From contig JAFGGA010000085.1 of NCBI GenBank assembly GCA_016930835.1, positions 1 through 45,120 on the forward strand: a stretch of 45,120 nucleotides of DNA, given 5' to 3'. The notes under the pieces were generated by a model. It ran no database searches and was not told where the DNA came from. It saw nothing but the letters and a program-made list of their open reading frames with translations. Position numbers and translations under genes: made by a program. Below are positions 1 through 45,120 of the stretch, piece by piece. How positions within the stretch are numbered: position 1 is the first letter of the stretch; every line of letters starts with the position of its first letter. The stretch is from Deltaproteobacteria bacterium. Its GTDB lineage: Bacteria > Desulfobacterota > DSM-4660 > Desulfatiglandales > HGW-15.

Positions 1-82
1 GCGAAGGCCGGAATCCAGTCTTTTCAGATAGTTACATGGACTCTGGACCCCGGCCTTCGCCGGGGTGACGACTTTTTACGAG
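1..82 (-). repeat. Dispersed inverted-repeat element, family A copy 1 (cut by window edge)
   Basis: This stretch is the reverse complement of 21171-21252 with one mismatch that I can find over 82 bases. It ends in the same 14-base terminus, CGACTTTTTACGAG. The other end lies outside the window. It has no coding capacity and resembles a non-autonomous miniature element or an intergenic REP-like unit. Confidence 0.85.
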
Positions 83-103
83 TATGTCAAATTTGTCGTT
101 TGG

Positions 104-208
104 TCAAAAGATCGCCGAGCAATGAGGAAGTACCGGTGAAAAGGCAAGTAACGAGGCCGGAAAGATAAGACAGGTTAGAGGCATCATTACAGATATCCAC
201 CTTTTCAT
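104..208 (-). CDS. Short exported-peptide ORF or truncated gene next to repeat A1
   Basis: A 34-codon frame starts at 208 behind a good AAAGGAG ribosome site, 11 bases after the stop of the gene at 220-711. It reads like a signal peptide: basic start (MKRW), then a hydrophobic stretch (PLTCLIFPASLLAF), then a stop about 20 bases before repeat A1. The start looks real, but the product is too short for a known family. It may be the 5' stump of a gene whose remainder was lost when the repeat arrived. A true small peptide cannot be excluded. Confidence 0.3.
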   Translation of the reverse strand: MKRWISVMMPLTCLIFPASLLAFSPVLPHCSAIF

Positions 209-219
209 GATGGACTCCT

Positions 220-711
220 TTAGTATGTATGCATACCTTCGATATCTACGATTTCGAACCATTCCTGAAGCATATCGAACCATTTATCCCTGGAGGCCTT
301 TCTGGCCTCATCCACGGCAGCTTGATTCGGTCCAACGAACAGAATCACTTTTTGCCCCACATTCCATGCCTGGGGCTTAAAGAACATTTTTCCCGTCCCG
401 TCCTTACTGATTGATTGGAATTCTTCAACCGTAAGGGCCTGTTTTGCGATCTCACCAATCCCTCCTGGTTCATTCACACTGCCCATCACCACGATATAAA
501 GTTCATTTCTATATTTCAAAAAGGCATCCGGTGTGATGATCTTGATAGGAACTTCTTTGATTTCTAGAAATTCAAACCAATTCAATGATGCCTTTTGCGT
601 CGCTTTACTGGCTACAACGATAAGATCATTTGCTATTGCGATATTTAGAAAGCCAAAGATCAGAATGGTCAAAAAGATTGTCAGTAAAATAGTTACTTTC
701 TTCATTTTCAT
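220..711 (-). CDS. Exported protein of unknown function, 163 aa
   Basis: The product begins with a clear signal peptide: MKMKK, then about 20 hydrophobic residues, with likely cleavage after AIA at about residue 27. The mature part of about 135 residues has no membrane segment. It carries two alpha/beta-looking blocks, including YIVVMGSVNEPGG near residue 75 and VILFVGPNQAAVDEAR near residue 122. The AGGAGG site 8 bases before 711 supports this start over an out-of-frame ATG just upstream. I do not recognise the family. It is divergent from the GntR regulator at 947 and shares a 235-base control region with it, so the regulator may control it. Location is probably periplasmic. Confidence 0.6.
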   Translation of the reverse strand: MKMKKVTILLTIFLTILIFGFLNIAIANDLIVVASKATQKASLNWFEFLEIKEVPIKIITPDAFLKYRNELYIVVMGSVNEPGGIGEIAKQALTVEEFQSISKDGTGKMFFKPQAWNVGQKVILFVGPNQAAVDEARKASRDKWFDMLQEWFEIVDIEGMHTY

Positions 712-740
712 GTCATTCGCCTCCTAAGAGTTTTAATCGG

Positions 741-862
741 TTATCCCCAAATATTTTGATAAAGCCGTAAGAGTTCATTCACGAGATATGAATTTATGAT
801 ATTGCCTAGTTGGGGATAAATGGTTTAAGGTAGAAGGTAGTACCATAGTTTGCGTTACCTTC
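741..862. promoter_or_regulatory. Two inverted repeats between divergent genes (candidate GntR operators)
   Basis: TTATCCCCAA (741-750) and TTGGGGATAA (810-819) are a perfect 10-base inverted pair about 70 bases apart. GAAGGTA (833-839) and TACCTTC (856-862) form a second pair closer to the regulator. Both lie in the control region shared by the exported protein and the FadR-type regulator. Binding by the regulator, or looping between the distant arms, is an inference. Confidence 0.35.
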
Positions 863-946
863 TTCCAAATAAGACTTGAAGTCAAGGCTTTTTTTATATA
901 ATTTTTATATTAGAAAAATGAATGGATTGAAGCAGATGGGGAGACA

Positions 947-1705
947 ATGGAATTATTTAAAAAAATAAATAGGTTAACCGTGGCAAAGGAAATTATGCTT
1001 CAAATAAAGGAAGCCATTTTGAACGGTCAATTAAAGTCCGGAGAGAAAATACCCTCGGAAAGAGAACTAACTGAACGGTTCAATGTTAGTCGAAATATGG
1101 TCCGTGAAGCCATTCGGGGTCTTGAAATGAGTGGTTATCTGGAAATACAGCAAGGTCCCTTTGGTGGGGCTTTTGTTAAAGATTTTACCCATGATAGACT
1201 ATCGACCGGTTTTTTAGACTTCTACATTGCCGATAAACTGACTGTTCACGAACTGAATCAGGCGCGACTTTACCTTGAACCGGAGGTGGCGAGACTTGCA
1301 GCGAAAAATATCCATTCAAAAGACCGCAAGCGCATCAGGGATGCGCTTAAAGAAGAGATATTTGCAGAAAAATTGGAAGATCGCTTGAAAAGTCTGACAG
1401 CCGTTCACCTCGTCCTGGCGGAAATGTGTGACAACTATTTTTATGAGATATGGGTGAATTCTTTGATTCGTATCACACATGAAATTGTTTTAAATACATT
1501 TCAGGCTGGAGACGTCCCCATACACGGGACAGGTCAGCATGATCAGATCGTGGAGATGGTTCTTGAAGGGAACCCGGAAGGTGCTGCGCAGGCGATGAAA
1601 GATCACCTAATCCAATTTGCCGAGGCCTTTATTGCTCTTGATAAGAAATATAGAAAAAAAATGTCAATGGATTCTCCGGCACTCAAGGGTTTGGCCGGTA
1701 AATAG
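947..1705 (+). CDS. GntR-family regulator, FadR/FCD subgroup
   Basis: This is a DNA-binding transcriptional regulator of 252 residues, a normal length for the FadR subgroup. Residues about 10-75 form the winged helix-turn-helix, with the family signature LKSGEKIPSERELTERF and VSRNMVREAIRGLEMSGYL. Residues about 95-235 fit the all-helical FCD ligand domain, which usually binds small organic acids through a metal. The ATG at 947 follows a modest GGGGAG. It is divergent from the exported protein at 220-711. The ligand is unknown; family members often control organic-acid or sugar-acid use. Confidence 0.88.
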   Translation: MELFKKINRLTVAKEIMLQIKEAILNGQLKSGEKIPSERELTERFNVSRNMVREAIRGLEMSGYLEIQQGPFGGAFVKDFTHDRLSTGFLDFYIADKLTVHELNQARLYLEPEVARLAAKNIHSKDRKRIRDALKEEIFAEKLEDRLKSLTAVHLVLAEMCDNYFYEIWVNSLIRITHEIVLNTFQAGDVPIHGTGQHDQIVEMVLEGNPEGAAQAMKDHLIQFAEAFIALDKKYRKKMSMDSPALKGLAGK

Positions 1706-2081
1706 TCTTTTGCGCATAAGCTTGAAAAATTTCGGCAAAACATTTTCTCCATGCACCCTGCGAGCCTCCATCGGGCCTGAGAGCAGGGTCAAAGGCGATG
1801 AGAGACCGGGTTTCATCGTTCATTGATCATTTCGTATTCATTGGATCCGCGCAGCTTTTACGCCAAGCGCAACCCATGCAATAGGCGCCTATCCAGGATG
1901 TGTCGTGCAAATCCATAACCCATGAAACCGGCACGGGATCGTATGAAATGATGCCAGGCGCCAGGTTGCTTTTCACTCCATTTTGGATGCCAAGGCCGGA
2001 CCCGGTAAAAAGCCCAGCCCCGGATAGACAAACCTACTGTCGATTCCTGGTGGACTGTCAGCGGATCGATCTCAAGATGGA
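1706..2081. other. Intergenic stretch without a recognisable gene
   Basis: Open frames here are short, lack ribosome sites and show no familiar motif. The two neighbouring genes converge on this gap, but I see no strong stem followed by a T-run. The sequence may be old decayed coding DNA. Confidence 0.5.
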
Positions 2082-3047
2082 TTATCCCTTCTCCATATCC
2101 CGGTGTTGTACGGATAGAAATAATCCCATCTTTGCTAGTTCATGCTGAAAAGACTCCGCCAACCGGTTGACGATTACGACAGACCGATGCCTCCCGCCCG
2201 TACATCCCACGGCGATGGTAAGATGGGTCTTCATCTCCCTTTGATAGAGCGGGATCAGAAATCGAATGAGGTTTTCAAAATGCCGCAAAAATTCCTTTGT
2301 CTCTTCCCATCGCAGGACATATTCGGTTACTTTTGGGTGATCACCTTTCAATTTTCCAAGTTCTTCAATAAAATACGGATTGGGCAAAAAGCGGACATCC
2401 ATCAGGATATCGGCTTCAAAAGGTATCCCGAAGCTGTATCCAAAAGAAATGAAGGAGACTGTCATCTTGTTAGGGGTCGTCTCCTCCTGGACATATTTTT
2501 GTATTTTTTCTTTGAGTTGATGAACACTCATCGTCGATGTATCAATTACCTGATCCGCCATCTCCCTTAAAAATTGGAGCCGCTTTCGCTCCAATTGGAG
2601 TCCTTCCCTGATAGAACCGCCCACTGCCAAAGGATGTTGACGACGAGTCTCACGAAACCGCTTTATCAAAACCGCGTCGGAAGACTCCAAAAAGATAATT
2701 TCGATGTGATATCCTTCTTTTTTTAGATCATGGATAACGCCACGAGATTCCGTGGAAAGATCAGTCTCCCCTGAAGTTTCTTGAATATTCAATGTAAAAT
2801 TTTTTCTGTTGAGGGCATCCGGCGTCTCTTGGCGTATGGGGTGTGAAGCCTCCTCCCTGATGTCCTTCACCACCGCCACCTTGGATATCTTTCCACCGGA
2901 TTCTTCACAGAGTTCCAGTAATTTCGGTAACAGAAGAATGGGAAGATTATCGACACAATAATAACCAACATCTTCTAATGCCTTGATAGCCATGGTTTTA
3001 CCGGACCCGGAAAGACCGCTGATGAGGATCACCCGAATATTTCTCAT
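2082..3047 (-). CDS. rapZ: RNase adapter / nucleotide-binding protein RapZ (YvcJ family)
   Basis: RapZ-family proteins bind nucleotides and, in enterobacteria, adapt RNase E to the small RNA GlmZ to control GlmS. The Walker A motif GLSGSGKT lies at residues 11-18. YYCVDNLP follows, then FLESSDAVLIKRFRETRRQHPL, and the C-terminal GCTGGRHRSV with a final HRD, all typical of the family. I chose the ATG at 3047 because GGAG sits 6 bases before it; an ATG 21 bases upstream has poor spacing. At 321 residues it is longer than the usual 285 or so. An insert of about 35 residues follows the VKDIREE motif. It lies 100 bases downstream of the yvcK-like gene in the same direction, a conserved pairing. 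glmM nearby is consistent with amino-sugar control. Confidence 0.9.
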   Translation of the reverse strand: MRNIRVILISGLSGSGKTMAIKALEDVGYYCVDNLPILLLPKLLELCEESGGKISKVAVVKDIREEASHPIRQETPDALNRKNFTLNIQETSGETDLSTESRGVIHDLKKEGYHIEIIFLESSDAVLIKRFRETRRQHPLAVGGSIREGLQLERKRLQFLREMADQVIDTSTMSVHQLKEKIQKYVQEETTPNKMTVSFISFGYSFGIPFEADILMDVRFLPNPYFIEELGKLKGDHPKVTEYVLRWEETKEFLRHFENLIRFLIPLYQREMKTHLTIAVGCTGGRHRSVVIVNRLAESFQHELAKMGLFLSVQHRDMEKG

Positions 3048-3147
3048 TTTATACTCCGTACCGAGCATACATCCTTTTTTACTCAGGACTTCTCATGCAC
3101 TTACTGACACAAGGTTTCCGAATGACGTAATTTTTGACAACACGGAA

Positions 3148-5370
3148 TCATTCATCATCATGCAAAAATACCACATTACGGAAGAATTTTATAAGGGCCT
3201 GTTTGCGTGTGTACTCTTCCAGTTGATAGGGGATAAGATTTTTGGGTGACCACCGGAGGATGGACATCTCATATTCCATGATCGCGCCATACGCATTATT
3301 CAAATACCAGGCGTACAAAAGCCCAAAGAGCAATCCCGGGGGCAGAAATCCTTCTTGATCATTAATCGTGATTCCAAACGTGTTCGGGTCGCGCGGGCTT
3401 TGCAACAATCGGGACAATCTAAGATACCATCGTAAAGCTGCATCGTTGAGAAAACATGCCCGCTCATCCGCGGGGCGTAACCGGATCTCATAGCGCCTCA
3501 TCCCCCAGGAAGCGCCGTCCTGCTCATTTACCCAGTTGCGACTTTCTATATACCGCCCGAGCAGCGACTCACCCAGCGCCGTGAGTAGATTGTCACGCAG
3601 GATTTCTGGATCTTCACCCGCTTTCTCATGAATCTTTAGTAGGCTATCTTCCGGATCATAATATCCAAGGACGTTATCCCATTCATCGCTCCTGGTCCAT
3701 TTACGAGCGGGAATGATTTTCGCCCCGGAAAAGAATTTCAGGTGCTCAATACGGATGTCACGGTTCTCCCAAACCAGTTCATGCATGATATTTTTAAGAT
3801 TTTTCGGGTTAAACCTTTTCTCCTCCAGTAACGCACCCGCTCCAGCGTGGTAAGAATAAAGAAGAGGTGAATCCGGACAGATCCGATCACCGGCGTTTTT
3901 AGGAAATGGCCGTGGTGACACAGGCGCCCGTTTGAGGTTTAAACGCTGGTGAGCGATGAGAAGTGCCCGGATGGCCAGAGAAAATTTTTGGGGGTCGTGA
4001 TGTATGACGCCCGCAAGCCCCAATTGCTTCATGGAATAAATGGTAGCCTCCAGTGGGAGTATGCCTAGCTTTTCAACGCGACTGCGGTCGAGATAAATCG
4101 GACTTTTGCCTTCCAGTGCGTAGTTTCGAATCACGTCACCCGGAATATGTTCCAGGTTGGCACTCAAAACCACATCGAACAGACCCCCGGAACCGCCCGC
4201 GACATTCTGGTCATATGCCTCCACCAACTCAGAAACATAAAATCCGCGATTCCCTCTCCGTCTTGATACATCAGTCTCTCCGGCCTGAACCCAGAAGTTT
4301 GCGCCAAGGATTTTCAGTGCCTTCCGGTTTTTCCTGATTGCCTGTGCAATGGGTGTAAGCTGCAGGATCGGCATAATGCTCGTATAGAGACTACCCGGTG
4401 CGAAAAGGATAAGGTCCGCCTTCTGAATCGCCTTAAGTAAGGTTTCACTGATATGTGGTGTTTCGCAACATTCAATAGATAGATGATCAATCGGCAAGAG
4501 ACGCCTGGTGACGGCCGATTTGCTCTGCCCCCTGACTGCGACCCCATTGCTGTATCGCAATATCAGTTGTCCGGGCGTGGCTGTCGCGGGATGCAGAAAT
4601 CCGGGAGTCACTCCTATGGCCCTGGAGAGGATCTCAATTCCGTTTGAAATGACTTCCGTATCCGGCGGGTAGATTCCCATTTCATCGGCCGAGCTGAAGA
4701 TAGCCGCTGCGAGCATCAGGTTTCCCAGACAGTGTCCTCCAGGAATGACGACAGGCCCTTTCCCCTTTGTAGAGATATATCTGCCCAAGGACGAAAAGAG
4801 GTCTTTGAGAGGCTCCGGACAGTATCTCCTCATGGGCTTAGGTACGATCAGGAGAGGGTTGACGACGTATCGGAAATCCCTCATACCTTTCGGAAATCTG
4901 TGATTAAAAATACCGTGAATGACGCGAATGAGCTGTCCGGTCAAATAACCATCCATACCATATGCTTCTTGAAGATTTTCCAGCTTGATAAGGGAAAGAA
5001 GGACCTTGCGAATATCTCCAATTCCTATAATCGGTAATTGTTGTAAAAGCAGTCCTGTTGATCCCCCGTCATCCGTCGTACAGACAACGACATCCATCAA
5101 TGGAAATTCCTGTTTAAGACCTACAAATGGATCTTCAGGCCAGCTGTCAAGACGGGAATTGCCGCCAATTACTGTAGAGAGGCCGGTCCCACCTCCGAAA
5201 ATAACCACCCTTGTGTTTTGGCATGTAGATGCCCGGATTTCCCTGGCCAGATCTGATATGGAGCTTTGATGAGGTCCGCTTGGACGAGTCTGGTTAATCA
5301 CCGTCTCCAGGAGCTGGTCAAGATAATGGCCGAACTGTGAGATCTTCATTGGCGATAACTTTCTCCTCAT
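3148..5370 (-). CDS. yvcK: YvcK/CofD-like protein with long C-terminal extension
   Basis: The N-terminal half (about residues 50-430) is a CofD/YvcK Rossmann-type domain: VVIFGGGTGLSTVIGG, VVVCTTDDGGSTGLL, GIGDIRKVLLSL and DLILFAPGSLYTSIMP. YvcK binds UDP-sugars and is needed for gluconeogenic growth and cell-wall balance in Gram-positives. Typical YvcK is about 320-330 residues; this one is 740. The last 300 residues, from about ELVWENRDIRIEHLKFF on, match no domain I recognise. The ATG at 5370 is preferred over the TTG at 5373 because AAGGA then lies 8 bases upstream. It precedes rapZ on the same strand, probably in one transcript. Confidence 0.82.
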   Translation of the reverse strand: MRRKLSPMKISQFGHYLDQLLETVINQTRPSGPHQSSISDLAREIRASTCQNTRVVIFGGGTGLSTVIGGNSRLDSWPEDPFVGLKQEFPLMDVVVCTTDDGGSTGLLLQQLPIIGIGDIRKVLLSLIKLENLQEAYGMDGYLTGQLIRVIHGIFNHRFPKGMRDFRYVVNPLLIVPKPMRRYCPEPLKDLFSSLGRYISTKGKGPVVIPGGHCLGNLMLAAAIFSSADEMGIYPPDTEVISNGIEILSRAIGVTPGFLHPATATPGQLILRYSNGVAVRGQSKSAVTRRLLPIDHLSIECCETPHISETLLKAIQKADLILFAPGSLYTSIMPILQLTPIAQAIRKNRKALKILGANFWVQAGETDVSRRRGNRGFYVSELVEAYDQNVAGGSGGLFDVVLSANLEHIPGDVIRNYALEGKSPIYLDRSRVEKLGILPLEATIYSMKQLGLAGVIHHDPQKFSLAIRALLIAHQRLNLKRAPVSPRPFPKNAGDRICPDSPLLYSYHAGAGALLEEKRFNPKNLKNIMHELVWENRDIRIEHLKFFSGAKIIPARKWTRSDEWDNVLGYYDPEDSLLKIHEKAGEDPEILRDNLLTALGESLLGRYIESRNWVNEQDGASWGMRRYEIRLRPADERACFLNDAALRWYLRLSRLLQSPRDPNTFGITINDQEGFLPPGLLFGLLYAWYLNNAYGAIMEYEMSILRWSPKNLIPYQLEEYTRKQALIKFFRNVVFLHDDE

Positions 5371-5757
5371 CAAAAGAATCCTTCACTCTAAAGACTCGGG
5401 GATCGACACCGATCAGATGCGATAATCATAATCTTATCAAAGAAGAAAACTATATGGAGATAGCCTTTACGTGTCAATGAGAAAATAAGATATGTCATCA
5501 AGGCATCCATCATCCCCGACCCCCTTTCTAAATCGATAAAAAGGGAAACTTCAAATGAAACCGGTTATGGACGTTACTGAAAAATAATCATTTAAATAAG
5601 CAAAAAGCTCGAATTGAATTTATCATGGACACCGATGCCCCGCGAGAATCGATCAGATCTATAGGCACGGCAGGTGATCAGATGGAGTTGAAGCGGTTCG
5701 ATATTTTGTTTGAAAATATTGCGAATTTCTTATATAGACCTATTTTTGGAGAATGCC
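5371..5757. other. Intergenic stretch between divergent genes, no gene seen
   Basis: AT-rich, with no open frame carrying a ribosome site. It should hold the promoters for the yvcK-like gene (leftward) and for the remnant/glmM unit (rightward), but no strong -35/-10 pair stands out. Confidence 0.4.
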
Positions 5758-5904
5758 ATGGATCTGAAACCGCCAGCTTACGATAAGGTGGCGCGACTCA
5801 TTTAAAAAGGGGCTGATATCCCCAATCCATTAAGCATGGATCTGGACGAAGAGGTAAAGATCGACCATATATCCAGTAAAGGAGTAAAGATCTATCCCGG
5901 GTGA
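5758..5904 (+). pseudogene. Remnant of a nucleotidyltransferase/hexapeptide-repeat protein N terminus
   Basis: An ATG with GGAG 6 bases upstream opens a frame that stops at TAA (5803-5805). It then continues in the same frame through KGADIPNPLSMDLDEEV and ISSKGVKIYPG to TGA at 5902. That text resembles the start of large UDP-sugar pyrophosphorylase-like proteins with left-handed beta-helix repeats (motif like GVxIPNPESV...GVxIHPG), which I know only from memory of the family. Nothing of the rest is visible before glmM. I infer a decayed gene, although its ribosome site is still intact. Confidence 0.42.
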
Positions 5905-6050
5905 GGGTATTAAAACTGTTCGTAAAATGATTTTTTGAGCCATTGCAGGGTCGGTTTCCGGAAGCTTGCTTCGTATAATGAATGATATCATTGAATGTAG
6001 CCCCGGAGCCTGCTGTGAGGAAGGTCATTTTTTTGTAGGGAGATACTTTG

Positions 6051-7400
6051 ATGCGTAAATTATTCGGTACCGACGGAGTTCGCGGTGAGGCGAACAAATA
6101 TCCCATGAACGCTGAAACCGCATTGGCCTTAGGGCAGGCGGTTGTCTACACCTTAAAAAAAGGACACGCTCACCCGAAAGTCGTGATCGGCAAGGATACC
6201 CGTATCTCAGGAGACATGCTTGAAAGCTCCCTTGAAGCAGGCATCACCTCGATGGGGGGTGATTCTTATCCGCTGGGGATCTTGCCCACTCCGGGGATCG
6301 CTTTCGTCGCCCAGAGCATGCGTGCGAACGCGGGGATCGTCATTTCCGCTTCACACAATCCATATCAGGATAACGGCATAAAGATCTTCGCCGGTAGCGG
6401 CTTCAAGCTGTCCGATGAACAGGAGGAGGCAATTGAGGATTTGATGCTGAGCAACACCCTCCATGAACTGGTACCTCAGGTTAAAGAGATGGGGCGGATT
6501 TTTTCGATGGAAGACGTTAATGGACGCTACATCGTATTCTTGAAAAATACATTCCCGAGAGATCTATCCATTGAGGGGATAAAGATTGTCCTGGATACGG
6601 CCAACGGCGCCACCTATAGAGTCGCTCCGGCAGTTTTCCGGGAACTGGGGGCCGATGTAGAGGTTATCCATAATAGACCGAACGGCATTAATATAAATGA
6701 TCATTGCGGATCTCAGCATACGCGGAATCTTAGCGAAAAGGTTGTTGAGAGCGCTGCTTCCATGGGGCTTGCCTTTGACGGGGATGGAGACCGATTGATA
6801 GCGGTCGATGAAAAAGGCGATGAAATAACCGGTGATCAGATTCTGCTCATATGCGCCAACGCCCTCAAAAAACAGGGTAAACTGAACAATGATTTGCTCG
6901 TAACAACCGTGATGAGCAATCTGGGATTAAGGGTCGCATGCAAGAAATATGGTTTGAAACACCATGCGTCCAAGGTAGGAGACCGTTATGTTCTGGAAGA
7001 TATGTTGCGGTTGGGCAGCGTGATCGGGGGCGAAAATTCAGGCCATATGATATTCCTTGATCAGCACACAACAGGAGACGGGATCGTTGCTGCATTGCAA
7101 TTGCTGGCCGCCATGGTCAGGTCAGGCAAGCCCCTATCGGAACTTGCCAAAATGATGGATATTTATCCCCAGAAATTGATCAATTTGGACGTTAAGAGCA
7201 AACCTGATATCGCGACCGTCCCTGAAGTCATGGGAGTCATAGAGAGGGTTGAGAAAGCATTAGGCGAGGAAGGGCGCGTCCTTGTTAGGTATTCCGGAAC
7301 CCAGAACATGTGCAGGGTTATGGTTGAGGGGCCATCGGATTCGGTAACGGAAACATACTGCAAAGAGATCGCTGATATCGTAAAAAGCGTTCTCGGATAG
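6051..7400 (+). CDS. glmM: Phosphoglucosamine mutase
   Basis: GlmM converts glucosamine-6-phosphate to glucosamine-1-phosphate in the cytoplasm, on the route to UDP-GlcNAc for peptidoglycan and lipopolysaccharide. The start RKLFGTDGVRG, the phosphoserine loop ISASHNP (Ser101), the metal loop AFDGDGDR, the substrate loop GGENSGH and the C-terminal phosphate loop RYSGTQN are all intact. Length is 449 residues, as expected. The ATG at 6051 follows AGGGAG by 8 bases; a TTG one codon upstream is less likely. RapZ encoded nearby controls amino-sugar synthesis in enterobacteria, so the neighbourhood is functionally coherent. Confidence 0.96.
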   Translation: MRKLFGTDGVRGEANKYPMNAETALALGQAVVYTLKKGHAHPKVVIGKDTRISGDMLESSLEAGITSMGGDSYPLGILPTPGIAFVAQSMRANAGIVISASHNPYQDNGIKIFAGSGFKLSDEQEEAIEDLMLSNTLHELVPQVKEMGRIFSMEDVNGRYIVFLKNTFPRDLSIEGIKIVLDTANGATYRVAPAVFRELGADVEVIHNRPNGININDHCGSQHTRNLSEKVVESAASMGLAFDGDGDRLIAVDEKGDEITGDQILLICANALKKQGKLNNDLLVTTVMSNLGLRVACKKYGLKHHASKVGDRYVLEDMLRLGSVIGGENSGHMIFLDQHTTGDGIVAALQLLAAMVRSGKPLSELAKMMDIYPQKLINLDVKSKPDIATVPEVMGVIERVEKALGEEGRVLVRYSGTQNMCRVMVEGPSDSVTETYCKEIADIVKSVLG

Positions 7401-7444
7401 GTGCAAGATCCACTGTTAACGGGGGTAAAACATCTTGGAAAGCC

Positions 7445-8167
7445 TTACTCGACTGTCGCGATCACCACAACCTTGTACCCTTGTTCAGTCACGTTCCGTG
7501 CGTTGGAGTAGATCATGATGTAATCCAATAAACGCCCAGCTTCCTTGCCCACAATCTCGAAAGGAATCTCCCGTATTTCGCCGGGCCGGATGATCATGTT
7601 CCCTGATGTCGCCCCGTCAAAAAAGACCATCCCGGATTTTTTGGATTCCACTTTTGTGATTTCCAGATCCGCATCACCAGTATTTTTAGCCATAATAAGG
7701 AGTTTTACCGGTTCATTGATCTTTATCTCTCCGGCTGAAACCTTTCTGGGATCGACATCAAGGACTCCCATGGGAACGGGTTCAACATAGCCTACAAGAT
7801 TGATGATGGCTCTTCTTTCCTGGTGCTCCTGATCTATGAATACGGTGACATATTTTTCAAATTTGCCGGGGAACTTATAGGTATTGTAGCTGATCTTGAG
7901 TTCCGCCGTTTCTCCCGGTTTTATATCGCGCTGGCCCAGCACGGTGGAGGTGCATGCTCAGCTGGTGGTTACATTGGTGATTTTCAGTGGTTGATCTCCC
8001 GCGTTGAAAAGTTTGATAACTTTTTCAGCCACGACCCCTTCAACCATGTTCCCGAAATCGACACGGGTTTCGCTCAAGACCAGGTTGGCCCCTGGCCAGG
8101 CCCTGAGCGGCACCAAAATGAGCAGCGCCAGACCAATACACATAATTGATTTTTTTATCATTTGCAT
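7445..8167 (-). CDS. DUF1573 exported protein with in-frame UGA, putative selenoprotein
   Basis: Read through an in-frame TGA (7958-7960, codon 70), this is one 240-residue protein. It has a signal peptide (MQMIKKS plus a hydrophobic stretch), a DUF1573 Ig-like domain and a second Ig-like domain (about residues 125-240). DUF1573 proteins carry a conserved S-C-G-C-T motif after the first strands. Here the frame reads TTS-[UGA]-ACTS, so UGA replaces the first Cys and the second Cys (72) is kept. The frame is open on both sides and shows no other lesion. A hairpin fitting the bacterial SECIS rule starts 14 bases after the UGA. The ATG at 8167 follows AAGGAAGGG by 8 bases. It is last in the leftward operon, 21 bases after the cytochrome. 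A plain nonsense mutation is the alternative. Confidence 0.68.
7927..7960 (-). promoter_or_regulatory. Candidate bacterial SECIS element with its UGA codon
   Basis: Downstream of the UGA on the minus strand, after a 14-base spacer, CGTGCTG (7943-7937) pairs with CAGCGCG (7933-7927). This gives seven pairs including one G-U, around a GGC loop. The loop begins 21 bases after the UGA and starts with G. Published bacterial SECIS rules ask for a loop 16-37 bases from the UGA with a G in its first two positions, and this hairpin meets both. Confidence 0.55.
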
Positions 8168-8188
8168 GTTAAGACCCTTCCTTCAAGT

Positions 8189-8656
8189 TCACGGTGCACC
8201 ATGAACCAGTGCTTTCTTTTTCTCATAATTAAAGTCTTTATCCTGGCCCTCTGTGTGACAGGCGCGGCATAGGTCCTCACCAGGCCTTCCCACGATCTTC
8301 GAGGCATCTCCGTCGCTTTCCACGTGCGCCCGTCCCGGACCATGGCAGGACTCACACTGTACGCCCTTGAGCTCCGGTGTCAGTTCCATGTCGATAAAAC
8401 CGCCGTCTTTTTCATAGGCGACAACATGGCACCTGACGCATTCGGGTATGGACTGCTTCTCAGGTCCCTGCTTTGCAAGGTTTTCGAACGCTTTTGCGTG
8501 GCCCGTTTTCTCCCAGCCATCCACAACATCGTCATGACAGTCCCCGCATGCGGTGTAACCTACGTAATCACCGAATATCTCGGCCATGCCGACATGGCAT
8601 GTCCAGAGGATGGCCAGGATAACGACTATATAAAACATGATTCGATATATCCGCAT
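8189..8656 (-). CDS. Four-haem c-type cytochrome (cytochrome c554-like)
   Basis: This 155-residue exported electron carrier has four CxxCH haem motifs: CGDCH (37-41), CVRCH (73-77), CESCH (101-105) and CRACH (130-134). An N-terminal hydrophobic segment serves as signal peptide or anchor. Spacing and the text GYTACGDCHDDVVDGW resemble the cytochrome c554 family found in sulfate and nitrogen metabolisers. I chose the ATG at 8656, with AGGA just upstream, over a TTG 15 codons earlier. The gene precedes the DUF1573 protein by 21 bases, so the two periplasmic redox proteins are probably co-made. Additional His residues could be distal haem ligands. Confidence 0.85.
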   Translation of the reverse strand: MRIYRIMFYIVVILAILWTCHVGMAEIFGDYVGYTACGDCHDDVVDGWEKTGHAKAFENLAKQGPEKQSIPECVRCHVVAYEKDGGFIDMELTPELKGVQCESCHGPGRAHVESDGDASKIVGRPGEDLCRACHTEGQDKDFNYEKKKALVHGAP

Positions 8657-8785
8657 CTTTTTTCCTTGGCGTTCATCCAGACGGAAGCGTTCAGAATTCA
8701 ACCGTCAGCGATCAGCCCATGAACAATGATTGTATGTCTCGCGTCCCCTGTGTACGCACAAATATATTGCGAGGGCGAGCATTCC

Positions 8786-9082
8786 CTAGCAATTACAACC
8801 CGAACCGGGCTCTATGTAAAGCTTCTGCTTAAGTTGACGCAATAAGGCCGGAGTCATCCCTTCAACATCCAGGAGTTCATCCAAATCCACAAATTCGCCA
8901 TTCTCTGTTTTGTGCTTTTGAATCCCCTCTACAATCTCAGGGTCTATACCGATAGAAATAAGCTGTTCTTTCGTGGCTGTATTGAGATTTATCTTGCCTT
9001 CTTTATCCTCTGCAAACAGCACCTCTGATGACATCAGCAGGATGCATACCATAGCCAATATTCCCATTATTTTTATTTTCAT
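8786..9082 (-). CDS. Exported helix-hairpin-helix protein (ComEA-like domain)
   Basis: The product has 98 residues: a signal peptide of about 24, then a helix-hairpin-helix block beginning INLNTATKEQLISIGID and ending VEGMTPALLRQLKQKL. This is the ComEA/type II secretion K-like fold. It ends in GSGCNC, giving two Cys near the C terminus. ComEA binds DNA in competence, but no competence gene is nearby. A sister protein lies at 20773, so the pair probably serves this cluster. AAAGGAC sits 7 bases before the ATG. It lies 12 bases downstream of the small membrane protein gene. Confidence 0.78.
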   Translation of the reverse strand: MKIKIMGILAMVCILLMSSEVLFAEDKEGKINLNTATKEQLISIGIDPEIVEGIQKHKTENGEFVDLDELLDVEGMTPALLRQLKQKLYIEPGSGCNC

Positions 9083-9094
9083 GTCTTAAGTCCT

Positions 9095-9292
9095 TTACCA
9101 TCCTAAATAATGATAGCTATACATAAAAAACCAGAATACAGCGGAAAAGCCATAGGATGCAATTCCGCTGAACGTTTTACGGGCAAGCGATGCGTTTTCG
9201 CTGTGGGCCTTGAAAATTCCCATGTAGATCGCGGCGCCGGTGGCCAGAAAAAGCACAAGGGCCATAAATATAAACACGATCATCATGAACAT
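9095..9292 (-). CDS. Small membrane protein, 65 aa
   Basis: Two hydrophobic helices are evident, about residues 1-24 and 43-62, joined by a polar loop with KAHSENASLARK. The GGGAGA site before 9292 supports the start. I do not recognise the family. It is embedded between a 50-residue membrane peptide and the helix-hairpin-helix protein with gaps of 16 and 12 bases, so it is probably part of one complex or transport unit in the inner membrane. Confidence 0.6.
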   Translation of the reverse strand: MFMMIVFIFMALVLFLATGAAIYMGIFKAHSENASLARKTFSGIASYGFSAVFWFFMYSYHYLGW

Positions 9293-9308
9293 GAATCACT
9301 CTCCCAAT

Positions 9309-9461
9309 TTAATAAAGTCCCAGATATTGAAAAAATGTCAGAACCGCAATGATTATCAGGGCGATAAGCATGCCGCTTAAATCCCTGTCCTTTTCCTCGA
9401 TACCGCTGTTCGCCATGTAATCGAACCCGTCCAGGTCGGTGGTGTGCTGGTTTCTTTCCAT
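9309..9461 (-). CDS. Small single-span membrane protein, 50 aa
   Basis: A 50-codon frame begins at 9461 with a strong AGGAGG 10 bases upstream and ends 16 bases before the next gene. The N-terminal 30 residues are polar (MERNQHTTDLDGFDYM...) and the last 20 form one membrane helix (GMLIALIIIAVLTFFQYLG). The gene fits exactly between the exporter and the 65-residue protein, with a ribosome site and no overlap, which argues that it is real. Its small size and single helix suggest an accessory subunit of the exporter, but no family is recognised. Confidence 0.65.
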   Translation of the reverse strand: MERNQHTTDLDGFDYMANSGIEEKDRDLSGMLIALIIIAVLTFFQYLGLY

Positions 9462-9476
9462 TCTTCTTATATCCTC

Positions 9477-10634
9477 CTAAACGGTCAGCAATCCGGTTTT
9501 GATACAGAGCAGGATCGCTGCCAGTAAAAATACGATACGCAAAAGGCCTGCCGCGCAGGTGACAACAAATCCCCTGACGCCGGCCCCGATAATATCCCTG
9601 AATGAAATACTCAATCCAAGGGCCGCGGCAGCCAGGGAAAAATCCCATTTCACCATATTAAAAATGGCATGATGGGCCGGCTCCTTGAACAGGTGCAGGC
9701 ATGCCAGGACCCAGATGAAGATAAATACGCCCAGCCATACCGGAAATTTGTTTATTCCTCTGGTGGCCCGGATGTTGGGGTCTTCGGGGTTTCGCAGTTT
9801 TCGTATAAACATTACCAGAAAAACATATATAAAACCAGCAGGCATTATAACATGCCGACCCACATCAAACCAATAGGCATAACGGCCGGCCTCATAGCTG
9901 GATGCATAGGCGGCATACAAGGACTGACTGCCGTTGCCGACTCCCACTGCAGCGACAAGGCCCATGTACTTTTCCGGAATATTGAAAGGCGCCGCTATCA
10001 GAGGCAGGATGAGCATGGCTATGATACCGAAGAGGATGACGCCGATGGACGCGTTCATGACCTGATATCCCTTGGCTTTGATGAGCGGCATCAGAATGAC
10101 CCCAGCATGTGGATCGCCGGTGGAAAGTCCTCCGGCTATGATGGAGCCATGGCGGTCATCCAGCCTGAAAAGCTTTGTAAACCAAAGCGTTACGGTGGCC
10201 GTAAGAAACAATGATACCACAATGATGAGGATGGGCCAAAACCCGAGCTTGAAGGCATGGAAAATCATAAAGTGGGGTCCAAGCATGATGATGCCCAGGG
10301 GCATGAGCATGTGGATATAGCTCAATCCACGCTTCCAGGAATCCGGAACGCCGAAAATATTCCCGATAATAAGGCCCAGAAGGATCGGGTTCCAGACAAA
10401 GTTGGAGTTCAGGATCTGAAAAAACGGCTGGTGGTTCAAAGGCCCTATCACCCAATCCAGCCATTGGAAGAGATTTTCCAGTGTAAACGGGTTGGGCACC
10501 CCTGCCAGGTTATTGCTGAAGATAGCTATAAAGAACATGGCAAGCAGGCCGGGCAGGACCTCCCGAAAAGTGTAAAGGGAGGTCAAAAACGATTTTCTTC
10601 TTACATCATAGGCTATTGCCTGGGCATTATTCAT
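9477..10634 (-). CDS. UPF0324/YeiH-family membrane protein, putative anion exporter
   Basis: This 385-residue inner-membrane protein has about ten hydrophobic helices. Regions such as NPILLGLIIGNIFGVP, LMPLGIIMLGPHFM and the Gly-rich IIAGGLSTGDPHAGVILMP resemble the UPF0324 (YeiH) family. Family members have been proposed to export sulfate or related anions, but transport has rarely been shown. It lies between the large exported protein (60 bases upstream) and the 50-residue membrane peptide (15 bases downstream). The arylsulfotransferase-like genes on the other arm would fit a sulfur oxyanion substrate, which is inference only. Confidence 0.7.
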   Translation of the reverse strand: MNNAQAIAYDVRRKSFLTSLYTFREVLPGLLAMFFIAIFSNNLAGVPNPFTLENLFQWLDWVIGPLNHQPFFQILNSNFVWNPILLGLIIGNIFGVPDSWKRGLSYIHMLMPLGIIMLGPHFMIFHAFKLGFWPILIIVVSLFLTATVTLWFTKLFRLDDRHGSIIAGGLSTGDPHAGVILMPLIKAKGYQVMNASIGVILFGIIAMLILPLIAAPFNIPEKYMGLVAAVGVGNGSQSLYAAYASSYEAGRYAYWFDVGRHVIMPAGFIYVFLVMFIRKLRNPEDPNIRATRGINKFPVWLGVFIFIWVLACLHLFKEPAHHAIFNMVKWDFSLAAAALGLSISFRDIIGAGVRGFVVTCAAGLLRIVFLLAAILLCIKTGLLTV

Positions 10635-10694
10635 ATCGATTTCCAGGTATTAAGATTGTTTTCCTTAATGCTTTTCAGGCATTGCACATCCGCT

Positions 10695-13616
10695 TTATCG
10701 CCTGATGTGTGCTGATCCACCGGTATTGACCGAACCGGATAATTTGGTTTCCGGGCCGTGTGAGCTGATACGCCACGATTCCATGAAACCGAGCCTGGGC
10801 AGCATTGATAGTCTCAGGAAACCTTCTATTGTTCCGGTAACCCCGATCAGTACATCGATATTGTTCCGGGGCCGGAAGGCCAGATTGTCTGTTGAATGCA
10901 GCTCATCGTCCTCGATTGTCTCCATGTGCCAGGCATGGATCATCTCACCATCGAAATGGTCTATCACGATCCGGAAAAGAGGTGTTCCGTCTTTTCGCTT
11001 CGGACCTTCATAAACGGGATGATCCTTATCCAGTATGATGGGCGCGGGATTGTCAAGGAGAACCTCATTCAATTGGTAACAATGGCCGCATACATCCGGC
11101 CTGACCATAAACCTGTCGTCGAACTCAAACGGCGTATCCCTCTTGAGCATCTGGATCTGACTATAGAGATAGAGCCTGGCCTTGCCCTCCTTAAAGGGGT
11201 CGTATATGTCCAGCTCAACGTGAATATCCTCGTGAGTAAACTGCATCTTTTCGGCGACAGGCAGATACTGGGGCAGCAGACCGATCGCGCCCTCATCGAG
11301 GGGGCCGAGGGTTTTCGATGCCACTTCCTTTCCTGTTTCATCTATGAGTACCAGGGCCACGGTTTTGGCATCCGGATCAATGGAAGCGCATTGGAGATCG
11401 TAGGCACCTATTTTCGCGTGTTCTCCGGCACCCATCAGGGTTTCTTTAGGTTTTTTGTATGTAAAACTGAAAGATTCAATGGATGGAGTTCCGAATTCCC
11501 GGATCTTCAGGTAATTGGAGCCTACATATTCCGGTATGATCCATGTGGCCCCTTCCGCGAAGATTTCGGGCATGAGGTAACGGTTCCCTGTATCCCGGTC
11601 CAGCCCCTGTGCGATCAGGAAATGGGCCCCCCAGCGGTTGCCCGAGTATTTCATGAGGCTCATTTCGCCTACAGGACGATCGTCAAGGTAGCAGTGATCC
11701 GTCATCCGGAGGGTCTTGTTTCTAATGCCAAGGAGTTCATCCTGCCAATACATCAGGTTGCCGTCGCCCATGGGTTGGTTTTTCCAGAAGTCCAGGTGGA
11801 CATTCTTGCGCACGATGGTGCTGGATCTGAAAGAAGCCAGGTAGGCCTTTTCCCCGAGCATGTAAAACTCTTCCCCTGACAGTGTCCGCATATTCCTTGA
11901 ATTGCGGGAACTGTAACAGAGGCCCGCGGGCGGAATGATAATTTTTCCGTTTCGATAATCCACATAACTGCCCCGGATAAAGATGCTTTCGGCCGATATC
12001 AATCGGTTCTTCTTACGATCCCGCGTATATTTTCTCATCAGGCCATCGAGCCTCGGCACAAAAGGTGCGGTATGGTCCGGCTCATAAAAAGAGCTGTCCG
12101 ATATGACCTTGGGATAAGAGGTGAATTGAGATTCCTCGACAACAGTGCCGAAAGAGGGATCGGCCAACCGCGTCAGAAAAGTATCTTCCAGTATAGGCTC
12201 CAGCACAGGAGACGATCCTATGAAAAAATCGATATTGTGCCGGCCTTCTTTCGGCCAGAAGACCATATTTTCCGTACGAGCGAAGAAATAGTCTCTCAGA
12301 TACTGTTCCCGAACCACATTTCCGTCCAATTTATCGACGACGACCTTGAATGCCGGACGGTTCCAGAAATTGGACCACTTTACGGGGCCTGTGCAGGTGT
12401 TGTGATCTTTATCAAATGTGATGGGTTCGGCGTTTTCAATCAGAAGTCGTTGGAGCATTCCCGTCATCATATTGGGCTCCAGGAGGACCTTGTAACGCTT
12501 ATCCAAAGGCCATGGCTCGCCATGCCGCACATTGATGAGACGGCGATAAACAACAAAATTCAATACCCCCTCCTGGAATCCATGGGATTTACCGGTCGAC
12601 CAGGGGACGAAATCGGAATTTTTCAGATGCAAAGGCTGCACCATGATCTCGATGCGGATATCCAGATCAGGAATGGTGAGATGGTAATCGTCCTTTTTCT
12701 TGCACATGCTTTTATATCCCTGGGCCGTAATGGGTTTTATAAGCTTTTCGGCATAAACCTTTCCGCCTGTAAAGCCGGTCACCCTCACCAGAAATCCGTC
12801 CGGCCTGCGAAAGGCGTATATCCTTTTGTCGAAGTAGAGACGGTAGTCATCCTGTCGGACATCCATTACAATGGGCCGGTGCATGGAAAAAGTGGCTTCC
12901 GTAATCCATGGAAATTCAATGGATTCGAATTGCGCCTCGTCGTAAGTGATGTTTTTGGCTACAAATCGACTGGCTCCATATAGATATTCCTTATCCATGC
13001 AGAATTTTTCAAGCTGCTCCACATAGCCTTCGCCTATTTTGATTGTGCGAATTTCTTCCCTCTCGGCAAAGACACTCGCAATGGGGAATTCAAGGGGCCA
13101 TCCGCCGGAAGGAGAGATGAGCGCCAGCTCCGCGTAAGGCTTTTCATAATGATCAGTGGCATAGTCATACCACATGCGGTAACCGGTATCTTCAACCTGG
13201 GCCTTCCGGCCCCCTTTTACTGAAAAATCTTTTACCGTGTACGTGCTGGATTCGAGGTCCACCAGATAGGTGTGTTCGCCCAGCAACAGGAACGGGTCTC
13301 TCCTCAGCGGTGCGGCGTCTCCGCTGGTCTCGGAAAGATAAAACAGGCCTCCGGCTGGAACTGTGGCCTTTCCGTCGCTGATCTCGCTTCCCCTCAGAAC
13401 AACGGCCTCGGAAAGGCTTTTCCCCTGACCGAGATAGTTTTTAAAGACTTTATTCCGGAGTCCAGGCAAATGGGGGAAAAAGGTCATATCATCGGCCGGT
13501 TCCAGGCCATGCGGATCATCCAGGGCATAAGCCTGTCTGATGCGGCCGTCCGTCATCAGAATGAAAGCGACGAGTACGCAGAAGAATGGAAATAATTTTT
13601 TAAGGCAATGAATCAT
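10695..13616 (-). CDS. Large exported protein with internal duplication, 973 aa
   Basis: After a signal peptide of about 30 residues, the protein is a tandem duplication. Segment one (about 45-480) and segment two (about 525-930) share ordered landmarks: FxPxLxGL, a VPAGGLFYLSE versus IPPAGLCYSSR turn, LLGEHTYLVDLESSTY versus MLGEKAYLASFRSSTI, and RLLIENAEPITFDKDH versus EVLLDNPAPIILDKDH. Both repeats look beta-rich, with no membrane helix after the signal, so the protein is probably periplasmic or cell-surface. I do not recognise the family. It is the first gene of the leftward operon, downstream of a regulator-type palindrome, and probably a main target of the adjacent two-component system. 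Confidence 0.72.
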   Translation of the reverse strand: MIHCLKKLFPFFCVLVAFILMTDGRIRQAYALDDPHGLEPADDMTFFPHLPGLRNKVFKNYLGQGKSLSEAVVLRGSEISDGKATVPAGGLFYLSETSGDAAPLRRDPFLLLGEHTYLVDLESSTYTVKDFSVKGGRKAQVEDTGYRMWYDYATDHYEKPYAELALISPSGGWPLEFPIASVFAEREEIRTIKIGEGYVEQLEKFCMDKEYLYGASRFVAKNITYDEAQFESIEFPWITEATFSMHRPIVMDVRQDDYRLYFDKRIYAFRRPDGFLVRVTGFTGGKVYAEKLIKPITAQGYKSMCKKKDDYHLTIPDLDIRIEIMVQPLHLKNSDFVPWSTGKSHGFQEGVLNFVVYRRLINVRHGEPWPLDKRYKVLLEPNMMTGMLQRLLIENAEPITFDKDHNTCTGPVKWSNFWNRPAFKVVVDKLDGNVVREQYLRDYFFARTENMVFWPKEGRHNIDFFIGSSPVLEPILEDTFLTRLADPSFGTVVEESQFTSYPKVISDSSFYEPDHTAPFVPRLDGLMRKYTRDRKKNRLISAESIFIRGSYVDYRNGKIIIPPAGLCYSSRNSRNMRTLSGEEFYMLGEKAYLASFRSSTIVRKNVHLDFWKNQPMGDGNLMYWQDELLGIRNKTLRMTDHCYLDDRPVGEMSLMKYSGNRWGAHFLIAQGLDRDTGNRYLMPEIFAEGATWIIPEYVGSNYLKIREFGTPSIESFSFTYKKPKETLMGAGEHAKIGAYDLQCASIDPDAKTVALVLIDETGKEVASKTLGPLDEGAIGLLPQYLPVAEKMQFTHEDIHVELDIYDPFKEGKARLYLYSQIQMLKRDTPFEFDDRFMVRPDVCGHCYQLNEVLLDNPAPIILDKDHPVYEGPKRKDGTPLFRIVIDHFDGEMIHAWHMETIEDDELHSTDNLAFRPRNNIDVLIGVTGTIEGFLRLSMLPRLGFMESWRISSHGPETKLSGSVNTGGSAHIRR

Positions 13617-13696
13617 GGGGTTTATCCATCCTAAAATAGTGTTAATTTCGTTGAGAAGATGACATGATGGACCAATAAATTCTCTTGTCTTAAATC

Positions 13697-13712
13697 TTCA
13701 AAAAACGTACCA
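13697..13712 (-). promoter_or_regulatory. Weak sigma-54-like promoter for the leftward operon
   Basis: On the minus strand the sequence TGGTACGTTTTTTGAA matches the -24/-12 pattern with the invariant GG at -24. At -12 it has GA instead of GC. It sits about 80 bases downstream of the palindrome at 13785 and about 80 bases before the start codon, both sensible distances. The -12 mismatch keeps confidence low. Confidence 0.33.
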
Positions 13713-13784
13713 TTCGTATAAGCTATTGTAATAAATGTTTATTTTTGATAGTAATCATTAAGACTCGATTATTGCGGAATGGGA

Positions 13785-13802
13785 TGTGCGGATCGTCGTA
13801 CA
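13785..13802. promoter_or_regulatory. Enhancer-like palindrome TGTGC-N8-GTACA
   Basis: The half-sites TGTGC and GTACA are separated by 8 bases, the same architecture as the two palindromes at 17354 and 17387. Its place upstream of the leftward operon and of the kinase gene suggests binding by the NtrC-type regulator encoded at 15939. Confidence 0.55.
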
Positions 13803-13950
13803 ATGGAATGATTATCGGAGGAAGAATCTTTTCATCAAGGATCTTCAGAAAGGTTGAGAATCATTTTGCCCTAAAATCAGAGGAATTATCGTAATCGTAA
13901 GATAATATGCTTTAACAATAATAGGCGGGTCGCAAAAGACGACCAAGTAT

Positions 13951-15942
13951 ATGGTATCACGTATGAAAATATCTCTAATCATGAGTATGTTAATGGTGCT
14001 GTTCATCAGCACAGGCGAAACAGCAGCAGAAAGAAAGGTCATTCGCGTGGGGGTCCGCCCTTCCGCGCCACCTTTTTGTTTTTTATCCCAGAATCAGGGT
14101 AAGGTTGGGCTCCGGGGTATCAATATAGACCTGATGAGCCAGATCGAAAAATACCTCCGTGTGAAAATGGAATACATAAGCTGCTCCGGTATCGAGCAAA
14201 GGCAACACTGGCTGTCTGAAGGTCGTGTAGATGTGATTGCACTTGTTTCCATGGAAGATATAGATTCGGTGGCTTTCCATTCTATACCCGTTGATTTTTC
14301 ACTCAATCGCCGTCTTTTTGTACACGAATCGTGTAAGACGATCGTTTGCGCGCGGGATTTGTCCAACAAGCAGGTGGTGACCATCGCAGGCGATCCATAC
14401 CATCCATTTGTCGGAGAAGTTGACCAGGACAATCTGATCGTGGTCCGGACCCCTCTCGAGGCCCTTCAGTTACTGAATAAAGGTTTGGTGGATGCCTTCC
14501 TGGCGCCTTCCGATCTGATTGCTCAATATCTGGTTCAGACCGAGCAACTGGAGCATGTCGTCATGGTGGGTGTGACTCTCCAGCGTATGCCCCTGGCCCT
14601 TGCCGTAAGGGCGGAAAATGATGAGCTGTTTGAAGAATTATCCAGGGCTGTTGAATACCTGAATCGTTCAGGGGCCTTGCAGCTGATCAAGGATAAATGG
14701 TACGGTGTTGTGTACCAACCGACCTCTTGGCGCCGCTATTCTAAGGTGATTTTCATATCCGTGTCGACCGTCATCTTTATCATGCTTGCTGTTTTTGCCT
14801 GGAATTTCCAGCTCAAAAGAAAAGTAAGAAAGGTCACAAGAGATCTGCAGAACTCTGAAAATAAATACAGGAATCTCATTGAAACGTCCCCGGATATGAT
14901 TTTTGTGGTGGATCAACAGGGCAGGATCGAGACCGCCAATCAGGAGGCGCGGATGATGATACACGAAGCCGGTTCGAAAAACGATCAGGAGCGGTATCTA
15001 TACAAATATGTCATCCCCGATGAATATGAGAAATTGAAGAAATTCCTGGCCTCTGTTTTCAATGGTCAGAGTGGATCGAGCCCCTTCCATTTTGTATACT
15101 CCAGCGGAGAGACTCGGGACATGGACGTGGCTGCCGTGCGTATTTCTTCTGGTGTAACCGATGAAGGCATGGCCTGTTTTTTTGTAAGAGATGTGACCGA
15201 ACGAAAACGTATGGAGCAAGAGCTGATTCAAGCGGACCGCCTGGCGACCATCGGAAAAATGGCCGCTGGAATAGCCCATGAGATCAACAACCCCATCGGC
15301 ATTGTGCGGGCGAACATCGAACTTATCCGGACGCGGGGCTGGTTTGCTGAAGAAGCAAGGGAATTTGTCGAATCCATTCGCAGAAACACCCTTCGGGCCG
15401 GCAAAATAACGCAGGATCTACTGGCCATCGCCAAACCCAAGACACCGGAGATGACCGAGGTGGATCTATGCAACCTCATCGATTTGACACTCGCCCTGCT
15501 CAACCACCAGCTAAAAGGGGTTGAGATCGATTTCGCCCCGTCCCAAAATCCTGTGTGGGTCCTGGGGGACAGGAATCTCCTGCAGCAGGTCCTTGTGAAC
15601 GTTTTCCTGAACGCCGTGACCGCTATGAAAGACAATTTGAAGAGGAAGATGCTCATCACATTTTGTTCTCCTCCTGGAGCGGATGCGGCCTGCCTGCGTA
15701 TCGAGGACAATGGCGAGGGTATACCCAAAAAATATCTCAATGAGATTTTTGAGGCCTTTTTCACCTATGGCAAGCTGGATGGCTTCGGTCTCGGGCTTTT
15801 TATCTGCCGACGGATAATAGAGCATCATGATGGTATGATATTTGCTGAGTCAGAAGAAGGGAGAGGTACACAGATAGTCATCGAATTGCCTCTTATTAAA
15901 GGACCGCGACAGGCTTCCATATGGGAAGGTATGGCATCATGA
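13951..15942 (+). CDS. Hybrid periplasmic-binding-domain sensor histidine kinase
   Basis: This is the sensor half of a two-component system. Residues 1-27 form a signal sequence and 28-255 a family 3 solute-binding domain (VIRVGVRPSAPPFCF, IDLMSQIEKYL, ALQLLNKGLVDAFL). A membrane helix spans about 265-285, followed by a PAS domain (about 300-415). The kinase core has His443 in GIAHEINNP, the N box LVNVFLNAV, IEDNGEGIP and GLGLFICRR. The binding domain should detect a periplasmic solute directly. It overlaps the regulator gene by an ATGA. Neither this ATG nor the one four codons later has a good ribosome site, so the start is uncertain. Confidence 0.9.
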   Translation: MVSRMKISLIMSMLMVLFISTGETAAERKVIRVGVRPSAPPFCFLSQNQGKVGLRGINIDLMSQIEKYLRVKMEYISCSGIEQRQHWLSEGRVDVIALVSMEDIDSVAFHSIPVDFSLNRRLFVHESCKTIVCARDLSNKQVVTIAGDPYHPFVGEVDQDNLIVVRTPLEALQLLNKGLVDAFLAPSDLIAQYLVQTEQLEHVVMVGVTLQRMPLALAVRAENDELFEELSRAVEYLNRSGALQLIKDKWYGVVYQPTSWRRYSKVIFISVSTVIFIMLAVFAWNFQLKRKVRKVTRDLQNSENKYRNLIETSPDMIFVVDQQGRIETANQEARMMIHEAGSKNDQERYLYKYVIPDEYEKLKKFLASVFNGQSGSSPFHFVYSSGETRDMDVAAVRISSGVTDEGMACFFVRDVTERKRMEQELIQADRLATIGKMAAGIAHEINNPIGIVRANIELIRTRGWFAEEAREFVESIRRNTLRAGKITQDLLAIAKPKTPEMTEVDLCNLIDLTLALLNHQLKGVEIDFAPSQNPVWVLGDRNLLQQVLVNVFLNAVTAMKDNLKRKMLITFCSPPGADAACLRIEDNGEGIPKKYLNEIFEAFFTYGKLDGFGLGLFICRRIIEHHDGMIFAESEEGRGTQIVIELPLIKGPRQASIWEGMAS

Positions 15943-17285
15943 AGCCCAAGATTTTGATCATAGACGACGAACCGGAATTTTTACATGTTCTAAAGAGCTA
16001 TTTTTCCTATAGTGGATATGAAGTGACCACGGCGCTTACGGCGGAAGATGGTCTCAGGTTCATAGAACAGACCTTTTTTGATGCTGTGGTTACGGATATG
16101 GCCATGCCGAGGGGCCGGAGCGGTCTGGAACTTCTCAAGGAGATCCGTCAGACGGATGGCATCATGCCGGTGATCATCATGACGGGTGTGGGAACGATAG
16201 AAAGCGCGGTGGAGGCCATCCAGATGGGGGCCTTTCATTACATCACAAAACCCTTCGACCCCCAGGAATTGGAGATCCTGGTGCGAAGGGCAACGGAAAG
16301 CGGCCGCATGCACCGGAAGCTCATCCAGACCGGTGTCACCGAAGAAGAGAATGGTCTCATCGCTGGAAATAACCGGCAGATCAATACTATTCTCCAGACC
16401 ATAGACAAGGTAGCCGACTCCGATGCGCCCGTACTCTTCCTGGGTGAGACGGGAACGGGCAAAAGCCTGTTTGCCCGTCGCGTTCACGATAAGAGCATTC
16501 GAAGGGGGAGACCTTTTTTGACCATTGACTGTGCGGCCTTGGCCGAGACGCTTTTGGAGAGTGAGCTTTTCGGACATGTAAAGGGATCCTTTACCGGAGC
16601 GGTGTCGGCCAAGAGGGGTCTTCTCGAGGAGGCCCAGGGCGGAACGGTTTTTTTGGATGAAATCGGGGAGATACCACCGGGCACCCAGGTGAAGCTGCTT
16701 CGAACCATACAGGAAAAAGAGATCAAACCGGTGGGTGGTAACCATTCCATCAGGATAGACGTCCGGTTTGTGTCGGCCACCAGCCGGAACCTGGAGGAGG
16801 AGATCGAGAAGGGCCATTTCCGTGAAGACCTGTATTTCCGTCTTGCGGTTATTCCTCTTCGGATGCCACCGCTTCGGGAGCGCAGAGAGGATCTGCCCCA
16901 GTTCATCGCCCATTTTGTGAATGTCTACAATAAAAGGTACAAGAAAAAGGTTTCCCGGATCGATCCAAAGGTCATGCAAATGCTCAACTCGTCATTCTGG
17001 AAAGGAAATATCCGGGAGCTGGAAAACGCTATTGAAAGGGCCGTTCTCCTGGCGGAGGGAGAAACCATCACAGGAGACCTGTTCGGTTATCAGACACAGG
17101 GATTCGCCGGCGATGACAGGGAATACCATTCTCTTCCCCTCAAAGAGATAGTGGAAGAGGCGGAGAAACAGGCCATTCAGCAGGTGCTTGCAGAAACGGA
17201 AGGCAACAGGACGGAGGCTGCCAAGAAATTGGGTATCGGCCGACGTACGCTTTACGACAAGATGGCCGCTTACACGCTCAAATAA
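15939..17285 (+). CDS. NtrC-type sigma-54-dependent response regulator
   Basis: The 448-residue regulator has a receiver domain (phospho-acceptor Asp53 in VVTDMAMP). Its AAA+ activator domain has Walker A GETGTGKS, ESELFGHVKG and Walker B GGTVFLDEIG. A Fis-type helix-turn-helix closes the protein (EGNRTEAAKKLGIGRRTLYDK). The sigma-54 contact loop reads GSFTGA rather than the usual GAFTGA. The start at 15939 overlaps the kinase stop as ATGA, which implies translational coupling. The three palindromes at 13785, 17354 and 17387 are probable binding sites, and the promoter at 17573 is a probable target. Confidence 0.94.
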   Translation: MKPKILIIDDEPEFLHVLKSYFSYSGYEVTTALTAEDGLRFIEQTFFDAVVTDMAMPRGRSGLELLKEIRQTDGIMPVIIMTGVGTIESAVEAIQMGAFHYITKPFDPQELEILVRRATESGRMHRKLIQTGVTEEENGLIAGNNRQINTILQTIDKVADSDAPVLFLGETGTGKSLFARRVHDKSIRRGRPFLTIDCAALAETLLESELFGHVKGSFTGAVSAKRGLLEEAQGGTVFLDEIGEIPPGTQVKLLRTIQEKEIKPVGGNHSIRIDVRFVSATSRNLEEEIEKGHFREDLYFRLAVIPLRMPPLRERREDLPQFIAHFVNVYNKRYKKKVSRIDPKVMQMLNSSFWKGNIRELENAIERAVLLAEGETITGDLFGYQTQGFAGDDREYHSLPLKEIVEEAEKQAIQQVLAETEGNRTEAAKKLGIGRRTLYDKMAAYTLK

Positions 17286-17353
17286 GATCGTTGATCAACT
17301 ATACCAATCATTGTATGTCCAAAATTCCATGTAATCGATCTGTTTTAAAAAAA

Positions 17354-17371
17354 TGTGCATAACCCCGCACA
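17354..17371. promoter_or_regulatory. Enhancer palindrome 1, TGTGC-N8-GCACA
   Basis: TGTGCATAACCCCGCACA is a perfect five-base inverted pair with an 8-base spacer. It lies about 215 bases upstream of the sigma-54 promoter and 33 bases (about three helical turns) from a second copy, centre to centre. This is a classic arrangement for an NtrC-type activator. Confidence 0.65.
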
Positions 17372-17386
17372 GAACCTTGATTAAGA

Positions 17387-17404
17387 TGTACGTCAGGCCG
17401 CACA
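17387..17404. promoter_or_regulatory. Enhancer palindrome 2, TGTAC-N8-GCACA
   Basis: TGTACGTCAGGCCGCACA has the same half-sites and spacing as the copy at 17354, on the same face of the helix. Together the pair could hold two regulator dimers. Confidence 0.62.
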
Positions 17405-17572
17405 TTTGAAAGCCCGGGATCTCTTTATTTTTTTTGATATCTTATAGGATGTAGCATAAATCTTTCCATTCTCTCTTTTTTAAATGAATTATCAAAGGGT
17501 TGTAAGATAACTACCCCTCCTTTTCCTGCTTAAATATCCATTCGTCATGATAACCGTAGCTTCTCGTGATAA

Positions 17573-17587
17573 GGCATGAGTCTTGCT
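17573..17587 (+). promoter_or_regulatory. Sigma-54 promoter for the arylsulfotransferase-like genes
   Basis: GGCATGAGTCTTGCT fits the -24/-12 consensus (GGCAY-N5-TTGCT), with GG and GC ten bases apart. Transcription would begin near 17598, giving a leader of about 155 bases before the gene at 17754. The enhancer pair lies upstream at a suitable distance. Confidence 0.7.
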
Positions 17588-17753
17588 GATCGTATTATAG
17601 ATGGTTTGATGATGCAGCCGGGCAGAACCCTTAGACCGCTCTAAAAATGGAAACGAAAGGAGGAGAGCGAAAATCAAGGCATTATTACTGGTATGCATTC
17701 CCGTTAACCTGCAAAAAGATTCATATAACCAATCAAAAAGAGGAGGGTAAAAA

Positions 17754-19178
17754 ATGAAAAAATTGACTGTTTGTGCTGTTGTTTTCATGATTGTCGGATT
17801 TTTTTCTGCGGCCTATGCCTATGAGGCCATCGTTGGTCCGACCGGGGTACTCAAGTATGACAAATCAAAGTCCTATGGCGGGTATACCCTGATTTCCCCC
17901 ATGACCGGCTGCAAAACGTCATTCCTGATCGACATGGAAGGAAACCTGATTCACAAATGGGAAACCGATTACGCCCCTGGCCTTATGGCCATGCTGCTTC
18001 CGAACGGGAATCTCCTTCGGGGTACTAGGCATGATAAGCGGAACTGTACGGTAGGCGGCGCCGCGGGTGGCGTCCAAGAGATCGATTGGAATGGGAAGGT
18101 GGTCTGGGAGTACATGATGAATACACCCACCGAGATCCAGCATCACTGCTTTGACCGTATGCCCAACGGCAACACCCTGATCCTTGGCTGGGAATTCAAG
18201 AGCATTGAAGACGCCATTGCCAAGGGACGCGATCCAAAAACCATTCCAGTCTCTATTTTCAGTGGGGGCGTCTGGCATTACGGGTTCTGGGTCGACTTTG
18301 TCAGAGAGGTGGACAAGGCCGGAAGGACCGTTTGGGAATGGCATGTATGGGATCATGTGGGTACAGGTCCCAACCAGTTCGATATCAATTACAAACTACC
18401 CAAACCAGTGGGAGAAATCTATGCTACTTGGGACTGGACCCATTTCAACACCTGTGAGTATGTTCCGGAGAAGGATTTGATCCTTTTGAATTCCCGTAAT
18501 TTCAGCGAATTTTATCTTGTCGATCACAAAACAGGTGAAATGGTCTACAGGTGGGGCAATCCCAGCGCCTATGGACAGGGAAAGGCCCCTTCATGGTATG
18601 ACAACGGCGATCAGAAGATCTTCGGAAACCACAACGCCACCTGGTTGGGGAATGATCGTGTCCAGGTCTTTGACAACGGATCGGAACGGCCCGAGGGAAA
18701 CCGATCCGCGGTGGTGGAAGTGGATATCCGGACAGGAAAGATCGTCTGGGAGTTTGAAACAAAGACCTCCAACAGCTTTTACTCCTATCGTCAGGGTGCG
18801 GCCCAGAGACTGCCCAACGGCAATGTCCATGTAACGTCCACCCAACAGGGACACCTCTTTGAGGTGACACCGGATAAAAAGGTAGTCTGGGATTATGTCA
18901 ATCCCGTGCATAATGGTAAGGTGAAGTGTACCCTGGAGGATGGGGATTCGCATCATGGATCTTTCAATATGATCCACCGATCCTACCGCTATGCGGCCGA
19001 CTTTCCCGGCTTAAAGGGTAAGGACCTGAGCGTAAAGGGTCCTCTGGCTCCTCAGTGCCCGTCTTTCTACAGGATCTATCAGGAAGGCGCCAAGGTGGAT
19101 GTCAAGGCGCCGGCCCCGGTGACAAAACCCGCCAAACCCGAGGATGATGATGGTCCTCCCGCAATGAAGGCTTACTAG
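17754..19178 (+). CDS. Arylsulfotransferase-like periplasmic beta-propeller protein 1
   Basis: The 474-residue product has a signal peptide (cleavage near AYA, residue 22) and repeated propeller blades marked by LIDMEGNLIHKWE, EIDWNGKVVWEY, REVDKAGRTVWEW, VEVDIRTGKIVWEFE and VTPDKKVVWDY. This pattern fits the ASST (aryl-sulfate sulfotransferase) family, which moves sulfate between phenols in the periplasm without PAPS. Candidate active-site residues are His230 (DWTHFNT), His293 (GNHNATW) and Arg317 (NRSAV). I cannot confirm the sulfate-accepting His of characterised ASST, so the chemistry is open. The tail is Pro- and Asp-rich. GAGGAGG precedes the ATG. It is the first gene behind the sigma-54 promoter. 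Confidence 0.82.
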   Translation: MKKLTVCAVVFMIVGFFSAAYAYEAIVGPTGVLKYDKSKSYGGYTLISPMTGCKTSFLIDMEGNLIHKWETDYAPGLMAMLLPNGNLLRGTRHDKRNCTVGGAAGGVQEIDWNGKVVWEYMMNTPTEIQHHCFDRMPNGNTLILGWEFKSIEDAIAKGRDPKTIPVSIFSGGVWHYGFWVDFVREVDKAGRTVWEWHVWDHVGTGPNQFDINYKLPKPVGEIYATWDWTHFNTCEYVPEKDLILLNSRNFSEFYLVDHKTGEMVYRWGNPSAYGQGKAPSWYDNGDQKIFGNHNATWLGNDRVQVFDNGSERPEGNRSAVVEVDIRTGKIVWEFETKTSNSFYSYRQGAAQRLPNGNVHVTSTQQGHLFEVTPDKKVVWDYVNPVHNGKVKCTLEDGDSHHGSFNMIHRSYRYAADFPGLKGKDLSVKGPLAPQCPSFYRIYQEGAKVDVKAPAPVTKPAKPEDDDGPPAMKAY

Positions 19179-19220
19179 GGCGTTGGATTTGGATGCATTG
19201 AATGTTAAACTGTTGCTTTG

Positions 19221-19250
19221 CTCCCTCTCCCTACCGGGGAGGGGGTAAGG
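19221..19250 (+). repeat. GC-rich palindromic repeat, family C
   Basis: CTCCCTCTCCCTACCGGGGAGGGGG is an imperfect palindrome. Similar units occur at 24321, 29483, 29711, 31292, 39355 and 44150. Lying between two genes of one operon, it could form an mRNA hairpin that adjusts expression. Confidence 0.6.
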
Positions 19251-19268
19251 CCTAAAAAGGAGTCTATT

Positions 19269-20711
19269 ATGAAGTGTAAAAAGATTATCATGTGCGCGGC
19301 CGCCGTGATCGCCTGTGCACTGATATATCCGTCAGGGGTATTTTCGTTCCCCACGGTTTTTCCGCATGGGACCACGATTTATAACCCTGAAAAGTGTTAT
19401 AATGGATATACGGTGTTCGGGACCGAGGTGGAAGAGGAAGGCACCGTGCTGATCGATATGAACGGTAACGTGGTCAAGCAGTGGAAGAACATCTGCCAGG
19501 CCGAGCATCCGCCCAAGATGCTCAATGGGGGTTATCTGGCGGGGACCATGCGGCCGGCGCCTGAGAAGGACGGCAGGATTTGGGGCGATGATCATTCCAC
19601 GGACCTGGTGGTGGTGGATTGGGACGGCAAGGTGGTTCGTAATATACCCAGGGCAGGCATGCACCATGATTACCAGTTTGAGGGTAATCCGGTCGGATAC
19701 CATGTGCCGGGAATGCTTGTTGACAACTACAAGGGCAAGATTCTAATCCTGTCCCACAAGATAGCCAGGAACCCGGCAATCACGGATAAGGATCTTTACG
19801 ACGATTATATCGCGGAGGTGGATGCCAAAGGCAATATCGTCTGGGAATGGCTGGCCAGCGAGCATTTTGACGAGATGAACTTCCCGGATGAGGTGAAGGC
19901 GACCTTGTATAAGTACCCTACTTATTCCGCGACCCGGACACCGGATGTGAAAGGGGGCGATTGGATACACGTGAACGCCGCCTCCTATCTGGGACCCAAC
20001 AAGTGGTATAATGAAGATCCGGTCAAATATAAGGTATTTCATCCCGACAACATCATCATATCCAACCGCCAGACCAATACCAGTTGCATCATCGAGAAGG
20101 CAACCGGTAAGGTCGTCTGGCAGATCGGGCCGCTTTATTATCCGGATATTATCTGGGAATTCGGCGGTGAACAGTATAAGAGGGCTTACAGGAAACTTGA
20201 GCAGATCATCGGGCAACATCACACCCACATGATTCCCAAGGGACTGCCCGGTGAGGGAAATATCATGATCTATGATAATGGCGGTTACGCAGGCTATGGG
20301 CCGCGGAACCCTGGAGCGCATTGGGGCTGGTCGGATGCCCGCAGGGACTATTCCCGTGTGATCGAATTTGATCCGCGTACCCTGGAGATGGTATGGGAGC
20401 ACTCGGCCAAGGTGATGGGTCTGCGTGAAAAATACAAATTTTATTCAGACTATGTAAGTTCCGCCCAGCGCCTTCCGAACGGCAACACGCTCATCACCAA
20501 TGGCGCGGTCGGACAGTTCCAGGAAGTCACACCTGATCATGAGATCGTTTGGGAGTACATCAGCCCTTATTACAATGACAAGGGCAAGTACAACCTGGTT
20601 TACCGGGCCTACAGGGTTCCTTATGATTATGTTCCCCAGTTGAAGAAACCTGTGGAGCGTTCCGTTGTTCCGCCCGATAATACGAAATACCGGGTCGATC
20701 CGGTTAAATAA
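19269..20711 (+). CDS. Arylsulfotransferase-like periplasmic beta-propeller protein 2
   Basis: This 480-residue paralogue of the preceding gene has a signal peptide (cleavage near VFS, residue 26) and blade motifs VLIDMNGNVVKQW, VVDWDGKVVRN, AEVDAKGNIVWEW, EKATGKVVWQIG and VTPDHEIVWEY. Candidate active-site residues are His234 (DWIHVNA), His317-His320 (QHHTH) and Arg363 (YSRVIEFD), placed like those in protein 1. The ATG at 19269 follows AAGGAG by 6 bases; upstream codons in frame belong to the repeat. Two divergent paralogues side by side suggest either different substrates or a heteromeric complex. It shares the operon with the helix-hairpin-helix gene 60 bases downstream. Confidence 0.82.
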   Translation: MKCKKIIMCAAAVIACALIYPSGVFSFPTVFPHGTTIYNPEKCYNGYTVFGTEVEEEGTVLIDMNGNVVKQWKNICQAEHPPKMLNGGYLAGTMRPAPEKDGRIWGDDHSTDLVVVDWDGKVVRNIPRAGMHHDYQFEGNPVGYHVPGMLVDNYKGKILILSHKIARNPAITDKDLYDDYIAEVDAKGNIVWEWLASEHFDEMNFPDEVKATLYKYPTYSATRTPDVKGGDWIHVNAASYLGPNKWYNEDPVKYKVFHPDNIIISNRQTNTSCIIEKATGKVVWQIGPLYYPDIIWEFGGEQYKRAYRKLEQIIGQHHTHMIPKGLPGEGNIMIYDNGGYAGYGPRNPGAHWGWSDARRDYSRVIEFDPRTLEMVWEHSAKVMGLREKYKFYSDYVSSAQRLPNGNTLITNGAVGQFQEVTPDHEIVWEYISPYYNDKGKYNLVYRAYRVPYDYVPQLKKPVERSVVPPDNTKYRVDPVK

Positions 20712-20772
20712 GTATATCCCGGGCGCCTTCACATGCGCCCGGATCAATCAAACAATCAAAGGAGAAGTGCTG

Positions 20773-21108
20773 ATGAAAAAGTTATATAAATATACCTTGG
20801 CCTTATTCTTCCTGCTTTTTATGTTTTCCGTGGCCGCTCCGGTCCTGGCCAAGGACGGTATTGTCAATTTCAATACAGCCACGGCCGAAGAAATCATGGC
20901 CATTGAATACGTCGACATACCCGAAGAGCTGGCAAAGGCTATTGTGGAGTACCGCAAGGCCAATGGTCCATTTAAGCGGGTCGAAGACCTTCTCAAGGTG
21001 CCGGGGATGACGCAGGACTTTTTCGAAGAGATCAATCCCGTTATGAAAGACGGAGACGTCGTTTATGACCCCGATGCCGAACCGATGCTGGCGCCGTCCA
21101 AGTGCTGA
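20773..21108 (+). CDS. Exported helix-hairpin-helix protein 2
   Basis: The protein has 111 residues, with a signal peptide to about residue 26 (APVLA). A helix-hairpin-helix block follows, reading VNFNTATAEEIMAI, AIVEYRKANGPFKRVEDLLKVPGM. The tail ends in a single Cys (PSKC). It is a paralogue of the protein at 8786, which ends in GCNC. AAAGGAG lies 8 bases before the ATG. It is the last gene of the sigma-54-driven arm. The same type of protein thus appears once on each arm, which suggests a structural role in the system rather than DNA uptake. Confidence 0.8.
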   Translation: MKKLYKYTLALFFLLFMFSVAAPVLAKDGIVNFNTATAEEIMAIEYVDIPEELAKAIVEYRKANGPFKRVEDLLKVPGMTQDFFEEINPVMKDGDVVYDPDAEPMLAPSKC

Positions 21109-21170
21109 TGCAGGTTCCCGTTTTTTGAGCCTGATGTTTGGGAAATTCTATGTCAGGGATAATTGACATA

Positions 21171-21291
21171 CTCGTAAAAAGTCGTCACCCCGGCGAAGGC
21201 CGGGGTCCAGAGTCCATGTAACTATCTGAAAAGGCTGGATTCCGGCCTTCGCCGGAATGACAGAAGTGCGTATTTTCCGACTTTTTACGAG
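21171..21291 (+). repeat. 121-bp element with perfect 14-bp terminal inverted repeats, family A copy 2
   Basis: CTCGTAAAAAGTCG (21171-21184) and CGACTTTTTACGAG (21278-21291) are exact reverse complements and bound the element. Inside are two further palindromes, CCCCGGCGAAGGCCGGGG and TTCCGGCCTTCGCCGGAA. No clear target duplication is seen. Copies lie at 1-82, 25956-26076 and 27256-27328 (the last without termini). It looks like a miniature element with no gene of its own. Confidence 0.82.
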
Positions 21292-21371
21292 ACCATCATA
21301 ATTGCTGTCTATACGTTCACAATAAACGAATATTTGATAGAGATGAGAATTCCGATTAAAAAGAGCGGGGT

Positions 21372-22250
21372 TTATCCTCGCTCGTTCCTTTTAGGGATAT
21401 GAAAAATCTCCCTGGTCTCGTCCGGGGAGGCCACCTCACGTCCTGCCAGCCTGGCCACCTCCACCGCCCACTGGACCTGCTCGTAGCTCCCGTTTGCCAG
21501 TTCACCATTGGGCATGCGCGTGTTATCCTCAAGGCCCACCCGGATGTGCCCTCCGTTCACCGCGGCCGTCATGCCTGCGGAAAATTGATAAGGCCCGACA
21601 CCACAGACCGACCATGAGGCGTCGTTCGGCAGTAATTCACGCATTCGCGCTAAATGAAACGCGTCATACGGAACACCCCCCAATAACCCGAAAACCATTT
21701 GAAAATGCATGGGCTCTTCAAAAATGCCCTGTTTCCGGACCAGAAGCACGTTATAGATCCCGCCGAAGTCATAGACCTCGCATTCCGGCTTGACCAGGTG
21801 CTCCCTCATAACCCCGGCGTAATGTTCCATCATGGCGAAGGTATTGGTGAATACAAACTCCGCAAGGATTTTGCCGGTCTTCCAGTTGGCCAGGGCGGCG
21901 TTCATGCTGTTGGTGTTTAACGACGCCATCTCAGGCTCCATGATCTCAATGGGGGTGATACGCTCCTCTTGGGTGACGCCCGGTCCAATGGCCGTGCTCA
22001 TATTGATGATGAGCCCAGGGCATCTATCCCGTATGGCCCCGATGGTCGTTCTGATTATATCCAGATCAGGCGTCGGCTCTCCGGTCTCGGGGTCCCTCAC
22101 ATGGATATGAACTACGGCGGCACCTTCGCTCATGCAGCGATAACTCTCCCTTGCAAACTCTTCAGGGGTGTAGGGAACCGCGGCATTTTGTTCCTTCATG
22201 GTTGTAGCCCCAGCTAATGCGGCTGATATGACCAATTTTTCTTTGCCCAT
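21372..22250 (-). CDS. Beta-keto acid cleavage enzyme (BKACE, DUF849), copy 1
   Basis: BKACE enzymes condense a beta-keto acid with acetyl-CoA to give acetoacetate and a new CoA ester. The Zn-site motif HIHVRD (His48, His50), the substrate residues near VFTNT and the C-terminal VGLEDN (Zn-ligand Glu) are present, and 292 residues is typical. AAAGGAG lies 8 bases before the ATG. It is divergent from the IclR regulator. In the anaerobic phloroglucinol route the triacetate acetoacetate-lyase belongs to this family, and the genes at 24419, 27587 and 28389 supply the other steps. Which of the two BKACE copies does this is not decidable here. Confidence 0.88.
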   Translation of the reverse strand: MGKEKLVISAALAGATTMKEQNAAVPYTPEEFARESYRCMSEGAAVVHIHVRDPETGEPTPDLDIIRTTIGAIRDRCPGLIINMSTAIGPGVTQEERITPIEIMEPEMASLNTNSMNAALANWKTGKILAEFVFTNTFAMMEHYAGVMREHLVKPECEVYDFGGIYNVLLVRKQGIFEEPMHFQMVFGLLGGVPYDAFHLARMRELLPNDASWSVCGVGPYQFSAGMTAAVNGGHIRVGLEDNTRMPNGELANGSYEQVQWAVEVARLAGREVASPDETREIFHIPKRNERG

Positions 22251-22574
22251 AAAATAAGCTCCTTTAACTTAGTAATATTATTCAACCGACTCAATATCCT
22301 CAAACCGTCATTCCTGTGAAAACCAGAATCCAAGAAGTCACCGGATACAGTATCAAGTCCAGCAAGACGAAGTGGGTTTGTTTGACTGTCGGGGTGATAA
22401 TGTCATGGATAAACTTTTTAATGATTTTGTATCCTCTTTTTGTCCACCCAATGAACGAAAAATGCCCTACTATTATCATAGATAAATCAAGCTCTCAAAA
22501 TTCCCAACTTTTTTATTGACAAAGGATATTGAAGATGTCATAAGATCTTATAATACAATATTGGGTTTTACTAT
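22251..22574. promoter_or_regulatory. Divergent control region with promoter and 12-bp palindrome
   Basis: TTGACA at 22516-22521 is followed 19 bases later by TAAGAT (22541-22546). The perfect palindrome ATAAGATCTTAT at 22540-22551 overlaps this region, so a bound IclR protein could block its own promoter. A degenerate piece of repeat family A (CATTCCTGTGAAAACCAGAATCC) lies near 22308. No gene is evident. Confidence 0.45.
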
Positions 22575-23357
22575 ATGAGACAAGATGAATCCAAAGTCAA
22601 TGCCATTGATAAAGCCCTGATGATCCTTTCCTCGTTCACCCCTCACAATGAAGAGATGGGTACCGTTGAGATCAGCCAGAAACTGGGATTTCATAAGGCC
22701 ACTGTCTCACGCATCTTGCAGAATCTGACCAAACGCGGCTTCCTGATTCAAAACTCCCAAACGAAAAGATTCGTGCTCGGCCCGGCCGTCATGGACCTTG
22801 CCAGGGCCATGAATCAATCACTTCGGTCCAACGTGGTTCAGATCGCTAAACCGTTTATTGACACACTTCGAGATTCCCTGAAAGAAACGGTCATTTTAGA
22901 GATCCTTTCCGGGGACACCACCTTTATGGCCTATATCGCCGATGGGCCTCGGCTGGTCAGGCTTGCCGGCAGTATGGGAGACCGGGTCCCTATCCATGCC
23001 TCGGCAGGAGCCAAGGCTCTACTCGCTTTTTCACCGGCAGAGGTCAAAGATCGTTTGCTGAATGTCAAGCTACACCCATTTACCAGCTACACCATCACGG
23101 ATCGTAATAGGATCGAACAGCAACTATTCAAAGTAAGGAAAGAGGGCGTTGCCTTTGATCATGAAGAGATTGATGAAGGTACCAGCGCCATCGGCGCCCC
23201 TATATTTAATCACGATAGTATACCCATAGGGGCCGTTGTCGTGGCCGGACCGACCCAAAGAATAAAAAATGGAAGTACAGCCGGAATGGTCTCGGAGCTT
23301 AAGGCAACGGCGGCTAAGATATCCACGCAATTTCATTATGTGAGTCCATCAGTATAG
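22575..23357 (+). CDS. IclR-family transcriptional regulator
   Basis: The 260-residue regulator has an N-terminal winged helix-turn-helix (AIDKALMILSSF, VEISQKLGFHKATVSRILQNL) and an IclR effector domain (about residues 85-255) with AGAKALLAF and DHEEIDEGTSAIGAPIF. Family members respond to aromatic or short organic acids. It sits divergent from BKACE copy 1 and upstream of the catabolic genes, so it probably controls the pathway. The ATG has no clear ribosome site and lies very near the predicted promoter, so the message may have a short leader. Confidence 0.9.
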   Translation: MRQDESKVNAIDKALMILSSFTPHNEEMGTVEISQKLGFHKATVSRILQNLTKRGFLIQNSQTKRFVLGPAVMDLARAMNQSLRSNVVQIAKPFIDTLRDSLKETVILEILSGDTTFMAYIADGPRLVRLAGSMGDRVPIHASAGAKALLAFSPAEVKDRLLNVKLHPFTSYTITDRNRIEQQLFKVRKEGVAFDHEEIDEGTSAIGAPIFNHDSIPIGAVVVAGPTQRIKNGSTAGMVSELKATAAKISTQFHYVSPSV

Positions 23358-23376
23358 ATCACAATGAGGTCGGTTC

Positions 23377-23939
23377 ATGCCGGATATCCTCGTGGTTCAA
23401 AATCTGTTTGAAAGTTTCGGCAAGCTCGTTGCCGTATCGAATTTGTCGTTTGAAGTCAGGCAGGGGGAGATCCTCGGGATGATGGGGCCCAATGGCGCCG
23501 GTAAGACCACGGTTTTTAATCCTTTGCCAGGGGTCTTAAAACCAATCGGCTCACCACAGAGGTCTGGTGGTCACCCCATCATCCCTTTAAGTCATCATTT
23601 GAAGGCTATAGCGCCAAAGACCTTTGTGACGCCTGGACAAAGGCCACGGGAAAACAACCAACGGCGACATTGGGTTACAAGTATGCCGGTTATGAGATCG
23701 CAACGAATGTCCTGAGAAGGGCGGAGACGCTAGATAAAGAGGTCTTGCGCAAGGCTATTGCCGATACGCACATGGATACCATGGTGGGGCATATCCAATA
23801 TAATAGCGAAAATTATTGTCGCACACCTCTGGTCGGCGGGCAGAGGGTGAAAGGGGATCAGTTCCCGTGGGATGTCAAAATTGTCGAGAACAGACAGCAT
23901 CCTTATATTCCAATGACCGGAAAGATTTTTTCGATGTGA
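23377..23939 (+). pseudogene. Deletion scar: 5' livG joined to 3' end of a branched-chain amino acid binding protein
   Basis: Residues 1-58 are a LivG-type ABC ATPase start, with the Walker A block GPNGAGKTTVFN, then the match ends abruptly. In another frame, from about 23547 to the TGA at 23937, the text RLTTEVWWSPHHPF, DAWTKATGKQPTAT, YAGYEIATNVLRRAE and GHIQYNSENY is the C-terminal third of a LivK-type periplasmic binding protein. Both parts belong to one transporter type, so one large internal deletion in a liv operon explains the fusion. The junction is near 23541-23550. The product cannot transport. The intact operon probably fed the pathway below. Confidence 0.8.
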
Positions 23940-24128
23940 TTACGACAGCTTTCAGCGGTCAGCCAGCAGCCAAGGCTCCTAAAATTCTTCTTCGCCTTGA
24001 GGGGGAGAGGTTAGATGAGGGTTTGAAATTCCAGGCACTTACATAACAATAATTTGGAACAAACAGTAAAGGATTCCAGGGTTCAAGGATTCATGAGGCT
24101 TCATCGATATCGCGATACTATCGGTTTT

Positions 24129-24206
24129 TGTATCATTTTAGATTTTTGAAAAATTTGGCGCGAACCCATGAATTTAGAAAAACCTAAATGGTTACAAATT
24201 TTTTAC
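24129..24206 (+). repeat. Dispersed AT-rich repeat, family B copy 1
   Basis: TGTATCATTTTAGATTTTTG followed by AAAAATTTGGCGCGAACC and AACCTAAATGGTTACAA recurs in altered form at 26083-26212 (reverse) and at 36595-36790, where about 100 extra bases split it. Function unknown. Confidence 0.6.
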
Positions 24207-24320
24207 CTTGATCCATTGACCCATGGACTCCTTGAATCTTGATCCTCGATCAATCCATCCTCCGTAGTCACACCGTGGTATGGTGGAGGTTGGATGAATC
24301 AGGGCCTATCCAGAGACACC

Positions 24321-24351
24321 CTCCCCCTAACCCCCTCACGACGGGAGGGGG
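24321..24351 (+). repeat. GC-rich palindromic repeat, family C
   Basis: CTCCCCCTAACCCCCTCACG and then ACGGGAGGGGG form an imperfect inverted repeat of the type at 19221 and 44150, about 70 bases before the cyclase-family start. Confidence 0.55.
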
Positions 24352-24418
24352 CGATTTATGGACGGGCATAAAACAGGAATGAATCCACATAAACATATTT
24401 TTTTGGAGGTATGTAAAA

Positions 24419-25357
24419 ATGGGAAAAAAGATATTTGTTGATTTAAGTCATCCCTTTGGCGCGGATATACCGCTGTGGCCCTATTTCCAGAAGCCGGTCA
24501 TCGATACCATGCATGGCCTTGCCAAGTCCGGTGTTCTCAGCCAGAAGGTCAGCGTCGTCATGCATGCGGGGACTCATGCCGACTCGCCCCGTCATGTGAT
24601 GGAGCGGGACTTCGAAGGCAAACGCACCCGGTACACCCATGAACTCCCGGTTGACGCTTACTGCGGTCCGGCCATCTGCCTCGACGTGAAGGTCAGTGCA
24701 TGGGAACTCATCACTGATAAGCATCTGGATGAGGCGTGCTCCCGCGCCAACTTCAATCCGAATGAACTCAAGGAGGGTATGGTCCTCATTCTCCGTACCG
24801 GCACCCACCTGTTATATGACGACAGTAAAGATTACTACCACTATTCGCCGGGTACCGGGCTCCGCTCCGGTCAGTGGTTCGAGAAATATCATCCAAAATG
24901 CGTGGCCATGGATATGCAGGCATTGGACCATCCACTCCACACGGCTATGGGCAAGAATGGCCCTACCCAGATGAACTTGCCTGGCCGTACCGGTCGCCCG
25001 ATCACCCAGGAGTATATCGACAAGTACGGCATCGAGCAATACGCATGGTTCGATCGCGAGGTGTTCATTGAAACATTCGGCATGGACCGCTACATGGAGG
25101 AATACGGTAAGCTCGAGAAAGCCGGTGAGTGGGGAACCTGGGAACCCTGCCACAAGTACATGATGGGTAACGGGATTGTCGGTGTCGAGAACCTCGGTGG
25201 CGACCTGGAGAAGGTTGTCGGCAAGCGCTTTCAGTTCTGGTGCTTCCCGCTTCGCTGGTACATGGGTGATGGAACCATGGTTCGATGCGTCGCTGAAATT
25301 GATGAAGATCATATTAATCCAGTACCGGATCGAGTTTATAAGTACGGGGTGATATGA
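24419..25357 (+). CDS. Cyclase-family metal hydrolase, candidate dihydrophloroglucinol cyclohydrolase
   Basis: The metal-binding signature HAGTHADSPRH (His49, His53, Asp55, His59) marks the cyclase/kynurenine formamidase-like family (PF04199). The protein has 312 residues, longer than KynB (about 210), with extra C-terminal sequence. GGAGG lies 9 bases before the ATG. In anaerobic phloroglucinol breakdown a member of this family opens the dihydrophloroglucinol ring to 3-hydroxy-5-oxohexanoate. The SDR, hydroxyacyl dehydrogenase and BKACE genes around it match the other steps, so I assign that role as a candidate. A formamidase or other cyclic-ketone hydrolase remains possible. Confidence 0.78.
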   Translation: MGKKIFVDLSHPFGADIPLWPYFQKPVIDTMHGLAKSGVLSQKVSVVMHAGTHADSPRHVMERDFEGKRTRYTHELPVDAYCGPAICLDVKVSAWELITDKHLDEACSRANFNPNELKEGMVLILRTGTHLLYDDSKDYYHYSPGTGLRSGQWFEKYHPKCVAMDMQALDHPLHTAMGKNGPTQMNLPGRTGRPITQEYIDKYGIEQYAWFDREVFIETFGMDRYMEEYGKLEKAGEWGTWEPCHKYMMGNGIVGVENLGGDLEKVVGKRFQFWCFPLRWYMGDGTMVRCVAEIDEDHINPVPDRVYKYGVI

Positions 25358-25504
25358 AAAAAGGCGCAGGGCGCACGGCGCAAGGTACCGGTAGGGCGGG
25401 GTTTTACATCTTGCCGGGATTTGGTTTTACATGAGGCACTATGTCTGAGGCGGTATATAAAATGCGGCTCTTCAAAAAAACATCAAATATCTAAGGACCG
25501 GCAA

Positions 25505-25549
25505 ATGATTGATCCTGAAAAATTTGAAAAACCGGAGGACAAAACATGA
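25505..25549 (+). CDS. Fourteen-residue leader ORF coupled to the cupin gene
   Basis: An ATG with AAGGA 7 bases upstream opens MIDPEKFEKPEDKT. Its TGA overlaps the cupin ATG as ATGA, and the cupin ribosome site lies inside it. It could be a translational-coupling leader, or the leftover 3' end of a lost gene. Codon composition gives no decisive hint. Confidence 0.25.
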   Translation: MIDPEKFEKPEDKT

Positions 25550-25890
25550 AGAAAATCGAATTAAAAGACGTCAAACCGTATGACGCGCCGGGTCACTTCA
25601 AGATGACGGCCATGCGGTTGCAGGGGAAGGAAGAGACCGGTGTGCAAAAATTTTGGATGGGGCTGTCTCATTTCTTACCCGGGGGTGGCGCGGAATGGGG
25701 CTATGAAGATAACCCCCTGGAAAAGGTCTATTTTGTCCTGGAAGGTGAGATCACGGTGAAGACCAAGGAAAAAGAAGTGGTGCTTCGCAAGTATGATTCT
25801 GTTTTTCTGAAACCCAATGAAGGCAGAGAGATTATCAACCATACGAATCTACCGGCCAGCATGCTGGTGGTGATCAATTATCCGGAGTAA
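25546..25890 (+). CDS. Small single-domain cupin protein
   Basis: This is a 114-residue cupin with the double-stranded beta-helix pattern. The first cupin motif is degenerate (SHFLPGGGAEWGYEDNPLEKVYFVLEGEI), and the second is NHTNLPASMLVVINYPE. GGAGG lies 7 bases before the ATG. Such stand-alone cupins bind a metal or small ligand and act as isomerases, dioxygenase-like enzymes or sensors. Placement between the cyclase-family gene and BKACE copy 2 suggests a helper in the same catabolic route, possibly a tautomerase-like step. That role is inferred from position only. Confidence 0.75.
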   Translation: MKKIELKDVKPYDAPGHFKMTAMRLQGKEETGVQKFWMGLSHFLPGGGAEWGYEDNPLEKVYFVLEGEITVKTKEKEVVLRKYDSVFLKPNEGREIINHTNLPASMLVVINYPE

Positions 25891-25955
25891 GTCAAATGAA
25901 CTCTCAGGGAGTTCATCCTTGATAGGCTTATTTAAAATCGGAGAGTTCCCATTTT

Positions 25956-26076
25956 GTCATTCCGTCGAAGGCTGGAATTCAGTCTTTACAGGTAGTTACA
26001 TGGGCTCTGACCCTCGGCCGCAGTCTATCCAGTACTGGATACGGGACCGGGGTGACGACTTTTTACGAGTTCGTCA
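25956..26076 (-). repeat. Family A element copy 3, with internal palindromic insert
   Basis: It shares TTACATGGGCTCTGACCC and the terminal GACGACTTTTTACGAG with copies 1 and 2. Its central GC hairpin is interrupted by about 30 bases holding the perfect palindrome ATCCAGTACTGGAT (26027-26040). Confidence 0.75.
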
Positions 26077-26082
26077 ACGGTG

Positions 26083-26212
26083 ATCATTTACAGTCGCGTA
26101 ACCAAAAACTAGGCTGGTCATTCCGCGACCCTTCATCAAGTGCGGGGCAGGCTTGATCGCGGAATCCATAGGTCCGTGCCAAATTTTTCAAAAATCTAAA
26201 ATGATACAGGTT
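26083..26212 (-). repeat. Family B repeat copy 2 (reverse orientation)
   Basis: On the minus strand it reads CTGTATCATTTTAGATTTTT, then GGCACGGACCTATGGATTCC, then GACCAGCCTAGTTTTTGGTT, aligning with 24129 and 36595. It sits next to family A copy 3. Confidence 0.6.
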
Positions 26213-26259
26213 TAGAAATATTAAGAGGAGCTGAGAGCGAAAAAGTAAAGAGGTGCTTT

Positions 26260-27183
26260 ATGTCCAAAGTCATTATTACGGCGGCCCTAACAGGGGCCAT
26301 TCACACACCGTCCATGTCCGAATATCTGCCATTCAAGATAGAAGATCTTATTGAAGAGGCGGTTCGGTCTGATAATGCAGGCGCCGCAGTGGTGCATGTT
26401 CATGCGAGAAATCCTGAAGACGGGTCTCCATCTTCCAGCGGTGAAGTTTTTAGGGCCATTTTAAGCGGTATCAAGGCGCGGTCCAATGTAGTGGTCACCC
26501 CCACCACCGGGGGCAGTTATACCATGACGCCCAGGGAACGCCTGGCCGTGGTGAGCGCCTTGGAGCCTGAAATGGCCACGTTTAACGCGGGTTCTTTGAA
26601 CTTTGCCCTTTATCCGGTTTTGGAGAAATACAAAGATTTTAAATATGACTGGGAAAAGAGCTATCTGCAAGGCACCGAGAGTTTTATATTCTCCAATCAT
26701 TTCGAGTCGCTCCATATCTATTCCCAGACCATGAGCGAAACCAACACCAGGCCTGAGATCGAGATCTATGATGTGGGCCAGGTCAATAACGTGGCCCAGC
26801 TTGTCAGCGAGGGTTACCTTAAGAAGCCGGTCTATCTTCAGTATGTCATGGGCATCCTGGGCGGTATTCCGGCCACCACGGATAATCTACTGTACTTGAT
26901 TCGCGAGTCCAAAAGACTGTTGGGCGATGATTTTAAATGGTCTGTGTGCGCGGCCGGGCGGTTCCAATTCGCCATGGGCGTGGTCAATGTGCTGGAAGGG
27001 GGGTTCTGGCGAGTGGGACTTGAGGATAATCTCTATCTTGAAAAAGGCGTGCTGGCCAAGAGCAGTGCCGAGCAGGTGGAAAAGGCCATCCGCATTATCC
27101 GCGAATTGGGGTATGAACCGGCTACACCGGATGAGGCCAGGGCGATTTTGGGATTAAAAGGATTAGACAAGGTGAATTATTAA
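26260..27183 (+). CDS. Beta-keto acid cleavage enzyme (BKACE, DUF849), copy 2
   Basis: This 307-residue paralogue of the protein at 21372 carries the Zn motif VVHVHARNP, TPTTGGSYTMTPRER in the phosphate/substrate region and RVGLEDNLYLEKG near the C terminus. The ligand-binding loops differ from copy 1, so the preferred keto acids may differ. AGAGGTG precedes the ATG. It faces the same way as the cyclase-family, cupin, SDR and dehydrogenase genes. It is the better positional candidate for the triacetate acetoacetate-lyase step, giving acetoacetate and acetoacetyl-CoA. Confidence 0.88.
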   Translation: MSKVIITAALTGAIHTPSMSEYLPFKIEDLIEEAVRSDNAGAAVVHVHARNPEDGSPSSSGEVFRAILSGIKARSNVVVTPTTGGSYTMTPRERLAVVSALEPEMATFNAGSLNFALYPVLEKYKDFKYDWEKSYLQGTESFIFSNHFESLHIYSQTMSETNTRPEIEIYDVGQVNNVAQLVSEGYLKKPVYLQYVMGILGGIPATTDNLLYLIRESKRLLGDDFKWSVCAAGRFQFAMGVVNVLEGGFWRVGLEDNLYLEKGVLAKSSAEQVEKAIRIIRELGYEPATPDEARAILGLKGLDKVNY

Positions 27184-27586
27184 AAAGGCGCTGGACGCAG
27201 GGTGCGGGGTGCATGGTGCAGGGGAATAGCTAGATCGAATGGAAATGAGGCGAAGTTGTCACCCCGGCGAGGGCCGGGGTCCAGAAGCTTTGAAATATTG
27301 GATTCCGGCCTCCGCCGGAATGACAAAGAGTCATATAACTCAGGATTGACGCGCCCCATGGGTTCCTTAAAGTTTCATGCGAGAAGTTTTGAATTTGATA
27401 TGCATTTCTAGATTCCCCCTTTCAATTTCACTCGAAGTTGTGAGCCTATCGAACCGTGAATCTCGCTTCGCTCGTCTGTAATGACCAATTTCGCCTACTA
27501 CGATACAGTCAAGACAAAACAACAAGATTTAACCTTATATCTATGGAGTCATAAAAAAGACTAATTATCTGGGAGGAGCATAAAAA
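27184..27586. other. Intergenic stretch with a repeat A fragment
   Basis: Family A copy 4 occupies 27256-27328. The rest shows only short repeat-like phrases (TCGAACCGTGAATCTCGCTT) and no gene. A GGAGGAG site for the SDR is at the right edge. Confidence 0.5.
27256..27328 (+). repeat. Family A element copy 4, core only
   Basis: GTCACCCCGGCGAGGGCCGG, then GGTCCAGAAGCTTTG and GATTCCGGCCTCCGCCGGAA. Both GC hairpins are present, but the 14-base termini and the middle spacer of copies 1-2 are absent or changed. Confidence 0.7.
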
Positions 27587-28378
27587 ATGATCATAAAAAA
27601 AGGGATGGATCTACTCAAAGATCTTTTTGATGTCTCGGGTAAGGTGGCCTTGATTACAGGTGCTACCGGCGGTTTTGGGCACACTGCAGCCTTGGCATTG
27701 GCCATGGCCGGCGCCAAGGTCATGGCCACGGGCAGGAGCGCGGATACATTACAGACACTTGTGGATGAGATGAAAAAACAGGGGGGAGAAGCCGCTTTTT
27801 CAGCCGGTTCACCCATCGATCATGATGATGTCAAACGGGTCGTAAAGAATACGGTGGATCAATTCGGAGGTATTGATATCCTGATCACGGCCGCGGGGGT
27901 CAATAAGCCCGGACCCATCGTGGAGCAGTCTTTGGAAGATTGGGACATGATCATGGACGCGAACGTCAAAGGGACCTGGTTGTTCTGTAAAGAAGTGGGC
28001 AGGGTCATGATCGAACAGAAAAAGGGCGGCAAGGTGATCCTGTTAGGATCAGCCCGGGGTGAACTGGGCATGGCTAACTATACCGCGTACAGCCCTTCCA
28101 AGGGGGCAGTTCATTTGATGGCCAAGTCTTTGGGGTGTGAATGGGGACCACACAAAATCAATGTTAATGCCATTGCGCCCACGGTGTTTCGAACCGCTCT
28201 GACACAATGGATGTTTGATGATGGCGCCTTTTACAAAAATTTCTTAAAGCGCATTCCCATTGGCAGATTGGGCGAGCCGGAAGATTTTATCGGAACCGTG
28301 ATATTTCTCTCTTCCAAGGCATCCGACTTTATCACCGGTGCGGTTATCTGCGCTGACGGCGGGTATACAGCCGGATAA
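27587..28378 (+). CDS. Short-chain dehydrogenase/reductase, candidate phloroglucinol reductase
   Basis: This is a classical SDR of 263 residues. The cofactor loop is TGATGGFG, the catalytic Ser155 lies in LLGSARG, Tyr168 and Lys172 in YSPSK, and NVNAIAPTVFRT follows. GGAGGAG precedes the ATG. It is 10 bases upstream of the hydroxyacyl dehydrogenase gene and clearly co-transcribed. Phloroglucinol reductases, which make dihydrophloroglucinol with NADPH, are SDR proteins. With the cyclase-family and BKACE genes nearby, this is the natural candidate. Family-level substrate assignment for SDRs is weak, so another ketone reductase is possible. Confidence 0.82.
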   Translation: MIIKKGMDLLKDLFDVSGKVALITGATGGFGHTAALALAMAGAKVMATGRSADTLQTLVDEMKKQGGEAAFSAGSPIDHDDVKRVVKNTVDQFGGIDILITAAGVNKPGPIVEQSLEDWDMIMDANVKGTWLFCKEVGRVMIEQKKGGKVILLGSARGELGMANYTAYSPSKGAVHLMAKSLGCEWGPHKINVNAIAPTVFRTALTQWMFDDGAFYKNFLKRIPIGRLGEPEDFIGTVIFLSSKASDFITGAVICADGGYTAG

Positions 28379-28388
28379 GGGGTGATGC

Positions 28389-29333
28389 ATGTCGGATATT
28401 CAAAATATTGCCGTTATCGGAGCCGGATTGATGGGACACGGGATTGCCCAGATCTTCGCAGTACGGGGATACCTTGTGAGGCTGATGGATCTTGATCAGG
28501 ATCTTTTAGCCGAGGCACTAAAAAAGATCCGTGGAAATTTGACCCTGATGGCTGAAAAAGGGATCGGCCTGCAAGATGATATTGATTCTGCCCTTTCACG
28601 CATCACGACCACTAGGTATATGGCAGAGGCGGCCCAAGGGAGTCAATTCGTGGTGGAGGCGGTGTCCGAGAATCTGCAGCTCAAACAAAAGGTCTTTAAG
28701 GAATTGGATTCACAATCTCCACCAGAAACCATACTTGCCACCAATACGTCGGTGATCAGCATCACGGAAATCGCCTCACAATCCAAGAGTCGTAGCCGTA
28801 TTGTGGGGACCCATTTCTGGAACCCGCCCTATTTGATCCCCCTGGTGGAGGTGATCCGGGGGGATGAGACATCGAACGATACCATGGACCGAACATTTAC
28901 GCTGCTTCAGGCCGTAGGCAAGCATCCGGTGCGGGTACAAAAGGACGTGCCAGGTTTTGTGGGCAACCGTCTGCAACATGCTCTATGGCGGGAGGCTATT
29001 TCCATTGTCGAGCAAGGAATAGCCGATGCCGCCACTGTGGATGAGTGTGTGCGGTTCGGGTTCGGGTTGCGTCTGCCGCAATTGGGTCCCATGGAAAATA
29101 TCGATATGGTGGGGACCGATTTGACGCTTGCGATCCATGATTATATTTTAAAACATCTGGATCGTACGCCTGTACCATCTCCCCTTTTGCGAAAGAAAGT
29201 TGAGCAGGGAGATTTTGGTTTTAAGACGGGAAAAGGATTTCAGGATTGGTCTCCCGAAGAGGCGGAACAGTCCAGAAAGCAGCTTCAGGAATACTTATTA
29301 AGCGTGATGAAGACCCCATCATTCAATCCTTGA
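28389..29333 (+). CDS. 3-hydroxyacyl dehydrogenase family protein, candidate 3-hydroxy-5-oxohexanoate dehydrogenase
   Basis: The 314-residue enzyme has an N-terminal NAD fold (IGAGLMGHGIAQIFA, VVEAVSENLQLKQKVF), the catalytic-His block GTHFWNPPYLIPLVEVI and the C-terminal helical domain (VPGFVGNRLQHALWRE, DFGFKTGKGFQDW). This family includes 3-hydroxybutyryl-CoA and L-carnitine dehydrogenases. In phloroglucinol breakdown a related enzyme oxidises 3-hydroxy-5-oxohexanoate to triacetate, the substrate of a BKACE. GGGGTGATGC precedes the ATG, and it lies directly behind the SDR. The free-acid versus CoA substrate cannot be read from sequence. Confidence 0.85.
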   Translation: MSDIQNIAVIGAGLMGHGIAQIFAVRGYLVRLMDLDQDLLAEALKKIRGNLTLMAEKGIGLQDDIDSALSRITTTRYMAEAAQGSQFVVEAVSENLQLKQKVFKELDSQSPPETILATNTSVISITEIASQSKSRSRIVGTHFWNPPYLIPLVEVIRGDETSNDTMDRTFTLLQAVGKHPVRVQKDVPGFVGNRLQHALWREAISIVEQGIADAATVDECVRFGFGLRLPQLGPMENIDMVGTDLTLAIHDYILKHLDRTPVPSPLLRKKVEQGDFGFKTGKGFQDWSPEEAEQSRKQLQEYLLSVMKTPSFNP

Positions 29334-29862
29334 AAAGGAGATGAAGATTATTGTCATGATCAAATTATTCTGGAAGCTGGTTTCTGGATATTGGGTGTCT
29401 TTTTATATTTGTACATTTCTTCATGTCGGGCATTGAGTACCCAGCATCGACCAATTCAAAGCGCCAGTATGAAAAACGTTGTCCCCCCTTCCCTCGCGGG
29501 AGGGGGTTAGGGGGAATGGTAGCGTAGGGGTGGAAAAGGTTGTAGGTTGTGAAACCCAACTGTAGGGCGGCATTTTACATGCCGCCGTGTACATCAAGAC
29601 GAGGCAAAAACCTCCTCATATGCGGCGCGGGGTATAAAACCCCTCCCTGCGAAAGGTGAGTAAAAAACCAAGCTGTGGGTTGGGTTTTGAAACCCGACGA
29701 GTTACTAACTTCCCTCCCCCTTGACGGGGGAGGGTTAGGGTGGGGGTGGAAAATGAAACCGTTATTGGCGGAACTTTTGGACAGGGTATTGGCTTCTTTA
29801 TCCAAGTCCCCCAAACTAGCCGGGTGGATTTTTTCGTTATGTGGGGGATTCTGGGTTACTAG
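29334..29862. repeat. Intergenic stretch of stacked palindromes
   Basis: No gene is seen. It contains a family C palindrome (29483-29506), a perfect hairpin GGCGGCAT-TTTAC-ATGCCGCC (29566-29586), GGGTTTTGAAACCC near 29680, and another family C unit (29711-29737). It looks like a landing zone for small repeats between the catabolic operon and the decayed genes downstream. Confidence 0.5.
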
Positions 29863-30594
29863 CTGAGCGCCCATCGCCGGTTCTTCAACTCCATCGGGTG
29901 GACACCCATCGCCCATAATCCGGATTCCTGGGAGGGCTGGCACTGGGGGGCCATGCATCATTGGGGGAACAGCATGCGCCTGGGTGCGTCCGAGACCTAT
30001 GGCACGGTTGAAGACCTCTTAAAGGAATGCGAGATGGTGGTCTTCTGGTCCAGCGATCCGGAATCCACCAGCGGGGTGTATGCGGCCTTTGAGGGAACCG
30101 TGCGGTGTCAGTGGCTCAAGGAGATGGGGATCAAGATGGGCCACATCGATCCCTTCTACAACCACACGGCGGCCCTGTTGGGCGGCAAAGGGCTGGCCCA
30201 GCGTCCGGCCACGGGCAATGCCCTGGCCCTTGCCATCGCCTATGTGTGACAGAAGATCTTTACGACAAAGAGTACGTGATCCATCGTACTATCGGATTCG
30301 ACCAGTGGAAGGACTATATCCTGGGCAAGGAAGACGAGGTTCCGAAAACACCTGAATGGCAAGAAAATGAGTCCGCCATTCCCGCAAAAGACGTCAGGGC
30401 CCTGGCCAGGGAATGGGGTTCCAAAAAGACCTATCTGGCCGCAGGTGGCATCGTGGGTTTCGAGAGCGCCTGCCGTTGCGCCACCGGAACGGAATGGGCC
30501 CCGGTCCATGGTCTGTTTGATGGCCATGCAGGGATTGGGTAAGCCGGGTGTCAACATGGGCTGTATGCAACAAGGAACACCGGTGGATGAACAT
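29863..30594 (+). pseudogene. Decayed pyrogallol-phloroglucinol transhydroxylase large subunit (molybdopterin)
   Basis: The text FFNSIGWTPIAHNPDSWEGW, EMVVFWSSDPESTSGVYAAF, IDPFYNHTAALLGGKG, DLYDKEYVIHRTIGFDQW and LMAMQGLGKPGVNMGCMQQG belongs to the DMSO-reductase-type large subunit family of transhydroxylase. Frames change near 30246, where a TGG seems to have lost a base, and near 30500. Both N- and C-terminal parts are missing. At about 30594 the match passes straight into the small-subunit remnant. The intact enzyme would make phloroglucinol from pyrogallol. Assignment within this Mo family is from memory of the sequence, so a sister family is possible. Confidence 0.75.
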
Positions 30595-31289
30595 CCATCG
30601 AAGGGAGAGGGGACAGTTTCCCCTGATCGATGCGGCCTAATCTGCCCGTGGCCTGTATGCACTGCGATGATGCCCCATGCGTGAAGGCGGCCAAAGATGG
30701 GGCCGTGTATAAACGAGATGACGGGATCGTGTTGATCGATCCTCAAAAGGCCAAGGGCCGGCATGAGATTATAAGATCCTGCCCTTATGAGGTCATCTGG
30801 TGGAATGAGGAGAAGGATGTTCCGCAGAAATGCACCCTTTGCGCCCATCTCTTGGATGAAGGGTGGGACCGGCCCAGATGCGTACAGGCCTGTCCCATAG
30901 GGGCGCTGCGGATTATCCATGGAGATGATCCTGAGATCAAACAGATGGTCATATCCGAGAATCTTGAATCGTTGCATCCCCAATACCGTACATTACCAAG
31001 GGTCTATTACAAGAATCTTTTTCGATTCACCCGATGTTTTGCGGCCGGAAGCATGGCCTACAAGAAGGATGGAACCATTGATTGTGCTGAAGGGGCGGAG
31101 GTAGTGCTTTATCAAAATGCGGAAAAGGTCGCCCAAATCTCCACCGATCACTTCGGGGATTTTCAATTTGATAACCTTGATGAAGACAGCGGACAATACA
31201 TGATTGAAGTCGCATATAAAGGGGCAAAGAAAAACATCAAAGTGGAACTGGGAAAGAGCATTAATATAGGGACGATCGTTCTCGAATAA
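30595..31289 (+). pseudogene. Decayed transhydroxylase small (ferredoxin) subunit
   Basis: Starting at RRERGQFPLIDAA there is one lost base near 30639. The frame then runs on to the TAA at 31287 through VACMHCDDAPCVKAA, CPYEVIWWNEE, CTLCAHLLDEG and CVQACPIGALRI. These are most of the Cys ligands for 4Fe-4S clusters. The C-terminal beta domain (about 80 residues, AEVVLYQNAEKVAQISTD) resembles the Ig/carboxypeptidase-regulatory-like domain of transhydroxylase small subunits. The N-terminal Cys group is absent. The unit is fused head-on to the large-subunit remnant, so a deletion removed the end of one gene and the start of the next. Confidence 0.75.
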
Positions 31290-31291
31290 GT

Positions 31292-31333
31292 ACCCCCTCA
31301 CCCAATCCTCTTCCCCATTCCGGGGGAGAGGAC
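31292..31333 (+). repeat. GC-rich palindromic repeat, family C
   Basis: ACCCCCTCACCCAATCCTCT, then TCCCCATTCCGGGGGAGAGG: an imperfect palindrome of the same family, at the boundary of two pseudogenes. Confidence 0.5.
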
Positions 31334-31349
31334 AGAGCCCGCGGGAATA

Positions 31350-31658
31350 CTCCATGGGGAAACCATCCATCTTACGATAGATGACAAAGAGGTCGAAGTT
31401 CCAAAAGCTCAAACCATTCTGGAAGAGGCGTTAGACAATGGGATTTACAACCCCCACCCGTTATGCTATCATCCGGACCTGAAACCGGCCGGGACATGAG
31501 GCCTGAAGCGATAGGAAATAACCTCCTACCGGCTGCCCAGAGAGGCGCTGTACGAAGAAATCCTTGAGACTGAAAAGGTAGGGGTGGAGATCAGGACCCG
31601 AGAAAAGATCGAATCATTGGATCGTCTCACGTTGAGGGGTTGGAATCTAATGAAATAG
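31350..31658 (+). pseudogene. Decayed 2Fe-2S/FAD oxidoreductase (NuoG-like N terminus plus GltD-like piece)
   Basis: IDDKEVEVPKAQTILEEA and NPHPLCYHPDLKPAGT are the start of a 2Fe-2S ferredoxin-type domain. The frame meets TGA at 31497 where a ligand Cys is expected, and TAG at 31512. In the same frame SYRLPREALYEEILETEKVG and EIRTREKIESLDRL follow, typical of the FAD/NAD part of GltD-like oxidoreductases. Several hundred residues between these two parts are missing. A third deletion-type remnant in this region. Confidence 0.65.
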
Positions 31659-31754
31659 CCTGAGAGGGAAATTGTTGATTTTGCGCTCATGTTTGCCTTA
31701 AAAGGGCTTGGCCTTCCCCTGAAAATGATAGAGTAACATCAATAAAACTCACCC

Positions 31755-32315
31755 ATGGGATATATTATCAAGCTTATCGCATTCGTTTTATTATCCGTTT
31801 GTCTTATATGGATATCCCGGGATTCGCTTCATGTGCCGCGTTCCCATGGTTTCTTCCGTTTCTTTTCATGGGAGTTTATCCTTGCCCTGTTCGTTTTCAA
31901 TGTAGACTCCTGGTTCAGGGATATATTTTCCTGGCATCAAGTGATCTCATGGTTCCTGCTGATTATTTCCATTATCCCGCTTGTGTTCGGCGTCCGTTCC
32001 TTGACCGGTCAAGGGAACCCGGTTGAAAAGCGATTCGGGGAACCCCAATTATTGAGCTTCGAAAAGACAACCTCTCTGGTCGACACCGGCATCTATCATT
32101 ACATTAGACACCCGCTTTACAGTTCCCTTTTGTTTTTGGCATGGGGGATATTCTTCAAGATCCCCAGCCTGCTCGGCGCGTTATTTGCTATGGCTGCGAC
32201 CCTTTCTTTGTTGGCCACGGCCAAGGCGGATGAAACCGAGTGCATTCTTTTTTTTGGACCGGCCTATGAAGCATACATGAAAAAAACCAAACGTTTTATA
32301 CCGTTCTTGCTCTAA
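31755..32315 (+). CDS. Isoprenylcysteine methyltransferase/phospholipid methyltransferase-like membrane protein
   Basis: This is a 186-residue integral membrane protein with about five hydrophobic helices. The signature TGIYHYIRHPLYSSLLFL and the C-terminal ADETECILFFGPAYEAYMKK fit the ICMT/PEMT family, which uses S-adenosylmethionine at the membrane face. Bacterial members mostly have unknown substrates, and some methylate lipids. There is no clear ribosome site before the ATG at 31755. It follows a chain of decayed genes, so it may have been separated from its original operon. Confidence 0.75.
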   Translation: MGYIIKLIAFVLLSVCLIWISRDSLHVPRSHGFFRFFSWEFILALFVFNVDSWFRDIFSWHQVISWFLLIISIIPLVFGVRSLTGQGNPVEKRFGEPQLLSFEKTTSLVDTGIYHYIRHPLYSSLLFLAWGIFFKIPSLLGALFAMAATLSLLATAKADETECILFFGPAYEAYMKKTKRFIPFLL

Positions 32316-32411
32316 TTTTTTGATCACCGTGCGAATAATGTGACTCGTTGGATTAGCGGCTGATTCGAAATCGGAAGATATGTGAAAACCCAATTCGAGA
32401 GGAGGAAAAAC

Positions 32412-33848
32412 ATGGGATTAAGGACTGCTGAGGAATATAAAGAAAGTCTGAGAGACGGCCGGCGTGTATATATCCGGGGGGAGAAAGTAGAGGATGTCAC
32501 AAAACATCCTATTCTGGGGATTACCTGTGATACGGTCGGTGCGAGCTATGAGTTGACGGCATCGGATGATAAGGAGATCAGGGATCTTTTTGCCGCCCCC
32601 CACCCTGAAACCAGCGAACCGATCAATCGCTTATTTATTACGCCGCGCAACTCAGAAGACCTTCGATATCGGACCAAAGTGATTCAACGATCCATGGAGC
32701 TGACCGGGGGACTTCCATTCGGCAAAGACATCGGTACGGATTGCCTGAACGCCGCTTTCGTGGTCGCTGGTCAAATGGGTAACAAACAATATCAGGAGAA
32801 TGCCATGAATTTTTTGGAGCACCTGAGGAAAAACGATCTCCATACCTGCGGCGCGGTGACATGTGTGAAAGGAGATCGGTCAAAGGAGCCGTCAAAACAG
32901 AAACACCCGGATTATTACTTGCATGTGGTGGATAAAAACAGTGAAGGTATCATTGTAAAGGGCGCAAAGATTCATATTACCAGCGCTCCGGTCGCCAATG
33001 AGATCATCGTGGTCCCGACGCGTCAGATGCGGGAAAACGAGGGAGATTACGCGCTCAGTTTTGCCATACCCGCCAATACGGAAGGAATCACGTTTATATG
33101 TCGCGCCGGCAGGGGCGCCTGGTCCGAGCATGAGTTCCATGGTAAGCAACCGGTGAGAGAATTGACTGAGGCCATGATCGTGTTTGATAATGTGTTTGTT
33201 CCTTGGGATCGCGTTTTCATGTGTGGGGAGTGGCAGTACTCCATGCTGTTGGCCTATACATTCGCGACCTTTCACAGATTTACGGCCATCAGCTATAAGG
33301 TCCCGTCTGTTGAGATCATGGCGGGTTGCGCGGTGGCCATGGCAAAATATAATGGCCTTGAAAAGGTAGGCCACATCAGGGATAAACTGGCCGATGTGGC
33401 GGCCTATGTGGAAACACTCAAGGCCTTAACCAATGCCGCGGCCCAGGACCCGGTCATGTACGGTGATATTGCGGTACCGAATCCGTTGATTGCCAATATG
33501 GCTAAACTGCATTTTGCGAGCAAGTATCATGGTTTTATTGAATTGATTCAGGACATAGCCGGCGGCATCCTTGCTACGACACCTGATCAAAAAGATTGGG
33601 AGAATCCGGATATCCATGATTACCTCGAACACTATCTGGGTGGATCTGGAGAGTACAGCACCCTGGATCGCCTGAAGATGGTTCATGAGACCATGCGGCA
33701 TGTGTGTTCACACGACTCGGCATTCCATGAGGTGACCACGGTTCACGCGGAAGGCTCCATGGCCGCGCAAAAGATGATGATCCTGGTTGAATCACCGCTG
33801 AAAAGATATGAGGAACGGGCCAAAAAGGCGGCGGGGATTATTGACTGA
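32412..33848 (+). CDS. HpaB/4-hydroxybutyryl-CoA dehydratase-fold flavoprotein lacking cluster ligands
   Basis: The 478-residue protein aligns with the family of HpaB (4-hydroxyphenylacetate 3-monooxygenase) and AbfD (4-hydroxybutyryl-CoA dehydratase). Examples are RTAEEYKESLRDGRRVYIRG, ANEIIVVPTRQM, VFDNVFVPWDRVF and the acyl-CoA-dehydrogenase-like C-terminal helices. AbfD needs three Cys and one His for its 4Fe-4S cluster. Here the region before GTDCLNAAF shows no matching Cys pair, and the His in TFATFHRF has no Cys seven residues on. An AbfD-type dehydratase therefore looks unlikely. GAGGAGG lies 6 bases before the ATG at 32412. In an anaerobe an oxygen-using role is also odd, so the reaction is open. 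Confidence 0.8.
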   Translation: MGLRTAEEYKESLRDGRRVYIRGEKVEDVTKHPILGITCDTVGASYELTASDDKEIRDLFAAPHPETSEPINRLFITPRNSEDLRYRTKVIQRSMELTGGLPFGKDIGTDCLNAAFVVAGQMGNKQYQENAMNFLEHLRKNDLHTCGAVTCVKGDRSKEPSKQKHPDYYLHVVDKNSEGIIVKGAKIHITSAPVANEIIVVPTRQMRENEGDYALSFAIPANTEGITFICRAGRGAWSEHEFHGKQPVRELTEAMIVFDNVFVPWDRVFMCGEWQYSMLLAYTFATFHRFTAISYKVPSVEIMAGCAVAMAKYNGLEKVGHIRDKLADVAAYVETLKALTNAAAQDPVMYGDIAVPNPLIANMAKLHFASKYHGFIELIQDIAGGILATTPDQKDWENPDIHDYLEHYLGGSGEYSTLDRLKMVHETMRHVCSHDSAFHEVTTVHAEGSMAAQKMMILVESPLKRYEERAKKAAGIID

Positions 33849-33898
33849 TATCGTGTCCTATGTCTCCATAATTATCCATTTTCAGGAGGTCTAGGTAA

Positions 33899-34143
33899 AT
33901 GATTTCGTTGATCGTGAAGATTCCCATACAAGGGGAAAAAGAGAGGCATTTATTGAGGTGTTTAAGGAGATGGCGGACAATGTTTCCAAGGAAGAAGGGA
34001 ATCACTTGTATTCGCTGAGTTTCTCCACAAAAGAACCGGGCCTGGCGATTATCATGGAGCGCTATACGGGTAAAGAAGCCCTGGTCGCCCATTCCAAGTC
34101 CGACTATTATAAGGCTTTCACTGAAAATGACGCTACCCATTGA
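33899..34143 (+). pseudogene. Antibiotic-biosynthesis-monooxygenase-like small protein, frameshifted
   Basis: An ATG at 33899 behind AGGAGG starts MISLIVKIPIQ. After a change of frame near 33930, in a run of Gs, the text EAFIEVFKEMADNVSKEEGN, YSLSFSTKEPGLAIIMERYT and ALVAHSKSDYY continues to 34143. Joined, the parts make an ABM-domain protein of about 81 residues, a small ferredoxin-like dimer fold found in quinol monooxygenases and stress proteins. Either a single-base indel has killed it, or the base call is wrong. Its end overlaps the next gene by 17 bases. Confidence 0.6.
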
Positions 34144-35062
34144 TAAAACCGTTTTTATTGTTAATCCTGAAGCGGCCATGGGCGCGACATTAAGGCAATG
34201 GCCGCGAATCCGGGCGCTTGCCAAAGATCGTCTGGGCATGTTCCGGACCCACTTCACCACCGGTCCCGGTGATGCCACTTTCATTGCAAGGGAATCCCTT
34301 CTTGACGGGGCGAAACGGATCATTTGTGTTGGGGGGGATGGTACCCTTAATGAGGTGGTAAACGGATTTATGACTGTTGACGGCCCTGTTCGCCCGGAGG
34401 CCCATTTAGGATTCATTCCCTTGGGAACAGGCCTGGATTTCATCAAATCCCTTCCTATCCCGAAAGAGCCGGAAAAGGTCTTGGATCTAGTTGCCGGTGG
34501 ATATTCTAAACGGATCGATCTGGGGCGTATCCGGTTTGAGCCCTCTGATGCCCAACCATTCTATAGGTATTTTCATAATATCACCAGTTTTGGGCTCGCC
34601 GGGGAGGTGGTCGAAAGGGTCAACCGACATTCCAAGGTATTCGGTGGTTTTATATCCTTTATATGGGGGACATTCATCTCGATCCTTGCTTATCAGAAAA
34701 AAAAGATTCATCTGAAGGTGGATGATCACTTTGATGAAACCATAAACGCATGGAATGTGTTTGTCGCGAACGGACGGTATTGTGGCGGCGGGATGTGTGT
34801 AGCCCCTGAGGCAACAACAGAGGACGGCCAATTCCACATAACGATAATTGGTGATCTCAGTCTTATGGAGGTATTCCGGAACCTGCCCAAACTCTATACA
34901 GGAAACATTTTAAGAGTCGTTAAGGTGTTTCCCCTTATCGGCAAGCGAGTAGAGGCGGGATCGCATGACAGGGTTCCCTTAGATGTGGATGGGGAACAGC
35001 CGGGACAACTCCCTGTGGCAATTGATATCATACCGAAAACCCTGTCCATCATCGCAGCGTGA
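34127..35062 (+). CDS. Diacylglycerol/lipid kinase family protein
   Basis: The 311-residue enzyme has the DAGK catalytic domain: VFIVNPEAAMG, the nucleotide loop VGGDGTLNEVVNG and FIPLGTGLDF in place of the common GTxNDF. The C-terminal beta-sandwich includes FVANGRYCGGGMCVAPEA and ends in DVDGEQPG. Members phosphorylate diacylglycerol, sphingosine or related lipids at the membrane. There is no strong ribosome site, and the start overlaps the small ABM frame, suggesting coupled translation. No neighbour points to a specific lipid. Confidence 0.85.
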   Translation: MTLPIDKTVFIVNPEAAMGATLRQWPRIRALAKDRLGMFRTHFTTGPGDATFIARESLLDGAKRIICVGGDGTLNEVVNGFMTVDGPVRPEAHLGFIPLGTGLDFIKSLPIPKEPEKVLDLVAGGYSKRIDLGRIRFEPSDAQPFYRYFHNITSFGLAGEVVERVNRHSKVFGGFISFIWGTFISILAYQKKKIHLKVDDHFDETINAWNVFVANGRYCGGGMCVAPEATTEDGQFHITIIGDLSLMEVFRNLPKLYTGNILRVVKVFPLIGKRVEAGSHDRVPLDVDGEQPGQLPVAIDIIPKTLSIIAA

Positions 35063-35103
35063 CACCTGAATCAAAGGCCTAAAAAGATTCTGCTTGCTCC
35101 ATC

Positions 35104-36381
35104 TCAAACGTATGAATTCAATAAGGTCCCTCTTACGATTCCCTGAAGCATTTCTGCTGATGAGCTATAAAGATAATCCGTAAATTTCACATCCATCTTC
35201 TGTGCTTCTTTAGCATACTCCAAAGGAGAAGCGGTTATGACCCGGGAAGATAAATTCTGGATCTGCACGGCCAAGCCGTCAAAGCCTGCAAACAACTCTT
35301 TTACCGCCCCCATATCCCGGTTGAGAGCCGCTCCGAGTTGGGTCTCATCCATATTGAGCCGCCCATTTTCATCAGGGGTTATACCGAATGTCGCTAGGGT
35401 GCTTTGCTGGTTTGAAATGAATGTGGTTAGAGAGGAACCGAGCTTGTCTTCAATATATTCCGCATTGTCTTCCAAAAAATCCAGGAACGCATTGAATTCG
35501 GAGACAAGGCTGGTTATGGCCTCGGCTGCTTTTGCCTCATCCGGGGCTATTCTCAATGTTGCTTGTCCGGCGGACTTTAAATAAACCGCAACCAACCCAT
35601 CATCCAGATAAACGCTATTCTGATTGGAAGAATAGTCATTCCCGTCTACTCGGTATAGAGCATCCTGCCCTATAGTCTGAAGATTATTCATACCGGTTAT
35701 GGCATTTGCATTTCCGCTGATATCGTTGATTACGAAGGTATTTCCCGCCCCGCTGTTTTGAGCAGTGATTACCATTTGCTTTATTCCGGTGGTAATCCCA
35801 TCCACGATATCGGCTGAGATGCCTATTCCCGCATTGTTGATGGCCTGCGCGATCTTCTGGAGAGCGTCTTCATTGGTATCCTCTTCCGATATCTCTACGC
35901 CGATAATATGCTCCGCCCCATCAATATTGAGATCAAAGGTGTTCCATCCGGGGTCAATGGCACTCAGGTCCTCACCGTTGAGTTCAAATCCGACATTTTG
36001 CTGTGCCTGAGCCAATTGTATAACGGTGATATCATAGCCAGACAATGAGGCCCCTGAATTGGCTGAAAATGCATTAACGGCCGATGCTTCCAGTATGCTG
36101 GAATCGGATGATAGGGCGGATCGATCATAAAAAACCGAATCGGGATCATTCAGGGTCAGGACCTTCGCCCTATCGGAAAGCTCAGAAATATTTTCGTAAA
36201 GCCCTTTTAGTGCGAATTCAGACTCCTGGGAGAAGATCTGTTGATCAAGTCTGCCACGCAGGTTATCAATGGCCGACGAGAAGACATGCATCACGATCTG
36301 GCCGGCATTGCCTACCCCAAGAGGGGCAAGGAGATTGGTCATGGTCAAATAATTACTATAGGAGCCGGTTATTTGCATCAT
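35104..36381 (-). CDS. Orphan FliD-like (flagellar cap/hook-associated protein 2) protein
   Basis: The 425-residue product shows FliD features: long N- and C-terminal helices, GYDITVIQLAQAQQNVGFEL near residue 120, TSLVSEFNAFLDFLEDNAEY, and the C-terminal block FGITPDENGRLNMDE followed by KELFAGFDGLA. There is no signal peptide, as expected for flagellar export. The first of two adjacent ATGs at 36381 is preferred, with GGAGG 7 bases upstream. No other flagellar gene lies in the window. It stands behind a cyclic di-GMP riboswitch and terminator, so its expression should follow the motile/sessile switch. It could be a cap-like adhesin. Confidence 0.72.
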   Translation of the reverse strand: MMQITGSYSNYLTMTNLLAPLGVGNAGQIVMHVFSSAIDNLRGRLDQQIFSQESEFALKGLYENISELSDRAKVLTLNDPDSVFYDRSALSSDSSILEASAVNAFSANSGASLSGYDITVIQLAQAQQNVGFELNGEDLSAIDPGWNTFDLNIDGAEHIIGVEISEEDTNEDALQKIAQAINNAGIGISADIVDGITTGIKQMVITAQNSGAGNTFVINDISGNANAITGMNNLQTIGQDALYRVDGNDYSSNQNSVYLDDGLVAVYLKSAGQATLRIAPDEAKAAEAITSLVSEFNAFLDFLEDNAEYIEDKLGSSLTTFISNQQSTLATFGITPDENGRLNMDETQLGAALNRDMGAVKELFAGFDGLAVQIQNLSSRVITASPLEYAKEAQKMDVKFTDYLYSSSAEMLQGIVRGTLLNSYV

Positions 36382-36393
36382 TTTCATCCCTCC

Positions 36394-36428
36394 AAAAGAA
36401 AAACCCATTCCAAAAGGCAAGGAATGGG
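36394..36428 (-). terminator. Intrinsic terminator of the riboswitch expression platform
   Basis: On the minus strand CCCATTCC (36428-36421) pairs with GGAATGGG (36411-36404) around a 9-base loop and is followed by TTTTTCTTTT. It lies between the riboswitch aptamer and the ribosome site of the FliD-like gene, the usual place for ligand-controlled termination. Confidence 0.85.
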
Positions 36429-36451
36429 CATAGCTTTTCACGTTCCGTTAT

Positions 36452-36537
36452 GCAACCCCGCTGCCTTATCCTAACAAGGACTTAGACCGGTGGCTTTGCG
36501 TCCCAACCTTTCGGTCGATTTGCCTTTAAACGAACTG
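36452..36537 (-). promoter_or_regulatory. Cyclic di-GMP-I (GEMM) riboswitch aptamer
   Basis: Reading the minus strand: GGCAAATCGACCGAAAGG, then TTGGGACGCAAAGCCACCGG, then TAAG, and a closing AAGGCAGCGGGGTTGC. The conserved GGGACGCAAAGCC core, the CGAAAGG tetraloop arm and the GGGTTGC closing strand are the hallmarks of GEMM-I RNAs, which bind cyclic di-GMP. The terminator sits just downstream. Confidence 0.93.
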
Positions 36538-36594
36538 ATGATATTCAACTTCTCATTTTTTTTATCGGCATTTCGTTAAAAAAACTTGAATTAT

Positions 36595-36790
36595 TTGTAT
36601 GATTTGAAATTTTTGAAAAGCTTGGCTCAAACCTATGGATTCCGAGATCAAGTCGCGGAATGACCATCCTAGTTCTTTGGTTGCGGAACGATAATTTGTC
36701 ACCACTGATTGTTGCTCCGTCATTCCACGACTTGAATCGGGTTGCTTGGATTGAAAAAACCTAAATTGTTACAATTACTTTAAATTATTG
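36595..36790 (+). repeat. Family B repeat copy 3, enlarged
   Basis: TTGTATGATTTGAAATTTTT, then GCTCAAACCTATGGATTCC and, after about 100 extra bases, AAAACCTAAATTGTTACAA match the two ends of the compact copy at 24129-24206. The middle contains two CGCGGAATGACC/GGTCATTCCGCG-type palindromes shared with copy 2. Confidence 0.55.
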
Positions 36791-36875
36791 AGTTTAAATC
36801 ATATTTCCATGGATCTGTGTCAATGGGGCTCACAGAGAAAAACCTTGTGTTTCCAACATGCAGACGAGGAACCCC

Positions 36876-36904
36876 TTGACATGCTTAATAAATTCATTTA
36901 ATTA
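36876..36904 (+). promoter_or_regulatory. Candidate sigma-70 promoter for the nucleotide-sugar dehydrogenase
   Basis: TTGACA (36876-36881), a 17-base spacer and TAATTA (36899-36904). The -35 is perfect and the -10 moderate. It lies about 118 bases before the start codon. Nothing else in this gap resembles a gene. Confidence 0.38.
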
Positions 36905-37021
36905 CCTGGATAAAATAATAACTGTAGGGTCCTAACCCGACATTGCTCATGGAATGGGGCGGGATCATTCAAATCAAATATCGCATTTAAGGTTTTGAAC
37001 CTTTTTAGAAAGGATCTTTTT

Positions 37022-38665
37022 ATGGAATATTCTATCAGTCCCGATGGTGAGAAGTTTATGCTTCCTGATGAAGCAGATTATTCACGGGAGTACGAAAGAT
37101 TGGCTGAACTGGCCGACCAGCATCGCGCTGAAGGGCATGAGATCGTCGTCGTTATGGGGCTTGGATTTGTAGGGGCTGTTATGGCCGGTGTGGTTGCAGA
37201 TTCCGTGGATAAGAATACGGGTCAATCCAATAAATTCGTCATCGGAATGCAACGCCCAAGTCCAAGGAGCTTTTGGAAGATTCCCCTTTTTAATAGAGGC
37301 GTATCCCCCGTGAAAGCAGAGGACCCGGAAGTGGCCCCCATGATTAAACGTTGTGTAACCGATAAAAAAACCATGACCGCCACATTCACCTACGATGCTT
37401 TGTCATTGGCCGATGTCTTGGTAGTGGATGTCCAGTGTGATTTTCTTAAGCAGGAATTGGGGAATCTCCGAAGCGGGAACGCGGATATCAGCGCCTTGGA
37501 AGAAAGCTTTAAGATCATCGGAGAAAAAATACCCCCCCAGTGTCTGGTGTTGATAGAAACCACCGTCCCTCCCGGAACCACGGAGTATGTAGCGTACCCG
37601 CATATCAAAAAGGCGTTTAAGAAGAGGGGGATTCAAGATGAGCCTTTATTGGCGCACTCATACGAGCGGGTCATGCCCGGGAAAGAGTATGTGAGATCTG
37701 TGCGGGATTTTTGGCGGGTTTGCAGCGGTATTACTAAAGAAAGTCGGGAACGGGTCACCAGATTCCTTTCAGAAGTCCTGAACGTGGATAAATTCCCGCT
37801 GACTGTCCTGGACAGACCCATAGAAAGTGAGACGTGCAAAATCGTGGAAAACAGTTATCGGGCAACCATCCTGGCCTTTCTCCACGAATGGAGCCTGTTT
37901 GCCGAGACGAACGGCGTGGATCTCATAAAAGTCATTAAGGCCATCAAAGTAAGGCCCACCCATAATAATATTATCTTTCCCGGGCCGGGAATCGGTGGAT
38001 ATTGTCTTCCCAAGGACGGAGGATTGGGTCTTTGGGCCTATAAGCATTTATTGGGGTTTGAGAATGATGTCTTCAAGATCACCCCGGAAGCCATCAATAT
38101 TAATGATACCAGGGCGCTTCATGCGGCCCAGTTAGTCCGCGATGCCTTGAGAAATATGGGGCGAATCATTGCGGCCTCTCAGGTTACCCTCCTGGGCGCC
38201 TCTTATAGAGAGGATGTGGGCGATACCCGATACAGCGGTTCGGAAATCATTGTCAGAAAATTAACGGAGATGGGAGCCGAGGTGAAGGCCCATGATCCTT
38301 ATGTGGAACATTGGTGGGAGCTTGAAAAGCAGGAGTCTTATCCTGCTGTGGGAGCGAGCTGGTCAAGATTTTTTCGTAACCAGGAGCACCTAAGCGATTT
38401 TCGGATGATTCCGGACTTGGCGAAGGCGCTGCATGGGTCGGATGCCATAGTATTGGCCGTTCGCCACAAGCAATACCTGGACCTTGATCCGGACGCGGTC
38501 GTCAAGATGGCGGGTGACTCAGTGGCGGTAATCGATTGCTTCGGCATCCTGGATGACGAAAAGATTGAAAGGTACTTTGAGCTGGGTTGCGAGGTCAAGG
38601 GCCTGGGCCGAGGTCATATCAATAGGATTAAGGATAAAGTCAGGAAACGTAAGCAAGGCAAATAA
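37022..38665 (+). CDS. Nucleotide-sugar dehydrogenase (UDP-glucose/GDP-mannose dehydrogenase family)
   Basis: The 547-residue enzyme oxidises the C6 hydroxyl of a nucleotide sugar to a carboxylate with two NAD. The NAD fold starts at VVVMGLGFVGAVMAG (about residue 42). The catalytic Cys328 and the following Lys331 lie in GIGGYCLPKDGG, and the C-terminal UDP-binding domain has LLGASYREDVGDTRYS. It exceeds the usual 430 residues by over 100, with an N-terminal extension and an insert near SPRSFWKIPLF. AAAGGA lies 7 bases before the ATG at 37022. The exact sugar is unknown, and no surface polysaccharide genes are adjacent. Confidence 0.85.
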   Translation: MEYSISPDGEKFMLPDEADYSREYERLAELADQHRAEGHEIVVVMGLGFVGAVMAGVVADSVDKNTGQSNKFVIGMQRPSPRSFWKIPLFNRGVSPVKAEDPEVAPMIKRCVTDKKTMTATFTYDALSLADVLVVDVQCDFLKQELGNLRSGNADISALEESFKIIGEKIPPQCLVLIETTVPPGTTEYVAYPHIKKAFKKRGIQDEPLLAHSYERVMPGKEYVRSVRDFWRVCSGITKESRERVTRFLSEVLNVDKFPLTVLDRPIESETCKIVENSYRATILAFLHEWSLFAETNGVDLIKVIKAIKVRPTHNNIIFPGPGIGGYCLPKDGGLGLWAYKHLLGFENDVFKITPEAININDTRALHAAQLVRDALRNMGRIIAASQVTLLGASYREDVGDTRYSGSEIIVRKLTEMGAEVKAHDPYVEHWWELEKQESYPAVGASWSRFFRNQEHLSDFRMIPDLAKALHGSDAIVLAVRHKQYLDLDPDAVVKMAGDSVAVIDCFGILDDEKIERYFELGCEVKGLGRGHINRIKDKVRKRKQGK

Positions 38666-38684
38666 TGATGTGGCTTGATTGATG

Positions 38685-38726
38685 GATCCGGATGATAGAT
38701 CGGAAATATTTCCCATGATCCGGATC
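38685..38726. terminator. Long-loop inverted repeat between convergent genes
   Basis: GATCCGGAT (38685-38693) and ATCCGGATC (38718-38726) are a perfect 9-base inverted pair with a 24-base loop. The second arm is part of the palindrome ATGATCCGGATCAT. A short T-run (GTTTT) follows. A bidirectional terminator is possible; the loop is long for a classic one. Confidence 0.35.
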
Positions 38727-38795
38727 ATCTGTTTTGATCGACGCAGACTTATTTTCAGGCCAATTGATCTGGATTTTATAAAAGGTTTCTAAAAT

Positions 38796-39287
38796 CTATC
38801 GTTTTTTATCATGCGATAAGGATGTGATAAAACAACCGCCTCCGGCATGAATATCCAAAGCCCCTACAGTAGGTTCGACGTTTGGATCATCAGGAGGCTC
38901 TTGCTCGTCATCCTCTGAATAACCGTACGAGTTGTTCACCTCGTTAGAAAAGCCGCTTTCAAGACCGGCATCTTGGCTGCTATAGGCCGTAACAACAAAA
39001 AAATGGATCTGATCATCATCAAGATCCGTCAGGGTATATTCGGGGTGATTGGGGTTTCCCAATTCGGTAACCGGGATGTCAATCGGGGATGGTCCTTGAT
39101 AGGCATCCGTACCATTATAGGGAGGGCCGGATGACCCTGTTTTGTAATAGAGTTTATACCCACCAATATTGTCTTCGGGGTCGGCATCCCAGGCAAGGGT
39201 GATATCCATCGCTTCGGCCGCATCTTGAAAAGAGAACAAAAGGATAAAAATGATGAAAAAGGCAATATGAACCGACTCTCTTTTCAT
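38796..39287 (-). CDS. Exported fibronectin type III protein with shortened GGGCFI tail
   Basis: The 163-residue product has a signal peptide of about 26 residues, then one fibronectin type III domain (ITLAWDADPEDNIGGYKLYY ... FFVVTAYSSQDAGLESGFSNEV, about residues 28-118). An acidic linker (EDDEQEPPDDP) leads to GGGCFITSL near the end. The phrase resembles the Gly-rich CFIATAAYGS sorting-type tails of deltaproteobacterial surface proteins, but here it is only about 15 residues and ends KKR. It may be truncated. Location is probably the cell surface or periplasm. Confidence 0.7.
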   Translation of the reverse strand: MKRESVHIAFFIIFILLFSFQDAAEAMDITLAWDADPEDNIGGYKLYYKTGSSGPPYNGTDAYQGPSPIDIPVTELGNPNHPEYTLTDLDDDQIHFFVVTAYSSQDAGLESGFSNEVNNSYGYSEDDEQEPPDDPNVEPTVGALDIHAGGGCFITSLSHDKKR

Positions 39288-39642
39288 GGTATGGTCTATC
39301 GTTAAAGCTGTTTTTGATTGGATTTGTCCGTTAGCCTAGCGTTGTTCCATTCATCCCTCCTTCCCTCCCGGGAGGCGCTGGAGGGAATTTGGGGCATTTA
39401 TGGATGGATACCAGTCTAGCGGATTATGGAAATTAAAAGGCTTTCCCTAAAGACCTTTTCCCATAGATTAACTCTAAATCCATGAATCTTTGACTCAAGA
39501 TCCATGGATGGACAACTTATAGTAACACCATATATGGATGTGTTAGGCTGATTGCAAGAAAAAAATGCATGAATCCAAAGAAACTTGATCTTCTTTTGAA
39601 AAGTAGATAATTTGGTGACGGTTGATCGATATTGGAGGTATC
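39288..39642. other. Intergenic stretch with one palindrome, no gene
   Basis: A family C palindrome (CCTTCCCTCCCGGGAGGCGC, near 39355-39385) is the only structure seen. Phrases such as AAATCCATGAATCTTTGACT recall family B surroundings. A GGAGG for the next gene is at the right edge. Confidence 0.45.
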
Positions 39643-40320
39643 ATGGATATTATCAAAGAGGCCCTAAAAAATAGACGAACATCACTTTCTGAGTATGAAT
39701 CAAAAATGATCCTGCATACCTATGGTATACCCACCACTCGAGAAGAGATCGTATCAGAGCGACAAGAACTCACAAAAGCCATTCAAAAAATCGGATTTCC
39801 GCTAGTCTTGAAAGCATCAGCACTCGATATCAGCCATAAAACGGAACGCGGGCTGGTCCGCGTGGATATACGTGATGAAAAAGAGGCCATCATCGCATTT
39901 GATGATATTATGGGCCAAGTTGAGGAGAAAAATGGTGCCGTTTTGGTTCAAGAAATGGTCAAAGGAGCCCGTGAATTGGTTGTGGGGCTCACACGAGACA
40001 ATCAATTCGGTCCATGTGTGATGTTCGGACTCGGCGGCATCTTTACGGAAGTCCTCAAGGATACATCCTTTCGAGTATTACCCATAGAAAGACGAGACGC
40101 CTTGGATATGATGCAAGAGATCAAGGCCAATAAGATCCTCGGACCCATACGAGGGATGCCTGCAGCGGATTTGGATCAATTGGCGGATATTATTATGAAT
40201 GTGGGTCGGATTGGTCTTGAAAGCGATCATGTTCAAGAGATAGACATCAATCCCATTATCCTGGCCGGGAGTAAGCCCATAGCCGTGGATGCCCTTATAG
40301 TACTGACCCCAACACCCTAA
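39643..40320 (+). CDS. ADP-forming acyl-CoA synthetase beta subunit (ATP-grasp)
   Basis: The 225-residue ATP-grasp subunit resembles the beta chain of ADP-forming acetyl-CoA synthetase, which conserves energy by turning acyl-CoA, ADP and phosphate into acid and ATP. Motifs include FPLVLKASALDISHKTERG, VLVQEMVKGARELVVGL, GPCVMFGLGGIFTEVLKD and the terminal EIDINPIIL. The ATG at 39643 has GGAGG close upstream. The alpha subunit with the CoA-binding and phospho-His domains is not in the window, so the partner must be encoded elsewhere. It could work on acetoacetyl- or acetyl-CoA from the catabolic cluster, which is conjecture. Confidence 0.85.
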   Translation: MDIIKEALKNRRTSLSEYESKMILHTYGIPTTREEIVSERQELTKAIQKIGFPLVLKASALDISHKTERGLVRVDIRDEKEAIIAFDDIMGQVEEKNGAVLVQEMVKGARELVVGLTRDNQFGPCVMFGLGGIFTEVLKDTSFRVLPIERRDALDMMQEIKANKILGPIRGMPAADLDQLADIIMNVGRIGLESDHVQEIDINPIILAGSKPIAVDALIVLTPTP

Positions 40321-40364
40321 ATATTTTAAATAAAATGGCTTCCTTCCTTTTTTGTAGTTTTTAC

Positions 40365-40410
40365 TTGACAGAAATCGAATTGCGTGGCATGAAAATGAAA
40401 AACGTAACAC
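40365..40410 (+). promoter_or_regulatory. nikR promoter with candidate NikR operator
   Basis: TTGACA (40365-40370) is followed after 17 bases by CATGAA. Overlapping the -10 is GTGGCAT-N13-GTAACAC (40384-40410). The right half equals, and the left half partly matches, the GTGTTAC-N13/14-GTAACAC pattern that I recall for deltaproteobacterial NikR sites. This suggests self-repression by nickel. Confidence 0.42.
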
Positions 40411-40426
40411 AGGATAATCGTTCAAG

Positions 40427-40843
40427 ATGTCTCAATTGGTGAGATTCGGCGTATCTATTGATAAAGACCTGCTGGATCGGTTTGATCACCTCATACAGGA
40501 GAGGAACTATACCAACCGGTCAGAGGCCTTTCGGGATCTTATTCGCCAGGAGCTGATCAAACGGCAATGGGAAGGAGAAGGTGAGATTGCGGGAGCCATT
40601 ATCCTCATTTATGATCATCATAAGCGTGAGGTTATGAATAAGCTGACGGATATACAACATGACTATCAAACCGTCATTATCTCCACCCAACACATCCATC
40701 TGGATCACCATAATTGTCTGGAGATCATCGCCGTCAGGGGTAAACCCAAGGAGGCCCAGGCGTTGGCCCACAGCCTAATATCCATTAAGGGCGTGAAGCA
40801 TGGGGCATTGAGCATGTCCAGTACCGGAAAAGAGATTCATTAA
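40427..40843 (+). CDS. nikR: Nickel-responsive regulator NikR
   Basis: The 138-residue regulator has a ribbon-helix-helix DNA-binding domain (VRFGVSIDKDLLDRFDHLIQ, NRSEAFRDLIRQ) and a C-terminal ACT-like nickel domain. The four square-planar nickel ligands are all present: His78, His89, His91 and Cys97 in STQHIHLDHHNCLEI. With nickel bound it represses uptake genes. There is no strong ribosome site before the ATG. It lies upstream of an FmdE-type gene and a peptide/nickel-type ABC transporter, which are its probable targets. Confidence 0.95.
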   Translation: MSQLVRFGVSIDKDLLDRFDHLIQERNYTNRSEAFRDLIRQELIKRQWEGEGEIAGAIILIYDHHKREVMNKLTDIQHDYQTVIISTQHIHLDHHNCLEIIAVRGKPKEAQALAHSLISIKGVKHGALSMSSTGKEIH

Positions 40844-40849
40844 AAAACC

Positions 40850-40898
40850 GTATTATTTTTTTTCTTGATAGTAACACGATTTTTAAAATCGTAATAAC
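40850..40898 (+). promoter_or_regulatory. Candidate NikR operator and palindrome before the fmdE-transporter operon
   Basis: GTATTAT-N14-GTAACAC (40850-40877) resembles the element before nikR. It overlaps the perfect palindrome ACGATTTT-T-AAAATCGT (40876-40892), and GTAATAAC follows. The two share the phrase GTAACAC with the upstream operator. Binding is inferred. Confidence 0.4.
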
Positions 40899-40919
40899 AT
40901 TTATAAAGGAGAATACAAT

Positions 40920-41537
40920 ATGCAGAAAGAGGATCTTTTTGAATCTGAGGATTTTAGAAGATGCGCGGATTTCCATGGCCATATCTGTCCGGGCCTGTCC
41001 ATCGGCTACAGGGCGGCCAAGGTTGGGATGGATTCGCTCAAGGAAAAACGTGCCTTGGATGAAGAAATCGTGGCCATTGTAGAAAACAACGCCTGCGGTA
41101 CGGACGCGGTTCAGGTCCTGACCGGATGCACATTCGGAAAAGGGAATTTTATCTTTAAAGACCATGGCAAACAGGCCTTTACGTTTATGGGCAGGAACAC
41201 CGGGCAGGGGGTCCGGGTAGCATTAAAGCCGGATGCCTTGAAACCGGATGACCGTCACCATGAGCTCATGGACAAAATCCGAGAAGGGAGCGCCACGAAA
41301 GATGAGCAGGAAGAATTTCAAACCATTCACCTCCAAAGGGCCAAAGAGATTTTAGGCAAAACCGCGGGTGATCTCTTCACCATCCAATGGGTAAACACGG
41401 GGCTGCCTCCCAAGGCCAAGATCGAACCTTCCATCCCCTGCGATCGCTGCGGCGAGCCCACCATGGCCAGCAGATTGGTGCCAAAAAATACCCAAAAATT
41501 ATGCAAGGATTGCGCGAGTGAAGGAAGGAGATCATGA
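40920..41537 (+). CDS. FmdE-family protein with C-terminal zinc ribbon
   Basis: The 205-residue cytoplasmic protein has an FmdE domain, named after a gene of the methanogen formylmethanofuran dehydrogenase operon. It shows CADFHGHICPGLSIGYRA (His19, His21, Cys23), VENNACGTDAVQVLTGCTFG and GKGNFIFKDHGKQAF. Residues about 174-200 hold a two-knuckle zinc ribbon (CDRCGEP ... CKDC). AAGGAG lies 8 bases before the ATG. The family may handle metals for Mo, W or Ni enzymes, but no activity is established. Its stop overlaps the ABC binding-protein start as ATGA, so production is coupled to the transporter. Confidence 0.85.
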   Translation: MQKEDLFESEDFRRCADFHGHICPGLSIGYRAAKVGMDSLKEKRALDEEIVAIVENNACGTDAVQVLTGCTFGKGNFIFKDHGKQAFTFMGRNTGQGVRVALKPDALKPDDRHHELMDKIREGSATKDEQEEFQTIHLQRAKEILGKTAGDLFTIQWVNTGLPPKAKIEPSIPCDRCGEPTMASRLVPKNTQKLCKDCASEGRRS

Positions 41538-43150
41538 ATCACATGAGAAAAGAATATATCTTTAGATCAAAATGGTTATGGATTTTGATAGCGTTAGGCA
41601 ATTTCCTGTTAATCATCCCTTGGAGCAGCCATGCCCAAGAAAAACGAGTCCATGAAATCATCATTGCCGATAGTAAAGGCGATTGGGGTTATCCCAATCC
41701 GTTTCGGCACTATCCCCGAGGGCCGGGCTACGTTCGAATGAGTTGGGTCTTTGACACCTTGGTTTGGAAGGATCAAGACGGATTCATTCCCGCCTTGGCC
41801 AGAAAGTGGGCATATGACAGCCAAAACCAGGCCTTTGTATTTGACCTTCAGGAGGGCGTGACCTGGCATGATGGCACCCCGTTTACGGCAGAGGATGTCG
41901 CCTTTACCATCCAGTATTATATGAAACATCCGTATCAGTGGGTCCCCATGGACGCAATCGCCGACGTGAATGTGATAGGTTCTTATCGGGTAAAAATCAC
42001 TTTGGCCAGACCCTTTGCAGCGTTCTTGACTTATGTGGGAGGGACCATGCCCATTATCCCGAAACATATCTGGGAAAATGTTGAAGACCCCAAAAAGTAC
42101 GATGACCCGAAGGTATATATTGGGACCGGTCCTTATCGCTTTATGGATTTTGACAAGGCGAAAGGCAATTACCTATATGAGGCCTTTGATCAATACTACC
42201 AGGGCGTCCCGAAGGTTGAACGACTTATCTATGTAAAAACCGGCAATCCCATGATCTCTCTGAACACCGGTAAGGCCGACCTGGTCAATATCGAACCGGA
42301 AATGGCCGAGGGCCTGGAGCGAAAAGGCATGAAGGTTATAAAGGATGCCAGGGGTTGGAATAAAAAATTGATGATCAATCATCGAATCGAACCCTTTTGC
42401 CATAAGGAATTCAGACAGGCCCTGGCCTACGCCATAGATCAGCAGGAATTGATTGACAAGGCCCATCTGGGTTTTGGTTCACCGGCATCCCATGGCCTGG
42501 TGTCACCGGATCATGAATATTATAATCCCAACACGCCGACATATCCCCATGATCCTGAAAAGGTCCGCGAGATTTTGCAATCCATGGGTTATGTATCAGG
42601 CCCTTCGGGATATTTTGAAAAGAACGGTAAGCCGCTTCAAGTGGAGCTTCTGGCCTCCAATATCACAGCGGCAGGGTCATCCGTGCCGGACCGGGACGGC
42701 GAGATCATGAAGAAACAACTCCAGGCCGTGGGCATTCAGGTGGATCTGATCAACATGGAACAGGCCACCACGGACGGGAGGGTCAAAAAATGGGAGTTTC
42801 AGATGGCCATCTCCGGTCATGGCGGGCTGTTGGGGGATGCCATGGTCCTGGGGAGTCTGATAGACCCTGACGCGTCGGCCGGCTCGGTAAACTCGGCGCG
42901 TTATGGTGCCAATCAGAGATTATTGGACCTGGTGCGCGCCCAGGTAAGAGAAATGGACGAGGAAAAACGAAAGGCCATGGTGTACGAGTGCCAGGAGATC
43001 TATGCCGATGAGATCCCGGCAATCCCATTATACTACCCCGACTCCATGTCGGCCTATAATCCCCAAAAAGGTGTGAACTGGTTTTACACAAAAGGAGGGC
43101 TTGCTATAGGTGTGCCCATCGCGCAGAACAAGATGGCGCTGATAGATTAA
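41534..43150 (+). CDS. ABC transporter substrate-binding protein, peptide/nickel family 5
   Basis: This 538-residue exported binding protein has a signal peptide to about residue 35 (SSHAQ). The family 5 features are FVFDLQEGVTWHDGTPFTAEDVAFTIQYYM, GTGPYRFMDFD, NHRIEPFCHKEFRQALAYAI and YYPDSMSAYNPQKGVNWF. Family 5 proteins bind peptides, nickel chelates or other solutes. NikR and the coupled FmdE gene favour nickel or a nickel complex, but peptides cannot be excluded. It starts within the end of fmdE (ATGA), and GAAGGAAGGAG precedes it. The permease genes follow. Confidence 0.88.
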   Translation: MNHMRKEYIFRSKWLWILIALGNFLLIIPWSSHAQEKRVHEIIIADSKGDWGYPNPFRHYPRGPGYVRMSWVFDTLVWKDQDGFIPALARKWAYDSQNQAFVFDLQEGVTWHDGTPFTAEDVAFTIQYYMKHPYQWVPMDAIADVNVIGSYRVKITLARPFAAFLTYVGGTMPIIPKHIWENVEDPKKYDDPKVYIGTGPYRFMDFDKAKGNYLYEAFDQYYQGVPKVERLIYVKTGNPMISLNTGKADLVNIEPEMAEGLERKGMKVIKDARGWNKKLMINHRIEPFCHKEFRQALAYAIDQQELIDKAHLGFGSPASHGLVSPDHEYYNPNTPTYPHDPEKVREILQSMGYVSGPSGYFEKNGKPLQVELLASNITAAGSSVPDRDGEIMKKQLQAVGIQVDLINMEQATTDGRVKKWEFQMAISGHGGLLGDAMVLGSLIDPDASAGSVNSARYGANQRLLDLVRAQVREMDEEKRKAMVYECQEIYADEIPAIPLYYPDSMSAYNPQKGVNWFYTKGGLAIGVPIAQNKMALID

Positions 43151-43156
43151 ACACCC

Positions 43157-44134
43157 ATGAAACGAAAAAAGATTTTTAAAACCCAGCTGGGGATCGCGGC
43201 GACTTTCTGCCTGGCGGCAATACTGATGATCTACGTCAGCTATGCCCTGCCCCGATTTCTTCCAGGGGATTTTGTCACAGCCATGTATGCCGGTTCTGAG
43301 GTGACTTTGAGCCCTGAGCAGGAGGCCGATCTTCGTAACTATTTTAACGAGAATCAGGGGTTCGGGGAATATCTCTTCAAACTGCTTCGGCTGGATTGGG
43401 GATATTCTTACGCCTTTTTCACCCCTGTTTCCGTGCTTTTTTTCGAAGCCCTGCCTTGGACCTTGCTCTTGCTGGGATCGGCCTATCTCCTTTCATTCGG
43501 TATCGGTTTTATTCTGGGTGTGGAGACCGCCTGGCGACGGAAAGGCCCATGGGAAAAAGGATTGGTGGGGGGGATGATGGTGTTGGAAGGGATTCCGGAG
43601 ATGATCACGGGAGTCGTGCTTCTCCTTGTATTCGCGTTCCATTTGGGGTGGTTTCCGGCCGCGGGGGCCGATACGGCTTATGCCGAGATTTATTTCTGGG
43701 AATGGATCTTGGATGTGGGTCATCATTTGACCCTTCCCCTGGTCACGTTACTGATTGCCTATATTCCGGGCAATTTTCTTCTTGCGCGAAACAGCATGTC
43801 CATGGTGATTAAGGCCCCGTTTATCATCACGGCCCGGGCCAAAGGCCTGCCGCCGCGTCGCATACGCTATGCCCATGCGGCCCGAAATGTCCTTTTACCG
43901 CTCATGACCCGATTCGGTTTGCGTTTCGCCTTTATGGTGACAGGCGCACTGATCGTGGAACGGATTTACGCATATCCTGGCGTGGGGACCCTCTTGTTCA
44001 ATGCGATTCAGGTCCGTGATCTTCCGGTGATCCAATGGGTCGTCTTGGTCTCATCACTCATGGTATTGTTGATCATCCTGTCTCTTGAATGGGTATATCG
44101 GTTTATTGACCCACGGATCGGCCAGGCGGGTTAG
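43157..44134 (+). CDS. ABC transporter permease, DppB/NikB type
   Basis: This 325-residue inner-membrane permease has a first helix near residue 10-30 and about five more from residue 95. The cytoplasmic EAA loop ITARAKGLPPRRIRYAHAARN and the closing phrase VERIYAYPGVGTLLFNAI are typical of the DppB/NikB group. It begins 6 bases after the binding-protein stop, with no ribosome site of its own, so translation is probably coupled. It pairs with the permease at 44306 to form the channel. The ATP-binding subunits should lie beyond the right edge. Confidence 0.9.
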   Translation: MKRKKIFKTQLGIAATFCLAAILMIYVSYALPRFLPGDFVTAMYAGSEVTLSPEQEADLRNYFNENQGFGEYLFKLLRLDWGYSYAFFTPVSVLFFEALPWTLLLLGSAYLLSFGIGFILGVETAWRRKGPWEKGLVGGMMVLEGIPEMITGVVLLLVFAFHLGWFPAAGADTAYAEIYFWEWILDVGHHLTLPLVTLLIAYIPGNFLLARNSMSMVIKAPFIITARAKGLPPRRIRYAHAARNVLLPLMTRFGLRFAFMVTGALIVERIYAYPGVGTLLFNAIQVRDLPVIQWVVLVSSLMVLLIILSLEWVYRFIDPRIGQAG

Positions 44135-44149
44135 CATTCATTTAGAAAT

Positions 44150-44221
44150 ACCCCCTCTCCTTGCGGGAGGGGGTCTGGAGTTTGGAACCCCCTCCCCTTG
44201 CGGGAGGGGGCTAGGGGGAGG
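44150..44221 (+). repeat. Tandem pair of GC-rich palindromes, family C
   Basis: CCCCCTCTCCTTGCGGGAGG (from 44150) and ACCCCCTCCCCTTGCGGGAG (from 44186) are two near-copies 37 bases apart, each able to fold into a GC-rich hairpin. They sit between two permease genes of one operon and may affect transcript stability or relative amounts. Confidence 0.7.
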
Positions 44222-44305
44222 GGATTAGGGCCATAAGTCTCGCGTCGTGAGCATGAAATGACTTCGCGGTATATGCCCTTGGAGTTGGGATAAAGGTGAT
44301 AGGAT

Positions 44306-45120
44306 ATGCACACTACGATTAGCCATACTCTTTTGGGAGATAATTGGTTCAAGATAGGATTCGGTTTGGCCATACTCTTTGTTTTAATCGGTGTTATCGG
44401 GCCGACCCTGGCTCCATTTGACCCATGGGATATGTCGTTTACACCTATCTCACGCATCTCTTCCGAACACCTCCTGGGGGTCAATGATGGGGGGCAGGAT
44501 ATCCTTTCAGAGCTTCTTTATGCGGTACGAAATTCCATTGGTTTCGGTCTGTGGGCCGCTACCCTGGGCCTGGTGCTGGGGGTTTTGGTGGGTGTCGCGG
44601 CAGGCTGGTTCGGAGGTTATGCGGATACCATACTCATGCGTATAGCGGATCTGATACTGGCCATTCCTTCCATCATGGTCCTTATCCTCGCCGCGGCCTT
44701 TTTCAGGCCTTCTCCCTGTTTGCTGGCCGTGATACTGGCCCTTCTGAGCTGGCCCACGACCAGCAAGGGCATCCGCGCCCAAACCTTGAGCCTGAAACAA
44801 AGTCTGCATGTAAAGGCCGCGGTCCATATGGGGGCCGGTCATGCATATATTATGTGGCGGCATTTGATACCCGAGATGTTCCCCTTGTATGTGATTGGGT
44901 TTGCCACCAAAGCCAGAATGGCCATATTTATGGAGGCATCCCTGGCCTTCCTGGGCCTGTTTGACCCTATGCGAAAATCCCTCGGGTCCATGATCAATTA
45001 TGCCCTGCGATATTATTACATGGATGTCTGGTGGAACTGGCTGTTTCCGCCTATCCTCTGCCTCTCTTTACTCATCGTCAGCGTGACATTTCTGGCCATC
45101 AGTCTTGAAAAGGTCCTGGA
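44306..45120 (+). CDS. ABC transporter permease, DppC/NikC type (cut by window edge)
   Basis: The frame is open from ATG 44306 to the window end (271 codons seen). It starts MHTTISHTLLGDNWFKIGFG and then a membrane helix. The periplasmic phrase GPTLAPFDPWDM, the family mark HLLGVNDGGQDILSELLYAVRNS and helices from about residue 80 follow. The loop KQSLHVKAAVHMGAGHAYIM replaces the usual EAA text, and EASLAFLGLFDP is typical of DppC proteins. AAAGGTGATAGGAT precedes the ATG. Only the last part is missing. It forms the second half of the permease with the gene at 43157. Confidence 0.88.
   Translation, partial: MHTTISHTLLGDNWFKIGFGLAILFVLIGVIGPTLAPFDPWDMSFTPISRISSEHLLGVNDGGQDILSELLYAVRNSIGFGLWAATLGLVLGVLVGVAAGWFGGYADTILMRIADLILAIPSIMVLILAAAFFRPSPCLLAVILALLSWPTTSKGIRAQTLSLKQSLHVKAAVHMGAGHAYIMWRHLIPEMFPLYVIGFATKARMAIFMEASLAFLGLFDPMRKSLGSMINYALRYYYMDVWWNWLFPPILCLSLLIVSVTFLAISLEKVL

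Follow-up and report, generated by a model that had tools for sequence, protein, structure and literature searches.

A predicted DUF1573 selenoprotein of a divergent branch encoded beside a tetrahaem cytochrome

Two reviews count DUF1573 (pfam07610, motif UGC) among the selenoprotein families, and both credit the DUF1573 selenoprotein to the Olavius algarvensis symbiont study of Zhang and Gladyshev in 2007 (PMC9312934, PMC13188914). NCBIfam holds a corresponding model, NF041425 (OS_HP2 family (seleno)protein), with a curated cut-off of 100 bits. This model was matched in 69 of the 85 genomes of the order examined here, 47 above the cut-off, and nearly all of the matches carried one TGA. The initial annotation of the gene described below had proposed a new selenoprotein type, on the grounds that no DUF1573 selenoprotein had been described; the reviews, the NCBIfam model and its distribution show that this claim was wrong. 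The gene belongs to a known selenoprotein family and represents a divergent branch of it that appears to be novel: no description of this cytochrome-linked branch was found in NCBIfam or in the open literature, to which the search was confined, subscription papers lying outside it.

The gene was found in a 45,120-nucleotide stretch of a deltaproteobacterial genome (contig JAFGGA010000085.1), referred to here as the window. It lies at 7445-8167 on the minus strand (read from 8167 to 7445), the strand having been left unstated in the initial annotation. Translation with TGA read as selenocysteine (Sec) gave a protein of 240 amino acids, the reading frame of which contained exactly one TGA, at codon 70 (7958-7960), and no TAA or TAG; the frame was therefore interrupted by TGA only, as originally reported. 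The Pfam profile PF07610 matched across the UGA (E=6.3e-28, 97.1 bits against a gathering cut-off of 26.1). The sequence surrounding codon 70 was TTS-U-ACTST, and alignment with relatives placed the UGA in the column of the family's first Cys, where the homologues had TGA, TGC or TGT. The second Cys of the motif was retained, giving Sec-x-Cys, so that the position assigned to the UGA at the outset was borne out.

Most of the DUF1573 homologues recovered in a search of 61 relatives were broken by exactly one TGA. The window's own genome contained two more genes of this subfamily (C129 and C132), both with TGA at the Sec column, and the orthologue from Delta proteobacterium NaphS2 had TGC at this column and was otherwise intact. 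Downstream of the UGA, the identity between the window gene and the NaphS2 gene was 0.63, 0.71 and 0.40 at the first, second and third codon positions, respectively, an order (second, first, third) that indicates that the frame beyond the UGA is still under protein-level constraint. Of 1,829 TGAs in all frames and on both strands of the window, 11 had an open frame of 50 codons or more before them and one of 100 or more after them, and the DUF1573 UGA was the only one of these to be followed by a conforming hairpin with an energy below -4 kcal/mol.

The 4.7 Mb genome, which is 95% complete, contained a tRNA-Sec with a UCA anticodon together with SelA, SelB and SelD, the selD gene itself having one TGA; the complete set of genes that the initial annotation had suggested looking for was thus present. 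In NaphS2 and in a second genome that carries the same operon (G106; UAC), SelA was found and a tRNA-Sec above the cut-off was not.

The hairpin predicted to act as the SECIS element occupies 7927-7943 on the minus strand and consists of a 7-bp stem closed by a GGC loop at 7934-7936 (CGUGCUG-GGC-CAGCGCG). The published bacterial SECIS model specifies a loop of 3-9 nt, a stem of 4-16 bp, a G in the first two loop positions, a distance of 16-37 nt from the UGA and an MFE of -7.5 or lower (PMC13188914). The window hairpin conformed to this model, with the loop 21 nt past the UGA and a stem-loop energy of -8.5 kcal/mol, in agreement with the stem, loop and spacing first reported for it. An Rfam scan of 7700-8250 gave no match, as is expected for gene-specific SECIS elements. 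As a single fold the hairpin was no more stable than shuffled sequences (z about -0.1), and folding with longer flanks gave a different structure; the hairpin is therefore weak by itself, and its strength comes from comparative evidence.

That comparison used a gap-free alignment of 14 distinct Sec sequences of the window branch. The hairpin was conserved in this set, with 89% of cells paired as against 77% after shuffling and 30-50% when the position was slid. Five of the eight pairs were altered on both sides, the number of double-changed cells was 19 (6.4 expected), and the covariation score was not reached in any of 500 shuffles; RNAalifold recovered the 7-bp stem unaided. The paired codon swaps (GUG/CGC, AUG/CAU, ACG/CGU, GUG/CAC and GCG/CGC) change the encoded residues (V, M, T or A on one side, R or H on the other) while the RNA pairs persist, which argues for selection at the RNA level. 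Under one scoring rule, the hairpin reached -6 kcal/mol or lower in 6 of 7 Sec members, in none of 18 CGC relatives and not in the CAC orthologue of NaphS2, in which LSRQ stands in place of the LGKR of the Sec members; among the window's TGAs as a whole, 4% satisfied this rule. The hairpin of the C132 paralogue contained a mismatch. The UGA and the downstream hairpin are shared by the 14 Sec sequences of the branch, and the Cys relatives have no hairpin. By the simple bSECIS rule, the common UGC-type DUF1573 genes (loci L012-L038) did not share an ungapped hairpin of one kind at a fixed position, and their SECIS elements may be bulged or of another class.

Immediately upstream, on the same strand and separated from the DUF1573 start by 21 nt, is a gene for a 155-amino-acid cytochrome of the c554 type (8189-8656, with an ORF extendable to 8701). 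Four CXXCH motifs were confirmed in its product, which matched PF13435 (E=5.9e-19, 69.2 bits against a cut-off of 20.8) and PDB entry 1bvb (E=1.9e-12). All six of the Sec-clade loci tested had a four-CXXCH ORF directly upstream, as did NaphS2 and 7 of another 9 loci of the Sec clade; a nearby multihaem ORF was found at none of 25 loci of UGC relatives and at 2 of 18 loci of CGC relatives. Since some clade loci had no cytochrome within about 1.7 kb, the cytochrome is not obligatory. At two loci, C132 in the window's own genome (L040) and L060, cytochrome and DUF1573 formed one reading frame. The link to a four-haem cytochrome that had been suggested from the window was accordingly strengthened.

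Two types of operon were distinguished. Type A comprises seven genes and was conserved in four genomes (the window genome, NaphS2, L059 and G106), in the order 973-aa protein, PF03601 membrane protein, 50-aa and 65-aa membrane proteins, helix-hairpin-helix (HhH) protein ending in CNC, cytochrome and DUF1573. In the window, all of these genes are on the minus strand. The first encodes the 973-aa protein (10695-13616), which looks secreted, had no Pfam or NCBIfam match, has homologues at L058, L059 and L091 and is also the first operon gene in NaphS2, L059 and G106. It is followed by the PF03601 membrane protein gene (9477-10634; YeiH-like, of the putative sulfate exporter family, with a weak match to TIGR00698), found in the same operon at L058, L059 and L091, and by the genes for the predicted 50-aa (9309-9461) and 65-aa (9095-9292) membrane proteins, both with positional homologues in NaphS2, L059 and G106. 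The ComEA-like HhH protein (8786-9082, 98 aa; PF12836, E=2.2e-14) has a signal-like N-terminus and a C-terminal GCNC tail; the tail, with its CNC (Cys-x-Cys), was kept in all four operons. The stretch 13951-20711 of the window holds genes for a two-component pair (13951-17285) and for two large proteins that are related to each other, look secreted and are putatively arylsulfotransferase-like (17754-20711); these genes recur in the vicinity of the operon in G106 (L091) and partly also in L059. Elsewhere in the window, short ORFs at 23377-23715 and 30105-30542 resemble fragments of an ABC-transporter ATPase and a molybdopterin oxidoreductase and are possibly degenerate.

Type B operons (C129, C132, L060, G372 and G652) have a rhodanese with a YCDCGPGE motif, the cytochrome and DUF1573, and at C129, C132 and G372 UGSC-family proteins are encoded after DUF1573. 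The rhodanese-like proteins (L039 687-1112, L040 2365-2787, L060 2912-3427 and L092 8067-8480) all have this motif, which gives them an active-site Cys-x-Cys, and are similar to the rhodanese-related (seleno)protein model NF041203. Directly downstream of the paralogous DUF1573 genes lay genes of the UGSC family (PF24696) that contain an in-frame TGA (L039 2550-4469 and L040 4102-5928, on C129 and C132 of the window's own genome, and L092 4987-6711), which places selenoprotein genes of two families side by side.

Against NF041425 the window protein scored 59.5 bits (44.9 when the genome was searched); of eight clade members tested, none passed the cut-off, the best reaching 70.5 bits. Besides the window gene and its two paralogues, the clade comprises about a dozen homologues. 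In the trees, the window gene, 15 other Sec sequences and the Cys form of NaphS2 formed one branch (support 100/99-100, length 0.9-1.0) that was separate from the relatives with UGC or CGC and did not group with the OS_HP2 UGC sequences; the trees are rough, having been built on few columns with an arbitrary midpoint root. Because three clade members read UGC, it is the LGK[RH] hairpin that distinguishes the clade and not the middle residue of the motif. Within the window's class, the clade was found at the threshold used in the window genome and NaphS2 only; it was also present in G106, G372, L060 and several genomes of the phylum of L059 (labelled Acidobacteria in GenBank). A plasmid search for relatives returned only distant Bacteroidota DUF1573 proteins, and no relative was found in the viral contigs searched.

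The window protein has a signal-peptide-like stretch at the N-terminus, and its AlphaFold2 model (pLDDT 87) showed two Ig-like domains, with U70 in a turn between strands; the product is thus predicted to have two Ig-like (ASH/HYDIN-type) domains and to carry Sec-x-Cys in a turn of the first. A PDB fold search with this model gave a general Ig-like/ASH resemblance only (HYDIN, SPD-2 and 2qsv). In the model of the cytochrome-DUF1573 fusion, the cytochrome half was too poor to place the haems relative to Sec.

That the UGA is read as selenocysteine to give a full-length protein is strongly supported at the sequence level by the Sec machinery, the UGA in many independent genomes, the compensatory hairpin changes and the lack of the hairpin in Cys homologues, and the initial designation as a probable selenoprotein was upheld on this basis. 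A pseudogene or a sequencing error, in which TGA has replaced a Cys codon and full-length protein is no longer produced, might be suspected because the gene has Cys relatives and other window genes look degenerate, but two paralogues and many independent assemblies also have TGA in this column, the coding pattern persists past it and the SECIS covaries; this explanation is very improbable. Still more remote is an altered genetic code in which UGA is read throughout as an ordinary amino acid. It would account for one in-frame UGA being read through, but the adjacent cytochrome gene ends in TGA, which shows that TGA is also an ordinary stop here, the DUF1573 UGA is the only one in the window to combine long open flanks with a SECIS, and the Sec machinery is complete. 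Altered code, pseudogene and sequencing error were all rejected on these grounds.

With the selenoprotein reading preferred, two further alternatives concern what kind of protein is made. The gene could be an ordinary OS_HP2/DUF1573 selenoprotein with the role of the common UGC form and no functional distinction of its branch, given that the domain and the Sec column are identical, that NF041425 does match the window protein and that UGC occurs within the clade. This seems unlikely: the protein falls below the cut-off while its own genome holds a closer match (C159, 89 bits), its branch is long and well supported, and both the SECIS sequence and the gene neighbourhood differ, no cytochrome being found at the 25 UGC loci. 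The main rival to a redox role is that Sec-x-Cys ligates a metal or haem, for example as an axial ligand to a partner haem or as a metal trap, and is not a dithiol-type redox centre. The fusion or adjacency of DUF1573 to a multihaem cytochrome would suit such a site, as would the multihaem cytochrome selenoprotein in the PDB (9wt8, MccSep); a search for literature on MccSep or on Sec as a haem ligand found none. We consider the ligand role doubtful, if slightly less so than the ordinary OS_HP2 reading. In a secreted protein whose gene neighbours that of a multihaem cytochrome, or is fused to it, a Sec-x-Cys pair points to a centre in electron exchange with the haems.

The explanation that we favour, and regard as probably correct, is that the gene encodes a periplasmic DUF1573 selenoprotein of a divergent branch. 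SelB and tRNA-Sec would decode the UGA at codon 70, directed by the downstream hairpin; Sec and Cys would together form a selenenylsulfide/dithiol redox centre, and this centre may exchange electrons with the tetrahaem cytochrome, as the gene neighbourhood suggests. Sulfur compounds are a guess at the substrate, prompted by the rhodaneses at other loci and the YeiH-like membrane protein of the window operon. A broader proposal, for which the chances appear evenly balanced, is that an undescribed subfamily (U-[A/G]-C, LGK[RH] SECIS) and a dedicated tetrahaem cytochrome constitute a Se-dependent periplasmic electron-transfer module occurring in two operon types (with YeiH-like, HhH and 973-aa proteins, or with rhodanese and UGSC-family proteins), in which Sec arose separately from the OS_HP2 branch.

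A second branch of DUF1573 selenoproteins lies under the cut-off of the NCBIfam selenoprotein model, and as a consequence its genes may be mistaken for truncated ones in annotation. Conservation of the neighbouring cytochrome gene, together with the fusions, provides a domain of unknown function with a concrete partner, the tetrahaem cytochrome, and makes the role of DUF1573 testable; it raises the question of whether a Sec-x-Cys centre on an Ig-like domain trades electrons with a c554-type cytochrome.

Among known systems, nitrifier cytochrome c554 (PF13435; PDB 1bvb) is of the same tetrahaem c554-type family as the window partner, whereas its organism and context differ; we know of no DUF1573 partner for it. 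ExtKL (NF040886) and MccSep resemble the present locus in bringing selenocysteine together with a multihaem cytochrome, but in these proteins Sec is inside the cytochrome polypeptide, and the similarity of the window cytochrome to them was marginal (15.2 bits for NF040886; E=0.009 for 9wt8). The UshA-like (seleno)protein NF041198 (motif CxU) likewise combines a selenoprotein with a cytochrome of this type, in that positions 399-519 of its 519, at the C-terminal end, resemble the window tetrahaem cytochrome; its Sec-bearing part, however, is a different domain, and the window cytochrome is a separate protein that scored far below the NF041198 cut-off. With the OS_HP2/DUF1573 selenoproteins the window clade shares the domain, Sec at the first-Cys column, the retained second Cys and a bacterial SECIS downstream; it differs from them in its U-A-C (rarely U-G-C) motif, its LGK[RH] hairpin, its scores below the NF041425 cut-off, its separate branch and its link to a tetrahaem cytochrome.
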